From Glaciecola sp. HTCC2999 (GTDB taxonomy: Bacteria; Pseudomonadota; Gammaproteobacteria; Enterobacterales; Alteromonadaceae), in the NCBI RefSeq assembly GCF_000155775.1, contig NZ_DS989812.1:193640-257639 (forward strand): a DNA stretch of 64,000 bases, read 5' to 3'. Each line of letters starts with the position of its first letter. Within the stretch, counting starts at the first letter, position 1. A program made the translations under genes and the position numbers. Shown here piece after piece: positions 1 to 64,000 of the stretch. The notes below the pieces were generated by a model. The model made no database searches. It saw nothing but the letters and a program-made list of their open reading frames with translations, and was not told the origin of the DNA.

Positions 1-703
1 TAATCTTTGTGGTGCAGCTCAAGGCACCATTATTGGTCGTCATGGTGGGTTTGCTCAAACCGTAAGAGCAGATGCAACCGCAGTGGTCGCATTACCTGAT
101 GGGATGGATTTGAGCCTAGCAGGTCCACTTTTTTGTGGTGGGATCACTGTATTTAATCCATTGGTTCAGTTCAATATTAAACCAACAGACAAAGTCGCAG
201 TGATTGGTATTGGTGGGTTAGGGCACATGGCTTTGCAATTTTGTCGAGCTTGGGGCTGTGAGGTGACTGCGTTTAGTTCCAGTGATTCTAAAGCCCAAGA
301 GGCTTACACTTTGGGAGCTCATGATGTCATTAACTCGACTATCCCTGCTGAATTAGCAGGAGCAGCTAATTCATTTGATTTAATTATCTCTACAGTCAAC
401 GTGGCACTTGATTGGAACGCCTATTTAGCAACATTAAAACCTAAAGGACGTTTACATTTTGTTGGGGCGGCATTAGAGCCATTAAATATCGGCGTATTTA
501 ATATGTTGGGTGGTCAAAAGAGTATCTCATCCTCTCCAGTAGGTTCGCCAGCGACGATCAAACAGATGTTGGAGTTTGCTGTGCAACATGACATTAAACC
601 GCAAATTGACTTGTTTCCATTTTCACAAATTAATGAGGCATTTGCACATATGGAAAAAGGCGACGCACGTTATCGAGTGGTGCTTGAAGCGGATTGGAAA
701 TAA
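1..703 (+). CDS. Zinc-type NAD(P)-dependent alcohol dehydrogenase, 3' part
   Basis: This is the C-terminal part of a medium-chain zinc alcohol dehydrogenase of the YahK/cinnamyl-alcohol-dehydrogenase type, which reduces aldehydes with NADPH. The frame is open from base 2, so the start and the zinc-binding N-terminus lie outside the window. Visible marks are the NLCGAAQGT stretch followed by GRHGGFA, which corresponds to the family's substrate-domain junction, and a Rossmann nucleotide-binding loop GIGGLGHMALQF. The protein ends normally in a stop at 701-703. About 234 codons are visible out of roughly 350 expected. It reads toward tRNA-Pro. The family is clear, but the substrate cannot be inferred. 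Confidence 0.88.
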   Translation, partial: NLCGAAQGTIIGRHGGFAQTVRADATAVVALPDGMDLSLAGPLFCGGITVFNPLVQFNIKPTDKVAVIGIGGLGHMALQFCRAWGCEVTAFSSSDSKAQEAYTLGAHDVINSTIPAELAGAANSFDLIISTVNVALDWNAYLATLKPKGRLHFVGAALEPLNIGVFNMLGGQKSISSSPVGSPATIKQMLEFAVQHDIKPQIDLFPFSQINEAFAHMEKGDARYRVVLEADWK

Positions 704-739
704 ATCCATATAAACAGTGGAAATTTACACGCATTTGCC

Positions 740-745
740 TATAAT
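740..745 (+). promoter_or_regulatory. Candidate -10 box of the tRNA-Pro promoter
   Basis: A perfect TATAAT lies 13 bases before the tRNA, followed by a GC-rich discriminator (GCGTGTC) typical of stringently controlled stable-RNA promoters. No good -35 hexamer is found at the usual 16-18 base distance; TTTACA at 724-729 is too close. Confidence 0.45.
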
Positions 746-758
746 GCGTGTCTTCGGT

Positions 759-835
759 CGGTGTGTGGCGCAGCTTGGTAGCGCACTGTCATGGGGTGTC
801 AGGGGTCGGAGGTTCAAATCCTCTCACACCGACCA
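759..835 (+). tRNA. tRNA-Pro (anticodon GGG)
   Basis: A full 77-base tRNA with encoded CCA. The acceptor stem CGGTGTG pairs with CACACCG, and the T-loop is GTTCAAATC. The seven-base anticodon loop ATGGGGT gives anticodon GGG, and the anticodon stem carries a T-T mismatch as in E. coli proL, which it closely resembles. It reads the proline codons CCC and CCU. Confidence 0.95.
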
Positions 836-860
836 TTAATCCTTTCCCCAGACATTCTTA

Positions 861-1826
861 TTATCTCTCTATCTGCAAAGACACAGCACAATGGTCACTC
901 AACATGGCTTTAGGCGCCATATTATTAAATGTGTGTGCTTGGTACGTGTAGTCATATTTATTGTCACTCATGCCCCCAACAAACACCAAATCAATGGGTG
1001 CAGGATAATAGGGATGACAACCGATTAATTGACCAGTCGTGTTATATAAAGTAGATTCCGAACCGTCAGAATTGGTCATTAATTGACGAGTAAGATGATT
1101 ATACGGTGCGCTGAGTCGATGATTAAAATCACCTAATAATACGTACTGAATATCTTCACTTTCTTGGGTTTCGACCCACGCATCTAAAATCGGCGCTTGC
1201 TGAGCAAAGGTTTGACATGACTCGCGGTCTGAACGGCTATAGTTATCGACAAAACAACCACTTTTCATATGCACATTTAATAGTTTAATAGCACCCAACT
1301 CAGATTGAATAGTCAGCTCTAAGCCATAGCGTAAGCCAGGGTTATTTAACCCCAATTCAGAAAGTCCCTTAACACTATTAATGTTGATGCCATTTTTGAC
1401 CGCATATGCGATTTTTTGTTGGGTGGATTCGCGTCCGGAACCACGACACTCATAAGTTTCACTGTCGGGTCTAGGTGACATCAACACCTGCCACGTATCT
1501 GTAGGGAACAATAATCGCACGGCTTGTTCAGAAGCGACTTCTTGCAGTGCAAATACATCAGCATCAACGTTGTTTACATATTCACGCATGGCATTAATAT
1601 CGGATTCAGTACGAGGTTTACACCCAGTATTAATGGGATAGGCAAGATGCTCAACGTTCCAAGTCGCGACAGTTAATTGAGAAGGCTCAAATGAACCCAT
1701 CATTTCTCGTTGTGGATTAAAATCTAACTCTTCAAATTGATTCTCTTCAATGTTGATAACACACCCTTGGGTGCATAAAACACTGAGCATGATCAGACCA
1801 GCTTTTAGTGAATGAGTAACAGGCAT
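861..1826 (-). CDS. Endonuclease/exonuclease/phosphatase-family lipoprotein
   Basis: A 321-residue protein beginning with a lipoprotein signal peptide: hydrophobic stretch, lipobox TQGC, cysteine near residue 22. The mature part carries the hallmarks of the EEP (DNase I-like) fold: TWNVEHL near the start, FALQEVASE, LLNVHMKSG, the metal-binding GDFNHRL and the closing SDHCAVS with its catalytic histidine. It is predicted to be anchored on the outer membrane or periplasmic side. Family members include nucleases and phosphodiesterases, so the substrate (nucleic acid, sphingomyelin or inositol phosphate) is open. It stands alone, running toward the tRNA-Pro gene. Confidence 0.85.
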   Translation of the reverse strand: MPVTHSLKAGLIMLSVLCTQGCVINIEENQFEELDFNPQREMMGSFEPSQLTVATWNVEHLAYPINTGCKPRTESDINAMREYVNNVDADVFALQEVASEQAVRLLFPTDTWQVLMSPRPDSETYECRGSGRESTQQKIAYAVKNGININSVKGLSELGLNNPGLRYGLELTIQSELGAIKLLNVHMKSGCFVDNYSRSDRESCQTFAQQAPILDAWVETQESEDIQYVLLGDFNHRLSAPYNHLTRQLMTNSDGSESTLYNTTGQLIGCHPYYPAPIDLVFVGGMSDNKYDYTYQAHTFNNMAPKAMLSDHCAVSLQIER

Positions 1827-1955
1827 ATCTGTTCCTTTATCTTGTAAAATAGGTGAAAGGCTTCACTTTTGGAACGCTCATGTTATGTTAGGATGTCATA
1901 TGTTGGCAAGTGTTATGCCGTAATTAACAATCAAGCACTCTTAAGGGAATTTATC

Positions 1956-2531
1956 ATGAAGTTGAAATCATGTTTAGGCATCATTGTAGCTAGCATGGCT
2001 GCCAATATCAGTGTGGTATGGTCAGCATATGCACAGCATCATGCGCATATTCATAGCGAAGGACAATTACTCATTGCTCAAGATGATAACGCATGGCGTT
2101 TTGAATTTGTTCTTCCTGCTGCAGACATGTTAGGGTTTGAACATGCACCTCAAACTCAAGCTGAGGTTGATACGGTAAAAAGGTTAATCAAAGATGCAGA
2201 ACGAGTGACGCCTTTTTTGGTGTTACCTAAGCAATGTAAAATTACCCAGGTAATGCATCAATTAAGGGATAAATTAACGCACTTATCCGACGAACCATAT
2301 GAACATGATCACACTAAACATCATCAAGATGAGCATGAGCATAGCGATAAAGTCAGTCATACCGATGTGGCCATTGCGTATGAGATGGAATGCCGCAGTC
2401 CGATCAAAAGCGCCGATATCCAATTGTTTTCATTAGCGTCGTCATTGACTAAATTACAAGTTCAATGGATCACCGATGCCAGTCAAGGAGCTTTAATTTT
2501 GACACCTAATGCTACGGAAGTGCGATTGTAG
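1956..2531 (+). CDS. zrgA: ZrgA-like zinc-binding periplasmic protein (DUF2796)
   Basis: A 191-residue exported protein. The ATG at 1956 is chosen because AAGGGA lies just upstream and a clean signal peptide (MKLKSCLG to SAYA) follows; a TTG 87 bases upstream in frame lacks these. The mature N-terminus HHAHIHSEG and a histidine/acid-rich central stretch at about residues 111-130 look like zinc ligands. The DUF2796 family contains ZrgA of Vibrio cholerae, part of a Zur-controlled zinc uptake system. The neighbouring genes at 2559-5762 match the other expected parts of that system. The metal role is inferred from the family and histidine content. Confidence 0.82.
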   Translation: MKLKSCLGIIVASMAANISVVWSAYAQHHAHIHSEGQLLIAQDDNAWRFEFVLPAADMLGFEHAPQTQAEVDTVKRLIKDAERVTPFLVLPKQCKITQVMHQLRDKLTHLSDEPYEHDHTKHHQDEHEHSDKVSHTDVAIAYEMECRSPIKSADIQLFSLASSLTKLQVQWITDASQGALILTPNATEVRL

Positions 2532-2558
2532 CTACACTACCCAATGCGCACAGCGCGG

Positions 2559-3062
2559 TTAGTTAACGTCAAGTTCGATGCGTTGTACTTTTGAATAAGG
2601 TAAGGTTTGTTTCGTGGCATCCGCCCAGACAAGGATATGATGTTTACCCGGCTTGTTGGCCACATAATTGAGTGTAAAGGTACCATTTAACTGATCAATG
2701 ACTACCTGACCTTGCGTCTCAAGTTCTACCCCGTCACTATGCGTAAAGCGCAGTGATGCATCATTAAAATCGACTGGAAGATGATAGGTAATATCAACAC
2801 TATCAGGTTTAGCGAGCGAAGCGTTCAATTTCCGGTCATGAGTCAAGGTTAATTGAGGCGAATTCGCTTGTGCAATATGTTGTTTCATTAATGGATGGGA
2901 TTGGGCAAATCCGCCAATGCTACGAAATCCACCAAATGATGGCTGGTCATGAAAATCACAAGCATGCACTATACTGATCGGGCTGGTGAATATGAGGCCT
3001 GTACACAAAACTGTGTAAAATAAGGCGTTGGCTTTCAAAGTATTTCTTTTAAGATTTATCAT
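2559..3062 (-). CDS. Exported hypothetical protein of the Zrg-like cluster
   Basis: About 167 residues with an N-terminal signal peptide ending near HACDF. I cannot name a domain. The second half has an alternating beta pattern like a small Ig-like or YtkA-type domain (GKHHILVWADA near the end). The start at 3062 has AGGTGA at good distance; a second possibility is the ATG at 3095, which overlaps the stop of the upstream DUF3299 gene as TAATG. It is co-directional with that gene and divergent from the ABC genes. By position it would be the second or third Zrg-like component, perhaps a periplasmic partner. Confidence 0.7.
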   Translation of the reverse strand: MINLKRNTLKANALFYTVLCTGLIFTSPISIVHACDFHDQPSFGGFRSIGGFAQSHPLMKQHIAQANSPQLTLTHDRKLNASLAKPDSVDITYHLPVDFNDASLRFTHSDGVELETQGQVVIDQLNGTFTLNYVANKPGKHHILVWADATKQTLPYSKVQRIELDVN

Positions 3063-3094
3063 TGTATCTGTCACCTTTATCAGTGCTGACATCA

Positions 3095-3667
3095 TTAACC
3101 TTCATATGGACGGACACTGTCCAATTTCATAGTGTACGCTGAACTGCCTAAGTCATTTTCAGTTTGGTCGATAATAATCGTCCCTTCAAACCAAAATGGA
3201 TCTTGGAGACTGGGTAATTCTACACCTTTTGCGTATTCCACGTAAACGATTTGGTTTGGCGGAGGCGGCGGTAAATGTAAACATGCGCCAAAATACGGCA
3301 CAATAAAAAATGCAGTTACGCGCTGATTCTCATCAGATTCAAGAGGGACGATGAACCCGGGTAAGCGAATATCTTGGTCATTGAATGCGCGAATGACGCG
3401 ACTGGACTGCAATGCTTCTTTAAATCGTGTAGCGGTATCATTGCCTTTACTCAGTTCACTTAACGCAGCAACGCTATCTTGTGCAGTGCCATCTTCAATA
3501 TCGACGATAAACTCTGGAGGATTCATTAACGCAGCTAAGTCATCAGCGGGCATCAGCTGAGTCCACTCAATATCGATATAGTCTTTGGCATGTAATGTGG
3601 CGGTATATAAGCAGCACCATAGGCTCACTAACATAAGACACAACTGCGGTAGTTTCAGCATTTTCAT
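3095..3667 (-). CDS. DUF3299 domain exported protein of the Zrg-like cluster
   Basis: About 190 residues. A signal peptide (hydrophobic stretch to LHAKDY) is followed by DYIDIEWTQLMP, then RLPGFIVPLE, a FFIVPYFGACLHLPPPPPN loop with one cysteine and one histidine, and VWFEG-like FWFEGTI. This is the DUF3299 pattern. Proteins of this family commonly sit beside FtsX/LolD-type ABC transporters and DUF2796 proteins, as here. The cysteine-histidine-proline loop is a plausible metal or haem-free ligand site, but that is inference. The start is taken as the ATG at 3667; a TTG at 3685 is less likely. Confidence 0.78.
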   Translation of the reverse strand: MKMLKLPQLCLMLVSLWCCLYTATLHAKDYIDIEWTQLMPADDLAALMNPPEFIVDIEDGTAQDSVAALSELSKGNDTATRFKEALQSSRVIRAFNDQDIRLPGFIVPLESDENQRVTAFFIVPYFGACLHLPPPPPNQIVYVEYAKGVELPSLQDPFWFEGTIIIDQTENDLGSSAYTMKLDSVRPYEG

Positions 3668-3743
3668 CAGAGGTTTACATCCCAATGTTTATCGATGATT
3701 GTAAAATCAAGTATTACATATAATAATGGCTTAAAACAATATC

Positions 3744-3757
3744 GATGTTATAACATC
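3744..3757. promoter_or_regulatory. 14-bp perfect palindrome, possible Zur-like operator
   Basis: GATGTTATAACATC is its own reverse complement and lies between the divergent DUF3299 and ABC genes, about 35 bases before the ATPase start and 20 bases after a TATAAT at 3719-3724. Its arms ATGTTAT/ATAACAT are those of the enterobacterial Zur box, but the two arms overlap instead of being spaced by one base, so the match is not canonical. Confidence 0.45.
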
Positions 3758-3792
3758 ACTCAATAACAATAATAGATTTCGGAGTGTCATTT

Positions 3793-4527
3793 ATGACCGC
3801 AGCGATTGCGATAAATAGTCTAAGTTATGCTTATCAAACCGATAAGTCGATATTATCAATCCCGCAATGGTCATTGGGGCAGGGCGAGCGTGTATTTTTG
3901 TATGGCGATTCAGGCTCAGGCAAAACGACATTACTCAATTTATTATGTGGGATTTTAGTACCCACCAACGGCAGTATTGCATTATTTGGTGAAGCGTTAG
4001 CAACGATGACAAATCGTCAGCGTGATACCTTTAGAGCGCAACATATCGGCGTGGTATTTCAACAATTCAACTTAATTCCCTATTTAACGGTGTTTAAAAA
4101 TATTCAATTAGCGGCCTATTTCGCACGTGCTTCTCGCGCTCAGACTCAACAATTATTATCTCGCGCTCAATCGTTAATCGATACATTAGGACTGCCTAAA
4201 GATGTCTTACATAAGCGAGTTAACCAATTGAGCGTGGGTCAGCAACAGCGAGTCGCGATTGCTCGAGCCTTAATTAATCAGCCTAAATTATTGTTAGTGG
4301 ATGAACCAACATCAGCGCTCGATGCATCGGCGCGTGATGCATTTATGCAGTTATTAATGCATATGTGCGAAGCGGAGCAAACCAGTTTAATTTTTGTCAG
4401 TCATGATGCAGCGTTAGGCGAGTATTTTGAACATAAAGTCGATTTAACCCAACTCAATGAAGTGTCAGCACATTTAGCCCAATCTACCTCGCAGCAAATC
4501 GATTCATGCTCGGAGGTGACGTCATGA
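3793..4527 (+). CDS. ABC transporter ATP-binding protein of the Zrg-like cluster
   Basis: A 244-residue ATPase of the LolD/MacB-type family. Visible motifs are Walker A GDSGSGKTT (about residues 40-48), Q-loop VVFQQFN, signature LSVGQQQRVAIARAL, Walker B LLLVDEPTSALD and the switch VSHD. The ATG at 3793 has GGAG eight bases upstream; a GTG at 3784 falls inside that ribosome-binding site. The gene overlaps the following permease by ATGA, so the two are translationally coupled. Together they would form the membrane engine corresponding to the ATPase-permease pair of the zinc-linked ZrgABCDE system. The transported substrate is inferred from context only. Confidence 0.88.
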   Translation: MTAAIAINSLSYAYQTDKSILSIPQWSLGQGERVFLYGDSGSGKTTLLNLLCGILVPTNGSIALFGEALATMTNRQRDTFRAQHIGVVFQQFNLIPYLTVFKNIQLAAYFARASRAQTQQLLSRAQSLIDTLGLPKDVLHKRVNQLSVGQQQRVAIARALINQPKLLLVDEPTSALDASARDAFMQLLMHMCEAEQTSLIFVSHDAALGEYFEHKVDLTQLNEVSAHLAQSTSQQIDSCSEVTS

Positions 4528-5762
4528 ATACATTACTTTCTGTGGCATGGCATAGTTTACTCAGTCGTAAAAAAACGGTGCTCTTAACCTTTTGTTCATT
4601 GGTGATCAGTATCATGGTATTGCTCAGTGTCGAGCATATAAGGTTGCAAGCTAAGGAAAGCTTTAATCGTACTATTTCTGGCGTGGATTTGATTGTTGGC
4701 GCGCCGAGTGGTCAGCTAAACTTATTATTATACTCAGTGTTCAGAATGGGCAGTCCCACTAATAATATCGAATACGATAGTTTTACCATGTTAAGAGACA
4801 ATGATTTGGTCAAATGGGCCATACCTATCTCGCTGGGTGATTCGCATCGTGGTTTTCGTGTGATGGGGACGAACGACGCTTATTTTGCGCATTTTCGTTA
4901 TGGTAATAAACAACCGTTAAATTTTGCTAGCGGCAAGCCATTTGAACATTTATTTGAAGCGGTTATTGGGGCTGATGTCGCGCATGCCCTCAAATATGAA
5001 GTGGGTGATAAGATCGTCATTGCGCACGGCATTGGTTCAACAAGCTTTACCAATCATGATACATCGCCTTTTGTGGTCAGTGGTATTTTAGCGCCCACGG
5101 GTACACCAGTGGATAAAACTGTCCATGTCAGTCTACCAGGGATTGAAGCAATTCATTTATCGCCCAATAAGTTGCAAGCGGTCATCGATAATCATGCTTT
5201 GGCGCCTCAACCGGATAATATAACCTCTGTGATGCTTGGTTTAAACAGTAAGTTTGCTACCTTTGCCTTACAACGTAATATCAATAACTATCCAGAAGAT
5301 CGCTTAATGGCCGTACTGCCGGGGGTGGCGATGGCTGAATTATGGAGTTTGATGTCCACGGTAGAAAATCTACTGAGGGTGATTGCAGCATTGGTGTTAA
5401 TTTCATCATTGTTTGGCTTAGCCACGATGCTATTAGCGTCGATGAATGAGCGACGAGCGGAGATTGCGGTCTTTCGTGTGTTAGGTGCAGGGCCTGTGGT
5501 AATATTAATGTTGATTTTATTAGAAGCGCTCATTTTGGTTGCTTTATCGGTAATGACGTCAATGGCGTTGTTAACGCTGACATTAATGGGAACTGAAGGC
5601 TGGCTTGCGGCCGAGTTTGGGTTGTTTTTAAGTCATGATATTTTCTCAACGGATATATTCATGATAACAGGGATGGTGTTTGTTGCCACATTAGTGGTGT
5701 CGATTTTTCCAGGTATTGAGGCGTACAAAAATGCCCTCCATACACAATTATATAAAGGTTAA
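4524..5762 (+). CDS. FtsX/MacB-type ABC transporter permease of the Zrg-like cluster
   Basis: A 412-residue permease: one transmembrane segment near residues 18-38, a long periplasmic domain (about residues 45-270, with DLIVGAPSGQLNLLLYSVFRMGSPTNN), then three transmembrane segments with the FtsX-type motif ERRAEIAVFRVLGA. The start ATG overlaps the stop of the ATPase and is preceded by GGAGG. FtsX-type permeases usually drive conformational work in the periplasm rather than classical import, so the Zrg-like machine may be a mechanotransmitter acting with the two DUF proteins and the ZrgA-like protein. Confidence 0.87.
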   Translation: MNTLLSVAWHSLLSRKKTVLLTFCSLVISIMVLLSVEHIRLQAKESFNRTISGVDLIVGAPSGQLNLLLYSVFRMGSPTNNIEYDSFTMLRDNDLVKWAIPISLGDSHRGFRVMGTNDAYFAHFRYGNKQPLNFASGKPFEHLFEAVIGADVAHALKYEVGDKIVIAHGIGSTSFTNHDTSPFVVSGILAPTGTPVDKTVHVSLPGIEAIHLSPNKLQAVIDNHALAPQPDNITSVMLGLNSKFATFALQRNINNYPEDRLMAVLPGVAMAELWSLMSTVENLLRVIAALVLISSLFGLATMLLASMNERRAEIAVFRVLGAGPVVILMLILLEALILVALSVMTSMALLTLTLMGTEGWLAAEFGLFLSHDIFSTDIFMITGMVFVATLVVSIFPGIEAYKNALHTQLYKG

Positions 5763-5763
5763 T

Positions 5764-7494
5764 ATGTACCAAATGAAAGTATTATTACGTCAGGCATTCG
5801 CGACTCTAGGTGTTTGTACTCTGATCAGTATCCCATTGACTAGCGCTCAAGCGGGCTGGGAAGCAACATGGATCGAACGTTTTGATGGCATATCCGTCAA
5901 TTGGAATAATTGGACGGCGCAAACTAATGCTAATTACAATAACGAAATTCAATGTTATACCGATGATGATAGTTCAGCCTTACGTAATTATGACGTCTCA
6001 AATGGGACATTGAAAATTATCGCTCGTCGCGGTGCAGTGAATTGTGAAGGATTAAATAACATTAACCGGCCATGGACCTCAGGGCGGTTAAACAGCAAAG
6101 ATAAAGCGGAATTTTTATATGGACGTATTGAAGCACGTATCAAATTTGAAGAATTACGTGGTGGGACTTGGCCTGCATTTTGGGCATTAGAAAACCGGAT
6201 CGCAGAGCAGCCGATTAAAGGCGATAATGATACCGTAAATTGGCCTAATCCAGGGGCTGGCGAAATTGATATCTGGGAATGGTATGGCCGTAATGGTAGT
6301 AGCTATATTACCAACTTCTTTAATACCGGTGGCTGTGGCAGCGAGTTCCGACCACAATATCCCGGCGGTGTGTCTGATGTACAAGATTTTAATGTGTATG
6401 CGATTGAATGGACGCCTGAGAACATTAAGTTCTTTTTGAATGATCAAGTGGTAAAAGAACATGATATTTCCTCATGTCCACAATACAAAGAACCTATGTT
6501 TGTGCTAATCAATGTAGCAATGGGTGGTAATATTGGTGGAGCCATTGATCCGACACTCGACATAGCTACCATGGAAGTCGACTATGTTGCCCACTGTGTT
6601 GCAAGTTCTGCAAATGGCGCAACAGGCTGTAATGAAACTACGCCAATGATTGCTGATGCTGACTCGGATGGCGTGGCAAACAGTGTGGACCAGTGTCCCA
6701 ATACGCCAGCAGATGTGCGTGTTGATAATCAAGGATGTGAAGTGTTTGAAGAGCCACAGCAAGCCGCGCCAGAGCCTGCATCAGCTGCCGAGAACGTGAT
6801 TGCGTTATTCAGCGATTGGTACGATAACATAGCGACTATTGATTATAATCCTAATTGGGGACAGGCGACTCAAGTCACTCAAGTGCAGTATGAAGGTGAT
6901 ACTGTGCTTAAATATTCAGGATTAAATTACCAAGGCACGGATTTTGAAAATAATAAACAAGATGTGTCAGATATGGATAACTTGCATTTTGATTATTGGA
7001 CCAACGATGCCTCTGGGTTAGCTATGTATTTAATTAGCCCTGGCCCAAAAGAAACGCATGTTGCGATAGAGGTAGAATTAGGTTCATGGCAACAAGTGGT
7101 TATTCCTTTATCTGAATATGCGTCAGTCGTCGATTTAACAAACACCTTTCAATTAAAAGTCACTGGCAGTGGCACTGTGTATTTGGATAACATTTATTTT
7201 AGTAAGACGGTAGAATCTACTCAAGGTAATTCATCTACTGATAATTCTGGTTCAAGTTCTGGCAGTAACACGGATAACTCCAATACTTCTGGTAATACGG
7301 ATACTTCGTCAGGTACTAGTTCAGGTGGCTCAAGTACAACAGGCTCCTCTACGGGAAGTAGTAATACCACAACGACCAATACTCCGGCGAACTCAGCTAG
7401 TAACTCAGGTAGTAGTGGTGGCGGCATGAGCTTACTGTTGTTAACGCTATTAGGGATATGTATGTATCAACGTCGCCGTCCATTGGCAAATTAA
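5764..7494 (+). CDS. Secreted GH16 beta-glucanase with CBM-like module and GlyGly-CTERM
   Basis: A 576-residue exported glycoside hydrolase. The signal peptide spans residues 1-30 (ending SAQA). A GH16 domain at about 31-285 contains the catalytic motif GEIDIWE with the two glutamates at 167 and 172. A thrombospondin type-3 calcium repeat (DADSDGVANSVDQCPN) lies at about 297-325, a beta-sandwich carbohydrate-binding-like module at about 343-485, and a Ser/Thr/Gly/Asn linker at about 486-550. The end, GGGMSLLLLTLLGICMYQRRR, is a GlyGly-CTERM, the signal for rhombosortase processing of type II-secreted proteins. It probably cleaves beta-1,3- or mixed-linked glucans such as laminarin; other GH16 activities are possible. 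The start lies one base after the permease stop, with AAAGG upstream. Confidence 0.88.
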   Translation: MYQMKVLLRQAFATLGVCTLISIPLTSAQAGWEATWIERFDGISVNWNNWTAQTNANYNNEIQCYTDDDSSALRNYDVSNGTLKIIARRGAVNCEGLNNINRPWTSGRLNSKDKAEFLYGRIEARIKFEELRGGTWPAFWALENRIAEQPIKGDNDTVNWPNPGAGEIDIWEWYGRNGSSYITNFFNTGGCGSEFRPQYPGGVSDVQDFNVYAIEWTPENIKFFLNDQVVKEHDISSCPQYKEPMFVLINVAMGGNIGGAIDPTLDIATMEVDYVAHCVASSANGATGCNETTPMIADADSDGVANSVDQCPNTPADVRVDNQGCEVFEEPQQAAPEPASAAENVIALFSDWYDNIATIDYNPNWGQATQVTQVQYEGDTVLKYSGLNYQGTDFENNKQDVSDMDNLHFDYWTNDASGLAMYLISPGPKETHVAIEVELGSWQQVVIPLSEYASVVDLTNTFQLKVTGSGTVYLDNIYFSKTVESTQGNSSTDNSGSSSGSNTDNSNTSGNTDTSSGTSSGGSSTTGSSTGSSNTTTTNTPANSASNSGSSGGGMSLLLLTLLGICMYQRRRPLAN

Positions 7495-7504
7495 TAAGGA
7501 AATA

Positions 7505-8599
7505 ATGATGTTAAGCTCTGTTACTAATGCGATTAAATCCCTTTTATACGTATTAGTTGCAGGGATATTCATACTCATCAGTTCCTTGTATATCATCTCT
7601 GATGTAGAGCCTGTAATTTGGCAGCCTGATCCTCCTCGAGCACTCGAGGGGGTATATGCCCAAAATAACCGTTTGGATGCACTGATACCTATTTTACCTA
7701 ATCAAGGTAATGGCCCTGAGGACATGGCGTTAGGGCCTGATGGAATGATTTATACGGCTTACGAAAATGGCGATATTGTGCTGTTTGACCCAACCGCCGC
7801 TGATATTAATTTGACTGCAAAATTAGTGAATAATACCCAAGGCCGACCATTAGGATTGCGCTTTAATGCTCAAGGCGATTTAATCATTGCAGATGCAATA
7901 AAGGGTTTACTGAAAATGGACTCGTCAGGGCGCATTTCTATTTTAGTGACCGAGTATCAGGGCGAACGACTTAGATTTGTGGATCATCTCGCCGTTGGTA
8001 ACGATGGCATTATCTACTTTTCAGATGCGTCTATGCGCTTTGGTATGCACAATTTTGTGTATGATTTTATTGAAACGAGTATGACAGGACGAGTATTTGC
8101 TTTTGATCCTCGAACGGAGCAATTAACGTTGCTGATGGATAATTTGTTTTTTGCAAACGGCGTTGCTATTGATGAACAAAATGATTATCTGTTAGTGAAC
8201 GAAACCGGTAAATCACGGATTTTAAAATACGCCCTTACCGGAGAGAGTGTTGGGACTACATCGGTTTTTATCGACGAACTGCCAGGTATGCCAGACAATA
8301 TTTATCGTGATCCATATGGTGCTTATTGGGTGGGATTAATCAATTTACGTGACCCGCTTGTAGAGAAGTTGGCAGCGTATCCGTTCGTCAGACGAGTATT
8401 AGGCGGGATCCCTGCTAATTGGTTTCAACCATCTTCTGAATATGGCATGGTGATTGCGTTGGATGCATCAGGAAATGTGCTAGAAAACTTGCAAACTGCC
8501 CATGCTTACACCTCGATTACGACTGCTTTACCGCACGGTGGGCAGTTATTTGTCAGTTCACTGCGTCAGGATCATATTGCTGTGATGCCATTAGATTAG
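7505..8599 (+). CDS. Strictosidine synthase-like / SMP-30 family beta-propeller protein
   Basis: A 364-residue protein with one N-terminal membrane anchor (about residues 12-32) and a six-bladed propeller. The run GPEDMALGPDGMIYTAYENG, the middle part FADASMRFG/SGRVFAFDP-like segment, NGVAIDEQNDYLLVNETGKSRI and the end HGGQLFVSSLRQD match the strictosidine-synthase-like/APMAP family. Bacterial members are mostly uncharacterised lactonase- or esterase-like enzymes. It follows the GH16 gene by 10 bases on the same strand, so the two are probably cotranscribed. Its stop overlaps the end of the convergent DUF3307 gene by four bases. Confidence 0.8.
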   Translation: MMLSSVTNAIKSLLYVLVAGIFILISSLYIISDVEPVIWQPDPPRALEGVYAQNNRLDALIPILPNQGNGPEDMALGPDGMIYTAYENGDIVLFDPTAADINLTAKLVNNTQGRPLGLRFNAQGDLIIADAIKGLLKMDSSGRISILVTEYQGERLRFVDHLAVGNDGIIYFSDASMRFGMHNFVYDFIETSMTGRVFAFDPRTEQLTLLMDNLFFANGVAIDEQNDYLLVNETGKSRILKYALTGESVGTTSVFIDELPGMPDNIYRDPYGAYWVGLINLRDPLVEKLAAYPFVRRVLGGIPANWFQPSSEYGMVIALDASGNVLENLQTAHAYTSITTALPHGGQLFVSSLRQDHIAVMPLD

Positions 8600-9354
8600 G
8601 TAAAGCTATGCACCCACAAACCTAATAATAAGGCGCTAATTATACTGGTGCTTGTACCAAAAATGACATACTGACGATGCAGAGGTTTTGCGAGTATTTT
8701 TTCTTCTCGCAAACGCACAAACAACTTACCGATAAACAGTAATACCGGTATCACGTACTGACCAGTACCGACGGAAAATAACACGATAGTGCGCTCAATG
8801 ATCCCAACATAATGCCCTTCTTTTGATGGACTAATGGCGATAGTGTTATCTTTTTGATGCATTTTTTCACGTAAAGGCATCAAGATCACCATAATGGTAA
8901 TGGCCATTGGATTAGCTAAAAATATCAAAGCTGCGATCCAAATGATCGGACGCTGGTAAGAATCTAATAAATTAATAGTGGTCTCAGGGATCACATGCCC
9001 ATCAATAAGTAAATAAGTGGCCAAAATCAAAATGAGAATATGACTAATTTGGTCCGCTAAATAATAAGGTAAGGTGAAGGTTTGGTAAGTTTTCCAAATA
9101 TCGATGGCATAATGGGTACTGATAATTAACGCCCAGATCCCCACTATCAACCATGACCAATTAAATCCAACCAGCCAAAATAATGTGGCACCCGTCAGCA
9201 GTACATGTGTCAACATGTGGCACAGCAACCCAATCGAACGCTCGTGATGAGCGACTTTATCCATTATCCAACTATGACGTTGCAGGTAATAATCCGCGAG
9301 ACAATGGGCGATAAATAAAAGTAAAAATATAATCATCACTATATGATAGAGCAA
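8596..9354 (-). CDS. DUF3307 membrane protein
   Basis: A 252-residue integral membrane protein with about six to seven transmembrane helices. The N-terminal pattern FIAHCLADYYLQRHSWIMDK, followed by HMLTHVLLTG and HYAIDIWK, is the DUF3307 signature, with conserved His and Asp residues inside membrane segments. Its function is unknown. It is divergent from the RNase J-like gene, sharing a 90-base promoter region that holds a long inverted repeat. Confidence 0.78.
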   Translation of the reverse strand: MLYHIVMIIFLLLFIAHCLADYYLQRHSWIMDKVAHHERSIGLLCHMLTHVLLTGATLFWLVGFNWSWLIVGIWALIISTHYAIDIWKTYQTFTLPYYLADQISHILILILATYLLIDGHVIPETTINLLDSYQRPIIWIAALIFLANPMAITIMVILMPLREKMHQKDNTIAISPSKEGHYVGIIERTIVLFSVGTGQYVIPVLLFIGKLFVRLREEKILAKPLHRQYVIFGTSTSIISALLLGLWVHSFT

Positions 9355-9365
9355 TTCATTGTTTT

Positions 9366-9402
9366 ATTCATCGAAAAATTCATTATGTACCATTCGATGA
9401 AT
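9366..9402. repeat. 10-bp inverted repeat in a divergent promoter region
   Basis: ATTCATCGAA (9366-9375) and TTCGATGAAT (9393-9402) are perfect reverse complements separated by 17 bases. The pair lies between the DUF3307 start and the RNase J-like gene. It could be a two-half-site operator or a 5' leader hairpin. No regulator is identified. Confidence 0.55.
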
Positions 9403-9434
9403 GCTATGATAACGCATATATAAACTTTATATTT

Positions 9435-9447
9435 GAGGTGATTTATT
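9435..9447 (+). promoter_or_regulatory. Ribosome-binding site with probable ATT start codon
   Basis: GAGG at 9435-9438 is followed six bases later by ATT at 9445, the first in-frame codon positions after a stop at 9439-9441. The family-conserved FLPLGGCGEIG begins upstream of the first TTG (9493), and no ATG, GTG or TTG exists between 9442 and 9493 in this frame. An AUU start, as in infC, is therefore the best reading. Confidence 0.5.
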
Positions 9448-10815
9448 GCCATTCAGCTAACGCCTAATCATACGCAGTTTTGGTTTTTACCATTGGGTGG
9501 ATGCGGCGAAATTGGGATGAATCTTAATCTTTATGGTCATAATGGACAATGGCTAATGGTTGATTGTGGATTAACCTTTAACTCACCGCTTAATCCGGCA
9601 CATGATAAAGATGAATACGTTAAGCGACATGAGTTAGTCGCAGCAGATCCGTCATTTATTGAAGACCGACGAGATCAACTTGCTGGTATCATTATTACTC
9701 ACGCGCATGAAGATCATGTCGGTGGGATCCCTTACTTATGGGAGCGCTTTAAACAACCTATCTATACCACTAAATTTACGGCTGAAGTGTTGCGTCGAAA
9801 ACTCAGTGAAGTCGAGTTTGGGCATCTAGTGGATATTGTTGAAATCGAGCCGTTAGATGAATTCACCATAGGGCCATTTAGTGTTAAGTGGTTACCGATT
9901 ACTCATTCATTACCTGAACCTTGTGGCTTGATGATTTCCACGCCTGCGGCAAAAGTATTTCATACTGGAGATTGGAAGTTAGATTCGAACCCAGTGGTGG
10001 GAGAGGGCGTCAATCGTGATCATTTTATGCATCTTGCTTCACTAAATGTCGATGCGATGGTATGTGATTCAACTAATGCGTTAAAACACGGTAATTCTGT
10101 GTCTGAAAGTGCTTGCGAATCAGGGTTATATCATTATATCAATAGCGCGCCAAAACGCGTGGTTGTGACGTGCTTTGCCTCAAATATTGCGCGTTTAATT
10201 ACGATTGCTCGCGTGGCCCAAAAAACCGGTCGGCGAATGGCAGTATTTGGTCGCTCATTAGTGAATATGATAGGCATTGCACGACGAACGGGTTATTGGC
10301 CTGAGGACTGTATCATGATTGATCGTCGCCATGTCGGCTACTTACCTGAAGAGGAAGTGTTAGTAGTGGCTACCGGCTCTCAAGGTGAACCCCGAGCAGC
10401 TCTGGGACAATTGGCAAAAGATACTCACCGTGATTTATCTTTAAGCGCCAAAGATACGATTATATTTAGTACGATCACGATCCCTGGTAATGAAAAGCCC
10501 ATTGAACAGTTAGTTAATGCTTTCATCGCACGACAAATTCAAGTGGTTCAAGCGCATGATGCGGTACTCCCGATTCATGCATCCGGTCATCCTAATGAAC
10601 AGGAATTAAAAAGTATGTACCAATGGGTCAAGCCTTTGATTAGCGTGCCTGTGCATGGTGAACCTGAACATTTACAACGACACGGTGAAATAGCGCGTGT
10701 TACAGGTGTTAAATCCAGTTTAGTCGGGCAAAATGGGGACCTGTTTCAACTCTCGTCGCCGGTGATGATCAAACGTGGTGTGGTTAACGCTAAACGAATT
10801 GCGGTAAAAAGGTAG
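9445..10815 (+). CDS. Ribonuclease J-like metallo-beta-lactamase/beta-CASP protein
   Basis: About 456 residues if translation begins at the ATT at 9445. The conserved family N-terminus FLPLGGCGEIGMNLNLYG lies partly before the first conventional start (TTG 9493), which would cut the protein to 440 residues and lose FLP. Motifs are THAHEDHVGG (metal ligands), HTGDWKLD, a beta-CASP domain and the late HASGHPNEQEL with PVHGEPEHL. RNase J proteins degrade and process RNA as 5' exonucleases or endonucleases. Gammaproteobacterial members are shorter than those of Bacillus and their role is less clear. An RNA target is inferred. A one-base indel in the 5' end would be an alternative explanation. Confidence 0.8.
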   Translation: MAIQLTPNHTQFWFLPLGGCGEIGMNLNLYGHNGQWLMVDCGLTFNSPLNPAHDKDEYVKRHELVAADPSFIEDRRDQLAGIIITHAHEDHVGGIPYLWERFKQPIYTTKFTAEVLRRKLSEVEFGHLVDIVEIEPLDEFTIGPFSVKWLPITHSLPEPCGLMISTPAAKVFHTGDWKLDSNPVVGEGVNRDHFMHLASLNVDAMVCDSTNALKHGNSVSESACESGLYHYINSAPKRVVVTCFASNIARLITIARVAQKTGRRMAVFGRSLVNMIGIARRTGYWPEDCIMIDRRHVGYLPEEEVLVVATGSQGEPRAALGQLAKDTHRDLSLSAKDTIIFSTITIPGNEKPIEQLVNAFIARQIQVVQAHDAVLPIHASGHPNEQELKSMYQWVKPLISVPVHGEPEHLQRHGEIARVTGVKSSLVGQNGDLFQLSSPVMIKRGVVNAKRIAVKR

Positions 10816-11104
10816 CACCACGTAACCGTCATATATTATCAATGTGATACATTTGCTCGTTTAATATCATGGCATAGTTACCGGTTGTTAAAAATTTGAA
10901 AAACAATACAGAATGAAAATTTTTACTCAAACATCTACAAAAAAGTAAAGAAAACACAACAATTGAGCAGTAATTTACCCAAAAACTGGTTACAATTAAT
11001 TAGCAAATTTGCTGTTCTTATGTATGATATTAATTAAATGTTAATTACATATGGTCAACTAAGAGCTTCAGTGCCATTCGATAATAATAAAAAGCGATAA
11101 AATA
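10816..11104. other. Largest gene-free gap; AT-rich promoter region of the acyl-CoA ligase gene
   Basis: This 289-base stretch has no credible coding frame. It holds a 12-bp perfect palindrome AGCAAATTTGCT (11002-11013), an AACTGGT half-site resembling FadR binding sites just before it (around 10984), and AT-rich stretches suited to a promoter. No terminator hairpin for the upstream gene is evident. Confidence 0.5.
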
Positions 11105-12748
11105 ATGACAGAGTTTAAATCTCCTTTAGATATGCTTTACCATTGGGAAACCAATCATCCAAATGACGTGTATTTACGTCAACCCATTAACGGCAAAATT
11201 CACAGTTTTACTTGGGCCGAGATCGGTCTTGAGGTGCGCAAGGTCGCCGCAGGATTAAAAGCCTTATCTCTAGCACCAGGTAGTCGTATTTGTATATTTT
11301 CTAAAAACTGTGCGCAGTGGTTTATCACTGATTTAGCGATCATGATGGCAGGGCACGTTTCTGTACCTATTTTCGCGACAGCCGGTGGCGATACGATTAA
11401 TTATGTATTAAAGCATGCTGACGTAAAACTGATGTTTGTTGGTAAGTTAGATAATATTGAGTCAGCAGTTGCGCCGATTCCTGAAGATATGCCGACAGTA
11501 TCATTTCCGTATGAAGGCATTCCTGGAAAAACGTCTTGGGCAGAATTTACAGATATTGCCCCATTAGCTGATAATCCAACGCGTGATAAAGACGAGCTGA
11601 TGACGATTATTTATACATCAGGCTCTACCGGCCAACCGAAAGGCGTTATGCATAGTTTTGCTACCATTAACTGGGCTGCACATGCTTGTTTAGCCCAATT
11701 AGAATGTGATAGCTCTGACCGAGTGATGAGTTATTTACCGCTTGCTCATATCACTGAGCGAGTCATCATTGAGCTGGCCAGCTTTTATTCAGGCATGCAA
11801 GTTACCTTCGTTGAATCATTAGATACATTCAATCATGATGTGGTCAACGCACAACCAACGTTATTTGTTTCCGTGCCTCGTTTATGGACAAAATTCCAAA
11901 TGGGCGTACTGGCAAAAATGCCACAGAAAAAACTATCTTTACTCTTAAGTATTCCAATTATTAAAGGCATAGTAGCTAAGAAAATTAGATCTGGCTTAGG
12001 GCTTAATTCGACACGTTTATTTGCATCGGGGTCAGCACCTCTAGCTCCTGCGGTTATTCGATGGTTCGAGAAATTAGGCATTACTATTTCTGAAGGGTGG
12101 GGGATGACTGAAAACTCTGCTTATGGCACTTCTGCCGTCCCATTTCGTTCAGATAAAGTAGGCACGATAGGCAAAGCGTATGATGGCGTGGATATACGTA
12201 TTTCCGAAGAAGGTGAAATCCAAGTCAAAGCGCCTTGCGTCATGCTGGGTTATTATTTAGAACCTGAAAAAACAGCTGAAACCATGACCGAAGATGGATA
12301 TTTACGCACTGGGGATAAAGGCGAAATAGATCACGAAGGCTTTGTCAAAATTACCGGACGTTTAAAAGAAATTTTTAAAACCTCCAAAGGTAAATACGTA
12401 GTACCTGCCCCAATTGAAGCTAAAATTGTTGAAAATATCAATGTTGAACAAGTGTGTGTGACTGGAGGGGATTTACCTCAACCGGTTGCATTAATGGTAC
12501 TTTCAGCAGAAGCGAGCCAACTTTCTCGAGATGAGTTATCCGCATCATTATCACAGACATTAGAACGTGTGAATAGTACGCTTGAAAGTCATATGCGCAT
12601 GGATAATTTTATTGTATTAAAAGACGAATGGACAATTGATAATGCGTTACTCACACCGACCTTAAAAGTAAAGCGTCATGTGCTAGAAGAACGTTTTTCT
12701 GATGTCATTCAAGCTAAGTATAGTAACAAAGTCGCTTTTATTGATTAG
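11105..12748 (+). CDS. Long-chain fatty acid--CoA ligase (AMP-binding)
   Basis: A 547-residue adenylate-forming enzyme that activates fatty acids to acyl-CoA through an acyl-AMP intermediate. Visible motifs are the P-loop YTSGSTGQPKGVMHS (about residues 173-187), the adenine/acyl site GWGMTENSAYG, TGDKGEIDHEGFVKITGRLKE and the C-terminal lysine region KGKYVVPAPIEAKI. It resembles the bubblegum/FadD15-type long-chain ligases. It is monocistronic, ending at a strong terminator. A palindrome and a weak FadR-like half-site upstream hint at fatty-acid control, but this is not established. Confidence 0.88.
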   Translation: MTEFKSPLDMLYHWETNHPNDVYLRQPINGKIHSFTWAEIGLEVRKVAAGLKALSLAPGSRICIFSKNCAQWFITDLAIMMAGHVSVPIFATAGGDTINYVLKHADVKLMFVGKLDNIESAVAPIPEDMPTVSFPYEGIPGKTSWAEFTDIAPLADNPTRDKDELMTIIYTSGSTGQPKGVMHSFATINWAAHACLAQLECDSSDRVMSYLPLAHITERVIIELASFYSGMQVTFVESLDTFNHDVVNAQPTLFVSVPRLWTKFQMGVLAKMPQKKLSLLLSIPIIKGIVAKKIRSGLGLNSTRLFASGSAPLAPAVIRWFEKLGITISEGWGMTENSAYGTSAVPFRSDKVGTIGKAYDGVDIRISEEGEIQVKAPCVMLGYYLEPEKTAETMTEDGYLRTGDKGEIDHEGFVKITGRLKEIFKTSKGKYVVPAPIEAKIVENINVEQVCVTGGDLPQPVALMVLSAEASQLSRDELSASLSQTLERVNSTLESHMRMDNFIVLKDEWTIDNALLTPTLKVKRHVLEERFSDVIQAKYSNKVAFID

Positions 12749-12780
12749 AGCATCGTTGTTGATATACACGCTAAAATGTA

Positions 12781-12806
12781 AAAGCCCTCGTTAATGAGGG
12801 CTTTTT
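12781..12806. terminator. Bidirectional intrinsic terminator
   Basis: A nine-base-pair stem AAAGCCCTC/GAGGGCTTT with loop GTTAAT and a T-run on the plus strand and a shorter one on the minus strand. It separates the convergent acyl-CoA ligase and dUTPase genes. Confidence 0.9.
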
Positions 12807-12824
12807 AATGTGGTCTAATTTTCA

Positions 12825-13481
12825 TTAGTTATTAGGGTAGCGAAGCGAAAGTTGCTCATAAACGGCATCGGCATAATTATCTAACGTTGAATCTAAGGCC
12901 GTTAAAACGTCTACCAGATGTTCATTATCCTCTCTTCCAGCCCATTCTTTAATATAAGTGCCTTCTTTATAGCCGTGATCTTGGCGGAAAAAGTTGAGAA
13001 TGTTTTTACCGACATATTGTTCAAATAGCGTGTCAGTCGACATCTCACATTGAGCAATAATCGTCATAAATAAACTGACATTAAAACGTTTAGCTGCTGC
13101 AAGTCCGGTCATTAATTCTAAATTATTGAGTAAATCTTGCTGAGCAAATTCATAGATGTTGCCATCAAAGGTTAATGCCGTCTCCGATTCGGACAACTGT
13201 TGAGCGATGACTTTAGCACTTGCTTCAACATCACCTTGATATTCAATGAGAATATGTGAAAGGGCAAAATGCCAAATATCAACACATTCCATTTGTAATT
13301 GTGGCAAGTCTTTTTCTTGGGCTTTCCACCATTTCCAACCGTGATGTTCGATAGCTTCAACTGATTCGACCATGGCCGCTCGCATGAATCCATAACCGGC
13401 GTTAATCCATTCAGGATTAACCTTGGCATTCATTTTTTGTTGTAAATCAAGCATAGTTGCTAGTTGTTGTGCATGTAACAT
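12825..13481 (-). CDS. Dimeric dUTP diphosphatase (dUTPase_2 family)
   Basis: A 218-residue all-alpha NTP pyrophosphatase of the MazG-like fold that hydrolyses dUTP to dUMP, keeping uracil out of DNA. Metal-binding acidic motifs are visible: ESVEAIEHHGWKWWK and QLQMECVDIWHFALSH (the ExxE and ExxD pairs). The start at 13481 is preferred over the in-frame ATG 12 bases upstream because GGAAG lies five bases before it. The C-terminal region GHKNILNFFRQDHGYKEG-like segment (NILNFFRQDHGYKEGTY) fits the family. It is single, and convergent with the acyl-CoA ligase gene. Confidence 0.9.
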   Translation of the reverse strand: MLHAQQLATMLDLQQKMNAKVNPEWINAGYGFMRAAMVESVEAIEHHGWKWWKAQEKDLPQLQMECVDIWHFALSHILIEYQGDVEASAKVIAQQLSESETALTFDGNIYEFAQQDLLNNLELMTGLAAAKRFNVSLFMTIIAQCEMSTDTLFEQYVGKNILNFFRQDHGYKEGTYIKEWAGREDNEHLVDVLTALDSTLDNYADAVYEQLSLRYPNN

Positions 13482-13707
13482 AGACACTTCCATCGAATTA
13501 TAATTTGCTTAGTGTAAACTGTTTTTATTGAGTGGGTAAAGTGTGTCGTTGATTATACAAAATTTATCGAATACGTATTGCAAAACACCCACTGGTAGTG
13601 TTTACTTAAGAGGTTACTGTATAAACATACAGAGCCAATAATAGGTGAAAGAGTTGCTTTATTTTTGAGCATTTTACTCGTATTGCTGATGTACAAGGAA
13701 ATCAATT

Positions 13708-16700
13708 ATGTTTCATGTGGTGCCGTCCAATAAACAAGAGATACTGACCCAAGTATTGATTTCGTTTATTCAGGATGATTATCAACAAGGCATTCGCGGT
13801 GTTTTTGAACCCACTACGATAGTAGTGGAAAGCCAAGGCATGCAACATTATTTGAATATGGAAATTGCCAAAAAGACAGGTTTGTCTATGAATATTGACT
13901 TCCCTTTAGTGTCGCGTGAAATCTATAGTATTTGTCGTTCGATATTAGGCGATAAAGTGCCTCAAGATTCACCATTTAAGCGTGAATATTTGGTTTGGAA
14001 TATTTTTACGATATTACAAGATCCCGGTTTTATTAGTGATCCTCGTGCGGCTTATGCCAATGCGTATTGGCAAGAGCAGCCAGAACCTCTTTTGCAATGT
14101 TTTCGCTTAGCCAAGCAATTGGCCGATGTGTATGAACAGTACCTCATTTATCGCGAGGATTGGTTAACCGCATGGGAACAAGGCAATCTAAAGGGATTAA
14201 ATGATACTCTCGAACCTTGGCAGCAGCTCATTTGGGAACAATTAGTTGCGATTCATCCTGACCATCCGGCAGCATTACGCGCCGCGGCGATATCCCAACT
14301 TGCGACGCATCAGGCTAAGCTACCTAAATCCATTACTATCTTTGCTGTGAATACGTTATCACCGACACAAATTGAATTTTTTAGTGCGGTGGCGCAATAC
14401 ATTGATGTGTATTTGTTTTTCTTAAATCCTTGTAGTCAATATTGGGGGGATGTGGTTAGTGATAAAGTGCTATTACGTGAACGTTTATCGAAAGGCATAG
14501 ACGAACTAAAGGCTGAAGATATATCACATCCCATTTTAGCGAATTTGGGTCAACAAGGAAGGGGATTATTCAACCAGTTACAAGATATTAATTACCCGGA
14601 TATGACCGACAGTCAGTTATTTATTGCACCCACTGCAGATGATGCACCGAGTCTCTTAAAACAAGTTCAGGCAGACATCGCTAGTGCACATGTTACGCCG
14701 GTGACACTTCATCCGGAGGATATTGATGCGTCCATTCAAATTCACAGTGGCTTTAGTGCTATTCGAGAAGTACAAACACTACACGATGAATTACTGCGAA
14801 TATTAACCGCCGATCCTGATCTACAGCCTCATGATATTTTGGTGATGTGTCCGTCGGTAGAAGAATATGCGCCATTTGTAAACAGTATCTTTAGACCCAG
14901 TTATAAACCGGCTCAAACGGATTCTCCTCAGTTAGTGTGTTCGATAGCAGATCGAGCTCCACTGAACTCTGAACCAACAGTCATGATGTTTTTAGATATG
15001 TTGTCATTACCAGATAGTCGTTTTTCGGTGACCAAAATCATTGATTATCTGCGGATCCCTAGTGTCCAAAAAAATCTCAATTTGACGGAAGATGAATTAA
15101 CCTTGTGTATTAACTGGTTATCTATGTCACAGATTAAGTGGGGGTTGAATCAAGCCCATAAAGCGTCTTGGTTGGATAACGAAGCAGTGACTGAGCATTA
15201 CACATGGGAGTGGGGATTAAGTCGATTAGCATTAGGTTGTTTACATAGTGAAATGCAAGAACATCATGATGAGTTTGCGTATGTGGATGCAGTTGAAGGC
15301 CTAAATAGCCGGATTTTAGGCAAACTCTTAGTTCTGGTAAATCGTCTTTCGACCTTTCGAGCACAATTGAACGGGGATAAATCGATTCAAGAATGGGAAC
15401 GTCTCTTACAGGAAATGAGTCAGTCGTTGTTTGGAGAAACGTCGACTCAGTTGCGAGCTCAACAGATGATTGAGCAAACGATCAGTCAATTCAGTAAGCA
15501 AGTACAAACGGCTGGTTATGAGTCGCCCATCGGGTTGGCGCTTGTACGAGAAAGTTTGTCGGATAAATTTAGTACGCCCGATGCATTGAATCAATTTTTG
15601 ACAGGCCAAGTGACGTTTAGCTCAATGGTGCCGATGCGAAGTGTGCCGTTTAAGATGATCTGTATTCTCGGTCTCAATGATGGTGCTTTTCCGCGCATAG
15701 CCTTACCTAATAGTATCGACTTAATTGCACAAAGTGAAAAGCAACGTGGTGACAGGTCACGACGCAATGAAGATCGATATTTATTTTTAGAAGCCTTAAT
15801 ATCAGCCCGCGATTATTTATACCTAAGCTACCAAGGCCAGAGTGCGAAAGATAATCAAACCATTGAACCGAGTTTGGTTATCCAAGAGTTACTCCATTAT
15901 TTAGATCAAAAATTCATCCTTGCAGATCCTCAGAACGAAAAGCCTGAGAAATTTTCTGAACGTATTGTACGACGCGCGCCATTGCAGCCATTTAGTCCCA
16001 CATTGTTCGCATCGAATGAACATGATTTTGAACAAAAGGGATCGTTTGACCAAGGGTGGTTAGCATTAGCTAAAAGTGGTGTGTTACCTGCCAAAACTTC
16101 AACTATTACAGTACCAGATGATATTTATCTTGATCATAACGATATGACAGCGCTCTTTATCAATCCACTCAAGCTGCATGTCAATAAACAATATGATGTG
16201 GTGCTAGATGAATACATTAATGTGATGGATGATGTTGAACCGTTTTCATTAGACGGTTTATCGAAAGATAAACTCCTCGTACAAGCATTGAATACAGCAT
16301 CTGCGACGATAGATTATGATAATGCTAACGACATGGGATTAGATTTTGTAAAGCCTTTAGTGAACACCGGAGATGTCTCGCAATGGATGCTAAAGAGTCA
16401 GCAAATGTCTTTATATGATGGATTACACAGGACGATAGCAGAAAGTTTAGCTCAACAGCCCGTCACTACTGCTCGTCATAATCAAGTGGTGAAATGGCAA
16501 TTTGAGCATTTTCAGTTTCATGTTAATGCATTATTTGCCATTGATGATGAATACCATAGTCATACGTTTTTACATAAGGTGATGACTAAATCTCGACTAT
16601 TTGAGCTAAAGTTGTCGCTATTGATGACCCATTGTTTGAAATTGATGTGTTTTGGGACGACCGGAGATACCTCTATACGGTATCTAAATAGCCGGGAACG

Positions 16701-17151
16701 AACAACCGCAGGTCAAAAATCAGTGTGTCTTGAAGTTAATACGCTGCATATTCCATATGATTTTATGACGCCAGAACAGGCTGATATAGTGCTCAAGCTA
16801 TTTTCAGCGCAGTATATCCAAGCATTGCGTGAACCGCATTTTATTCACTTAGATGTGTATCAAAATTTAGAGAGTATACGGCGGCAATATGACAAAGATG
16901 TAGTGAGTAATTTTAAGCAAATACCTCACATTGAGTATTTATTGGATGATTATGGTGAACAACGTGAAGATAAATTTTCTTCTTATGCATGGAATGTTAA
17001 TACCTACTGTAAATGGCTATTTCCGCATGGTTTTTCACATCAAGATATCGCATTAACTAACATCGATGAGTGGTATTTTCATCCGATCATTCAAGTGGTC
17101 TTATCCGGTGATTTTTCACCACTTGACCCGAGTGTGGGAGTCTCTTTATGA
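13708..17151 (+). CDS. recC: Exodeoxyribonuclease V subunit gamma RecC
   Basis: A 1147-residue RecC, the Chi-recognising subunit of RecBCD, which processes double-strand DNA ends for recombination. The N-terminus MFHVVPSNKQEILTQVL and VVESQGMQHYLNMEIA, then GLNDGAFPR and the NEDRYLFLEALISARDYLYLSYQGQSAKDN region of the inactivated helicase-like domain, are typical. Length matches the family (about 1120). Its stop overlaps the recB start by ATGA. The pitrilysin gene ptrA, which lies between recC and recB in E. coli, is absent. Confidence 0.95.
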   Translation: MFHVVPSNKQEILTQVLISFIQDDYQQGIRGVFEPTTIVVESQGMQHYLNMEIAKKTGLSMNIDFPLVSREIYSICRSILGDKVPQDSPFKREYLVWNIFTILQDPGFISDPRAAYANAYWQEQPEPLLQCFRLAKQLADVYEQYLIYREDWLTAWEQGNLKGLNDTLEPWQQLIWEQLVAIHPDHPAALRAAAISQLATHQAKLPKSITIFAVNTLSPTQIEFFSAVAQYIDVYLFFLNPCSQYWGDVVSDKVLLRERLSKGIDELKAEDISHPILANLGQQGRGLFNQLQDINYPDMTDSQLFIAPTADDAPSLLKQVQADIASAHVTPVTLHPEDIDASIQIHSGFSAIREVQTLHDELLRILTADPDLQPHDILVMCPSVEEYAPFVNSIFRPSYKPAQTDSPQLVCSIADRAPLNSEPTVMMFLDMLSLPDSRFSVTKIIDYLRIPSVQKNLNLTEDELTLCINWLSMSQIKWGLNQAHKASWLDNEAVTEHYTWEWGLSRLALGCLHSEMQEHHDEFAYVDAVEGLNSRILGKLLVLVNRLSTFRAQLNGDKSIQEWERLLQEMSQSLFGETSTQLRAQQMIEQTISQFSKQVQTAGYESPIGLALVRESLSDKFSTPDALNQFLTGQVTFSSMVPMRSVPFKMICILGLNDGAFPRIALPNSIDLIAQSEKQRGDRSRRNEDRYLFLEALISARDYLYLSYQGQSAKDNQTIEPSLVIQELLHYLDQKFILADPQNEKPEKFSERIVRRAPLQPFSPTLFASNEHDFEQKGSFDQGWLALAKSGVLPAKTSTITVPDDIYLDHNDMTALFINPLKLHVNKQYDVVLDEYINVMDDVEPFSLDGLSKDKLLVQALNTASATIDYDNANDMGLDFVKPLVNTGDVSQWMLKSQQMSLYDGLHRTIAESLAQQPVTTARHNQVVKWQFEHFQFHVNALFAIDDEYHSHTFLHKVMTKSRLFELKLSLLMTHCLKLMCFGTTGDTSIRYLNSRERTTAGQKSVCLEVNTLHIPYDFMTPEQADIVLKLFSAQYIQALREPHFIHLDVYQNLESIRRQYDKDVVSNFKQIPHIEYLLDDYGEQREDKFSSYAWNVNTYCKWLFPHGFSHQDIALTNIDEWYFHPIIQVVLSGDFSPLDPSVGVSL

Positions 17152-20100
17152 AGCAAGATGCTGTTGTTTTTTCGCCATTAAACGTCATAACACTCACACT
17201 CGCACAACGGCATTTAATTGAAGCTAGTGCAGGAACCGGTAAGACATTTAATATTACTCGAATTGCCGTAAAAGTATTACTCGTCAAGCAAATATCGATT
17301 ACTCAATTACTCATTGTGACATTCACTAAAGCCGCGACACAAGAGCTCAAAGCAAGAATAGCAGCGACGTTACAAGAGTTTTTGACCATGCTAGACCAGC
17401 CGCAAGAGCAATGGGATCCCTTGCTTAGAGATCTGATTATCGACAATGCAGTGGTCACGCCCGACAAAGCGCGTTTGATTCTACGCCAAGCTATTTTAGA
17501 AATGGATGAAGCAGCAATATTCACTATTAATAGTTTTTGTGGACGAATGTTAACCCAATCGTCCTTTTTGACTCATCGCCCTTTTGAACAAACCATTATT
17601 GATGATAGCCAATCGATTTATATTACTGCGATACATGATCAATTTTTAGCACTCCAAAATAAGGTTGCATATCGCGAAGCGTTATCTGCATTCGGGGTCG
17701 AGACGCCAGAAGATTTCTTCGCCACCTATCACAATGTCTTACTAAATAATCTACCCGTTGAATATCCAAATGAAACGAACATCGATGAATTAATTCAGCA
17801 GTCTTTCCAACCGATTTTTTCGTCATTAAAGGTGTTGCGTAGTGAGTGCTGTTTGATCTTATCTCAGTATATTAATGAGATTAAGACACTGTATGAGACT
17901 AACTATGCCAAAGTATCAATGGATGTCGATATTGTCTTAAGATGGTTGGACGCCGATGTGTATTTTGATGACGAAGGTTTCGTTAAATCTTTTTTTCACG
18001 GCATTAGAATTAGAGGCTATGCCAAGCATTTTGACACGGCGAATAAAGCACACTATTTAACGGTATTACAAGCTTTTAATGAGAGTTGGAAACAAGCAGA
18101 AAAAATCAAAAAGAAGATCGCAGAGGTGCAACATAAACTACCTCACTATAGTCTTATTGCGACATTGCTCAATGATATTAAAACACAAGCCAGTAACGAT
18201 AAACAGCGCCAGGGTGTATTAGACCACTCCGATACCATCCATTTGTTATATCAAGAGATAATGTCAGGCAACGAGCAACTTATTGCGTATATTCGTCAGC
18301 AATATCCCATCGCGTTGATTGATGAATTCCAGGATACAGATGCTGAGCAATACTCGATTTTTCATCAGGTATATCCACCCAAAAATAAGGAACTGATGTT
18401 GCTAATGATTGGTGATCCTAAGCAAGCTATTTATGGATTTAGAGGTGGCGATGTATTTACTTATCTTAATGCCGTTAAAGATGCATGTTTTCATTGGAGT
18501 ATGGATACCAACTACCGTTCAACGCCGTCGGTGATTAATGGTTACAACACATTATTCTATGGGTTAGATATCACCCAATCTAAGTTATCAAGCATGACCT
18601 CATGGGCCACATCGCTGTCAGATGCCCCTAATACAGAGCCTCCAGTGCCAGAAAAAGAGTTATTTGATTATCATATTCAATATAACTGGATTTTAGCCAC
18701 ATCATTAGCCAAAGCGAATAATACGCCTTTAAAAGATGAATGCTCAGATGCAGGGACGCATTTCTTTCATTATCAAATGCAAGAAGGAAATGAGTTACAA
18801 CCCGCCATGTTAGATAAAATCTCGGCACAAATCTTAATGTCGAAATGGGTTGCCAATGAAATTCAACGTTTACTGACTAGCGTGACGCTAGGTGATCGCC
18901 TGGTTCAACCTGCTGATATTGCTATTTTAGTGAATAAACGTGCCCAAGGTGATTTGATTAAACGTGTATTTGCACAATGTGGTTTAAATAGTGTGATTTT
19001 AAGTAATCGCAATTCGATATTCACGTCTCAACAAGCGACTAATTTATATCGATTTTTACATGGGTTATTAAATTTCAACCAAGAGCGGCCTTTCAAAACC
19101 ATGCTCGCGACAGATTTAATGGGATGTCAGCCTGAGGATCTTTATGCACTAGATAGCCGACCTGACGACATTGAACAGTACAAGCTCGCTGCACATCAGT
19201 TACTCCATAAATGGCAGGATGAGGGTATTTTGGTGATGCTGACTCATGTATTGAAAACCCGATTTACGCTTTATGGTGATTGTTTAGACGCTGAACGGAT
19301 CATGACTAATTACATGCAGCTAGCTGATTTGTTAAATGAGTTTGAGAGAACTAATCCGTTACCGAGTATGACCGCATCTTTTTTGTATGAAAAATTAGCG
19401 GCAGGTAATGAGGCTGATGAATATTATCAACGATTAGAATCAGACAGTGAATTAATTAAAATTGTCACGATCCATGGCTCAAAAGGCTTAGAATATCCGA
19501 TTGTGTTTGTGCCATTTGATAGCTTTGGAAATCGAGATTTAATTAACTCAAAAGCTAAATTCACCACGTTTTATGATACAAATGCACAAGAAAAACGTCA
19601 TTTTCTTGCGCGTCTTCCCGTAAAAGATGCGATTCAGATCGAACAAGCGCAACGAGAGGCCTTACGTTTATTGTATGTGGCGATTACGCGGGCTGCACAT
19701 CGATGTTATTTAGGTTACCAATCGATTCACTATGCCGACAACACGGCCATACACCATATGTTGGCGAAAGTCGCAGATACCCATGATTACAGTGTCATTG
19801 AATACATGGAGGCACTTGCAGGGGCTGATAGTTCTCTATTTGCCAGTCATACAATACCAGATAATTTGCATCTATCGATGTACTCTAAGTTATCTAATCA
19901 ACCTGATCTCAAGGCGTTAACCTATACAGGGCCAACCCAATCTCAATGGCGTATATATTCATATTCCAGTATTGTCAATCGTACTAAAGAGATTGATTTG
20001 AACGCCAAAACACATAGTGATGATCACGCTAAATCTGATCGTTCTAGCGATAAACAGGACGATACTCTACCGCTACGTTTCACTCTGACTAAGGGGGCTA

Positions 20101-20816
20101 ATGCAGGTCAGTTATTGCATAATGTGTTAGAACATAGCGATTTTACAGAAGCTTTAGATAACACCCTTATTGAACAGGAGTGCCTAAAATTTTTACCTGA
20201 TCATCAAAATGACATTGACGCCATTGCCAGTTGGTTAGATGAAGTGCTAAGTACACCCATTTACCACGCTCACAGCGACAGTAATTTTATGTTGAAACAG
20301 CTACCTAAAGCTAACACGTTAAGAGAGCCACAATTCTATTTCCCTCTAGGAGACACATCGATAGCCTCATTAGGAAAATTGTTACAACATCATCGGGATG
20401 AGAATACGCTGCCGAACCTTGCCACAGATATGTTAGAAGGCATGATGCAAGGGTTTATTGATTTGATTTTCGAAGTCAATGGCCAATATTTTGTGTGTGA
20501 TTATAAATCAACGCATTTAGGAAACGGTTTTGAGGGCTATACCCCAGATGCATTATTGGCGGATATTCAATCAAAACAATATGATCTACAGTACTTGATT
20601 TATGTGTGGGTATTACATCTTCACCTTTCGTTAGTCTTACCTGATTATGAACCCAGTCGCCATTTAGGGGGTGTATATTACTTATATCTTCGAGGCATGA
20701 GTCCTCAAGCACCTGCTCATAGTGGTATTTACTTTAAGCCAATCAGCATGACCGATTTACAGTATTTAGCACAGACATTTCCATCGCTGATGACAGATGG
20801 GCAGGGGGAGTTATGA
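17148..20816 (+). CDS. recB: Exodeoxyribonuclease V subunit beta RecB
   Basis: A 1222-residue UvrD-like 3'-5' helicase with C-terminal nuclease. Motifs in order are Walker A EASAGTGKTFNI (about residues 23-34), LIDEFQDTDAEQ (motif II), GDPKQAIYGFRGGDVFTY (motif III), TIHGSKGLEYPIVFVPF (motif V), ALRLLYVAITRA (motif VI), and nuclease GFIDLIFEVNGQYFVCDYKS with its Asp/Asp/Lys. It forms the catalytic heart of RecBCD with the flanking genes. It overlaps recC and recD by four bases on each side, giving tight translational coupling of the three subunits. Confidence 0.96.
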   Translation: MKQDAVVFSPLNVITLTLAQRHLIEASAGTGKTFNITRIAVKVLLVKQISITQLLIVTFTKAATQELKARIAATLQEFLTMLDQPQEQWDPLLRDLIIDNAVVTPDKARLILRQAILEMDEAAIFTINSFCGRMLTQSSFLTHRPFEQTIIDDSQSIYITAIHDQFLALQNKVAYREALSAFGVETPEDFFATYHNVLLNNLPVEYPNETNIDELIQQSFQPIFSSLKVLRSECCLILSQYINEIKTLYETNYAKVSMDVDIVLRWLDADVYFDDEGFVKSFFHGIRIRGYAKHFDTANKAHYLTVLQAFNESWKQAEKIKKKIAEVQHKLPHYSLIATLLNDIKTQASNDKQRQGVLDHSDTIHLLYQEIMSGNEQLIAYIRQQYPIALIDEFQDTDAEQYSIFHQVYPPKNKELMLLMIGDPKQAIYGFRGGDVFTYLNAVKDACFHWSMDTNYRSTPSVINGYNTLFYGLDITQSKLSSMTSWATSLSDAPNTEPPVPEKELFDYHIQYNWILATSLAKANNTPLKDECSDAGTHFFHYQMQEGNELQPAMLDKISAQILMSKWVANEIQRLLTSVTLGDRLVQPADIAILVNKRAQGDLIKRVFAQCGLNSVILSNRNSIFTSQQATNLYRFLHGLLNFNQERPFKTMLATDLMGCQPEDLYALDSRPDDIEQYKLAAHQLLHKWQDEGILVMLTHVLKTRFTLYGDCLDAERIMTNYMQLADLLNEFERTNPLPSMTASFLYEKLAAGNEADEYYQRLESDSELIKIVTIHGSKGLEYPIVFVPFDSFGNRDLINSKAKFTTFYDTNAQEKRHFLARLPVKDAIQIEQAQREALRLLYVAITRAAHRCYLGYQSIHYADNTAIHHMLAKVADTHDYSVIEYMEALAGADSSLFASHTIPDNLHLSMYSKLSNQPDLKALTYTGPTQSQWRIYSYSSIVNRTKEIDLNAKTHSDDHAKSDRSSDKQDDTLPLRFTLTKGANAGQLLHNVLEHSDFTEALDNTLIEQECLKFLPDHQNDIDAIASWLDEVLSTPIYHAHSDSNFMLKQLPKANTLREPQFYFPLGDTSIASLGKLLQHHRDENTLPNLATDMLEGMMQGFIDLIFEVNGQYFVCDYKSTHLGNGFEGYTPDALLADIQSKQYDLQYLIYVWVLHLHLSLVLPDYEPSRHLGGVYYLYLRGMSPQAPAHSGIYFKPISMTDLQYLAQTFPSLMTDGQGEL

Positions 20817-22837
20817 GTTCATTTACCCAATTAATCCAACGTTGTCATGCTGAACCTCATGATAAATTATTAGTGGCGACACAATTATCCGCTTACTATA
20901 AACCTAATGTGGCTAATGAAGCCTATGAAGATATTGAAGCGTTTTATCGGGTTAATCCGCACATCATTACACATCAATTTGTGGCGATGTTGTTGCTTCA
21001 GCAAGCGCAATGTGCAGGGAACAGTTATATTGATTTAACTAGTCTCGTCAATAATCAGTTTTTTGAAAAGATGGATAGTGATAATCCAACTCAGTATGCA
21101 ACTGAAAATGGGCAATCATTGACGGGGGCTCAATGCACCTCATATGAAGAAATTGAGATGAGTATCCAAGCGTTAATTGCTCATCCCATACATGGTCAGC
21201 TTCTCGTCATCGATAAGCAACGTTTATTTTCTAGAAAGGTTTACGAATATGAGCAGTTTATTTCTCAACAGATATCACAGAAAATTACGACCTCAAATGA
21301 GCGACTCAACCCCAATGTTAAGACTGTGTTTGAACAGCTCTACCCCAGTCCAATTAAGAACATTTGGCAAGCGATAGCGAGCGTCACGGCATTAAATCAA
21401 TCGTTTTTTATTATTAACGGGGGACCTGGTACAGGTAAAACGTATACGGTGATCCGAACCTTATTATTGCACTTGGCGCAAGCGGATAAACGACTGAATT
21501 TTGCACTGTGTGCTCCTACAGGTAAAGCTGCCCAAAGAATGAGTGAATCAATCGTCAATGAAGTTCAACATCTAAGTCGTCAAGGTATTGCACCTGAACT
21601 GTTGGCTAATATACCCACTACCGCTTCCACTGTGCATCGATTACTTGGGTTAGGATATCATCGCAATTATGCTAAATATCATCAGGGTAATCCATTGCCT
21701 CATGACGTGTTAGTCATTGATGAAGCTTCCATGTTAGATACTCGCCTGATGTTTCGAATACTCAGTGCGGTAAAGCCTTCCACTCGGATATTATTGATTG
21801 GTGATACGGCACAGTTACCTTCTGTTGAGTCAGGTAATATTTTAAAAGATGTCATGCCCGTACACGTGAATCAATTTTCCTCCACTATGATGCAATGGGT
21901 AGAGTCAGTAAGTTCTGAATTAAGCTCACAATACCTGACATCATGCGCCGAGATCCCCGGTGAGAATAGTCAATGGAATGATTATGCGGCCACTTTACTC
22001 ACTAATATGCGCTCGACTCATCATGTCAATGAGCTTGCGAATGCGATTTATCAAAATAACGTCAACGGAGCAATTACTGCGCTAGATAACGTAATCACAC
22101 GCTGGTCGACTTCATCACCAAAATTATCTAACCTCGCGTCTTCAACATTATTATATCGCCCTGATGAAGTTGATGAACAGCAAGTGAAACAAAACTTTAA
22201 TGCATTAATCAAAACTATGAGCGATGCCTATTTTAAGCCTTTGTTAAGTATGTTGGAACCAACTGACGCTTTAGCATTACTGCGACAATTTCGGATCCTG
22301 TCACCCATTCGACACTCGGCTATGGGGATTGAAGGGATTAATAAAGCTATAGATCAGTTGTTGGATCCATCCACTAATAAAAGTGCAGATTCAGATCGTC
22401 ATCTATATCACGGTAAGGCGATACTGATCACTCAAAATGATATGCAATTAGGGATTTATAACGGCGACTCTGGTGTGATCCTACGTAACGAAGCACAACA
22501 GTTGACTGCGTATATCGATAGAGGTGACCAAGCCCCTCTGGCGATTTCACCTTACCGGATCGCAAAGTTTCAATCTGCTTATGCCATGACTATTCATAAA
22601 ACTCAAGGCAGTGAATTTGACCAAGTGCTAATTGTCTTACCTTCAGGACTAATACATCCTATGAGTAAAGAATTGTTGTATACCGGTATTACTCGCGCTA
22701 AACAATATGTGGCAGTCACAGGGGCTGCTCCCGATTTTGTCAAAGCGATTTATACTACTCATGCACGCCATACGAATATAGTGATTGAACCCAATAAACC
22801 TTGTCTAACTCAAATAACAGATGAAAAGCGGGTTTGA
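20813..22837 (+). CDS. recD: Exodeoxyribonuclease V subunit alpha RecD
   Basis: A 674-residue 5'-3' helicase, the fast motor of RecBCD. Motifs are Walker A INGGPGTGKTYTV, LVIDEASMLD (Walker B), GDTAQLPSVESG, and the C-terminal YAMTIHKTQGSEFDQVLIVLP with LLYTGITRAK. The length is a little over the usual 600-650, with extra sequence around residues 360-410 between the helicase motifs. Its last 28 bases overlap the 3' end of the convergent hemN, with no terminator between them. Confidence 0.95.
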   Translation: MSSFTQLIQRCHAEPHDKLLVATQLSAYYKPNVANEAYEDIEAFYRVNPHIITHQFVAMLLLQQAQCAGNSYIDLTSLVNNQFFEKMDSDNPTQYATENGQSLTGAQCTSYEEIEMSIQALIAHPIHGQLLVIDKQRLFSRKVYEYEQFISQQISQKITTSNERLNPNVKTVFEQLYPSPIKNIWQAIASVTALNQSFFIINGGPGTGKTYTVIRTLLLHLAQADKRLNFALCAPTGKAAQRMSESIVNEVQHLSRQGIAPELLANIPTTASTVHRLLGLGYHRNYAKYHQGNPLPHDVLVIDEASMLDTRLMFRILSAVKPSTRILLIGDTAQLPSVESGNILKDVMPVHVNQFSSTMMQWVESVSSELSSQYLTSCAEIPGENSQWNDYAATLLTNMRSTHHVNELANAIYQNNVNGAITALDNVITRWSTSSPKLSNLASSTLLYRPDEVDEQQVKQNFNALIKTMSDAYFKPLLSMLEPTDALALLRQFRILSPIRHSAMGIEGINKAIDQLLDPSTNKSADSDRHLYHGKAILITQNDMQLGIYNGDSGVILRNEAQQLTAYIDRGDQAPLAISPYRIAKFQSAYAMTIHKTQGSEFDQVLIVLPSGLIHPMSKELLYTGITRAKQYVAVTGAAPDFVKAIYTTHARHTNIVIEPNKPCLTQITDEKRV

Positions 22838-24198
22838 TCTTTTTTATATTGATCAAATAATTGTGCGATAACTCTGACCAAAGGTTTGTGTTGGGTTGAA
22901 ATTGAATATTGCTGCTGGTGCTTTGTGACGATACCTAAGCTGCTATAAAATGCCAGTGAGTCAATTTCATGAGCAAAATATTTATCAGCATCAATACTCC
23001 AACGCTGGCTGATGGCGGCTAAATTAATCGTGTAGTTACACATCAATTGATTGATGAGATCCCCTCGAATAAGATCGTCTTGAGTCAGTTGACGTCCTTT
23101 ATGTCGTAAACTTTCGGTGGTCACTTGTTGGTAATATCGTTTCAAATCTACTGCATTTTGTGCACGTATGTGACTGATATTGGAGATTGCACTCACCCCA
23201 AGTCCGAGTATCTGATCGTTTTGATCACAGGTGTAGCCTTGAAAATTTCTCGACAAAACACCTTTATTTGCTGCAACAGCAAGCGAATCATTAGGCTTAG
23301 CAAAATGATCCATCCCTATAGCTTGATAGCCCATAGACTGTAGTGTTTGAGCAATATGAGATGTCATTTGCTGTTTTAATTCTGGCGCAGGCATATTATG
23401 TTTCGAAAACTTTCTCTGGGCAGCGAATCGTTCTGGCAAGTGTGCATAGTTAAATACGGATATACGGTCTACATTAAATTGCGCTAAGGCACTTAATGTG
23501 TGTTGAATAGTCGTTAAGTTTTGTTCAGGTAAACCGACGATAATATCTAAATTAATAGACGAAAAACCAGCGTGATAGGCATCGGCTATACATGCTTGAA
23601 TATGGGATGATGATTGCACTCTATTAATGGTCGTTTGTACGATAGGATCAACATCCTGTACCCCTAAGCTCATACGTGTGAATCCCAGCTTAGCTAAATG
23701 CTGAATGTAAGGGGGGGTTAAATTTCGAGGATCACACTCGATACTCATTTGACATTCACTTGCCAAGTTAAAATGTGAAGTCAGTAAGTGCATCAGTTTA
23801 GTATGCTGCTCAATCGATAAAAAACTAGGACTGCCGCCACCATAATGAATATGACTGATAGTAATTTCAGGATTATGCTGTGCTATTTGCGCGATTTCTA
23901 ACCCTAAATAATGCAAGTACTCATCTGCTTTACTATTGTCACGAGTCACTCGTTTATTACAGCCACAGTAATAACAAAGCGAATGGCAAAATGGTATGTG
24001 TATATACAATGAGATAGGCGTCGAAAGGTTCGCTATATTCGCTAATAGAGGCGTATTATAGTCATCAACTGAAAATTCCAAAGCAGTCGGGTAAGATGTA
24101 TATCTAGGGACATTGCGTTGGTATAAATACGCAATATGTTCCGCTGGTGTTAATTCATAGGTCTGTTTCAGTAGATTCATAACGTGACATTCACTCAT
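22810..24198 (-). CDS. hemN: Oxygen-independent coproporphyrinogen III dehydrogenase HemN
   Basis: A 462-residue radical SAM enzyme that decarboxylates coproporphyrinogen III to protoporphyrinogen IX in anaerobic haem synthesis. The N-terminus has the diagnostic NVPRYTSYPTALEFS and HIPFCHSLCYYCGCNK, where the CX3CX2C cysteines hold the 4Fe-4S cluster (followed by a fourth conserved Cys). GGGSPSFLS is the SAM-binding GGTP-like motif. An in-frame ATG 18 bases downstream is an alternative start. A possible FNR site lies about 75 bases upstream, which would agree with anaerobic control known for hemN in E. coli relatives. Confidence 0.94.
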   Translation of the reverse strand: MSECHVMNLLKQTYELTPAEHIAYLYQRNVPRYTSYPTALEFSVDDYNTPLLANIANLSTPISLYIHIPFCHSLCYYCGCNKRVTRDNSKADEYLHYLGLEIAQIAQHNPEITISHIHYGGGSPSFLSIEQHTKLMHLLTSHFNLASECQMSIECDPRNLTPPYIQHLAKLGFTRMSLGVQDVDPIVQTTINRVQSSSHIQACIADAYHAGFSSINLDIIVGLPEQNLTTIQHTLSALAQFNVDRISVFNYAHLPERFAAQRKFSKHNMPAPELKQQMTSHIAQTLQSMGYQAIGMDHFAKPNDSLAVAANKGVLSRNFQGYTCDQNDQILGLGVSAISNISHIRAQNAVDLKRYYQQVTTESLRHKGRQLTQDDLIRGDLINQLMCNYTINLAAISQRWSIDADKYFAHEIDSLAFYSSLGIVTKHQQQYSISTQHKPLVRVIAQLFDQYKKDQTRFSSVI

Positions 24199-24266
24199 TG
24201 TCCATGCTGACTGAGTAACATGGGTGCGATAAAAACACTATAATAATCAAAACAATAGTTTGGATA

Positions 24267-24280
24267 TTGATGTAGAACAA
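24267..24280. promoter_or_regulatory. Possible FNR-type site upstream of hemN
   Basis: TTGATGTAGAACAA matches the FNR consensus TTGAT-N4-ATCAA except for one base in the right arm. It is centred about 75 bases before the hemN start and about 100 bases before the divergent phosphatase gene. One-mismatch sites occur by chance in AT-rich DNA. Confidence 0.3.
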
Positions 24281-24374
24281 ATAATCTCTTAGTGATGATC
24301 AAGTATTCAGCAACAAAAGTTAGTTTTTACGCCAATTATCCATACACTAGTTAATCACTATCATGGAGACAACA

Positions 24375-25052
24375 ATGCAAAAAATCACCTTAGTCAGACA
24401 TGGACAGGCTTCATATGGCACAGATAATTATGATCAGCTGAGTCCGTTAGGTCATGAACAAGCACAGATACTGGGTCGTTATTTTCACCAAATAGGCACT
24501 CAATTTGATGCCGTCTACACAGGGAACATGGTGCGTCATCATGAAACGGCACAGCAAATACTGGCTAATATGCCGAATCAGACTAAAGCATTCACACAAT
24601 TAGCGCATTTTAATGAGTTTGATTTCGAAGCGGTGATCACATCATATTTATCCTATGCTAATACAAGTATGCCGAGTAGCAGTGCGCCGCGAGCAGAGTT
24701 CTATCGGTTATTAAAAAATGCGATGATAGCTTGGTCACGTGAGCAGCTTTTAGGGTTGCCAGAGACTTGGCAAGAATTTCAACAACGTGTTGTCGATGGT
24801 ATGACTCACATTACTCAACAATCTTCAGATGCAAAGCATATTTTAATCGCCACTTCCGGTGGTGCGATAGCGATGCTTAAAGGATATACGCTGGAGTTGA
24901 GTGTCGATAAATTAATCGACACTAACTTACAAATCAGAAATGCGAGTTATCATCAATACTTAGTGTCATCTTCACAAATATTTGAAACGAGTTTTAATCA
25001 AATTCCCCATCTGGAGCTTGAAGGTAACACAACCCTTTTTACTTACTCATAA
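24375..25052 (+). CDS. Histidine phosphatase family protein (phosphoglycerate-mutase-like)
   Basis: A 225-residue protein starting MQKITLVRHGQASYG. The RHG motif carries the catalytic histidine near residue 9, and ATSGGAIAML near residue 160 supplies a position where a second His is typical; here it is Ser-Gly-Gly, as in some SixA/CobC relatives. GGAG six bases upstream fixes the start at 24375. The next gene follows after 24 bases. The substrate is unknown. Similar genes travel with acyl-CoA dehydrogenase clusters in marine gammaproteobacteria, a role there being unproven. Confidence 0.82.
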   Translation: MQKITLVRHGQASYGTDNYDQLSPLGHEQAQILGRYFHQIGTQFDAVYTGNMVRHHETAQQILANMPNQTKAFTQLAHFNEFDFEAVITSYLSYANTSMPSSSAPRAEFYRLLKNAMIAWSREQLLGLPETWQEFQQRVVDGMTHITQQSSDAKHILIATSGGAIAMLKGYTLELSVDKLIDTNLQIRNASYHQYLVSSSQIFETSFNQIPHLELEGNTTLFTYS

Positions 25053-25076
25053 ATACAAAAAGAACGAGGTAAAATC

Positions 25077-26090
25077 ATGAACACAACTAATAACAGTGTA
25101 TCGCTTCCAACTATGATGAATGCAGTGGTGTGTGATGAATTTGGGCCGGTGGAAAATCTGCTGGTCAAATCGTTAGCGGTACCGACGCCTAATGCTGATG
25201 AAGTACTGATTCAAGTCCATGCCGCAGGTGTGAATTTTCCGGATAGTTTGTTGGTGCAGGGCTTATATCAAATGAAACCTGAAAGGCCTTTTATCCCTGG
25301 CAATGAAGTGGCAGGGATCATTGTTGCAGTGGGAAAAAATGTTAATCACTTAAGTGTGGGCATGCGTGTGATTGGTTTAAGTATGTTAGGAGGGTTTGCA
25401 CAATATGTTACGTGTAAAATGACGCATGTCATGCCATTACCTGAGGCGATTGAGTTTGATCAAGCGGCAGGTCTGATAACGGCTCATGCAACGGCTCATC
25501 ATGCATTAGTGCAACGTGCACAAATCCAACCCGGTGAAACAATCCTGGTCACAGGCGCTGCAGGTGGAACGGGGATTGCTGCAGTACAGATAGCTAAGAA
25601 ATTAGGCGCTACCGTCATCGCAGCATGTTCGACACCCGAAAAATTAGATTTTGCGGTAAATCAAGGTGCTGATTATACGATTAATTACACTGAACAAAAC
25701 ATCAAAGAAGAAGTCAATCGAATCACGCATAAGCGAGGTGTGGATGTGGTGTACGAATGTGTTGGTGGAGATATTTTTAATCAATGCAGTAAATCTATGG
25801 CCTGGAATGGACGACTATTAGTCGTGGGTTTTGCCGGTGGTGTAATCCCACAATTTCCTGTGAATTTAGCCCTGGTGAAAGGGTATTCAGTTGTGGGCGT
25901 ATTCTGGGGTTCTTTTACTATGCATGAGCCTAAGGTGTTTCAACAAAACATGAAAGAGTTGTTTGGTTGGTTAATCAATGGCAATGTGACGGTGCATGTC
26001 GATAAACATTATGCACTAGCAGATACCAGCGCAGCGTTGAATGATTTGAACCATAGAAAAGCAAAAGGGAAACTCATCGTCATCCCGTAA
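25077..26090 (+). CDS. NADPH:quinone oxidoreductase family protein (MDR)
   Basis: A 337-residue zinc-less medium-chain reductase. The N-terminal GroES-like domain has AGVNFPDSLLVQGLYQ and PGNEVAGIIVAVG; the Rossmann domain has VTGAAGGTGIAAVQIAKKLGA (NADPH-binding). No structural or catalytic zinc cysteines are seen, as expected for this branch, which reduces quinones or enoyl thioesters. It is 24 bases behind the histidine phosphatase and 115 bases before the acyl-CoA dehydrogenase, suggesting a small lipid-catabolism cluster. Confidence 0.85.
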   Translation: MNTTNNSVSLPTMMNAVVCDEFGPVENLLVKSLAVPTPNADEVLIQVHAAGVNFPDSLLVQGLYQMKPERPFIPGNEVAGIIVAVGKNVNHLSVGMRVIGLSMLGGFAQYVTCKMTHVMPLPEAIEFDQAAGLITAHATAHHALVQRAQIQPGETILVTGAAGGTGIAAVQIAKKLGATVIAACSTPEKLDFAVNQGADYTINYTEQNIKEEVNRITHKRGVDVVYECVGGDIFNQCSKSMAWNGRLLVVGFAGGVIPQFPVNLALVKGYSVVGVFWGSFTMHEPKVFQQNMKELFGWLINGNVTVHVDKHYALADTSAALNDLNHRKAKGKLIVIP

Positions 26091-26205
26091 TTATCAAAAC
26101 TAATAGGCAATCATAAAACCAATAAAGTGTTAAAAACTGCATCTCTCACCTAATATCCATTAACTAAATTATAACAATACTATCTACCAAAAGAGAGTAG
26201 TCCAG

Positions 26206-28002
26206 ATGCAAAATTATCAAGCACCTAAAAAAGATACTTTATTTGTCATGAATGATGTATTTGATTTTGAATCACACTATCAACGACTTGGGTTTAACGA
26301 TGCCACCCCAGATTTAGTGGATGCAATTTATGAAGAAGCGGCAAAGTTCGCAGAAAATGTATTAGCACCGATTAATGCCGTGGGTGATACTGAAGGTTGT
26401 CATTGGGATGATGGTGTTGTTACGACGCCAAGCGGTTTCAAAGAAGCTTATGCACAATATGTAGAAGGTGGCTGGCCGTCGATGGCACATCCTGAGCAAT
26501 ATGGTGGTCAAGCGTTACCTTATTCATTAGCGTCAGCGATGGCCGAATGGTTTTCTGGTGCGAATCATTCATGGGCGATGTACCCTGGTTTATCGCAAGG
26601 GTGCATTGATACCTTAAAGGCACATGGGACAGAACAACAAAAAGAGATGTTTTTACATCATCTTGTCGCGGGCACGTGGACCGGTACTATGTGCTTAACT
26701 GAACCACATTGTGGTTCTGATTTAGGGATGCTTAAATGTAAGGCGGAGCCAAATGAAGATGGTTCTTATCGCATCTCGGGTACCAAAATATTCATCTCTG
26801 CGGGTGAGCATGATATGTCTGAAAATATTGTGCATATTGTACTGGCTCGATTACCTGACGCGCCTGCAGGAACAAAGGGTATCTCTTTATTTATCGTACC
26901 TAAATATCATGTTGATGAGCAAGGTAATAAGGGTGAAAGAAATACAGTTAAGTGTGGTTCCATTGAACACAAGATGGGCATTAAAGGCAGCGCAACATGT
27001 GTAATGAATTTTGATGAGGCACGCGGTATTTTAATCGGTGCACCTAATCGTGGATTAAATTGCATGTTCACCTTTATGAATATTGCCCGAATTGGTACAG
27101 GATTAGAGGGGCTATCCGCATCAGAGGCGTCTTTTCAAGGTGCATTAGCGTATGCTCAAGACCGATTACAGTTTCGTTCAATGACTGGCAAAAAGAATGC
27201 AGACGGTCCTGCTGATCCTATCATTGTCCATCCGGATGTGCGTCGCATGCTCTTAACACAAAAAGCCTTTGCCGAAGGAAATCGAGCACTAGCCATTTAT
27301 TGTATGCAATTAGTAGATGAAACATTGTACGGTACTGACGCAGATGCAAAGCAGCTGGCTGATGCAAAGTTATCTATGCTCACTCCGATCGTAAAAGCAT
27401 TTTTAACGGAAACGGCATTAGAAACCACCTCTCATGGTATGCAGGTTTATGGTGGGCATGGTTACATCGCAGAGTGGGGCATGGAACAATTGGCCCGTGA
27501 TACACGTATCTGTACGATGTATGAAGGCACAACTGGGATCCAAGCGATTGATTTACTTGCGCGTAAAATCATGGGGTCAAATGGTGAATTACTGAAAGTG
27601 ATGCAGACTGAAATATTAACGTATTGTGCGAGTATTCGTGAGCATCAACAATTTAATGTGATGGCAAACGCAATTCAATCACATTGTGATGAATGGGCAC
27701 AGCTAACGGGTGAAATCGGCTTATCGGCACAACAGAATCCAAATGAGTTAGGTGCAGCTGCGGTTGATTATCTGATGTATTCTGGATACGTAATCGTAGG
27801 TTATATGTGGCTGAAAATGGCGGTAGTGGCGCAACAAAAAATCGATGCTGGTGAAGGTAATAAAGATTTTTATGAAGCAAAACTAATGACGGCACAATTC
27901 TATTTCGACCGATTATTAACTCGGACACGTAGTTTAGTATCATCGATCAGAACGGGTTCTGATAATTTGATGAACATGCCTGAAGCCTTATTTAAAGTAT
28001 AA
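26206..28002 (+). CDS. Acyl-CoA dehydrogenase, long C-terminal (DmdC/FadE5-like)
   Basis: A 598-residue FAD enzyme introducing an alpha-beta double bond into acyl-CoA. It has the FAD motif CLTEPHCGSDLG (about residues 164-175), GTKIFISAGEHD, and the catalytic glutamate in MYEGTTGIQAIDLL. The extra C-terminal domain of about 130 residues puts it with the large 600-residue acyl-CoA dehydrogenases, a group that includes the methylmercaptopropionyl-CoA dehydrogenase DmdC. Sequence alone does not decide between fatty acyl-CoA and DMSP-derived substrates. It ends at a strong terminator and faces a LysR regulator. Confidence 0.88.
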   Translation: MQNYQAPKKDTLFVMNDVFDFESHYQRLGFNDATPDLVDAIYEEAAKFAENVLAPINAVGDTEGCHWDDGVVTTPSGFKEAYAQYVEGGWPSMAHPEQYGGQALPYSLASAMAEWFSGANHSWAMYPGLSQGCIDTLKAHGTEQQKEMFLHHLVAGTWTGTMCLTEPHCGSDLGMLKCKAEPNEDGSYRISGTKIFISAGEHDMSENIVHIVLARLPDAPAGTKGISLFIVPKYHVDEQGNKGERNTVKCGSIEHKMGIKGSATCVMNFDEARGILIGAPNRGLNCMFTFMNIARIGTGLEGLSASEASFQGALAYAQDRLQFRSMTGKKNADGPADPIIVHPDVRRMLLTQKAFAEGNRALAIYCMQLVDETLYGTDADAKQLADAKLSMLTPIVKAFLTETALETTSHGMQVYGGHGYIAEWGMEQLARDTRICTMYEGTTGIQAIDLLARKIMGSNGELLKVMQTEILTYCASIREHQQFNVMANAIQSHCDEWAQLTGEIGLSAQQNPNELGAAAVDYLMYSGYVIVGYMWLKMAVVAQQKIDAGEGNKDFYEAKLMTAQFYFDRLLTRTRSLVSSIRTGSDNLMNMPEALFKV

Positions 28003-28024
28003 GCACGTTAAACAACGTAATCAT

Positions 28025-28066
28025 AAAAAAGCCCATCTAATATAGGTTATATAGATGGGCTTTTTT
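28025..28066. terminator. Bidirectional intrinsic terminator
   Basis: A 15-base-pair perfect stem (AAAAAAGCCCATCTA with its complement) around a 12-base loop, with A-run and T-run on either side. It ends both the acyl-CoA dehydrogenase and the LysR gene. Confidence 0.93.
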
Positions 28067-28077
28067 GTACTGAAAAT

Positions 28078-28980
28078 TTAGTTGGATTGGTAGACTTTTG
28101 ATACTTCCATAATTTGTTCGCGCATCCAGCGATGGGCGTGATCTTCATCCATTGATACATGCCAATACAAAAAATACTCCATTTTTGGCATTTCAATCGG
28201 CATTTCATACATGGCTAAATCATAATGTTTAGCTAAGTGATAGGGTAAACACGCCACCATATCGGTTTTGACTAACGCACTGGGCACCGTTAAAAAATGC
28301 TGTGAATGGAATTTCACTTTACGTTTATGGCCCAAATTATCCAACGCAACGTCAATAACACTAGAGCCATCTTGACGGTAAGCAACATTAATATGATCCA
28401 TTGATAAGAAAGTGTCTAAATCACAACCTTGTTTTAACAATGGATGATTTTTCCTTGCCATGACCACATAACGGTCTGTCGCGATACAGGTTTTGTGTAG
28501 ATGTGGGTCAGTGAATGTTGATGCATCAGCGAAGAAATCAAGATTGCCATTGGCCATTTCTGCCACTACTTTAGAGCGAGATATTTCAAAATTGGCTAAG
28601 GTAATATTCGGTGAGCCATTTTCTAAATGTGCTAATAAACGTGGCAATATACTCACTTCGAGTAAATCACGACTGGCAAAATTGAACTGTTTTTCGGCAA
28701 CTTGAGGATCAAAAACATGACTCGCTTGGACACTTTTACGAAGCAATTCCAAAGCAGCCCGTGCAGGGACAATAATGTTCTGTGCGACGGGGGTCGGGGT
28801 CATAGTATGACCCGTTCTGACAAATAATGGGTCGTTGAGCATATCGCGCAGACGTGCTAACGAGTTACTGACCGCAGGCTGGGTGATGCAAAGTACATCT
28901 GCTGCTTTAGTCAAACTACCTGCAGTATATATAGCATCAAAGACGGCAAATAGATTTAAATCGATTCTATGTAGGTTCAT
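28078..28980 (-). CDS. LysR-family transcriptional regulator
   Basis: A 300-residue LysR protein. The winged-helix DNA-binding domain is at residues 1-60 (DLNLFAVFDAIYTAGSLTKAADVLCITQPAVSNSLARLRDMLNDPLFVR) and is followed by the substrate-binding domain (about 90-300). The phrase PLFVRTGHTMTPTP is typical of the NodD/LinR-like subgroup. It is convergent with the acyl-CoA dehydrogenase gene, whose cluster is a plausible target. The 206-base space upstream, shared with the pterin dehydratase gene, is the likely autoregulatory region. Effector unknown. Confidence 0.9.
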   Translation of the reverse strand: MNLHRIDLNLFAVFDAIYTAGSLTKAADVLCITQPAVSNSLARLRDMLNDPLFVRTGHTMTPTPVAQNIIVPARAALELLRKSVQASHVFDPQVAEKQFNFASRDLLEVSILPRLLAHLENGSPNITLANFEISRSKVVAEMANGNLDFFADASTFTDPHLHKTCIATDRYVVMARKNHPLLKQGCDLDTFLSMDHINVAYRQDGSSVIDVALDNLGHKRKVKFHSQHFLTVPSALVKTDMVACLPYHLAKHYDLAMYEMPIEMPKMEYFLYWHVSMDEDHAHRWMREQIMEVSKVYQSN

Positions 28981-29124
28981 AATAATTACGCTTATTAGTT
29001 TTGTTTATGTTATACGCTTTTTATTATTATTTAGATTAATAGATGAGCGTAAATATGTCTACTCATTAACATAAAAAAACACAAATCTTTACAATGCTAT
29101 CTATGCATTTAAGTAAGAATGGTT

Positions 29125-29146
29125 TTATGTGATCTAAATCCATTTA
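29125..29146. promoter_or_regulatory. Possible CRP-type site
   Basis: The left half ATGTGATCTA is a perfect match to the CRP half-site, and the right half (AAATCCATTT) matches only partly; I count about 15 of 22 consensus positions. It is centred about 51 bases before the pterin dehydratase start. Confidence 0.3.
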
Positions 29147-29186
29147 ATATGCTATTAATCAGTAACAATATTAAGTAGTACATAAT

Positions 29187-29489
29187 ATGGCCGAGAAACT
29201 TACCTCCACACAGATCCAAGCAGCATTACTAGAATTAAATACTTCATTGCCCCCTGAGGAACAATGGATACTTAATGGGAACCGCTTATATAAAACATTT
29301 ACATTCAATTCGTTTATTCGTGCCTTTGGCTGGATGTCACAAATGGCGATTTGGGCTGAGAAAATGAATCATCATCCTGAGTGGTCAAATACTTATAACA
29401 AAGTAGCGGTGAATTTAATAACCCATGATGTAGGCGGGATCAGTGAATTGGACATAAAACTAGCAAATAAGATGGAAATGTTTAAGTAA
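29187..29489 (+). CDS. phhB: 4a-hydroxytetrahydrobiopterin dehydratase (PCD/DCoH)
   Basis: A 100-residue pterin-4a-carbinolamine dehydratase that regenerates the pterin cofactor after aromatic amino acid hydroxylation. The active-site pattern is intact: [25 protein letters not shown], with the two adjacent histidines and the distal histidine. The length fits the family (about 95-115). It is monocistronic between a LysR gene and tRNA-fMet. No phenylalanine hydroxylase gene is present nearby, so the partner may lie elsewhere, or the protein may have a different role such as in molybdopterin metabolism. Confidence 0.9.
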
Positions 29490-29543
29490 TTGATGGTTTA
29501 ATCATCACTCAAATAAAACTTACCATTTATTGTGAATTAAGGG

Positions 29544-29571
29544 TTGCGTCATAATCTGTGCTATGTATAAT
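29544..29571 (+). promoter_or_regulatory. Promoter of tRNA-fMet
   Basis: TTGCGT (29544-29549), a 16-base spacer and a perfect TATAAT (29566-29571), followed by the GC-rich discriminator ACGCACC usual for stable-RNA promoters. It ends about 50 bases before the tRNA. Confidence 0.7.
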
Positions 29572-29622
29572 ACGCACCACTTGAGAGGGGAAGCACAGCA
29601 AACCTCACAAACCAGTTTCAAG

Positions 29623-29699
<77 letters not shown>

Positions 29700-29757
29700 C
29701 TTGAATGCTTAGTATATAGCATTCAGATATATAGTGGACTAGGGTCCAAAAATTTGT

Positions 29758-29787
29758 AAAAAGCCCCTGCTTGTAAGGGGCTTTTTT
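29758..29787 (+). terminator. Terminator after tRNA-fMet
   Basis: An 11-base-pair stem AAAAAGCCCCT/AGGGGCTTTTT with loop GCTTGTA and T-run. It lies between the tRNA and rimP and would limit read-through into the operon, as the terminators after E. coli metY do. Confidence 0.9.
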
Positions 29788-29844
29788 CGTTTATGCGGTA
29801 TCAAAATGGGCTTTATGCCCTTTTTTCATTTATGGAGTCGTGTT

Positions 29845-30303
29845 TTGTCACAACTTGAAAAAAAATTGACAGAGATGCTTACCCCAGCAGCAGAGTCACT
29901 TGGCTTTGAAATGGTCGGTGTGGAGTTTGTTCGAGCGGGTAAACATTCAATTTTACGCGTTTTTATCGATCATCCTGACGGTATTAGTGTAGATCATTGT
30001 GCAGATGTCTCTCAGCAAGCCAGTGCAATATTGGATGTAGAAGATCCGATAAACACTGAATATAATTTAGAAGTATCATCACCGGGTATGGACCGTCCTC
30101 TATTTAAAACCGCTCATTATGAAGCGATAGTTGGGGAAATGGTCGCTGTGCGTTTACGCATGCCGATGAATGAACGTCGTAATTTTAAAGGCACTTTATT
30201 ATCTTGTGAAAACGATAACATAGTGGTTGAAGTTGATGGTCAGTCTTATACACTGGCTATTATGAATATAGAAAAAGGTAATCTTGTCCCGGTCTTTGAC
30301 TAG
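29845..30303 (+). CDS. rimP: Ribosome maturation factor RimP
   Basis: A 152-residue RimP that helps assemble the 30S subunit. The start is the TTG at 29845: GGAG lies seven bases upstream and the reading LSQLEKKLTEMLTPAAESLGFEMVGVEFVR then aligns with the known N-terminus; the in-frame codon further upstream lies in the terminator region. The core signature YNLEVSSPGMDRPLF is present at about residues 80-94. It begins the rimP-nusA-infB operon, 26 bases before nusA. A TTG start may keep expression low. Confidence 0.93.
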   Translation: MSQLEKKLTEMLTPAAESLGFEMVGVEFVRAGKHSILRVFIDHPDGISVDHCADVSQQASAILDVEDPINTEYNLEVSSPGMDRPLFKTAHYEAIVGEMVAVRLRMPMNERRNFKGTLLSCENDNIVVEVDGQSYTLAIMNIEKGNLVPVFD

Positions 30304-30329
30304 GTTCATCAAATTAGGAAGAGAGTATC

Positions 30330-31814
30330 ATGAGTAAAGAGATCTTATTAGTTGCCGAAGCGGTTTCAAATGAAAAACAAGTACCCAAAGAAAAAATCTT
30401 TGAAGCACTCGAGTTCGCATTATCTACAGCCACTAAAAAGAAAAATGAAGGTGAGATAGAAGTGCGTGTTGCCATTGACCGAGCTACTGGTGATTTTGAT
30501 ACTTTTCGTCAGTGGTTAGTTATCCCTGATGACCAAGTACAAGAAAACCCTTATGCTGAGATGACTATCTCTGCAGCACAGATTGATGAGCCAGAAATTC
30601 AGATTGGTGATTTTGTTGAAGAGCAAATTGAATCAATTAAATTTGACCGTATTACGACACAAACTGCAAAACAAGTGATTTTCCAGAAAGTGCGTGAAGC
30701 AGAACGTGCACAAATGATCGCTGAATATGAAGATCGTGTGGGTGAACTGGTTACCGGTACGGTCAAAAAAGTGAATCGCGATAACGTTATTATCGATTTA
30801 GGCAATAACGCTGAAGGTGTTATTTATCGTGATGACATGTTACCGCGTGAAAATTTCCGCCCAGGTGATCGTGTACGTGGTTTATTGTACGTAATCCGTC
30901 CTGAAGCACGTGGTGCACAATTATTTATTTCTCGTACTCACCCAGATATGATTGTTGAATTATTCCGTCTTGAAGTACCTGAAATTGCAGAAGAAACCTT
31001 AGAAATTAAATCAGCAGCACGTGATCCTGGTTCTCGTGCAAAAATTGCTGTGAAAACCAATGACAAACGCCTTGACCCCGTCGGTGCGTGTGTCGGTATG
31101 CGTGGTTCACGTGTACAAGCTGTATCATCTGAATTAGGTGGCGAACGTGTTGATATCGTCTTATGGGATGAAGAAGCACCACAGTTCGTTATCAATGCAA
31201 TGGCACCAGCTGAAGTGGCAAGTATCGTTGCAGATGAAGATACTATGACGATGGACGTGGCTGTTGAGCCTGATAACCTGGCACAAGCTATTGGTAAATC
31301 AGGTCAAAATGTACGTTTAGCTAGCCAGTTAACTGGCTGGGAATTAAATGTCATGACGATTGAAGACCTAGAAAAGAAACAACAAGACGAAAGTGCACAA
31401 ATCATTGATGTATTTGTTACTGGGTTAGATATTGATGAAGAATTTGCGGGCGTGTTAGCGAGTGAAGGGTTTACTTCACTTGAAGAAATCGCTTATGTTC
31501 CGGTAAGTGAATTATTAGAAATTGAAGGATTAGATGAAGATATCATTGAAGAGTTACGTAACCGTGCTCGTGCATATCTGACCACTAAAGCGTTGGCCGA
31601 CGAAGAATCGTTAGAGCCAAAAGAAGAGTTATTAAATCTTGCTGGCATGACGAATGAAATAGCCGTCGCGTTAGCTAAACAAGGCGTAACTGATTTAGAA
31701 GAGTTAGCCGAACAAGGTACCGATGAGATTTGTGATATTGAAGGACTTGATGAAAAAAGCGCAGGCGACTTTATTATGGCTGCACGTAATATTAAGTGGT
31801 TCAACGAAGAGTAA
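30330..31814 (+). CDS. nusA: Transcription termination/antitermination factor NusA
   Basis: A 494-residue NusA. Domains in order are an N-terminal RNA polymerase-binding domain (1-125), S1 domain (about 132-200, [26 protein letters not shown]), two KH domains (about 230-345, with [15 protein letters not shown] and [17 protein letters not shown]), and two acidic C-terminal repeats (about 365-490) as in enterobacterial NusA. It sets RNA polymerase pausing and works with the Nus factors and Rho. AGGAAGAG precedes the ATG. It is followed by infB after 26 bases. Confidence 0.97.
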
Positions 31815-31840
31815 TAACGGTCAACAAAAAGGAGAGGACA

Positions 31841-34441
31841 ATGTCTGAAGTTTCCATAGAAAAACTCGCGGGTGACATAGGCACCAACGTTGATCGCTTA
31901 GTTCAACAATTTAATGATGCTGGCTTAACTAAAAAAGCAGGTGATAACGTCACTGAGGCAGAGAAAAAGCAATTACTAGATCATCTTGCTAAAGCGCATG
32001 GTAGTGATGCTAATATCGCGCCCAAAAAGATGACACTGACGCGTAAAACTACCAGTACATTATCAGTAGGCAAATCTAAAAATGTCAAAGTAGAAGTTCG
32101 TAAGAAACGTACTTTTGTGAAGCGTAGTCCTGAAGATGAAGCAAAATTAGCAGCGGAAGAAGCTGCACGTCAGGCAGCTGAGCAAGCGAAATTAGAAGCG
32201 GAACAAAAAGCGGCTGAAGAAGCACGTAAAGCAGCTGAGAATAAAGCAAAAGAAGCAGCTGAAGCACGTAAGAAAGCAGAAGCTGAACAAATCGCTCGCG
32301 CTGAAAAAGCGAAGCGAGAAGCAGAAGAGCGTAAGAAGAACGAACCACAAATGACTGCTGAAGAAAAAGCAGCACAAGAAGCGTCTCGCGCTGAAGCTGA
32401 AAAACTGCGTAAACAGCAAGAAGAAGAAACACAGCGTAAACTTGAAGAAGATGCAAAAAAAGCAGCAGAAGAAGCTCGCAAACTTGCAGAAGAAAACGAG
32501 CGTCGTTGGAAAGAAGAAGAAGAACGTCGTAAAGCTCAAGAAGCTGAAGAAGTTCACGTTCACTCTAACCGTTATGCACAAGAAGCTGAAGATCTTGATG
32601 ACTTGAAAGTAGAACGTGGTTCACGTCGTCGTAAGAAGAAAAAAGCCGGTGAAAACCTGAAACAAGGTTTCAACAAGCCAGCTGCACCTGTTGAACGTAT
32701 CGTGAAGTTAGGCGAAACAATCACTGTGGGTGAGTTAGCCAGTAAATTAGCGATTAAAGCCAACGAAGTCATTAAAACGATGATGAAGATGGGTGAAATG
32801 GCAACCATTAACCAAGTGTTAGACCAAGATACAGCGGTATTAGTCGTTGAAGAAATGGGTCATAAATATGAGTTAGTGAATGATAATGCATTAGAAGATG
32901 AATTGATCGCTGATGCAACGGGCGGTGATAAAGCGCCTCGTGCACCAGTAGTTACTATCATGGGTCACGTTGACCATGGTAAAACGTCATTACTTGATTA
33001 CATTCGTCGCGCTAAAGTGGCTGACGGTGAAGCGGGTGGTATTACCCAGCACATTGGTGCTTATTCAGTTGAAACGGATAACGGTAAAATCACCTTCTTA
33101 GATACCCCTGGACACGCGGCGTTTACTGCCATGCGTGCCCGTGGTGCAACCGCAACTGATATTGTTATCTTAGTCGTTGCAGCCGATGATGGTGTCATGC
33201 CACAAACTAAAGAAGCGGTTCAGCATGCGAAAGCTGCCGGTGTGCCTTTGATTGTGGCTGTAAACAAGATGGACAAAGAAGCAGCTGATCCAGACAGAGT
33301 TAAAACTGAGTTATCACAACTTGAAGTTATCTCTGAAGAGTGGGGCGGTGAGCATCAGTTCGTCAGCGTTTCGGCGAAGACGGGCTTGGGGATTGACGAG
33401 TTATTAGAAGCCATTAATCTACAAGCTGAAGTATTAGATTACCAGGCCGTACCAACAGGTCCTGGTCGTGGTATTGTTATCGAATCTCGTCTAGATAAAG
33501 GACGAGGCCCAGTCGCTTCGGTATTGATCCAAGAAGGTCAATTAAAAGCGGGTGACATTTTATTATGTGGTCTTGAATACGGTCGTGTTCGTGCGATGCG
33601 TGATGAGAATGGCCAAGAAGTTAAACTTGCAGGTCCTTCTACTCCGGTTGAAGTATTAGGTCTATCGGGTGTACCGATTGCAGGTGAAGATGCACTTGTC
33701 GTTAACGATGAGCGTAAAGCGCGTGAAGTAGCGTCTAAGCGTTCGATTAAACAGCGTGAATTGAAATTAGCAAAACAACAGAAAGCGAAATTGGAAAACA
33801 TGTTTGCGAACATGGAAGCCGGTGATGTATCTGAACTTAATGTGGTATTAAAAGCCGACGTTCAAGGTTCAGTAGAAGCGATTTCTGAGTCATTAGTTAA
33901 ACTATCGACTGATGAAGTAAAAGTGAATATTGTTGGTTCTGGTGTTGGTGGTATCACCGAGACTGATGCATCCTTAGCGGCCGCATCGAGTGCGATTGTT
34001 GTTGGCTTTAATGTACGTGCTGATGCAACTGCGCGTCGTATGATTGAAGCGGAAGAAATTGATTTACGTTATTACTCAGTTATCTATAATCTGATTGATG
34101 AAGTGAAAGCAGCGATGAGCGGTATGCTTGCTCCTGAGTTCAAACAACAAATCATTGGTTTAGCTGAAGTACGTGATGTATTCAAATCACCGAAGATTGG
34201 TGCGATTGCCGGTTGTATGGTTACTGAAGGTGTCATTAAACGCAGTAACCCAATTCGTGTCCTACGTGAAAACGTGGTTATCTACGAAGGTGAGCTTGAG
34301 TCACTACGTCGCTTTAAAGATGATGTTCAAGACGTCAAAAAAGGTATCGAATGTGGTATCGGCGTGAAGAACTACAATGATGTTAAAGTCGGTGACCAAA
34401 TCGAAGTATTTGAGATTGTCGAAGTATCACGCGAGTTATAA
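31841..34441 (+). CDS. infB: Translation initiation factor IF-2
   Basis: An 866-residue IF-2, the GTPase that brings fMet-tRNA to the ribosome. The ATG at 31841 has GGAGAGGA upstream and gives the proper IF2_N start ([23 protein letters not shown]). Residues about 85-245 are a very charged Lys/Glu/Ala/Arg coil, typical of the gammaproteobacterial linker. A second IF2_N-like part follows, then the G domain with GHVDHGKT (about 372-379), DTPGH and NKMDK, and domains II-IV. Codon choice here is biased and regular, in keeping with high expression. Long reading frames on the opposite strand of the coil region are composition artefacts. Confidence 0.97.
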
Positions 34442-34465
34442 TGCGTGACGGGTACAATTTAAATA

Positions 34466-34496
34466 AACGGGGGCGCTAGCCTCCGTTTTTGTTTTA
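34466..34496 (+). terminator. Intrinsic terminator/attenuator between infB and rbfA
   Basis: A nine-pair stem AACGGGGGC/GCCTCCGTT (one G-T pair), loop GCTA, then a T-rich tract. It lies within an otherwise conserved operon, so it probably lowers rather than stops transcription into rbfA-truB. Confidence 0.75.
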
Positions 34497-34545
34497 TTTG
34501 ATTAAGTGTTGTGTCCTGAATCACAACCGAATGAAGGAATTTAAT

Positions 34546-34980
34546 ATGGCTCGTGAATTTTCGCGTACCGATAGAGTCTCGCAACAAGTACATAAAGAAA
34601 TTGCGAGCATTCTGAATCAAGAATTTAAACACCAAGCACCTGAGTTGTGTATGGTGACAGTGTCTGGTGTGGAAATCTCTCGTGATTTAGCTCACGCTAA
34701 AGTCTATGTCACATTTTTAGAGATGGACGAAGAGAAAGTTAAAGCATCCATGGCACTGCTAGAAGAAGGTAAAGGGTTTGTGCGCGGTTTGTTATCTCGT
34801 CGCGTGCGAATGCGTAATACTCCAGCATTAAAATTCATCCAAGATCGTTCTATTACTGAAGGCATGCGTATTTCTAATATTGTGTCTCAAGTAACGCGTG
34901 ATGAAGAAGCAAAGCGTGGCGATAGTCCAGCGGATACGGATGCTGCGGACACCACTGATTCACCCAAAAACGACGACTAG
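34546..34980 (+). CDS. rbfA: Ribosome-binding factor A RbfA
   Basis: A 144-residue KH-fold protein that aids 16S rRNA 5' end processing and 30S maturation. The start MAREFSRTDRVSQQVHKEIASILNQEF is preceded by AAGGAA at seven bases. The core VSGVEISRDLAHAKVYVTFL and RRVRMRNTPALKFIQD are typical. The C-terminus is a polar acidic tail (GDSPADTDAADTTDSPKNDD), a little longer than in E. coli. truB follows after three bases. Confidence 0.95.
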   Translation: MAREFSRTDRVSQQVHKEIASILNQEFKHQAPELCMVTVSGVEISRDLAHAKVYVTFLEMDEEKVKASMALLEEGKGFVRGLLSRRVRMRNTPALKFIQDRSITEGMRISNIVSQVTRDEEAKRGDSPADTDAADTTDSPKNDD

Positions 34981-34983
34981 TTC

Positions 34984-35979
34984 ATGGGGCGTCGTCGTAA
35001 AGGCCGTGCAATTAACGGTGTATTTTTATTAGATAAACCTCTAGGTGAGTCGTCCAATAATGTCCTGCAAAAAGTACGCGCGATGTATGGTGCTGCGAAA
35101 GCAGGGCACACAGGTGCCCTTGATCCGCTTGCCAGTGGTATGTTGCCTATTTGTTTAGGTGAAGCAACTAAGTTTTCTCAATTTTTACTCGATGCAGATA
35201 AGACGTATGAAGTGACTGCCACATTAGGTATTCGTACGACGACATCTGATGCCGATGGCGAAGTCGTATCGACCCTACCTGTGACCAGTACAGAAGATGA
35301 CATACGTGCAGCATGTTTAAGTTTTGTAGGTGCATCTAAACAAATTCCATCCATGTTTTCAGCGCTTAAACATGAAGGTAAGCCGCTATACTGGTATGCC
35401 CGCCAGGGGATAGAAATTGACCGTCCGGCCCGAGATATCACTATTTTTGCGTTAGATATTTTACGTATTGAAGGCGTAGAACTGGATATGCGCGTGCATT
35501 GTTCAAAAGGCACTTATATTCGTTCATTGGTGGATGATATTGGTCAAGTGTTAGGCTGTGGCGCCTATGTCAGTCGTTTACATCGTTCTCAAGTAGCTGG
35601 GTATCCAAGTGATAAAATGATGAGCTTAGATGCATTACAAACCTTAGTGGATACTCACCGCATTGATAAAGGCAGTGAACATCATCCCTATATTGACCCG
35701 TTACTATTACCCATGGATATTCCACTTTATGCTTTAGGCTCAACAGTTGCTACTGATGCGCAGATTAATGGCGTTAAAGTGGGAATGCCGTTTATCCCTG
35801 CTAAAATGACCCCTGCACAGGTGGACGAAACGGTGGTAGATGTCAAGGCGATGGCGTTATCCAAAGACGGTTTTGAACAAGTCAAAGTCTATGATGAGAG
35901 CGGTAATATCTATGCTGTGGCGGAATTAAAAGACGATGGTTATTTGCATCCCAAACGAGTTGTCGTTTATTCCGAGTGA
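34984..35979 (+). CDS. truB: tRNA pseudouridine(55) synthase TruB
   Basis: A 331-residue pseudouridine synthase making psi-55 in the T-loop of tRNAs. The catalytic aspartate lies in [24 protein letters not shown] (about residues 40-63), followed by [25 protein letters not shown]-like C-terminal region completes it. The start ATG is three bases after the rbfA stop and has no good ribosome-binding site of its own, so translation is probably coupled to rbfA. Confidence 0.96.
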
Positions 35980-35984
35980 GATGC

Positions 35985-36012
35985 TTGCATTACCTAAAGT
36001 TTACCGTATAAT
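35985..36012 (+). promoter_or_regulatory. Promoter of rpsO
   Basis: TTGCAT (35985-35990), 16-base spacer, perfect TATAAT (36007-36012), followed by a leader of about 60 bases up to rpsO. The leader is where S15 binds its own mRNA in E. coli; I did not resolve the pseudoknot here. Confidence 0.75.
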
Positions 36013-36081
36013 ATGCGACTCTTCGATACAGCTGAATTAGTGATTGGCTGTATTTATTTTAACACTCTATTGGAGAATATT

Positions 36082-36351
36082 ATGTCACTAACTACACAAG
36101 AAGCAGCTGCAATCGTAGCAGATTACGCAACTAAAGAAGGCGACACTGGTTCACCTCAAGTACAAGTTGCATTATTAACGCACAACATCAACAAACTTCA
36201 AGGTCACTTTAAGTCTCATAAAAAAGATCACCATTCACGTCGTGGTTTATTACGCATGGTTTCTACTCGTCGTAAATTATTAGACTACCTTAAAGGTAAA
36301 AATGTTGAAGCGTATCAAGACCTAATCAAACGTTTAGGCCTACGTCGCTAA
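36082..36351 (+). CDS. rpsO: 30S ribosomal protein S15
   Basis: An 89-residue S15, exact family length, binding 16S rRNA in the central domain. It has the typical [46 protein letters not shown] lies just upstream of the ATG at 36082. It has its own promoter behind truB and its own terminator. The usual next gene, pnp, is not present; the downstream genes are on the other strand. Confidence 0.97.
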
Positions 36352-36367
36352 GACAAGCTCAAATACT

Positions 36368-36398
36368 AAAAAGGCGCTTTTTAAAAGCGCCTTTTTTT
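36368..36398. terminator. Strong intrinsic terminator after rpsO
   Basis: The stem AAAAAGGCGCTTTT with its complement and a seven-base T-run; the A-run on the other side lets it serve the convergent racemase-like gene too. Confidence 0.92.
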
Positions 36399-36423
36399 AT
36401 GTCTATTTTATTTCAGTTTTTAA

Positions 36424-37557
36424 TCAAACATAACGCCTTGGTAATCGAGCTCGCCATCCGGTTAAAATTTCATAACACACGGTTTTTTTCCATTTGACCA
36501 AATCTCGAGGATCGATCCATTCATCACCTTGACCGCCCATTAGCACGACTTCATCGCCTATTGACACATTATCTAAATGACTGACGTCTACCATCATAGC
36601 ATCCATAGCATTACCACCTACTACTGGGCATTGTTGTCCGTGGATTAATACGTACCCTTCATTGCGTACACGCGGGTAACCATCACCGTAGCCAATCGGT
36701 AATATTGCAATCTGCATGGGTGTAGACGCAGTAAAATGCATCCCATAGCCGACACAATCACCTACTTGGAGTTGTCTTAACGCAGGTATTTGCGCTTTAA
36801 CCGACATAATCGGTTTGAGTCCTTCAATACGTTTACATACAAGCGATGGATATACGCCTAAATGTAAGATCCCACTGCGGATCATATTGAAATGCGCATG
36901 GGGGAGGTCGAGAAGCCCACCGGTATTGGACATGTGAATTAATGGGATGGTGATATCCGTTTGTTCTAGCGCTTCTATGACTTCCACAAAGCGACTATGC
37001 TGTAGATTCGCATAGGTTTTATCTGCTTCATCGGACATGGCAAAATGACTCATCATGCCTTCCAGAACTAATCCATCACACTCTCGGGCAATATATTCAA
37101 TCACCGGTATTGCATCACTCCAGCGCACACCCCAACGACTCATGCCACTATCAATTTCGATATGAACCGTGTGGTTAATCCCTTGTGCTAAGCACAGTGC
37201 ATTAAAGCGTCTAGCTTTGTCGATATCATTGACACAACAGGTGATGCGATAGGCTAAACATGCAGCAAATTCAGCGTCACTGACCTCACCAAAAATTAAG
37301 ATGGGTAGTTCAATCTGGGCATCGCGTAATTCAATCGCTTCATCTATGGTCTCAACAGCGAGATAGTCATAACCGGCGTCACGCGCCGCTTTAGCGATAA
37401 CGACACCACCATGGCCATACGCTTGGTCTTTGACAACACATAATTTTTTAAGATGTGCAGGTGAGTCTTGATTGATAAGCTCAAAATTGGTGAGTAGTTG
37501 TTGATGATCTATTTCTACCCATGCGCTGCGAATACCTGACATTGGTTTATCTATCAT
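36424..37557 (-). CDS. Alanine racemase-like PLP enzyme, coupled to an ATP-grasp ligase
   Basis: A 377-residue fold-type III PLP enzyme. The PLP lysine is K43 in VVKDQAYGHG; housekeeping alanine racemases usually read VVKANAYGHG. Further family marks are DSGMSRWGV, HMSNTGG, GYGMHF (the second catalytic Tyr), IGYGDGYPR and GNAMDAMMVDV. Several normally conserved spots differ: RSG where RPG is usual, and no Tyr-Gly after it. The start is the ATG at 37557, whose A is shared with the stop of the ATP-grasp gene (TAATG), with GGAG seven bases before. It may be a racemase of another amino acid or an alanine racemase paralogue. The product would be fed to, or come from, the adjoining ligase; this is inference. 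Confidence 0.8.
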   Translation of the reverse strand: MIDKPMSGIRSAWVEIDHQQLLTNFELINQDSPAHLKKLCVVKDQAYGHGGVVIAKAARDAGYDYLAVETIDEAIELRDAQIELPILIFGEVSDAEFAACLAYRITCCVNDIDKARRFNALCLAQGINHTVHIEIDSGMSRWGVRWSDAIPVIEYIARECDGLVLEGMMSHFAMSDEADKTYANLQHSRFVEVIEALEQTDITIPLIHMSNTGGLLDLPHAHFNMIRSGILHLGVYPSLVCKRIEGLKPIMSVKAQIPALRQLQVGDCVGYGMHFTASTPMQIAILPIGYGDGYPRVRNEGYVLIHGQQCPVVGGNAMDAMMVDVSHLDNVSIGDEVVLMGGQGDEWIDPRDLVKWKKTVCYEILTGWRARLPRRYV

Positions 37558-38849
37558 TATGCTGCTCCTGGTGGCCACATAGTGTCACCAATATCAGTGC
37601 GGTAATAGCTATTTGAACAGCGGATATCTGCCATCAGTGCATAGGCCTGCTGGACCGCATCATCTTTCGTATTACCAAATGCGTTCACATCGAGTAACCG
37701 ATGACCGGATGCTAATACGGGATGTTCTGCTTTACCTGCCTCTACTTCGTTGAGCCAAATATCGCCTTTATCACTGCATAATACTTCTGGTAACTCTAAT
37801 GGAAAGGCAGGGCCTGTGACACTTAAAAACGGATACCCGTAACCGGCAAGAGTAATTGAACACCCAATCGGTTTATCGGAAACAAAATCAGGAATAAATT
37901 CACTGCCATCGATCACTGCTTTGAGCATATCAAGGGGGTTTTTGAGCATACGCATGATCATAGGGCCACATGTGACGCCAAGACGAGCATTGTATTCAAT
38001 CACCGACCACACCCCATCGCGACAAATTGCGGTGACTTGTAACGGTCCAGTGTAATTGACTTCTTCTAGCCAAGGTTGTAATGGGGTAATGAGTGTCTCA
38101 GCGAGACCATATTGGTCTGTCGGATCGGCTTCGATTAAACCGCCAAGTGGGGCGCCTGCAATTTTTCCCATGTTACCGTTAAAGGCGCGTTTATATTCTT
38201 GGTTACTGACTAAAGAAGTGATTTGGCCGTTTTGGACAAAGACAATGTGTCCAGCTTCTTTGTGACCCATATATTCTTGGAAAAATACACCTTCGGCATA
38301 ATCAATCCGATCCAACCAACTCTGAGTATCAGCTAACGTTTCACAAACAATAGTATGAATAGGACTAGTGGGAGAACATAGTGTGTTTTTGATGACATAG
38401 GGAGCAGGGTGCTGGGTCAGAAATTCTTGCGCATCTAGCCGGTTTTGTGCGACGCAAGAACGCGGAAATGCAATGCCGACGGATTCGCCAATGGTTTGTG
38501 CAAACGCGCGGTCTCGTTCGAGTTTTAGGGCTTCATCGGTGGGACAAAATACCGGCGTCTTTGCTGCGAATGCTGCTGCCCAATCGCTTTGCGCCCAATC
38601 AATTGACATCGGGATCATAATATCCACAGGGTGCTCAGCTACGAGTGCTAAAGGGTTAGCAAAATCATGTTCATCAAACGTCTGACACACCTGGTTAGGG
38701 CCATAATGGCCGTAGTCACGACTCAGCCAGACGATGACATGAGCACCGGCGTCTTGCAGGGTTTGTGCTAAACCATGGGTAAAGGCACCGATACCGATAA
38801 TCAGTACCGAAAGTGAAGAAGCGTCTTTTTCTGGTAATGGTAGAGACAT
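37557..38849 (-). CDS. PurD-like ATP-grasp ligase
   Basis: A 430-residue ATP-grasp protein built like phosphoribosylamine-glycine ligase (PurD). It has an N-terminal Rossmann-like part starting VLIIGIGAFTHGLAQTL, then an ATP-grasp core (FFQEYMGHKEAGHIVFVQNG, VIEYNARLG with metal ligands, GPMIMRMLKNPLDML) and a C-terminal YYRTDIG as in PurD. The N-terminal PurD signature GxGGREHAL is replaced by GIGAFTHGL, and a clear stretch (SRDYGHYGP) differs, so it is probably a paralogue joining other substrates. It is translationally coupled to the racemase-like gene downstream. Together they suggest ATP-driven amide formation with a racemised amino acid. Confidence 0.72.
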   Translation of the reverse strand: MSLPLPEKDASSLSVLIIGIGAFTHGLAQTLQDAGAHVIVWLSRDYGHYGPNQVCQTFDEHDFANPLALVAEHPVDIMIPMSIDWAQSDWAAAFAAKTPVFCPTDEALKLERDRAFAQTIGESVGIAFPRSCVAQNRLDAQEFLTQHPAPYVIKNTLCSPTSPIHTIVCETLADTQSWLDRIDYAEGVFFQEYMGHKEAGHIVFVQNGQITSLVSNQEYKRAFNGNMGKIAGAPLGGLIEADPTDQYGLAETLITPLQPWLEEVNYTGPLQVTAICRDGVWSVIEYNARLGVTCGPMIMRMLKNPLDMLKAVIDGSEFIPDFVSDKPIGCSITLAGYGYPFLSVTGPAFPLELPEVLCSDKGDIWLNEVEAGKAEHPVLASGHRLLDVNAFGNTKDDAVQQAYALMADIRCSNSYYRTDIGDTMWPPGAA

Positions 38850-38925
38850 ATTAATTGTTCTTATTTTTTAATGACGCCCAATTTTAGACATTTGTGACAA
38901 AAATAGCGAGTCTATGAGGGAATAT

Positions 38926-39690
38926 CTACCCAGCAGTCGGCACTGTTCCGCGACTCACACTATTGAGTGTTTTTTCCATCGCTGTCACTTTGTTTTTAAG
39001 TGCGGTATTACGCTGTTCCAATATCGCTATTTTCTCGTTAATTACCACGTTTGTGTCTTGTCCCGATAGGAGACCTTGTTTCATGGTTTCAATTTCAAGA
39101 CTCACTGATAAGATCTCGTTTTTGGTGGCGTTAAAATCATTTTGTAGTGCGTCAAATTTAGTATCAACATTCTTAATACTCTTTTTCACTGAAGCGGTAA
39201 CCGAGTTCACTGAAGCTGTCACCGAGTTCACACTGGATTGAGCTTTGGTGCGATTATCTTCCACTACCTTGGTCAGATCTTGTATTTCTTTTTGATTTCG
39301 ACGCCAAGCAGATGCCCAAAGCTTATCCATTTGATCCCATAACTCTTCTGCACGATTTGCGAGTTCACCTACTTTAACTTGTAGTGCTACAGTAGAATTA
39401 CCCATTTCTTCACCAGTAGCGGATAAACGGTTTTCTAACTCCATAATACGTGCAGTAGCACTATCTAATGCTGCTTGGCTTTGTTGTTGGGTGTAATAGA
39501 GAAAGCCCGATGCGCCTGTGGCAATTAACGCTAATAATAGTGCGCCGATGACAAGCCCTTGGTTATTGGCTTTTACGATAGTGGGAGCGGGTGACGGTGT
39601 GCCGTTGGGGTTAGTACCTTGAACGGTTCGATCAGAGGCATCGATACGGATATTAGGTACATCGTCAAAAGAGTGTTTAGTCATGGACAT
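38926..39690 (-). CDS. Single-pass membrane coiled-coil protein, unknown function
   Basis: About 254 residues. A polar N-terminus of about 40 residues, rich in Asn, Pro and Thr, is followed by one transmembrane helix (VIGALLLALIATGASGFLYY) and a long coiled coil to the end, with heptads such as IMELENRLSA and IAILEQRNTALKNKVTAMEKTL. In the middle, SVNSVTA is repeated exactly in tandem. The topology suggests a cytoplasmic tail and periplasmic coil, or the reverse. I do not recognise the family. The start could be the ATG at 39690 or 39684; neither has a strong ribosome-binding site. It lies upstream of the ATP-grasp gene, 76 bases away and on the same strand. Confidence 0.75.
   Translation of the reverse strand: MSMTKHSFDDVPNIRIDASDRTVQGTNPNGTPSPAPTIVKANNQGLVIGALLLALIATGASGFLYYTQQQSQAALDSATARIMELENRLSATGEEMGNSTVALQVKVGELANRAEELWDQMDKLWASAWRRNQKEIQDLTKVVEDNRTKAQSSVNSVTASVNSVTASVKKSIKNVDTKFDALQNDFNATKNEILSVSLEIETMKQGLLSGQDTNVVINEKIAILEQRNTALKNKVTAMEKTLNSVSRGTVPTAG
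39185..39226. repeat. Two tandem 21-bp repeats inside the coiled-coil gene
   Basis: Two adjacent 21-base copies differing at two positions, each beginning TTCACTGAAGC on the plus strand. They encode the repeated SVNSVTA heptad and keep the frame, adding one exact heptad to the coil. Confidence 0.9.
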
Positions 39691-39711
39691 CAATCATTTT
39701 GTTTAAGTGAA

Positions 39712-39741
39712 TTAATACAATAATAATGGGTTTTGTATTAA
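39712..39741. repeat. 9-bp inverted repeat upstream of the coiled-coil gene
   Basis: TTAATACAA (39712-39720) and TTGTATTAA (39733-39741) are reverse complements 12 bases apart. The right-strand position is just before the start codon of the coiled-coil gene. It may be an operator, though AT-rich repeats of this length can arise by chance. Confidence 0.4.
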
Positions 39742-39797
39742 AAATCACTACGAAACATAGAGATGTCCACGTTTATTCAAGAATAAGTAATATGGAG

Positions 39798-39821
39798 TGA
39801 GTTTAGTTACTCACCCCATCA
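39798..39821 (-). terminator. Hairpin after the O-acetylhomoserine sulfhydrylase gene
   Basis: A nine-pair stem (GGGGTGAGT/ACTCACTCC, one G-T pair) with loop AACTAA just after the stop. No U-run follows, so it may act as a weak terminator or an mRNA 3' stabiliser. Confidence 0.35.
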
Positions 39822-39829
39822 TTAAATAC

Positions 39830-41113
39830 TTAACCTACCGCTTTTGCAATGGCTTGCTCTACATCAGCGATAATATCATCAATATGCTCAATCCCGACTG
39901 AAATACGGATTAAGTCTTGTGATACTCCGGCGCTATGTAGTTCCTTTTCATCTAACTGGCGATGCGTGGTGCTGGCGGGATGACATGCTAGTGATTTGGC
40001 ATCACCAATGTTGACCAAACGTAAAATCATATCAAGTGCATCTATAAATTTACCACCAGCACTGTCAGGATCGTCAGATTTAATCCCAAAACTAATGATC
40101 CCAGACGCTAAACCATTCGACATTTTTTGACAAATATCATGATAAGGACTTGAAGCTAAGCCTGCATAATTCACCCAGCTGACATCCTTATGATTAGATA
40201 AGTATTGTGCTAATGCTTGCGCATTTTGACAGTGGCGTTCCATACGTAAAGGTAGTGTTTCTAAGCCTTGAAGTAATAAAAACGCACTTTGAGGTGATAA
40301 TGCTGCACCTGTGTTACGCAGGGGAACGACTCGGCAACGACCGATATAAGCCGCTGGACCTAATGCTTCAGTATAAACCACACCGTGATAAGACGGGTCT
40401 GGTTCATTGAGCAGTGGGAAGCGCGCCTTATTTGCGACCCAATCAAATTTACCCGAATCGATGATAACACCACCGATAGTGGTACCATGACCGCCGACAT
40501 ATTTGGTCAATGAATGAATTACGATGTCTACACCATGTTCAATCGGACGGCATAGTGCTGGTGTAGCTACGGTATTATCTACAATTACCGGTACACCATG
40601 ACGGTGTGCAATTTCACTCAGTGCAGCTAAATCGACAACATTACCTGCAGGGTTACCGATAGACTCACAAAAAATTGCTTTTGTGTTTTCATCAATCAAT
40701 GGTTCGATAGTTGATAAGTCATCAAACGAGGTCATGCGCACATCTACGCCTTGACGCGGTAATGTATGAGCGAATAGGTTATAAGTACCACCATAAAGTT
40801 GGCTAGTAGAAATAATATTATCGCCTACTTGTGTTAGAGCTTGAATAGCATAGGTAATGGCTGCCATACCTGAAGAGACGCATAGTGCAGCAATACCACC
40901 TTCTACCGCTGCCATTCTTTCTTCAAGGACGTTAGTCGTCGGGTTCATGATCCGAGTATAAATATTACCTGGGACTTTTAAGTCAAATAAATCAGCACCG
41001 TGTTGGGTATCATCAAAGGTATACGATGTTGTTTGGTAAATAGGCACTGCTGCAGCTTTTGTGGTTTCATCTGATTTATAAGCATGATGAAGTACTTGTG
41101 ATTCTAATTTCAT
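39830..41113 (-). CDS. metY: O-acetylhomoserine aminocarboxypropyltransferase (sulfhydrylase)
   Basis: A 427-residue Cys/Met-metabolism PLP enzyme making homocysteine from O-acetylhomoserine and sulfide. GGAAA precedes the ATG at 41113 and the next residues KLESQVLHHAY start like the family. IYTRIMNPTTNVLEERMAAVEGGIAALCVSSGMAA and the PLP lysine motif SLTKYVGGHGTTIGG are characteristic. The length of about 425-430, the insertion around NKARFPLLNEPDPSYHGVVY and the late SLACHPASTTH separate it from cystathionine gamma-synthases. It is a single gene. Regulation by MetJ or MetR was not seen. Confidence 0.88.
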   Translation of the reverse strand: MKLESQVLHHAYKSDETTKAAAVPIYQTTSYTFDDTQHGADLFDLKVPGNIYTRIMNPTTNVLEERMAAVEGGIAALCVSSGMAAITYAIQALTQVGDNIISTSQLYGGTYNLFAHTLPRQGVDVRMTSFDDLSTIEPLIDENTKAIFCESIGNPAGNVVDLAALSEIAHRHGVPVIVDNTVATPALCRPIEHGVDIVIHSLTKYVGGHGTTIGGVIIDSGKFDWVANKARFPLLNEPDPSYHGVVYTEALGPAAYIGRCRVVPLRNTGAALSPQSAFLLLQGLETLPLRMERHCQNAQALAQYLSNHKDVSWVNYAGLASSPYHDICQKMSNGLASGIISFGIKSDDPDSAGGKFIDALDMILRLVNIGDAKSLACHPASTTHRQLDEKELHSAGVSQDLIRISVGIEHIDDIIADVEQAIAKAVG

Positions 41114-41189
41114 TATATTTCCATGGTAATTAATATAAATTTTCTTAACCATAGAATAAACGAAGCAATGAATCAATAACTAGATAATC

Positions 41190-42209
41190 TTACTTATTCC
41201 GCTTATTTTCAGCCTTCATCCGAGCGCTTTGTTCTTGGCGTTTTTGTTCCCGTTTTTCCTTACGTTCTTTCTTGTCCGGCGTCATTGATCCGGTTTTAAA
41301 CTGTGCTTTGCGTTGAGCCTTTTTCGCCGCTTTTTTCGCTTCTTCTTCCGCCATAAGTTGTTTTTCTGCGACTAACATCTCGGGTGTTTCTAATGTGATT
41401 TGTCCAATTTTTCCAGACATCAGCTCATTTAGTAACACTTCACAAATTTTATGTAAATTGACTCGACCGCCACTCATGACAGCGCCACGTTTTTTGGCAG
41501 CCATTTCTAAAAACTCAATTTCCGTATCGGGGATCTCATCGAGTTTAAAACGGGCTTTGAGTAGTTCTGGGTAGGCTTTAATTAAATAGTCGGCTGCAAA
41601 AAATCCTACATCGTCATATTCCATAGCGGTATCTTTTACTGCGCCAGAAGCTGCTAGGCGATAGCCCGTATTAGGATTGGCTAATTTAGGCCATAATACT
41701 CCGGGCGTGTCATATAGGACGATACCTGAGCCTAAATTAATGCGCTGCAGATTGCGCGTGACAGCCGGTTCATTACCTGTTTTAGCGATGGTGCGTTCAG
41801 CCAGAATATTAATTAATGTAGATTTACCGACATTGGGAATACCGATGATCATAGCATTGATATTTTTGACAGAGGCATTCTTTTGAGCACATACACTTCT
41901 GATTTTATCGATAATTTGTTTACTTTTACCGACATTATCCGTGGTGGTCGTCATGGTTTGAATACCACGTTCATTTTCTAAACTAGCTTGCCATTGAGCC
42001 GTAATAATAGGATCGGCAAGGTCTGCTTTATTAAGGATCTTTAAACAAGGGGTATCACCTCGGATCTTTGCTATCTCAGGATTTTCACTCGAGTAAGGAA
42101 TACGCGCATCGAGCACCTCAATAAGAATATCCACACTTGGCAATGTTTCTTTGACCTCTTTGAGGGTTTTATGCATGTGTCCTGGGAACCAATGTACAGC
42201 CACTGTCAT
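41190..42209 (-). CDS. YlqF/RbgA-type circularly permuted GTPase
   Basis: A 339-residue ribosome-assembly type GTPase of the YlqF/YawG family with permuted motif order: NKADLAD (G4) at about residue 60 precedes the P-loop GIPNVGKSTLIN (G1, about 124-135) and DTPGVLWP (G3). The start MTVAVHWFPGHMHKTLKEV aligns with the usual AIQWFPGHM opening and is chosen over an upstream ATG 90 bases away. The C-terminal 70 residues are a highly basic Lys/Arg/Glu tail, suited to RNA binding. In Bacillus RbgA matures the 50S subunit; the gammaproteobacterial role is inferred. It is divergent from the CotH gene. Confidence 0.87.
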   Translation of the reverse strand: MTVAVHWFPGHMHKTLKEVKETLPSVDILIEVLDARIPYSSENPEIAKIRGDTPCLKILNKADLADPIITAQWQASLENERGIQTMTTTTDNVGKSKQIIDKIRSVCAQKNASVKNINAMIIGIPNVGKSTLINILAERTIAKTGNEPAVTRNLQRINLGSGIVLYDTPGVLWPKLANPNTGYRLAASGAVKDTAMEYDDVGFFAADYLIKAYPELLKARFKLDEIPDTEIEFLEMAAKKRGAVMSGGRVNLHKICEVLLNELMSGKIGQITLETPEMLVAEKQLMAEEEAKKAAKKAQRKAQFKTGSMTPDKKERKEKREQKRQEQSARMKAENKRNK

Positions 42210-42310
42210 ATCCTGATAAGTATTAATGCCGTGAATTGTACTGTATTTGACAGTGTTAGGGAATGTGAATTGCATTTCGTGGGTTGTACTAAAAAACAAA
42301 TCACATTACT

Positions 42311-42332
42311 AAAATGTATGCGCTTACATTTT
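42311..42332. promoter_or_regulatory. LacI/GalR-type operator before the CotH gene
   Basis: AAAATGTA (42311-42318) and TACATTTT (42325-42332) form a perfect inverted repeat around TGCGCT. The core TGTATGCGCTTACA differs by one base from the palindrome TGTAAGCGCTTACA typical of LacI-family operators with their central CG. It lies 56 bases before the CotH lipoprotein start. No LacI-family gene is in the window. Confidence 0.6.
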
Positions 42333-42387
42333 GATAACAATTGCTTTAATATAGCTGGAAAGTTAAGTAGGTTTTAGAGAATTTATA

Positions 42388-43989
42388 ATGAAAATCAGTT
42401 ACATACATACAGATGCTTATCAGGTAAAGCGCGAGCAATGGGGTCGCCAACTCAAAGATATATCTAAAGTCTTGGTGGGTAGTCTAATCGTGCTGGGATT
42501 AACAGCATGTGGTGGCGGTAGTGGCTCATCAGGTCCCGTTTCGCCGACACCGACCACACCGGTTGCCACACCCAGTGCACCAGCAATGAACGATTTTATG
42601 TTTATGGCGAGTCAAAACACACAGCTTGATGAAACCTTACGTGGTGTCATTACTGGGGATAAGATATTTTTGCGTACGCCCGAAGTCATCGATGTCGGCA
42701 ATCTTGCAGCAACGTTTGTGATTGACGGGGCAACTGTAACGATTAATGGCAAAGAACAAGTATCTGGCGTGACGACAAACGATTTTTCTCAACCAGTGAC
42801 GTACACGATTACTAATTCTGCAGGTACGAGTAAACAGTACACAGTAGAAGTTATGCAATTTACCGGTCTGCCCGTCATTAACCTAACGACAGACAATGGA
42901 AATGCGATTACGAATCGAGATGATTACACCACTGGTACGGTGTCAGTGTTTGGTAATGGTGTCGTCAGTGATTTAGATAATATGACAATGGAAATTCGTG
43001 GTCGAGGGAATTCGACATGGGGCATGCCTAAGAAGCCGTATCAAATGAAGTTATCTTCTAAACGTGAATTTTTAGACATGGAGAATGACAAAAAATGGTT
43101 ATTCTTGGCAGAGTACGCCGATAAAACCATGTTACGAAATCAGATTGCCTACGAAATGGGATATTTAAGTGATTTGGCATGGACGACAGATTCTGAATTT
43201 GCCGAAGTCTTCCTTAATGAAGAATACCAAGGCACTTATCATATCACGCAAAAAGTGGAAGAGGGCAGTGACCGTGTTGATTTGGGAGATAACGGATTCT
43301 TATTAGAAATTGATCAGTTCGAGCGCCTTGATCCTGATGATGTATATTTTGAGACAGGTACATTTTTGATTAATATCAAAGAGCCGAGCTTAGAAGAGAA
43401 TGACAGTCAGTATCAATTCATCACGCGATTATTATTCGAATTTGAACAAGCACTTTACTCTAATACCTTTGCAGATCCGAATAATGGTTATGCCCAATTT
43501 ATTGATATAGACAGCTTTATAGATTGGTACTTGATCAGTGAAATTACTAAAAATGTTGATTCTCGCTTTTTCTCGAGTATTTACTTTCATGTCATTCCAG
43601 GTGAAAAAATAAAGATGGGTCCGTTATGGGATTTTGACTTAGCGTTTGGCAATGTGGATTATGCCGATCCGGAATTTCCAGAAGGATTCTGGATCAAGGA
43701 TAACCCTTGGTACGCTCGACTATTCCAGGATCCAAATTTTGTGAATCTAGTGCAGGCACGTTTTGCATACTACAATAATAATAGAACCTACTTACTCAAT
43801 AAAATAGATGAGTATGCAGAGAAATTACGTTACGCCCAAGCTGAAAATAACGCTAAATGGCAAACGATTGGCGTCTATGTATGGCCTAACCCTGTTGTAT
43901 TAGATACTTATGACGAAGAAGTAGCACGCCTTAAATCCTGGTTTAATACTCGCATGGATTGGCTCGATATTGCTTTGGGAGATTTATAG
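42388..43989 (+). CDS. CotH kinase family lipoprotein
   Basis: A 533-residue lipoprotein. A long N-region and hydrophobic helix lead to lipobox LTAC, lipidated Cys at 41, then a Ser/Pro/Thr spacer (about 42-66) and a small beta domain (about 70-160, cadherin-like DUF5018-type region with MNDFMFMASQN). The CotH domain runs from about 165: MEIRGRGNSTWGMPKKPYQMKL, WLFLAEYADKTMLRNQIAYEM, VFLNEEYQGTYHI, and the metal-binding GPLWDFDLAFGN. CotH proteins are atypical protein kinases first known from Bacillus spore coats; the Gram-negative surface versions have unknown targets. The LacI-type operator upstream suggests sugar-linked control. The next gene is convergent, two bases beyond. Confidence 0.85.
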   Translation: MKISYIHTDAYQVKREQWGRQLKDISKVLVGSLIVLGLTACGGGSGSSGPVSPTPTTPVATPSAPAMNDFMFMASQNTQLDETLRGVITGDKIFLRTPEVIDVGNLAATFVIDGATVTINGKEQVSGVTTNDFSQPVTYTITNSAGTSKQYTVEVMQFTGLPVINLTTDNGNAITNRDDYTTGTVSVFGNGVVSDLDNMTMEIRGRGNSTWGMPKKPYQMKLSSKREFLDMENDKKWLFLAEYADKTMLRNQIAYEMGYLSDLAWTTDSEFAEVFLNEEYQGTYHITQKVEEGSDRVDLGDNGFLLEIDQFERLDPDDVYFETGTFLINIKEPSLEENDSQYQFITRLLFEFEQALYSNTFADPNNGYAQFIDIDSFIDWYLISEITKNVDSRFFSSIYFHVIPGEKIKMGPLWDFDLAFGNVDYADPEFPEGFWIKDNPWYARLFQDPNFVNLVQARFAYYNNNRTYLLNKIDEYAEKLRYAQAENNAKWQTIGVYVWPNPVVLDTYDEEVARLKSWFNTRMDWLDIALGDL

Positions 43990-43991
43990 GA

Positions 43992-44243
43992 TTACACCAC
44001 GCCTAATAATTTAGCACCAAATACAAATACGATAAAACACACCAATGGATGAGTGAAGAGCAGTACACCTTTGTACTGTTCTTTTTGGTTGTAGTACTCG
44101 TGAAATGATAAAAGTCCGAAACGCATAATAGTGGGTAAAAATGCCATCACAGTAGCAACAAAAATAATGTATTGGGCATCAAATACAAATACCAGTAATC
44201 CGGCACAGCACATGATGATAAGACTGATGATGGCCATGTTCAT
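43992..44243 (-). CDS. Small membrane protein, unknown
   Basis: An 83-residue hydrophobic protein with two or three transmembrane segments (about residues 5-20, 24-42 and 65-82) and a short polar loop with HEYYNQKEQ. No recognised domain. Its stop lies two bases from that of the convergent CotH gene, and its start is about 80 bases from the end of tmRNA on the same strand, separated by the ssrA terminator. The overall hydrophobic profile and the good gene spacing argue for a real gene, but the identity is unknown. Confidence 0.6.
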   Translation of the reverse strand: MNMAIISLIIMCCAGLLVFVFDAQYIIFVATVMAFLPTIMRFGLLSFHEYYNQKEQYKGVLLFTHPLVCFIVFVFGAKLLGVV

Positions 44244-44324
44244 GGTGATTTTCTCTTGTGAATAGTGTTTATATGGGATGTATACGTTGTTGGACGCGAT
44301 TTTGTTTTACTTAATTTCAGACAT

Positions 44325-44350
44325 AAAAAAAGACACCCTAGGATGTCTTT
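44325..44350 (-). terminator. Terminator of tmRNA
   Basis: On the minus strand, AAAGACA/TGTCTTT pair around a short loop and are followed by TTTT. It starts about 12 bases after the tmRNA 3' end. Confidence 0.8.
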
Positions 44351-44361
44351 GATTATCAATT

Positions 44362-44719
44362 TGGTGGAGCTGGCGGGAGTTGAACCCGCGTCCAGAAAGC
44401 GTCAACCGTCGGTACTACATGCTTAGTCTGTCATTTATTTAACCTTAGAAGCTCCGGCAGACAGGATCTTTTCAGGCTGGCCTAATACTATTTCGCGGTT
44501 CAACCTTAGACAAGTTTCCCTCGCTATTCTACTGGGATGACCTCCCGAACCTCAGTTAGCAGAAAAAACTTGAGTGGGAGGGCCTATACAGGTTATTAAG
44601 CTGCTAGTGCGTAGTTTTCGTCGTTTGCGACTATTTGTTTGCGGCTTTTTAAAGAGGCAAACCGCACCTCTGCATGCACCTAAAGCATCATTGAATCCTG
44701 TCGAATCCTAATCAGCCCC
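44362..44719 (-). ncRNA. ssrA: Transfer-messenger RNA (tmRNA)
   Basis: A 358-base tmRNA that rescues stalled ribosomes with SmpB. The 5' end GGGGCTGATTAGGATTCGAC and the 3' end, a T-arm (GGTTCAACTCCC) and GCTCCACCA, make the alanyl tRNA-like domain. The resume codon GCA lies at 44628 and the tag reads ANDENYALAA, followed by tandem TAA TAA stops, the same as the E. coli tag. Its partner smpB is 3.5 kb away on the same strand, with two sensor kinase genes between them. Confidence 0.97.
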
Positions 44720-44797
44720 AAATGTTATATATATGATAGCATTGATTTAGTCTTTGCATAGTTATTTCGTCTAAAAAATAGAATAAATCAATAGTAA

Positions 44798-46462
44798 TTA
44801 TTGGCCAAAACTGTGTAATTGTTTTTTTCTAATTTTAATAATTACGTCATATAGTTTTTCTGTTGTATAAGGTTTTGATAGTACGTAATTAAACCCTGCA
44901 TCATAATAACTACGAACTTCATCAGGCATAGTATTACCGGATATTGCTATGACAGGAGTGGTAGCGTCTGTTTCACGAATTTTATTAATTAATCCAAGAC
45001 CATCTAGTTTGGGCATAGCAATATCAGATAACACAATATCAAAATGATGGAAATCGAGTAATTCAAGGGCTTCTTCACCATTCTCAGCTTCTTTGATATT
45101 CACCGCACAGGCGATAAGTTGTTCTTTTAGGATGGTTCGGTTGATGAAGTTATCTTCAACAATTAACACTGAAACGCCGGCTAAATTTGGTAACGCAGGC
45201 GCATCATTTTCGGTGTCGCTTAGTGAATCTTGTTTAGGCTTTCTGACACGCTTATACGGAATAGTTATCTGAAAAACACTGCCACCATTTTTGCTACTCT
45301 TTACGTCAATGGCGCCTGCTAATTCATTCAATAGTTGTTTTACAATACTCAGTCCAAGACCGGTACCTTGGTACTTTTTAGTCGAACTTTGTTCAATTTG
45401 AAAATATTGCTCGAAGATTTGGTCGGTATATTCATCAAGTATTCCGATCCCAGTATCTTCAACCTTTAATATGATATTTTTGTGCTCAAGATCAGTTTCA
45501 ATCTGGACCTTTATACCGCCTTCTGATGTGAACTTAACGGCATTACCTACGATATTCGATAATATAATTTTAAATGACTTTTGAGCCACAAATACCTGTT
45601 CGGGTAAGTTGTCATGAAACTGTACATCAAAGCTTAATCCTTTCTGATGTGCCTGTTCTTCATAAATGAATAGGGTTTTAGATGTAACATCACGAATATT
45701 AACTGGGATAGGCGTATCGATAAAATTGCCAGAGCGGAGTTGTTTAATGTTTAAAACGCCATCAATAGTATCATTCAGATGCTCTGTTGTGCGGATAACA
45801 TTTCGTAACAAAAACTGATATCTTGAAGCAGATATTTCATGATGGCTAAGTACATCTAATACACCTTTAATACCTTGCAGAGGATTACGTATTTCGTGAT
45901 TTAGATGAGTAATAAATTGTTCCTGTTTATGATTTATTTCAAAGAGCTCTCTCGATTTTTGAGAGTAATCTTTAGCGATAAGTAGCAACGCTATGAGTAA
46001 AGCTATCAAGACCATCGATTCCCTTACCGGCAGTCCCATTAAAACGACATCATAATAGCTCTGTAGATTCTCAGTAAAACCTGTGACAAATTGTAAGACA
46101 AGAAAGGCGATCAGGATGACAGTTGCTTTGAATACTAACCGATAATGATGAATACCCATCAGCCATAAAGATATGATGCTAAATGCCAATATATAAAGTG
46201 CTGAATTTGAATTCGTCAGTCCACCACTCGTTAATATATTGCCAAGAGAGTAAGAGAAAAAACCGACAAGTAGTAGATAAGTTCTAAATGATGCGTTGTG
46301 ATAATAATAGAAGGCCGCGCCTAGGCAACTGAGAGTTAACACCCCACTAACAATCCGAAAAGTCATATCATATTGAACGTCAAATACGAAAAATACAGCC
46401 CTGATAATCAGCATTATTAATAGGTAAACACGTTTAATCGTTAGAGCAGGGTGATGGTACAT
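44798..46462 (-). CDS. Hybrid sensor histidine kinase/response regulator (second of a tandem pair)
   Basis: A 554-residue membrane kinase. Six transmembrane segments fill about residues 12-165, without a recognised sensor domain and with only short loops. Then come HisKA with the phospho-His at 189 (HLNHEIRNPLQGIKG), HATPase with NAVKFT, DTGIGI and GTGLGLSIV, and a C-terminal REC domain with phospho-Asp at 480 (IVLSDIAMP) and the conserved Lys in LSKPY. There is no histidine phosphotransfer or DNA-binding output domain. It is a paralogue of the kinase upstream, 20 bases away, probably cotranscribed. It lies just upstream of tmRNA. Confidence 0.92.
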   Translation of the reverse strand: MYHHPALTIKRVYLLIMLIIRAVFFVFDVQYDMTFRIVSGVLTLSCLGAAFYYYHNASFRTYLLLVGFFSYSLGNILTSGGLTNSNSALYILAFSIISLWLMGIHHYRLVFKATVILIAFLVLQFVTGFTENLQSYYDVVLMGLPVRESMVLIALLIALLLIAKDYSQKSRELFEINHKQEQFITHLNHEIRNPLQGIKGVLDVLSHHEISASRYQFLLRNVIRTTEHLNDTIDGVLNIKQLRSGNFIDTPIPVNIRDVTSKTLFIYEEQAHQKGLSFDVQFHDNLPEQVFVAQKSFKIILSNIVGNAVKFTSEGGIKVQIETDLEHKNIILKVEDTGIGILDEYTDQIFEQYFQIEQSSTKKYQGTGLGLSIVKQLLNELAGAIDVKSSKNGGSVFQITIPYKRVRKPKQDSLSDTENDAPALPNLAGVSVLIVEDNFINRTILKEQLIACAVNIKEAENGEEALELLDFHHFDIVLSDIAMPKLDGLGLINKIRETDATTPVIAISGNTMPDEVRSYYDAGFNYVLSKPYTTEKLYDVIIKIRKKQLHSFGQ

Positions 46463-46482
46463 AGACTCAGCCTTAGATTGGG

Positions 46483-48138
46483 TTAACTCATGATCAATTG
46501 TCGTTTGCGAACCTTAAGAATAATATCGTACAGCTTTTCTGTGTTATAGGGTTTTGACATTACATAATTATACCCTGCATCATAATAAGCCGTTGCCTCA
46601 TTATGCAGGGTATTGCCAGAGATAGCTACCATGATTAATTGTGGTTCGAACTGACGCACGGCTTTAATCAGACCGACACCATCTAATATTGGCATAGCGA
46701 TATCAGATAACACAATATCAAAATGATTAACTTTGATAAGATCTAATGCTTCTGCCCCGTTTTCGGCTTCTGTAATACTCGCTCCACATGCTTCAAGTTG
46801 TTCTTTTAAAATAGCGCGATTAATCATGTTGTCTTCTACAACCAATATTGATGTCCCTGCTAGATTAGGCAACTTGTGGTGTGGTTTTACAGCGCTACTC
46901 GCTAAGTTAGATTTAGACTGTAGGACTAACTTACAAGGAAAAGTAACCGTGAAGGTAGAGCCCTCATTCAAGGTTGAGTGAGCGGTGATAGAGCCCTCTA
47001 AGCGGCTAATTAACGGTTTAACAATACTTAGCCCTATACCGGTCCCTTGAAAGTCTTTGGTTAACCTCTGATCGACTTGGTAATACTCATCAAATATTTT
47101 GTCAGTTAATGTCTTTGGTATACCTATCCCTGTGTCTTGCACACTCAATGTAAGCATGCCTTGAGTGAATGATACATCAATGTTGATTTCTCCTTGAGCA
47201 GTATATTTAACAGCATTACTAGTTAAGTTTGAAAGCACGATTTTGAGTGATTTATTTGGAATAAATAATTGCTCAGGTAAATCTTCATCATAATTCACTT
47301 TAAACTTGAGCCCTTTTTGATGAGCTTGTTCTTTGTAAATAAAGATAGTGGTATCGACTATATCGCGAATATTATGTGGAACTGGACTATCACTGAACAT
47401 ACCTGAACGAAGTTGTTTTAGACTAAGTACCTCGTTAACCATGTCATTAAGGTGATTTGTGGTGCGAATAGCGTTATCGAGTAAATAATCAAAACGTTCA
47501 GCAGGGATCTGATGATTTTTAAGGATATCAAGCACGCCTTTTATGCCTTGGAGTGGGTTACGCATTTCGTGATTTAAGTGGGAGATAAACTGATCTTGTT
47601 TAATAGTGATATCTATAAGTTTATTATTCTTCTTTCGGTAATCATTGACTAGAAAGTATAAGGCTGCCAATGATGTTATTGAACCTATTAATGATATTAA
47701 TGGTATGCCTAATAAGTATTGATCATCATTAACATCCATTATTTGAGCGTAACCAGAAAAATAATGGATTATCGCAATACTGATTAAAATGCATGTGCCA
47801 ATTAAAACTGAACGGGTTTGTTCGACACCTAATGTCCATAAAGTAAATATGGCAAATCCAAGGATGTAAATGGGTGTTGTACCATCAGCTAGACCACCCA
47901 TAGTTAATATCGGTGAAAGGGACAATGATAAAAAACCAACTTGAGTGAGAATATTCTTAAGTATCTTATTTTTGTAAAAGAAGTAATACGCGCCAACTAG
48001 GGAAGTAACCGTTATATATCCTAGAATAATACGAAATGTTAATCCCTTTTGAATTTCTATGAACAAAAACGGTAATCTGATCAAAAGAGGGATCAAAATA
48101 TATAATCGCTGAGCGAAAAGTTGTTGGTAAATGCGCAT
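46483..48138 (-). CDS. Hybrid sensor histidine kinase/response regulator (first of a tandem pair)
   Basis: A 551-residue protein of the same layout as its downstream neighbour: six transmembrane segments (about 11-165), HisKA with H190 in HLNHEMRNPLQGIKG, ATPase with N308 (NLTSNAVKYT), DTGIGI (335-340) and GTGIGLSIV (365-373), and a REC domain with D479 and K529. All key residues are intact, so both kinases should be active. AAGGA lies eight bases before the ATG. The gap to smpB is only 42 bases, so transcription may begin at smpB. Sequence similarity to the second kinase is strong over the full length, pointing to local duplication. Confidence 0.92.
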   Translation of the reverse strand: MRIYQQLFAQRLYILIPLLIRLPFLFIEIQKGLTFRIILGYITVTSLVGAYYFFYKNKILKNILTQVGFLSLSLSPILTMGGLADGTTPIYILGFAIFTLWTLGVEQTRSVLIGTCILISIAIIHYFSGYAQIMDVNDDQYLLGIPLISLIGSITSLAALYFLVNDYRKKNNKLIDITIKQDQFISHLNHEMRNPLQGIKGVLDILKNHQIPAERFDYLLDNAIRTTNHLNDMVNEVLSLKQLRSGMFSDSPVPHNIRDIVDTTIFIYKEQAHQKGLKFKVNYDEDLPEQLFIPNKSLKIVLSNLTSNAVKYTAQGEINIDVSFTQGMLTLSVQDTGIGIPKTLTDKIFDEYYQVDQRLTKDFQGTGIGLSIVKPLISRLEGSITAHSTLNEGSTFTVTFPCKLVLQSKSNLASSAVKPHHKLPNLAGTSILVVEDNMINRAILKEQLEACGASITEAENGAEALDLIKVNHFDIVLSDIAMPILDGVGLIKAVRQFEPQLIMVAISGNTLHNEATAYYDAGYNYVMSKPYNTEKLYDIILKVRKRQLIMS

Positions 48139-48180
48139 AAATAAATCCTTTTATTTAATCTAATTGTCTATAAATTAAGA

Positions 48181-48657
48181 CTATCCTTTCACTTTCATCA
48201 TTCTTTCTTTTTGTCGGGCCCAGTCTCGGTCCTTGATCGTGTCTCTTTTATCGTGTGCTTGTTTACCTTTAGCGAGGCAAATTTCTAACTTAACCCAACA
48301 CGCTTTCCAATACATAGCTGTTGCGACTATGGTCAAACCCTGTCGGTCTAATCCGCCCATGAGTTGCTCTATTTCACGACGTTTAAGCAATAATTTACGA
48401 GTACGGTCAGGGTCACAAATCACATGAGTGGATGCTTGAGATAAAGGTTGGATGGTGATATTCGTCACGAAGGCTTCACCATTTTTAACAAACACATAGC
48501 TGTCAGATAAATTCACTTTACCTGCACGAATACTTTTAACTTCCCATCCCTGTAGTTCCATACCAGCTTCGAACTTGTCGGTTAAATGGAATTCATGTTT
48601 CGCTTTTTTATTAAGAGCGATAGTGCCGGTAGGGTTTTTTGATTTCTTTTTGCTCAT
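48181..48657 (-). CDS. smpB: SsrA-binding protein SmpB
   Basis: A 158-residue OB-fold protein that carries tmRNA to stalled ribosomes. It has [45 protein letters not shown] and the basic C-terminal tail ([26 protein letters not shown]) that reads into the mRNA channel. Length matches the family. It is divergent from ratA, the usual neighbour, and is followed by the two sensor kinases and then tmRNA on the same strand. Confidence 0.97.
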
Positions 48658-48797
48658 GTGCTTATTCTAACATTCCGTTAATTATATTGTACCTGTGATT
48701 CGTGCTAGTGCAATCTTAATATCGGGTATTTGGCTTAACAATTGAGCTTTTCGTGATAAACTTTACCAATTAAATGTCAAATTACTGATAAAATTTT

Positions 48798-49238
48798 ATG
48801 GCTAAAGTGAATAAAAGTGCGTTAGTGCCCTACAGTGCACAAACCATGTATGATTTAGTAAATGATGTGGCTGCTTATCCTGAATTTATTCCTGGGTGCA
48901 TAGCGACTCATATTGATAGTGTTGATGATACACATATGCGTGCAACACTTGATATAGCCAAAGCCGGAATAAATCATTCTTTCGCGACTCATAACACACT
49001 CAATGCGCCTCATTCTATTGCCATGGATCTTGCAGAAGGGCCATTTAAATCCCTATCAGGCGGGTGGGTGTTCACTGAATTAGATGAACATGCATGTAAA
49101 ATAGAATTGAGTCTGAATTTTGAATTTACGAGCAAATTGGTTGAATTAGCATTTGGTAAAATCTTTCATAGTCTTGCTAATTCCATGGTGGACGCGTTTA
49201 TTCAACGCGCTAAACATAATGCGGTTTTATCTTCATGA
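48798..49238 (+). CDS. ratA: RatA family protein (START/COQ10-like)
   Basis: A 146-residue START-like fold protein. E. coli RatA was described as a 70S-assembly blocking toxin, while its eukaryotic relative COQ10 binds coenzyme Q; the family's true job is disputed. The pattern VPYSAQTMYDLVNDVAAYPEFIPGC and ELSLNFEFTSKLVELAFGKIFHSLANSMVDAFIQRA is diagnostic. It overlaps the rnfH-like gene by ATGA, and is divergent from smpB as in E. coli. Confidence 0.93.
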   Translation: MAKVNKSALVPYSAQTMYDLVNDVAAYPEFIPGCIATHIDSVDDTHMRATLDIAKAGINHSFATHNTLNAPHSIAMDLAEGPFKSLSGGWVFTELDEHACKIELSLNFEFTSKLVELAFGKIFHSLANSMVDAFIQRAKHNAVLSS

Positions 49239-49636
49239 GTAATATTCAGATAGAAGTAGTTTACGGTACGCCAGAGCAGCAATTGATTCTAGTCATTGAT
49301 GTACCGGCAGAAACATGTGTTGAAGATGCCATCAAGGCTTCTGATATTATTCAGCATTTTCCCGAGATTGATTTATCTATCAATAAAGTGGGGGTGTGGA
49401 ATCGTACATGTAAACTCACAGACACATTAAAAAACGGCGACCGAATTGAAGTTTACCGTCCTTTAATTGCCGATCCTAAAGAAGTACGACGACAGCGCGC
49501 TGAGCGTGCGAAAGAAGAAGGTCGCGCAGATAAAGTGACGGGAGGTCGAGCGCGGCGTGCTAATCGAGAAAGTGCAGAAAACACTGAAGCTCACTCTGCT
49601 GATAAGCCTCTATCAGCAAAGACAATAGATAAATAA
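49235..49636 (+). CDS. RnfH family ubiquitin-like protein
   Basis: A 133-residue beta-grasp protein (UPF0125/RnfH, also called RatB or YfjF). The core IQIEVVYGTPEQQLILVIDVPAETCVEDAIKAS, VGVWNRTCKLTDTLKNGDRIEVYRPLIADPKEVRRQRAERAKEE is characteristic. The C-terminal tail of about 40 polar residues is longer than in E. coli. The start overlaps ratA's stop. bamE, which follows in E. coli on the opposite strand, is missing; the next gene is ppsR. Confidence 0.9.
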   Translation: MSNIQIEVVYGTPEQQLILVIDVPAETCVEDAIKASDIIQHFPEIDLSINKVGVWNRTCKLTDTLKNGDRIEVYRPLIADPKEVRRQRAERAKEEGRADKVTGGRARRANRESAENTEAHSADKPLSAKTIDK

Positions 49637-49659
49637 TGATTGTTTGTCGGTAATTAGCT

Positions 49660-50472
49660 TCAATATTTACGGCGTTGTAAGCCCGTGTTAGCAATAATTT
49701 TGGCTGAAATTTCTTCGATAGAAAATTTGGTTGAGTTTAAAAACGGGATCCGTTCTTTTCGATACAGTCCTTCGACTTCTCTTAATTCCATTCGACATTG
49801 TTGCATCGATGCATATTTAGAATTGGCGCGACGCTCTGATCTAATTTGATGCAGCCGGGCAGGATCGATTGTCAATCCAAAAAGTTTATCTTTATATCGC
49901 TTTAATGCTGGGTTTAGTTTAATTACATCGCCTAAATCTTCTTCAGTAAATGGATAATTTGCCGCCTTAATCCCATATTGCAAAGCTAAATATAGACTGG
50001 TAGGCGTTTTACCTGAGCGTGATACACCAACCAAAATTATATCTGCTTCACCATAGTTTTTTAGATTCGTCCCATCATCATTTGCTAGTGCATAGTTGAC
50101 AGCTTCAATACGAATGTCGTATGTGGTTTCGTGAATACTATGGGTACGATGCTTCTTAGGTTTTGAAGGAACACCGAGAATTTTTTCGATAGGCGCGACG
50201 AACTGATCTAAAAAGTTGTAATTAATACCGACGGATTGAGAAATAATATGCATGACTTCGGTATTTACAATTGTATAGAAAACCAACGGGCGAGTTTGAG
50301 AATCTTGAAAACTTTCAGATATTTTTGTTAAAACATCGTATGCCTGTTGCTCGGTTTCAACAAATGGGATCGTGATATGTTTGAACTCAATTGGAAACAA
50401 AGACAGTAAAGCATGGCCAAAAACTTCGGCAGTGATCGCGGTTCCATCTGAAATATAGTATGCGGTGCGCAT
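49660..50472 (-). CDS. ppsR: Phosphoenolpyruvate synthase regulatory protein PpsR
   Basis: A 270-residue bifunctional kinase/pyrophosphorylase (DUF299) that inactivates PEP synthase by ADP-dependent phosphorylation of a threonine and reactivates it with phosphate. It begins MRTAYYISDGTAITAEVFGHALLSLFP and has the P-loop GVSRSGKTPTSLYLA near residue 150, plus the closing RMELREVEGLYRKERIPFLNSTKFSIEEIS. AAGGAG precedes the ATG. It is divergent from ppsA, its target. Confidence 0.95.
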   Translation of the reverse strand: MRTAYYISDGTAITAEVFGHALLSLFPIEFKHITIPFVETEQQAYDVLTKISESFQDSQTRPLVFYTIVNTEVMHIISQSVGINYNFLDQFVAPIEKILGVPSKPKKHRTHSIHETTYDIRIEAVNYALANDDGTNLKNYGEADIILVGVSRSGKTPTSLYLALQYGIKAANYPFTEEDLGDVIKLNPALKRYKDKLFGLTIDPARLHQIRSERRANSKYASMQQCRMELREVEGLYRKERIPFLNSTKFSIEEISAKIIANTGLQRRKY

Positions 50473-50641
50473 AACAACTCCTTAACAATGGTGTAATTTA
50501 ATTACAGCTTGAATTTAAATTTTACAAGCGTAAGTACATCATTCTAAAATGATTTTTTCATTTGGTTATTTTTTATACATCTTGTATTAACACTATAACC
50601 TAAATAAATAAGTTAGACACAATACGGCTGGAGGCTTTAAA

Positions 50642-53014
50642 GTGCAAGAATACGTTTTATGGTATCAACAACTTGGTATGAACGATGTTGGCAGAGTGGG
50701 AGGCAAAAACGCTTCTTTAGGTGAAATGATTTCAAACTTAGCTAACGCTGGTGTGCAAGTACCAGGGGGTTTTGCTACAACTGCAGATGCATTTAATGAG
50801 TTTTTAGAGCGTAGTGGTGTCGAAGCTAAAATTTATGACATGCTAGATAAATTAGATGTTGATGATGTGAATGAACTTGCCAAAGCAGGTGAACAAATCC
50901 GTAATTGGATCATTGATACTCCCTTCCAACCTGAACTTGAAGCGGCTATTAAAACCTCTTTTCAAGAGTTACAAGGTGACGCAGGTGATGAAGCTTCATT
51001 TGCCGTACGTTCATCGGCCACTGCAGAAGATATGCCTGATGCATCGTTTGCCGGTCAACAAGAAACCTTCCTAAATGTGAAAGGGTATGAATCTGTGTTG
51101 GTTGCTATCAAGCATGTATTCGCCTCACTATTTAATGACCGTGCTATTTCATATCGTGTTCACCAAGGCTATGACCATAAAGGTGTTGCTTTATCTGCCG
51201 GTATACAGCGCATGGTTCGTTCTGACTTATCTTCTTCAGGAGTGATGTTTACCATTGATACTGAATCAGGTTTTGAAGATGTGGTATTTATTACTTCATC
51301 ATTTGGCTTAGGTGAGATGGTCGTGCAAGGCGCGGTGAATCCTGATGAATTTTATGTTCACAAGCCAACCCTAAAAGCCGGTAATCCAGCAGTAGTACGT
51401 CGAAACTTAGGCAGTAAATTAGTCCAAATGATTTACTCAGATAATCAAGAGCATGGTAAACAAGTTGATATTGTTGATATTGAACCTGCTCAAAGTATGC
51501 AATTTTCTATCACCGATAGTGAAGTGGAAGAACTCGCTAAACAAGCCATCATTATTGAACAACATTATGGTCGTGCGATGGATATCGAGTGGGCTAAAGA
51601 CGGTGTTGATGGCAAACTGTACATCGTTCAAGCGCGTCCAGAAACCGTACGTAGCCGTGAAGACATGCAAGTTATTGAACGTTACCAATTAAATGGTGAA
51701 GCGCCAACGATTGCAACAGGTCGTGCTATTGGTCATAAAATTGGTTCGGGTAAAGCGAAAGTGCTTGCGTCAATTGATGAAATGGACAAAGTAGAAGCAG
51801 GTGATGTATTAGTCACCGATATGACCGACCCCGATTGGGAACCGATCATGAAACGTGCCTCGGCTATTGTGACTAATCGTGGTGGACGCACCTGTCACGC
51901 CGCTATTATTGCTCGAGAGTTAGGTATTCCTGCCGTAGTGGGTTGTGGCAATGCAACGGATCTAATTAAAACGGGTGACCAAGTTACCGTCTCTTGTGCA
52001 GAAGGTGACACTGGTTTTATCTATGGTGATGAACTCGCGTTTGATGTCGTCACTTCGCGCATTGATTCAATGCCAGATGTCCCATTAAAAATTATGATGA
52101 ATGTAGGTAACCCTGATCGGGCATTTGATTTTGCTCGTTTGCCTCATGCAGGTGTGGGTTTAGCGCGTTTAGAGTTTATTATTAATCGTATGATTGGTGT
52201 TCACCCTAAAGCGTTATTAAATTTTGATGCACAGCCTGATGATGTGAAATCTGAAATCACTGAGATGATGGCCGGTTATGCCTCTCCTAAAGAGTTTTAC
52301 ATTCAAAAATTGGTTGAAGGAATATCCACCATTGGCAGTGCGTTCTCGCCTGAGAAAGTCATTGTACGCATGTCTGATTTTAAATCTAACGAGTATTTCA
52401 ATCTCGTCGGTGGGCATCAATATGAACCAGATGAAGAAAACCCAATGTTAGGTTTCCGTGGCGCTTCACGTTATATCTCTAAAGATTTCCGCGATTGCTT
52501 TGCTCTTGAATGTGAAGCAATTAAGCGCGTACGTAACGACATGAAACTCACAAATATAGAAATCATGATCCCATTTGTACGGACTTTAGAAGAGGGACGT
52601 CAAGTCATTGAATTATTGGCTGAAGAAGGCTTAGTCAAAGGTGAAAACGGTCTACGCATTATTATGATGTGTGAATTACCGTCGAATGCGTTACTTGCCG
52701 ATGAATTCTTAGATATCTTTGATGGTTTTTCGATTGGGTCAAACGATTTAACTCAGTTAACACTAGGATTGGATCGTGATTCAGGTTTGATTGCACATTT
52801 ATTTGATGAACGTAATGAAGCAGTTAAGAAGCTCTTAGCTATGGCGATTAAAGCGGCAAAAGCGCGCGGTAAATACGTCGGTATTTGTGGGCAAGGGCCA
52901 TCTGATCATGAAGATCTTGCGGCGTGGTTAGTAGAACAAGGCATCGACAGTGTTTCGCTCAACCCAGATACGGTTGTTGAAACTTGGTTATACTTAGCCG
53001 AACAGCATGGTTAA
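50642..53014 (+). CDS. ppsA: Phosphoenolpyruvate synthase
   Basis: A 790-residue enzyme that makes PEP from pyruvate and ATP for gluconeogenesis. The N-terminal ATP-grasp half carries [11 protein letters not shown] and [27 protein letters not shown]; the phosphohistidine domain has [26 protein letters not shown] (catalytic His about 420); the C-terminal TIM barrel has [17 protein letters not shown] and the catalytic Cys in [10 protein letters not shown]. The start is GTG, with GGAGG seven bases upstream. It is controlled post-translationally by PpsR next door and is followed by a strong terminator. Confidence 0.97.
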
Positions 53015-53050
53015 TCACCTCAACTAAACTGAGCTTGATCTAAAATGACG

Positions 53051-53088
53051 AGCCGCTAGCCATTGTTTACATGGCAAGCGGCTTTTTT
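53051..53088 (+). terminator. Terminator after ppsA
   Basis: A long stem AGCCGCT-A-GCCAT / ATGGC-A-AGCGGCT around loop TGTTTAC, followed by a six-base T-run. Confidence 0.92.
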
Positions 53089-53171
53089 ATGTTTATATTT
53101 TTTGATTTCATAGAGCTTAAGTGCAATTTTGCGTATAATGTCAGTCATCTTGATTATACTAACTTGACGCC

Positions 53172-56100
53172 ATGTTACCTGTACTTGATAGCAACAACGC
53201 CCTTGAACAACAATATCTTGATTACCTAGATGCACTTAATCGCGCCGGTTTTGATGGAGATATTGAAACTCAGTATTCTAGCCGTTTAGCGATGGCTACG
53301 GACAACTCCATTTATCAAAAACTACCACAAGCGATTGTCTACCCAAAACACATTGATGATTTGGTGTGTATTGGTCGAACGGTCCAAGCATTTGATGAAG
53401 TTGTATTTTCGGCGCGTGGTGGCGGCACAGGGACTAATGGTCAATCATTAACTCATGGGATCGTGGTAGATTTATCACGTCATATGAATCAAATACTAGA
53501 AATTAATGCAGATGAACAATGGGTGAAAGTCCAAGCAGGGGTCGTAAAAGACGCCTTGAATGATGCGTTAAAACCTTTTGGTTATTTCTTTGCGCCAGAT
53601 TTATCAACCTCTAATCGTGCCACCGTTGGTGGGATGATTAATACCGATGCTTCAGGGCAGGGCTCATTAGTCTATGGAAAGACCTCTGATCATGTCTTGG
53701 GGTTAACGTCGGTTCTGGTTAATGGTGATGTATTACACACCGCTCCTACGGCTATTGAGACCTGTTTAACCCATGAGCAATCCAGCTATCAAGCAATTGC
53801 TAAACAAATCCAAGCGTCATGTGTCGAACAGCGCGATGCCATTTTAGCTAAGTTCCCACGGTTGAATCGCTTCTTAACCGGTTATGATTTAGAACACGTT
53901 TATGCGCCAGAGACAGACACCTTTGATATCAGTCGCTTGATTACTGGCTCAGAAGGTTCACTTGCTTTTGTCGCAGAGGCAAAACTGAATATTACGCCAA
54001 TCGCAAACCATAAAGCATTGGTGAATATTAAATATAATTCTTTTGAAGCGGCATTACGCCATGCACCTAAGATGGTGGCAGCAAAAGCGACCTCGGTCGA
54101 AACTGTCGATTCGAAAGTATTGAACTTAGCACGCGCAGATATCATTTGGCACTCCGTTTCTGATCTAATTACCGATGTACCAGACCATGATTTATTGGGT
54201 TTAAATATGGTCGAGTATAATAGTAACGACGAAGCGGAAATAACGGCACGTATCGAACGGTTAAGTGCGGAGTTGGATGAAGATATTAAAACACAAAAAG
54301 GTGGCGTTATTGGTTATCAGGTAACATATGACGTACCGGATATTCAAAAAATTTATGCCATGCGTAAAAAGTCGGTAGGCCTATTAGGGAAAGCCGATGG
54401 TGCGAAAAAACCGATTGCATTTGCCGAAGATACTGCAGTCCCCCCGGAGAATCTTGCAGACTTTATTATGGAGTTTCGAGCCTTACTAGACGCTCACGAA
54501 TTGGATTATGGGATGTTTGGTCATGTCGATGCTGGTGTCCTGCATGTTCGTCCTGCTCTGGATATGAATGATCCACAACAAGAAGTCTTACTCAAACAGA
54601 TTTCCGACCAAGTCGTCGCGTTAGTCGCTAAATATGGCGGATTGATGTGGGGAGAGCATGGTAAAGGCTATCGCAGTGAATATACACCGGCATTCTTTGG
54701 AGAGTCACTGTATAGCGAGCTGCGTAAAATTAAAGCGGTCTTTGACCCACATAATAAAATGAATCCAGGTAAGATTTGTACCCCCATTGATTCTGATGCG
54801 CAGTTAGTTCAGGTGACTGATACTAAACGCGGTACTTATGATAGAACGATTCCGGTTGTCTTTAAGGAAGAATTTGCGCCAGCCATGAGTTGTAATGGTA
54901 ATGGGTTATGTTTTAACTATGATACGACTTCACCGATGTGCCCATCGAGTAAAATTACCTCAGATAGACGTCATTCACCTAAAGGTCGAGCAGGCATGAT
55001 CCGTGAATGGTTACGCTTACTCGGTCAACAAGATGTCAATGTCGATAGTCTCAACGCACAGCAGTTTAAAAGTAGCTGGTTAAGTCGCATGATCAATACG
55101 AATTCGGGTAATTCTAACCAAGATTTCTCGCATGAAGTATTTGAAGTTATGGATGAATGCTTAGCCTGTAAGTCATGCTCAGCTCAATGTCCAGTAGGGG
55201 TTGACGTGCCTGATTTCAGAGCAAAATTCTTATCCATCTACTATCAGCGTTATTCGCGTCCCGTGAAAGACTTTTTAGTTGCCAATATTGAGCGGATGGC
55301 ACCGTTATTAGCAAAAATACCAAGAACCGTTAATTTCTTTACTAATTTATCATTCAGTCAATGGTTACTTAAAGAAGCTGTTGGTTATGTCGATACGCCA
55401 ACGTTATCGGTGCCGACGTTGTCTGATAAAGTGAAACCTTATACATCATTTTCTATGCAGGGATTAGCCTCCTTGACTCCAGAACAAAAAGAAAAAACAG
55501 TGTTGGTGGTCCAAGATCCCTTTACTAGTTTTTATGATGCAAGTGTTGTCGCAGACTTTATGGCACTCGCGACGAAATGTGGATTTAATCCTATCCTGTT
55601 ACCGTTTAATCCAAATGGTAAGCCCCAACATGTGAAAGGGTTTTTAGATAAATTTGCCCGTACAGCTCAATCCACTGCAGATTTTCTCAATGATATCGCT
55701 CAGTTTGATATCCCGATGGTGGGTGTTGATGCCTCTTTGTTGCTGGTCTATCGTGATGAGTACACTAAAACACTTGCAGAAAAACGAGGTGAATTCAGTG
55801 TGCTCGCTGTGCATGAATGGCTCAGTCAGTATGCTAGTGATGGGGTAACACAGTTATCGGTATCTCATCAACCAACACACACATTAGGACTGTTTACTCA
55901 TTGCACAGAGAAAACGGCATTGCCATTAAGTGAGAAGCAGTGGCAAGTCATTTTTGGAAAACTCAATGTGCCGTTAGATATTGTCTCTGTTGGATGTTGT
56001 GGTATGGCGGGCACTTACGGACATGAATCTTCACATTTGGCGAATAGCCAAGGGATCTATGCATTGAGTTGGGAAAGTGCAGTGGCTAAATACCCAGAAG

Positions 56101-56204
56101 ATGCACGCTTAGTGACGGGGTATTCTTGTCGCAGCCAAGTTGCTCGTTTATCTGGAGACAAGCCAGTACACCCATTACAAATGTTAAACCGCATTGTATC
56201 TTGA
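53172..56204 (+). CDS. ydiJ: FAD/Fe-S D-2-hydroxyglutarate dehydrogenase-like protein (YdiJ)
   Basis: A 1010-residue fusion matching E. coli YdiJ (about 1018). An FAD-binding PCMH domain (about 45-280) has SARGGGTGTNGQSLTHGIVVDLSRH and ATVGGMINTDASGQGS; the FAD oxidase C-terminal domain ends around GKICTP. The 4Fe-4S part has CLACKSCSAQCPVGVDVPDF, and the C-terminal CCG domain has VSVGCCGMAGTYGHE. Known members oxidise D-2-hydroxyglutarate, a by-product of serine and other metabolism, passing electrons to the respiratory chain. It has its own promoter region behind the ppsA terminator. Confidence 0.93.
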   Translation: MLPVLDSNNALEQQYLDYLDALNRAGFDGDIETQYSSRLAMATDNSIYQKLPQAIVYPKHIDDLVCIGRTVQAFDEVVFSARGGGTGTNGQSLTHGIVVDLSRHMNQILEINADEQWVKVQAGVVKDALNDALKPFGYFFAPDLSTSNRATVGGMINTDASGQGSLVYGKTSDHVLGLTSVLVNGDVLHTAPTAIETCLTHEQSSYQAIAKQIQASCVEQRDAILAKFPRLNRFLTGYDLEHVYAPETDTFDISRLITGSEGSLAFVAEAKLNITPIANHKALVNIKYNSFEAALRHAPKMVAAKATSVETVDSKVLNLARADIIWHSVSDLITDVPDHDLLGLNMVEYNSNDEAEITARIERLSAELDEDIKTQKGGVIGYQVTYDVPDIQKIYAMRKKSVGLLGKADGAKKPIAFAEDTAVPPENLADFIMEFRALLDAHELDYGMFGHVDAGVLHVRPALDMNDPQQEVLLKQISDQVVALVAKYGGLMWGEHGKGYRSEYTPAFFGESLYSELRKIKAVFDPHNKMNPGKICTPIDSDAQLVQVTDTKRGTYDRTIPVVFKEEFAPAMSCNGNGLCFNYDTTSPMCPSSKITSDRRHSPKGRAGMIREWLRLLGQQDVNVDSLNAQQFKSSWLSRMINTNSGNSNQDFSHEVFEVMDECLACKSCSAQCPVGVDVPDFRAKFLSIYYQRYSRPVKDFLVANIERMAPLLAKIPRTVNFFTNLSFSQWLLKEAVGYVDTPTLSVPTLSDKVKPYTSFSMQGLASLTPEQKEKTVLVVQDPFTSFYDASVVADFMALATKCGFNPILLPFNPNGKPQHVKGFLDKFARTAQSTADFLNDIAQFDIPMVGVDASLLLVYRDEYTKTLAEKRGEFSVLAVHEWLSQYASDGVTQLSVSHQPTHTLGLFTHCTEKTALPLSEKQWQVIFGKLNVPLDIVSVGCCGMAGTYGHESSHLANSQGIYALSWESAVAKYPEDARLVTGYSCRSQVARLSGDKPVHPLQMLNRIVS

Positions 56205-56252
56205 TTGAGCATTGTGATTAGCATCAACAATAATAAAATTTAGAGGACGCAC

Positions 56253-56672
56253 ATGAGCGAAACATCTAATGAATCGACACCAATGACACAAGCTGAACAT
56301 GACACTTGGGTACGTGAACAATTTCAACGTGCTAACGCTCACTTAGCACAGAACGGTGTGTTGTTCGAATCAGTGGTGGTAGAAGCTAGCCGTTATTTAG
56401 CGCCATATGTAGCGGTTTGGAAAATTAAATCTCAACAAGGTAAATTCTTTTGGGTCCTTAGTGGCGATTTACCTGCAGACTACGTGCCTTTTGATGTTGC
56501 ACCTGATGTAAGAGGTGCATTACGTCATTTCTCACTCTCATGGCAGCTCAAAGCTGAAAATATTATGCAGACCCAAACGTTAGATGACACTCAAGAAAAT
56601 TACGCAAAACTGTTAGCCGATAGAGCGATTAGCTTACATCAGCTTAGTGAACGTGATGATCTTTGGGGCTAG
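56253..56672 (+). CDS. DUF4826-like small protein
   Basis: A 139-residue soluble protein without signal peptide. WVREQFQRANAHLAQNGVLFESVVVEASRYLAPYVAVWKIKSQQGKFFWVLSGDLPADYVPFDVAP and LRHFSLSWQLKAENI are, from memory, the DUF4826 pattern found in Shewanella-type bacteria. The function is unknown. AGAGGA precedes the ATG, and the gene is 48 bases after ydiJ on the same strand, so the two may form a transcription unit. A hairpin follows. Confidence 0.75.
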   Translation: MSETSNESTPMTQAEHDTWVREQFQRANAHLAQNGVLFESVVVEASRYLAPYVAVWKIKSQQGKFFWVLSGDLPADYVPFDVAPDVRGALRHFSLSWQLKAENIMQTQTLDDTQENYAKLLADRAISLHQLSERDDLWG

Positions 56673-56728
56673 CACAAGGTAAATTCACACTATCCACATC
56701 CATCAAGATGATCCATCAAGGTGTGACT

Positions 56729-56762
56729 AAAGGCTGTTAATGATTAGATTATTCAGCCTTAA
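56729..56762 (+). terminator. Hairpin between convergent DUF4826-like gene and roxA
   Basis: AAGGCTG (56730-56736) pairs with CAGCCTT (56754-56760) around a 17-base AT-rich interval that can itself pair. T-richness after it is poor, so termination is only likely. Confidence 0.5.
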
Positions 56763-56781
56763 GTCATCTCATTAATCCATC

Positions 56782-57927
56782 TTAATCTTCTTCAACAATT
56801 TCTAAATAACCAAGGTTAATTAACTCTCTTATTAATTCAATCCAATCATGTGTCAATTCGGCATTAAATTTAATAAATGTTTGATGGTTGTCTAGTAAAC
56901 GTGATGTTTCTAAACGAGCTGTTGCACTGGTAGAAAATTTATGACCGTTAATAAAAAATATAAATTCATCATCAACTTGATAGTCTAGATATACCGGTCT
57001 TACTCCACAGGCGAGTTGTAAAGTCACGCCTTGATTAATTAATGCTAGAATGTATGAACTGGGCAATGGAGTTTCTAACGGAAACGCATCTAAATATTCA
57101 TTTTGTTTGGACAAATGCTGAGTGAGTACTTGGTCAATTTGTGTATTGGTGACATATTGTTGTAAAAGTTGTTTGAGCAACATAATGTCTTTTGGACTAA
57201 TTGCTGAAGGGCGGTCGATATAGGTGCGATTTCTATCGATAAAACGTCGTGTTAGTTTATCTGAATCGAGTAAATCATCGGCAATAGCTTGGAATAGTTC
57301 AGTCTGGTCAGGGGCTCTGAATCCCACGGAATAGTTCATACATTCAGTGATTGATTGACCTTTATGAGGAAATCCTGGTGGGATATAAAGTATATCTCCG
57401 GGGAGTAACTCGACATCAATGATAGGTTCAAATTCATCTATTTGTTGCAATTTGGGGTGAGGGTAGTATTTCGCATATTTCATACTCTTGTCACCTACTT
57501 GCCACCGCCGAGTTCCTTTTCCTTGCACAATAAAAACGTCGTATTGGTCAATATGTGCGCCCACACCGGCCCCAGGCTGTGAATAGCTGACTAGTAAATC
57601 ATCCATGCGCCAATGTGGAATAAAGTTAAATGCATTCATGAGAAGTGAAGCAGATTCTATGTGTGTATCGACGCCTTGCACTAATAGTGTCCAAGCGCCT
57701 TTACAAACGTCTTCAAACTCAGTAAAAGGTCCTTCAGTCACCTTCCAGTCTCCATCCATTTGACTGATCACTCGACTATCGATATCTTGTTCTTGCGCTA
57801 AACCGGCTAAATCATGTTCATCGAGTGGATCTTCGAAGTTTGGTAAGGCGTTATGCAGAACACAAGGCTTACGTTGCCAGTTTTCAGCTAGAAAGTGTTT
57901 GATAGAAAAAGCAGATAATGTGTACAT
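56782..57927 (-). CDS. roxA: Ribosomal protein uL16 arginine 3-hydroxylase RoxA (YcfD)
   Basis: A 381-residue JmjC-type 2-oxoglutarate/Fe(II) oxygenase that hydroxylates Arg81 of ribosomal protein L16. The iron facial triad is visible: H125 and D127 in GAHIDQYDVF, the same positions as in E. coli YcfD, and the distal H188 in PPGFPHKGQS. The C-terminal winged-helix part (about 310-381) is acidic. Hydroxylation depends on oxygen, so it links translation to oxygen supply. In E. coli roxA lies near phoPQ and purB; here phoPQ is absent and purB is next. Confidence 0.95.
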   Translation of the reverse strand: MYTLSAFSIKHFLAENWQRKPCVLHNALPNFEDPLDEHDLAGLAQEQDIDSRVISQMDGDWKVTEGPFTEFEDVCKGAWTLLVQGVDTHIESASLLMNAFNFIPHWRMDDLLVSYSQPGAGVGAHIDQYDVFIVQGKGTRRWQVGDKSMKYAKYYPHPKLQQIDEFEPIIDVELLPGDILYIPPGFPHKGQSITECMNYSVGFRAPDQTELFQAIADDLLDSDKLTRRFIDRNRTYIDRPSAISPKDIMLLKQLLQQYVTNTQIDQVLTQHLSKQNEYLDAFPLETPLPSSYILALINQGVTLQLACGVRPVYLDYQVDDEFIFFINGHKFSTSATARLETSRLLDNHQTFIKFNAELTHDWIELIRELINLGYLEIVEED

Positions 57928-58074
57928 TGTTAACCTAGATAAAAAAGAAGGGTGTCCATTTAAACAGACGAAAGCTTATTTAACCTAGTATGGCACAGTT
58001 TGAGAGTAAAACTGAATAAATTACATTTTATGTTAGGTTAATTGAGATAGATGTTATGAATAGATATGGGATAA

Positions 58075-58110
58075 ACCACCATTACTCTGATATTGCAGAA
58101 TAATGGTGGT
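58075..58110 (-). terminator. Long perfect hairpin after purB
   Basis: Stem of ACCACCATTA with its complement TAATGGTGGT (10 pairs), and an inner TCTG/CAGA helix around ATATTG. It lies 11 bases after the purB stop on the minus strand and is followed by a few T residues. Confidence 0.65.
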
Positions 58111-58120
58111 GAGTCGTTAA

Positions 58121-59503
<1,383 letters not shown>

Positions 59504-59512
59504 CTAATAAGC

Positions 59513-60145
59513 TTAGTGTATTTCTTGGAGCGCTAAATTAGCACTGCGCAAAATACGTTTACGATTAAATAATATATGACGGCGCTTACCGCCCATTTGA
59601 CGCCACATCACTGCAGCTCGTACACCCGCTAGTAATAGCGCACGTACTTTATGTTGGTTACTTTCTTGTTTGAGATGTGCCGGATTACCTGAAATTTGGA
59701 TTTTGGGCGCTAGAGGGCTCACCACATCTACATAAATACTCGCTAATGATGATAGTATTTGCTGATGTTCAAATTCGACATGACCCAATTGTCGCTGGAC
59801 ATTGGTAATACGCACACCGAGATCGTTCAGCACACTGGGTTTAGCGGCTAGTTTTCGTTCCAAACTAAGCATGCTCGCGATATAACGGGTAATTTCCGCA
59901 TCTTTCGCTATGGCCTTATTACTGAGTTGCCCGGCAATACCAGTAAAGCCTATCTTTAGGTTACTTAACTGACCAAATACTTGTTGTGGTGTGTCAGGGT
60001 CGGTCACACAAATACTGGAAATACTTGCTTCAAATGCAGCTTCATCGCATGTGCCTGTGCGCGATACTTGCTGGACTAAGAGTGCGGCCTGGACCACACC
60101 AGCTAATGCGAGTTGTTGTTCGATTAATGGATGTAAATTACTCAT
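59513..60145 (-). CDS. hflD: High frequency lysogenization protein HflD
   Basis: A 210-residue all-helical protein named for its effect on phage lambda CII stability in E. coli; its normal cellular role remains unsure. [61 protein letters not shown] and [27 protein letters not shown] are conserved. Its ATG overlaps the stop of mnmA (ATGA), as in the E. coli operon. Confidence 0.94.
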
Positions 60146-61260
60146 GAGCGAATATAACTCTCTATGATCCCGCCACCTAAACAGACTGGGCCTTGATAGA
60201 ATACTGCAGACTGTCCTGGGGTTACTGCTTTTTGGGGAGTATCAAATATCACTTCCACACTATCGTCATCGATAGGCGTGACGATACAATCAATATCAGC
60301 TTGACGATAACGGGTTTTAACGGTCATACGAGTGGGTTCGGTGAGCGCAGTACGAGATACCCAATCAAGCTGTTTGGCGATTAAGCCATTGGAATATAGA
60401 CGAGGATGATTAGCACCTTGTCCAACAATGAGGCGATTATTGGTCATATCTTTATCGACGACATACCAAGGCTCATCACCATGATCACGAGTGCCACCAA
60501 TTAACAGCCCTTTGCGTTGACCTAGTGTGTGATACATTAAACCTTGGTGTTCACCAATTTTTTCGCCTTCAAAGGTATAAATATCACCAGGTTGCGCTGG
60601 GAGGTATTGACTTAGAAAGTCGGTGAATTTACGTTCACCAATAAAACAAATTCCCGTAGAGTCTTTCTTATCATGAGTGACTAAACCTTGTGCTTCAGCT
60701 ATTTCTCGGACTGTTGGTTTTTCTAAATGTCCGATGGGAAACAAGGTTTTTGCAATATGTTCATGTGATAAAGTATAGAGGAAATAGCTTTGGTCTTTAT
60801 TTTGATCAAAACCACGTAACATTTCCCATTTATCACCATTTTTTGCGCGAGAAACATAATGACCTGTAGCGATATAATCAGCACCTAAATCTTCTGCCGC
60901 ATATTCCAAAAACGCTTTAAATTTAATTTCTTTGTTGCACATGATATCAGGATTGGGAGTCCGGCCTGCTTTATATTCGGCTAAAAAATATTCAAATACA
61001 TTATCCCAATACTCAGCCGCGAAATTAATGCTATGTAAGGTGATACCTAATTTGTCAGCCACTGCATGCGCATCGGCTAAATCTTCAGCTGCAGCGCAAT
61101 ACTCATCATTATCATCCTCTTCCCAGTTTTTCATGAAAACGCCTTCGACTTGAAAGCCTTGTTGTTTCAACAAATAAGCGGAAACAGAGGAGTCTACACC
61201 TCCGGACATACCTACTATTACTTTGGTGTCTGCAGGAATAATATGTTCAGGTATTGGCAT
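60142..61260 (-). CDS. mnmA: tRNA-specific 2-thiouridylase MnmA
   Basis: A 372-residue enzyme that thiolates U34 of tRNA-Lys, -Glu and -Gln. It has the PP-loop [20 protein letters not shown] (about residues 16-35), the cysteine-bearing [12 protein letters not shown] and the second catalytic cysteine in [25 protein letters not shown] lies in the central domain. The ATG at 61260 is taken as start over an in-frame TTG two codons earlier. It heads the mnmA-hflD-purB unit. Confidence 0.95.
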
Positions 61261-61347
61261 GCTCAAAATGATAATATCTCGGTTAACACAAGCGGGATTA
61301 CAATGTGGGCTATTATAGCAATCCTTGACTAAGCTTTCACCTGCAAA

Positions 61348-61938
61348 CTAAATTATCTGAAATTCACCATTTGCAATATTATCAATTGTCCATTGTCCAA
61401 CACGATAACGGATCAGTCTCAGGGTTGGATAGTTGACATGTGCAGTCATTCTTCTGACTTGTCGATTGCGTCCCTCGCTAATGGTAATACTGACCCACGA
61501 AGTGGGAATTGAAGCTCGCTCTCGAATGGGAGGGGTTCTTGGCCAGATTGCAGGTGCAGCCATTTTCTCTACTTTTGCCGGTGCCGTCATACCATCTTTA
61601 AGATTTACCCCATTTGATAATTGCTCGATGGCCTCATCGGTAATATCACCTTCTACTTGAACCCAATAAGTTTTGGTTGTTTTTTGGGTCGGATGGGCGA
61701 GCGCATGCTGTAATTTTCCATCATTGGTCAGTACCAGTAATCCTTCACTGTCACGATCAAGTCTGCCTGCGGCATAAATATTAGGGATATCGATGTAATC
61801 TTTTAACGTCTGACGTCCTGCTTGATCAGTGAATTGGGTTAACACATTAAATGGTTTATTAAATAATACGACGAGTTTCTTTTCGTTATTGGTGTGACGA
61901 ACACGCTTATTTTGTGAATGGTTGCGGTAGAATTTCAT
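61348..61938 (-). CDS. rluE: 23S rRNA pseudouridine(2457) synthase RluE
   Basis: A 196-residue RsuA-family pseudouridine synthase without the S4 domain, acting on U2457 of 23S rRNA. The catalytic aspartate is in [19 protein letters not shown] (about residues 56-74), and [12 protein letters not shown] and [22 protein letters not shown] are the other core motifs. It is 87 bases upstream of mnmA on the same strand. E. coli has nudJ between rluE and mnmA, which is missing here. Confidence 0.92.
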
Positions 61939-62091
61939 AAACCAAAAGTATACATCTTGATAAGGTAGGCATTAAAAGATGGTGAATGTTATCGTATATT
62001 AGAGTAGCAATAAAGTCCGTTGGATTGACAGAACATCACTCGATCAACACACACCATCTAAATATTCTCATTTATGAATAAAGGCAATGCC

Positions 62092-62316
62092 TTAGTTCAT
62101 ACTATCCACATCCTCATTTATTGATATATTTTCAGCATGTAACCCTTTCGGTCCTTGCACCATATCATAATGAACAGATTGGCCAGCCTTCAAGGCACGG
62201 TACCCGTCCATCTTAATAGTGGAATAATGAGCAAAAATATCTTCATTACCGTCTTCAGGGACAATAAAGCCAAAACCTTTAGTGTTGTTAAACCATTTTA
62301 CTTTACCGATAGCCAT
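62092..62316 (-). CDS. cspD: Cold-shock-like protein CspD
   Basis: A 74-residue single cold-shock domain protein with RNP1 KGFGFIVP and RNP2 IFAHYST. The position divergent from clpS-clpA and the sequence GKVKWFNNTKGFGFIVPEDG with a YRALKAGQSVHYDMVQGPKGLHA second half mark CspD, the stationary-phase member that blocks replication in E. coli, rather than a cold-induced CspA. A short hairpin (AAGGC/GCCTT) overlaps its stop. Confidence 0.92.
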   Translation of the reverse strand: MAIGKVKWFNNTKGFGFIVPEDGNEDIFAHYSTIKMDGYRALKAGQSVHYDMVQGPKGLHAENISINEDVDSMN

Positions 62317-62521
62317 ACTCTTTCCTTTAAACTTGATCTGTAGTGAAAAATCCCCATTACATAAATATACATACTGTATTTAGAGTAATGATTTTTGGAC
62401 GATGAGCTAGAAACATCTATACTTAAAAGTAGATATTACGTAGTTGATCTGTCAAGGTTAGTCCATAGAAATAATTGAAAATAATCAGTTAACGTCTACT
62501 ATTAGGTTATATAAACAAATA

Positions 62522-62842
62522 ATGAGTAAAGAAAATACCAGTACCATCGATGAGCATAAGATAAATGAATCGGTAGAAAAAAAGGTTCAACCACCCTCGA
62601 TGTACAAAGTAATATTAAATAATGATGACTACACGCCGATGGAGTTTGTAGTAGAAGTGTTATGTCGTTTTTTCAACATGGACGGGGAGAAAGCTAACCA
62701 GGTAATGTTAACCGTGCATTATCAAGGCAAAGCAGTATGTGGCGTATATACCGCAGAGATTGCAGAAACTAAAGTGATGCAAGTAAATCAGTACGCTCAG
62801 AAACATCAACACCCATTGCTATGTTCCTATGAACAAGCTTAA
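62522..62842 (+). CDS. clpS: ATP-dependent Clp protease adaptor ClpS
   Basis: A 106-residue adaptor that delivers N-degron substrates to ClpAP. The substrate pocket motif [20 protein letters not shown] and the later [25 protein letters not shown] match the family. The N-terminal extension (about 27 residues) is polar and flexible as in E. coli, where it enters ClpA. No strong Shine-Dalgarno precedes the ATG. clpA follows after 26 bases. Confidence 0.95.
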
Positions 62843-62868
62843 AATTTTTGGCCTTTGAGGTTATTTAC

Positions 62869-64000
62869 ATGTTGAATAAAGATTTAGAACAAACATTAAA
62901 CGAAGCTTTTATATTTGCAAGACAGCACAAACACGAGTTTATGACTGTTGAACACTTACTATTAGCGTTATTAGATAATGCTGCTGCATTAGAAGCATTA
63001 CAAGCATGTAACGCAGATATTGAGCTGATTAGAACCGAGCTCACTAATTTTGTTCAAGACACGACCCCATTAATGGTTGATGATCCTGATAATTCTCAAG
63101 AAACCCAGCCGACACTTGGATTTCAACGTGTATTACAGCGCGCAGTATTCCATGTTCAATCGTCAGGTAAAGCCGAAGTTACTGGTGCGAATGTGTTAGT
63201 TGCTATCTTCAGTGAACAAGAGTCTCAAGCCGTTTATATTCTTAAAAAATCAGATGTCACTCGATTAGATATCGTCAACTTTATCTCTCATGGTGTCAGC
63301 AAATTAGACGATGAACCATCACCTGAATCAGACACTCAAGCAGAAAACGGCGAAAGCGAAGAAAATGCATCGATGCTGAGTCAATATACAACCAATCTCA
63401 ATGTGCATTCGAAAGAAGGGAAAGTCGATCCGCTGATCGGACGTGACCATGAAGTGGAAAGAACGATTCAAATTTTATGCCGTCGTCGAAAAAATAATCC
63501 GTTATTAGTCGGTGAAGCCGGTGTAGGTAAAACAGCCATCGCAGAGGGATTAGCATATCGAATTGTGAATGATGATGTACCCGATGTGATAGCTTCTTGT
63601 ACTGTTTATTCCTTAGATTTGGGTGGCTTGCTCGCAGGGACTAAATATCGAGGTGACTTTGAAAAGCGCTTGAAAGGTATTTTAAAAGAGCTGAGTAATG
63701 ATCCTGATGCTATTTTATTTATTGATGAAATCCACACAATTATAGGAGCAGGAGCTGCATCAGGTGGGGTGATGGATGCATCTAACTTACTAAAGCCTAA
63801 GTTATCAAGTGGTGAATTACGTTGTGTGGGCTCAACCACTTACCAAGAATATCAATCTATTTTTGAAAAAGACAGAGCACTGGCACGGCGTTTCCAAAAA
63901 GTTGACATAGTGGAACCCAGTGTTGCGGATACCACTAAAATTCTGATGGGCTTGAAATCACGTTATGAAGAACATCATAGTGTGAAATACACACACAAAG
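62869..64000 (+). CDS. clpA: ATP-dependent Clp protease ATP-binding subunit ClpA, 5' part
   Basis: The first 377 codons of ClpA; the gene runs off the window. The ATG has GAGG eight bases upstream. The N-domain ([35 protein letters not shown]) is typical, followed by an acidic linker with serine and glutamate runs (about residues 147-170). The first AAA+ module begins with the Walker [10 protein letters not shown] at residue 215 and Walker B at about 283-287 (LFIDEIHT). ClpA unfolds proteins for ClpP and works with ClpS next door. The second AAA+ module lies outside. Confidence 0.95.

Follow-up and report, generated by a model that had tools for sequence, protein, structure and literature searches.

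Two adjacent genes in Glaciecola sp. HTCC2999 raise the question of why a relative of the purine enzyme PurD is coupled to an enzyme of the alanine racemase family, and what the two might make together. The window analysed here is the whole stretch of 64,000 nucleotides (G000:C6:193640-257639), taken from an assembly that is 82% complete. Both genes were confirmed as minus-strand open reading frames: a PurD-like ATP-grasp ligase of 430 amino acids (37557-38849) is followed by an alanine-racemase-family enzyme (36424-37557) of 377 amino acids if its start is the ATG overlapping the ligase stop codon. A GTG at 37578 gives a longer mechanical start and a reading frame of 384 amino acids, to which the residue numbers R234 and G241 used below refer. 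As pointed out in the initial annotation, the genes share a TAATG (37555-37559, minus strand), in which the last A of the ligase stop TAA (37559-37557) begins the racemase ATG (37557-37555); from this overlap, equal output of both proteins may be expected. A stop/start overlap was retained in eight of the nine readable junctions from the genus, the window included (seven TAATG, one TGATG), and L033 has a 2-bp gap between the two genes; the count covers nine of the ten genomes of the genus, the junction of L034 being unreadable.

The next gene past the racemase is rpsO on the opposite strand, with a terminator-like hairpin, recognised by pattern match only, between the two (36368-36396, plus strand). 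The pair had been described as sitting where pnp would be expected; pnp is indeed absent from the 64-kb window, but this says little, as the pair is oriented against rpsO and transcribed towards it. Because rpsO is not in reach in the Opacimonas locus (L033) and an extra gene is inserted beside the pair in L032 and L034, the rpsO neighbourhood is not regarded as part of the function of the pair. The gene upstream of the pair, which has the same orientation (38926-39693, minus strand), encodes a coiled-coil protein in which one membrane-like segment was recognised by eye; it neighbours the pair in 9 of the 10 genomes of the genus and was not seen as a recurrent neighbour among the Verrucomicrobiota loci read.

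The proposed likeness of the ligase to PurD was borne out, but the protein falls far below the threshold of that family. It scored 91.1 bits against the PurD equivalog TIGR00877 and its Pedosphaera homologue 101.2 bits, both under the cut-off of 288 bits, and its only Pfam matches at E ≤ 0.001 were GARS_A and GARS_C, with no Ddl-type match at this threshold. An AlphaFold2 model (mean pLDDT 78.8; loop 216-235 poor, pLDDT < 50) retrieved PurD structures at all of ranks 1-15 in Foldseek, and in VIA-align the best 13 rows were all PurD (Z 27.8-32.7), with PurT, PurK and PylC next (Z about 22-24). The ligase is thus predicted to have the PurD fold over its whole length, and it carries the ATP-grasp catalytic and ATP/Mg residues.

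An alignment of 74 family rows (72 genomes) with 19 PurDs contained 212 columns in which PurD conservation reaches 95% or more; at the 95% level the ligase family has the same residue in 29 of them and another residue in 44. The ATP-grasp core is intact, K154, E285, N287 and R289 being present in 74/74 rows. In contrast, eight motif residues found in 19/19 PurDs are replaced in all 74 rows: R and E in GGREHAL, G, P and E in VGPE, and P, E and Q in DPETQ. Most rows read G-[AS]-F-[AT]-[HQ] at the first of these motifs (the GIGAFTHGL of the window, correctly quoted before), [MQ]-S-I-[DE]-W at the second and [VI]-T-x-G at the third, and a comparison of consensus sequences alone indicated that the GPNTGGMG loop is rebuilt ahead of AP-x-GG. 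The stretches that differ include the substrate loops of PurD. A dN/dS of 0.048 between the ligases of the window and L029 (dS 1.1), a single comparison, points to purifying selection. On sequence grounds, the ligase is a family of its own, related to PurD, from which the PurD motifs have been lost.

The racemase scored 325.9 bits against the alanine racemase model TIGR00492, above the cut-off of 168 bits. Residues were counted in 69 pair rows from 66 genomes and compared with 11 other Alr sequences. Eleven catalytic or PLP-contact positions (Geobacillus numbering) were kept in 69/69 rows: the PLP lysine, Tyr43, Arg136, His166, Asn203, Arg219, Tyr265, Tyr284, Met312, Asp313 and Tyr354. Since all checked catalytic residues are invariant, the enzyme should be catalytically active. 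The altered active-site surroundings that had been reported are real in so far as the PLP lysine is followed by Asp, as in the quoted VVKDQAYGHG, rather than by the Ala of the usual VVKA, a difference found in 64/69 pair racemases and 0/11 other Alr. As a description of the site the phrase was overstated, given the kept catalytic residues, and the supposed lack of the RPG-Tyr-Gly region was not upheld: R234, which pairs with the PLP ring, and G241 are kept in 69/69 rows, and only the Pro and Tyr of this region vary. The position of Lys129, which is carbamylated in Alr, is occupied by Glu in 13 Alteromonadaceae rows (10 genomes) and by Lys in the other 56; the Glu could replace the carbamate. 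Tyr354, Met312 and Tyr265, which keep the Alr pocket small, point to a small amino acid as substrate, with formation of D-alanine most likely.

A second Alr is encoded in the genome of the window (G000:C5:88358), and each of the four genomes of the genus searched (that of the window and three others) has another Alr. In the tree, the pair racemases lay on their own side of a 100/100 branch with respect to 10 other Alr rows, with a long-branch warning, and the second Alr of the window's genome did not group with the pair racemase; the enzyme is therefore not the genome's only Alr, the alternative that had been left for checking. Synonymous sites of the racemase were saturated, so that no dN/dS was obtained.

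The ligase was found in all ten genomes of the genus (Glaciecola/Opacimonas-like Alteromonadaceae) and the racemase adjoins it in all ten. The nine other loci (L029-L035, L037, L011) were matched to genomes by coordinates; the closest named relative, L029 (Glaciecola sp. HTCC2999 bin), shares 92% identity in the ligase and 87% in the racemase. Outside the genus the ligase is rare in this phylum: among 98 genomes sampled from the family Alteromonadaceae, strong matches occurred only in four genomes of the genus, and at E ≤ 1e-60 the only one of 398 Pseudomonadota genomes was that of the window itself. Across Verrucomicrobiota, 3 of 387 sampled genomes matched at 1e-40, and the order that holds the Pedosphaera member had the ligase in 131 of 320 genomes. 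As one of the three phylum-wide matches, G612, is absent from the list of this order, the family is not confined to it. Beyond Pseudomonadota and Verrucomicrobiota, coverage consisted of a pattern-seeded scan, which returned only Alteromonadaceae and Pedosphaera. Ligase matches in 50 plasmid and 23 phage records were all below 60% identity; the 15 listed rows of each stood at 21-28%, the level of ordinary PurD, and were dismissed as relatives. Among viral contigs, 39 stretches carried a pattern, none of which encoded a relative.

Sixty-three Verrucomicrobiota loci (L036, L072, L073, L125-L184) were read from the 132 ligase-positive genomes found. Their usual order, on one strand, is ligase, racemase and a third gene for a putative transferase. 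In 52/63 loci the racemase start lies at most 200 bp from the ligase, in 4 the distance is 1.8-3.3 kb, and in 7 no racemase is in reach. Of the 46/63 loci with a transferase in reach, 44 have it no more than 250 bp from the racemase. Seven of the 63 ligases have neither partner nearby; one of these loci (L144) stops 1.4 kb beyond the ligase. Six of these seven genomes were checked elsewhere and all six have a racemase with the KD motif, and in four genomes (G1129, G1082, G1091, G1106) the transferase lies within 400 bp of this racemase. Ten loci have the racemase beside the ligase with no transferase in reach, and seven of these ten genomes carry the transferase on another contig; overall it is present in 60 of the 63 genomes.

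Among the 320 genomes of the order, 116 have both ligase and transferase, 15 the ligase only, 26 the transferase only and 163 neither (Fisher p 1e-43, relatedness ignored); the 41 of 157 carriers with one gene alone are to be read with the draft state of the genomes in mind. Nine of the 15 ligase-only genomes have neighbouring handles (G1026-G1037) and gave no transferase match. In the three of these nine that were read (L166, L168, L176) the ligase adjoins the racemase and the third gene is missing, as in Alteromonadaceae, which indicates that the pair can stand alone; their racemases group together on the tree, apart from those of Alteromonadaceae. The third, tRNA-transferase-like gene is visible only in the Verrucomicrobiota operons and not in the sequence of the window.

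Open reading frames around the 63 ligases were clustered, and the 40 largest clusters were examined and, in part, named by eye. Apart from the three genes and shadow reading frames on them, each family was limited to 11 loci or fewer. The named ones comprised an ABC-transporter ATPase (11/63), a response regulator (10/63), RecG (8/63) and Dus-like and GuaA-like families; the first two were scattered in place and strand, and as judged by eye the recurrent families show no functional link to the operon. No peptidoglycan gene could be named by eye among the 40 clusters, not all of which received a name. A MurQ-like gene, also recognised by eye, lies nearby in L072.

The third-gene product is a full-length, divergent relative of arginyl-tRNA-protein transferases. 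It matched Bpt of the Alteromonadaceae genus with 98.7% in hhalign, over a region spanning the YLG...YK..F...E.FNG..W stretch, and 27 of 41 members matched the ATE_C domain (PF04377) at E ≤ 0.001; the first member scored 24.9 bits against a gathering score of 25 and the Pedosphaera member 27.6. The arginyltransferase equivalog cut-offs were missed by all three members scanned, and the N-terminal Cys motifs of Bpt were not seen in the products examined. A sequence search against solved structures gave no match, and fold comparison alone was successful: the top match of the predicted structure was human ATE1 (Foldseek E 2e-9, query TM 0.57; Z 16.3, 4.4 Å over 238 residues), followed by A-PGS and MprF, with FemX (Z 11.0) and Sba18 (Z 10.7) lower, among ordinary GNAT acetyltransferases. 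From homology and fold together, we infer that the third enzyme uses aminoacyl-tRNA. Six Alteromonadaceae genomes have an ATE-type match at a distance of 20-32 kb from the pair, which was considered and rejected as a displaced third gene; in the three genomes read it is an ordinary bpt behind aat.

In the racemase tree, which was midpoint-rooted and in which the program flagged long outgroup branches, the Alteromonadaceae sequences grouped as a single clade (100/100) nested among those of Verrucomicrobiota (63-row clade, 97/95). The ligase tree kept Alteromonadaceae and Verrucomicrobiota apart with the root unplaced, so that nesting is not decided there. Given this nesting of the racemase and the breadth of the family in Verrucomicrobiota, a single transfer is favoured: the pair probably passed once from Verrucomicrobiota to the ancestor of the Alteromonadaceae genus, without the third gene.

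Taken together, we put at about even odds (probability roughly 0.5) that the pair is a horizontally acquired two-gene form of a small-compound module that has three genes in most of its Verrucomicrobiota carriers. The racemase, a PLP enzyme, would make a D-amino acid, most likely D-alanine; the ligase, with its substrate loops rebuilt, would then activate a carboxylate with ATP and couple it with an amine, so that the D-amino acid becomes part of an amide; the two steps are presumably consecutive. In Verrucomicrobiota with the third gene, the transferase of ATE1/Bpt fold may add an amino acid from aminoacyl-tRNA to this product. The first and last steps are suggested by kept catalytic residues or fold and the middle one by the ATP-grasp core; we infer the identity of all substrates. 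A more specific form, in which D-alanine from the racemase is amidated with a second partner by the PurD-derived ligase and capped from tRNA by the ATE1-like enzyme, the Alteromonadaceae making the uncapped compound, is put forward tentatively, with the odds somewhat against it. Because beyond the three genes no family, as far as nameable, recurs in more than 11/63 loci, our guess is that the product stays inside the cell. With the ABC-transporter ATPase and the response regulator at 11/63 and 10/63, the statement "no transporter or regulator" is not a strict one.

In Verrucomicrobiota a role in the cell wall is a serious rival, possible though on the unlikely side. The racemase would there be the housekeeping Alr, and ligase and ATE-like transferase would alter the peptidoglycan stem, either through a D-Ala-D-X terminus or through a tRNA-derived side residue like that of FemX, the Alteromonadaceae having taken the first part. 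In 39 of the 42 ligase-positive Verrucomicrobiota genomes examined a single Alr exceeded the cut-off (G612, G958 and G1156 have a second), and one of the pair kind was present in all 42, in 36 within the ligase locus and in 6 elsewhere with the KD motif; the predicted structural neighbours of the transferase include FemX and MprF, and the combination of racemase and ATP-grasp ligase recalls vanT/vanC. Since Verrucomicrobiota usually show no Alr other than this racemase, its link to the ligase there need not mean a shared product, which tempers the original idea that a D-amino acid and an ATP-driven amide ligase lead to a small metabolite, although this remains the best reading. The Alteromonadaceae racemase, being additional to another Alr in the four genomes searched, favours a dedicated supply. 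Among 14 ligase-negative genomes of the order, 8 have no Alr over the cut-off; the argument from a sole Alr loses weight through this, though not all of it. A cell-wall role further sits poorly with the PurD-like fold and missing Ddl-type match of the ligase and with the neighbour clusters devoid of a peptidoglycan gene nameable by eye, though L072 has its MurQ-like gene. From the vanC/vanT D-Ala-D-Ser module the pair differs in the same absence of a Ddl-type domain and in the racemase, which lies below the VanT-G cut-off (286.6 of 460 bits).

That the racemase acts on another small amino acid such as serine, which the ligase would join in its D-form, appears improbable. The Asp for Ala beside the PLP lysine would fit such a change, as would scores of 287 and 305 bits for two pair racemases on the VanT-G serine racemase model, albeit below 460; the three pocket-limiting residues are nevertheless kept in 69/69 rows, and the alanine racemase model gave the top score. 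Far less credible is a role for the ligase as a divergent PurD or as the enzyme that forms a D-alanine analogue of glycinamide ribonucleotide. PurD is the nearest relative of the ligase in fold and sequence, and the proposed check for a separate purD gave none in the 82%-complete assembly of the window. Yet 9 of the 10 genomes of the genus, the exception being that incomplete one, have a second, PurD-level match in addition to the ligase (in L061 this match shares 75% identity with E. coli PurD across the aligned stretch), the ligase scored 90.6 of 288 bits on TIGR00877, and the motif positions are changed in every family row. The initial annotation is in sum partly confirmed in its observations and partly supported in its interpretation.

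The preferred reading, a small-compound module, has a precedent by analogy. PylC, the ligase of pyrrolysine synthesis, joins a D-ornithine derivative to lysine and exemplifies how a purine-type ATP-grasp fold can couple D- and L-amino acids. The ligase model superimposes on PylC with Z 22.6 and 3.7 Å over 321 residues, but at 13% identity, and PylC ranks with PurK and PurT, well under PurD. Compared with the systems they resemble most, the three enzymes stand apart: the ligase forms its own clade and coexists with a PurD-level match in 9 of the 10 genus genomes, the racemase forms its own clade, in which the PLP lysine is mostly followed by Asp (KD) and not by Ala (KA), and has Glu at the Lys129 site in Alteromonadaceae, and the transferase departs from ATE1/Bpt in the Cys motifs and cut-offs given above. 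Further precedents, according to passages of PMC11867202 and PMC12945691, are phosphonoalamides, dehydrophos and fosfazinomycin, short peptides from stand-alone ATP-grasp ligases or tRNA-dependent GNATs; here both enzyme types and a racemase occur in one compact operon. A description of a racemase-ligase(-transferase) operon was not found in the open-licence literature searched, and passages of PMC2922099 and PMC5303756 contained nothing relevant to it. The single enzymes belong to known superfamilies; apparently undescribed are the way they are combined, the family of PurD-like ligases and an ATE-like enzyme encoded within such an operon.

Because family models call its members alanine racemase and, weakly, PurD, the module is easily missed in about four of ten genomes of the order (131/320). 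If the proposed pathway is correct, it would yield a peptide-like compound made without ribosome or NRPS, a metabolite so far overlooked although frequent in one Verrucomicrobiota order, and would add to PylC a second example in which a purine-pathway ATP-grasp fold has been turned to D-amino acid ligation. It would also extend the relatives of purine-biosynthesis enzymes by a new amide-ligase specificity, show an ATE1-type transferase at work on something other than protein tagging, and mean that a D-amino-acid compound not described before was passed between phyla.

A gene for a coiled-coil protein (38926-39693 in the window) lies upstream of the PurD-like ligase gene of the pair, and a coiled-coil gene was found in this position in nine of the ten Glaciecola/Opacimonas-like genomes. 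At one locus of the pair in this genus, L031, it was not matched within 1.4 kb upstream of the ligase gene; at another, L032, an insert stands between the two genes. The flanks of the pair vary within the genus, because similar proteins of approximately 590 amino acids, secreted-looking by eye, occupy different sides of the pair in the related genomes carrying L032 (3545-5329) and L034 (4161-5936). pnp does not come after rpsO (window 36082-36351), and it was unmatched in the window and in the six genus loci with rpsO, to the limit of their flanks.

Elsewhere in the window, a CotH-domain protein (42388-43989), whose start resembles that of a lipoprotein by eye, adjoins a ylqF-like gene. Two neighboring hybrid histidine kinases (44798-46462 and 46483-48138) are encoded on the same strand with approximately 20 bp between them and share an identical domain order (HisKA, HATPase, receiver); they look like a tandem duplicate.

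Ligase matches in genomes G1116 (contig C56, 26367-27683) and G1092 (C124, 13059-14372) fell into two pieces, each match spanning the length of one open frame, a pattern suggestive of an insert that keeps the reading frame, at about position 267 of the profile. In three ligase-negative genomes from the Verrucomicrobiota order of G483 (G877, G878, and G889), the best alanine racemase match was only partial, with internal stops in G877 and G878. These partial matches may hint that some members of the order have lost alanine racemase.
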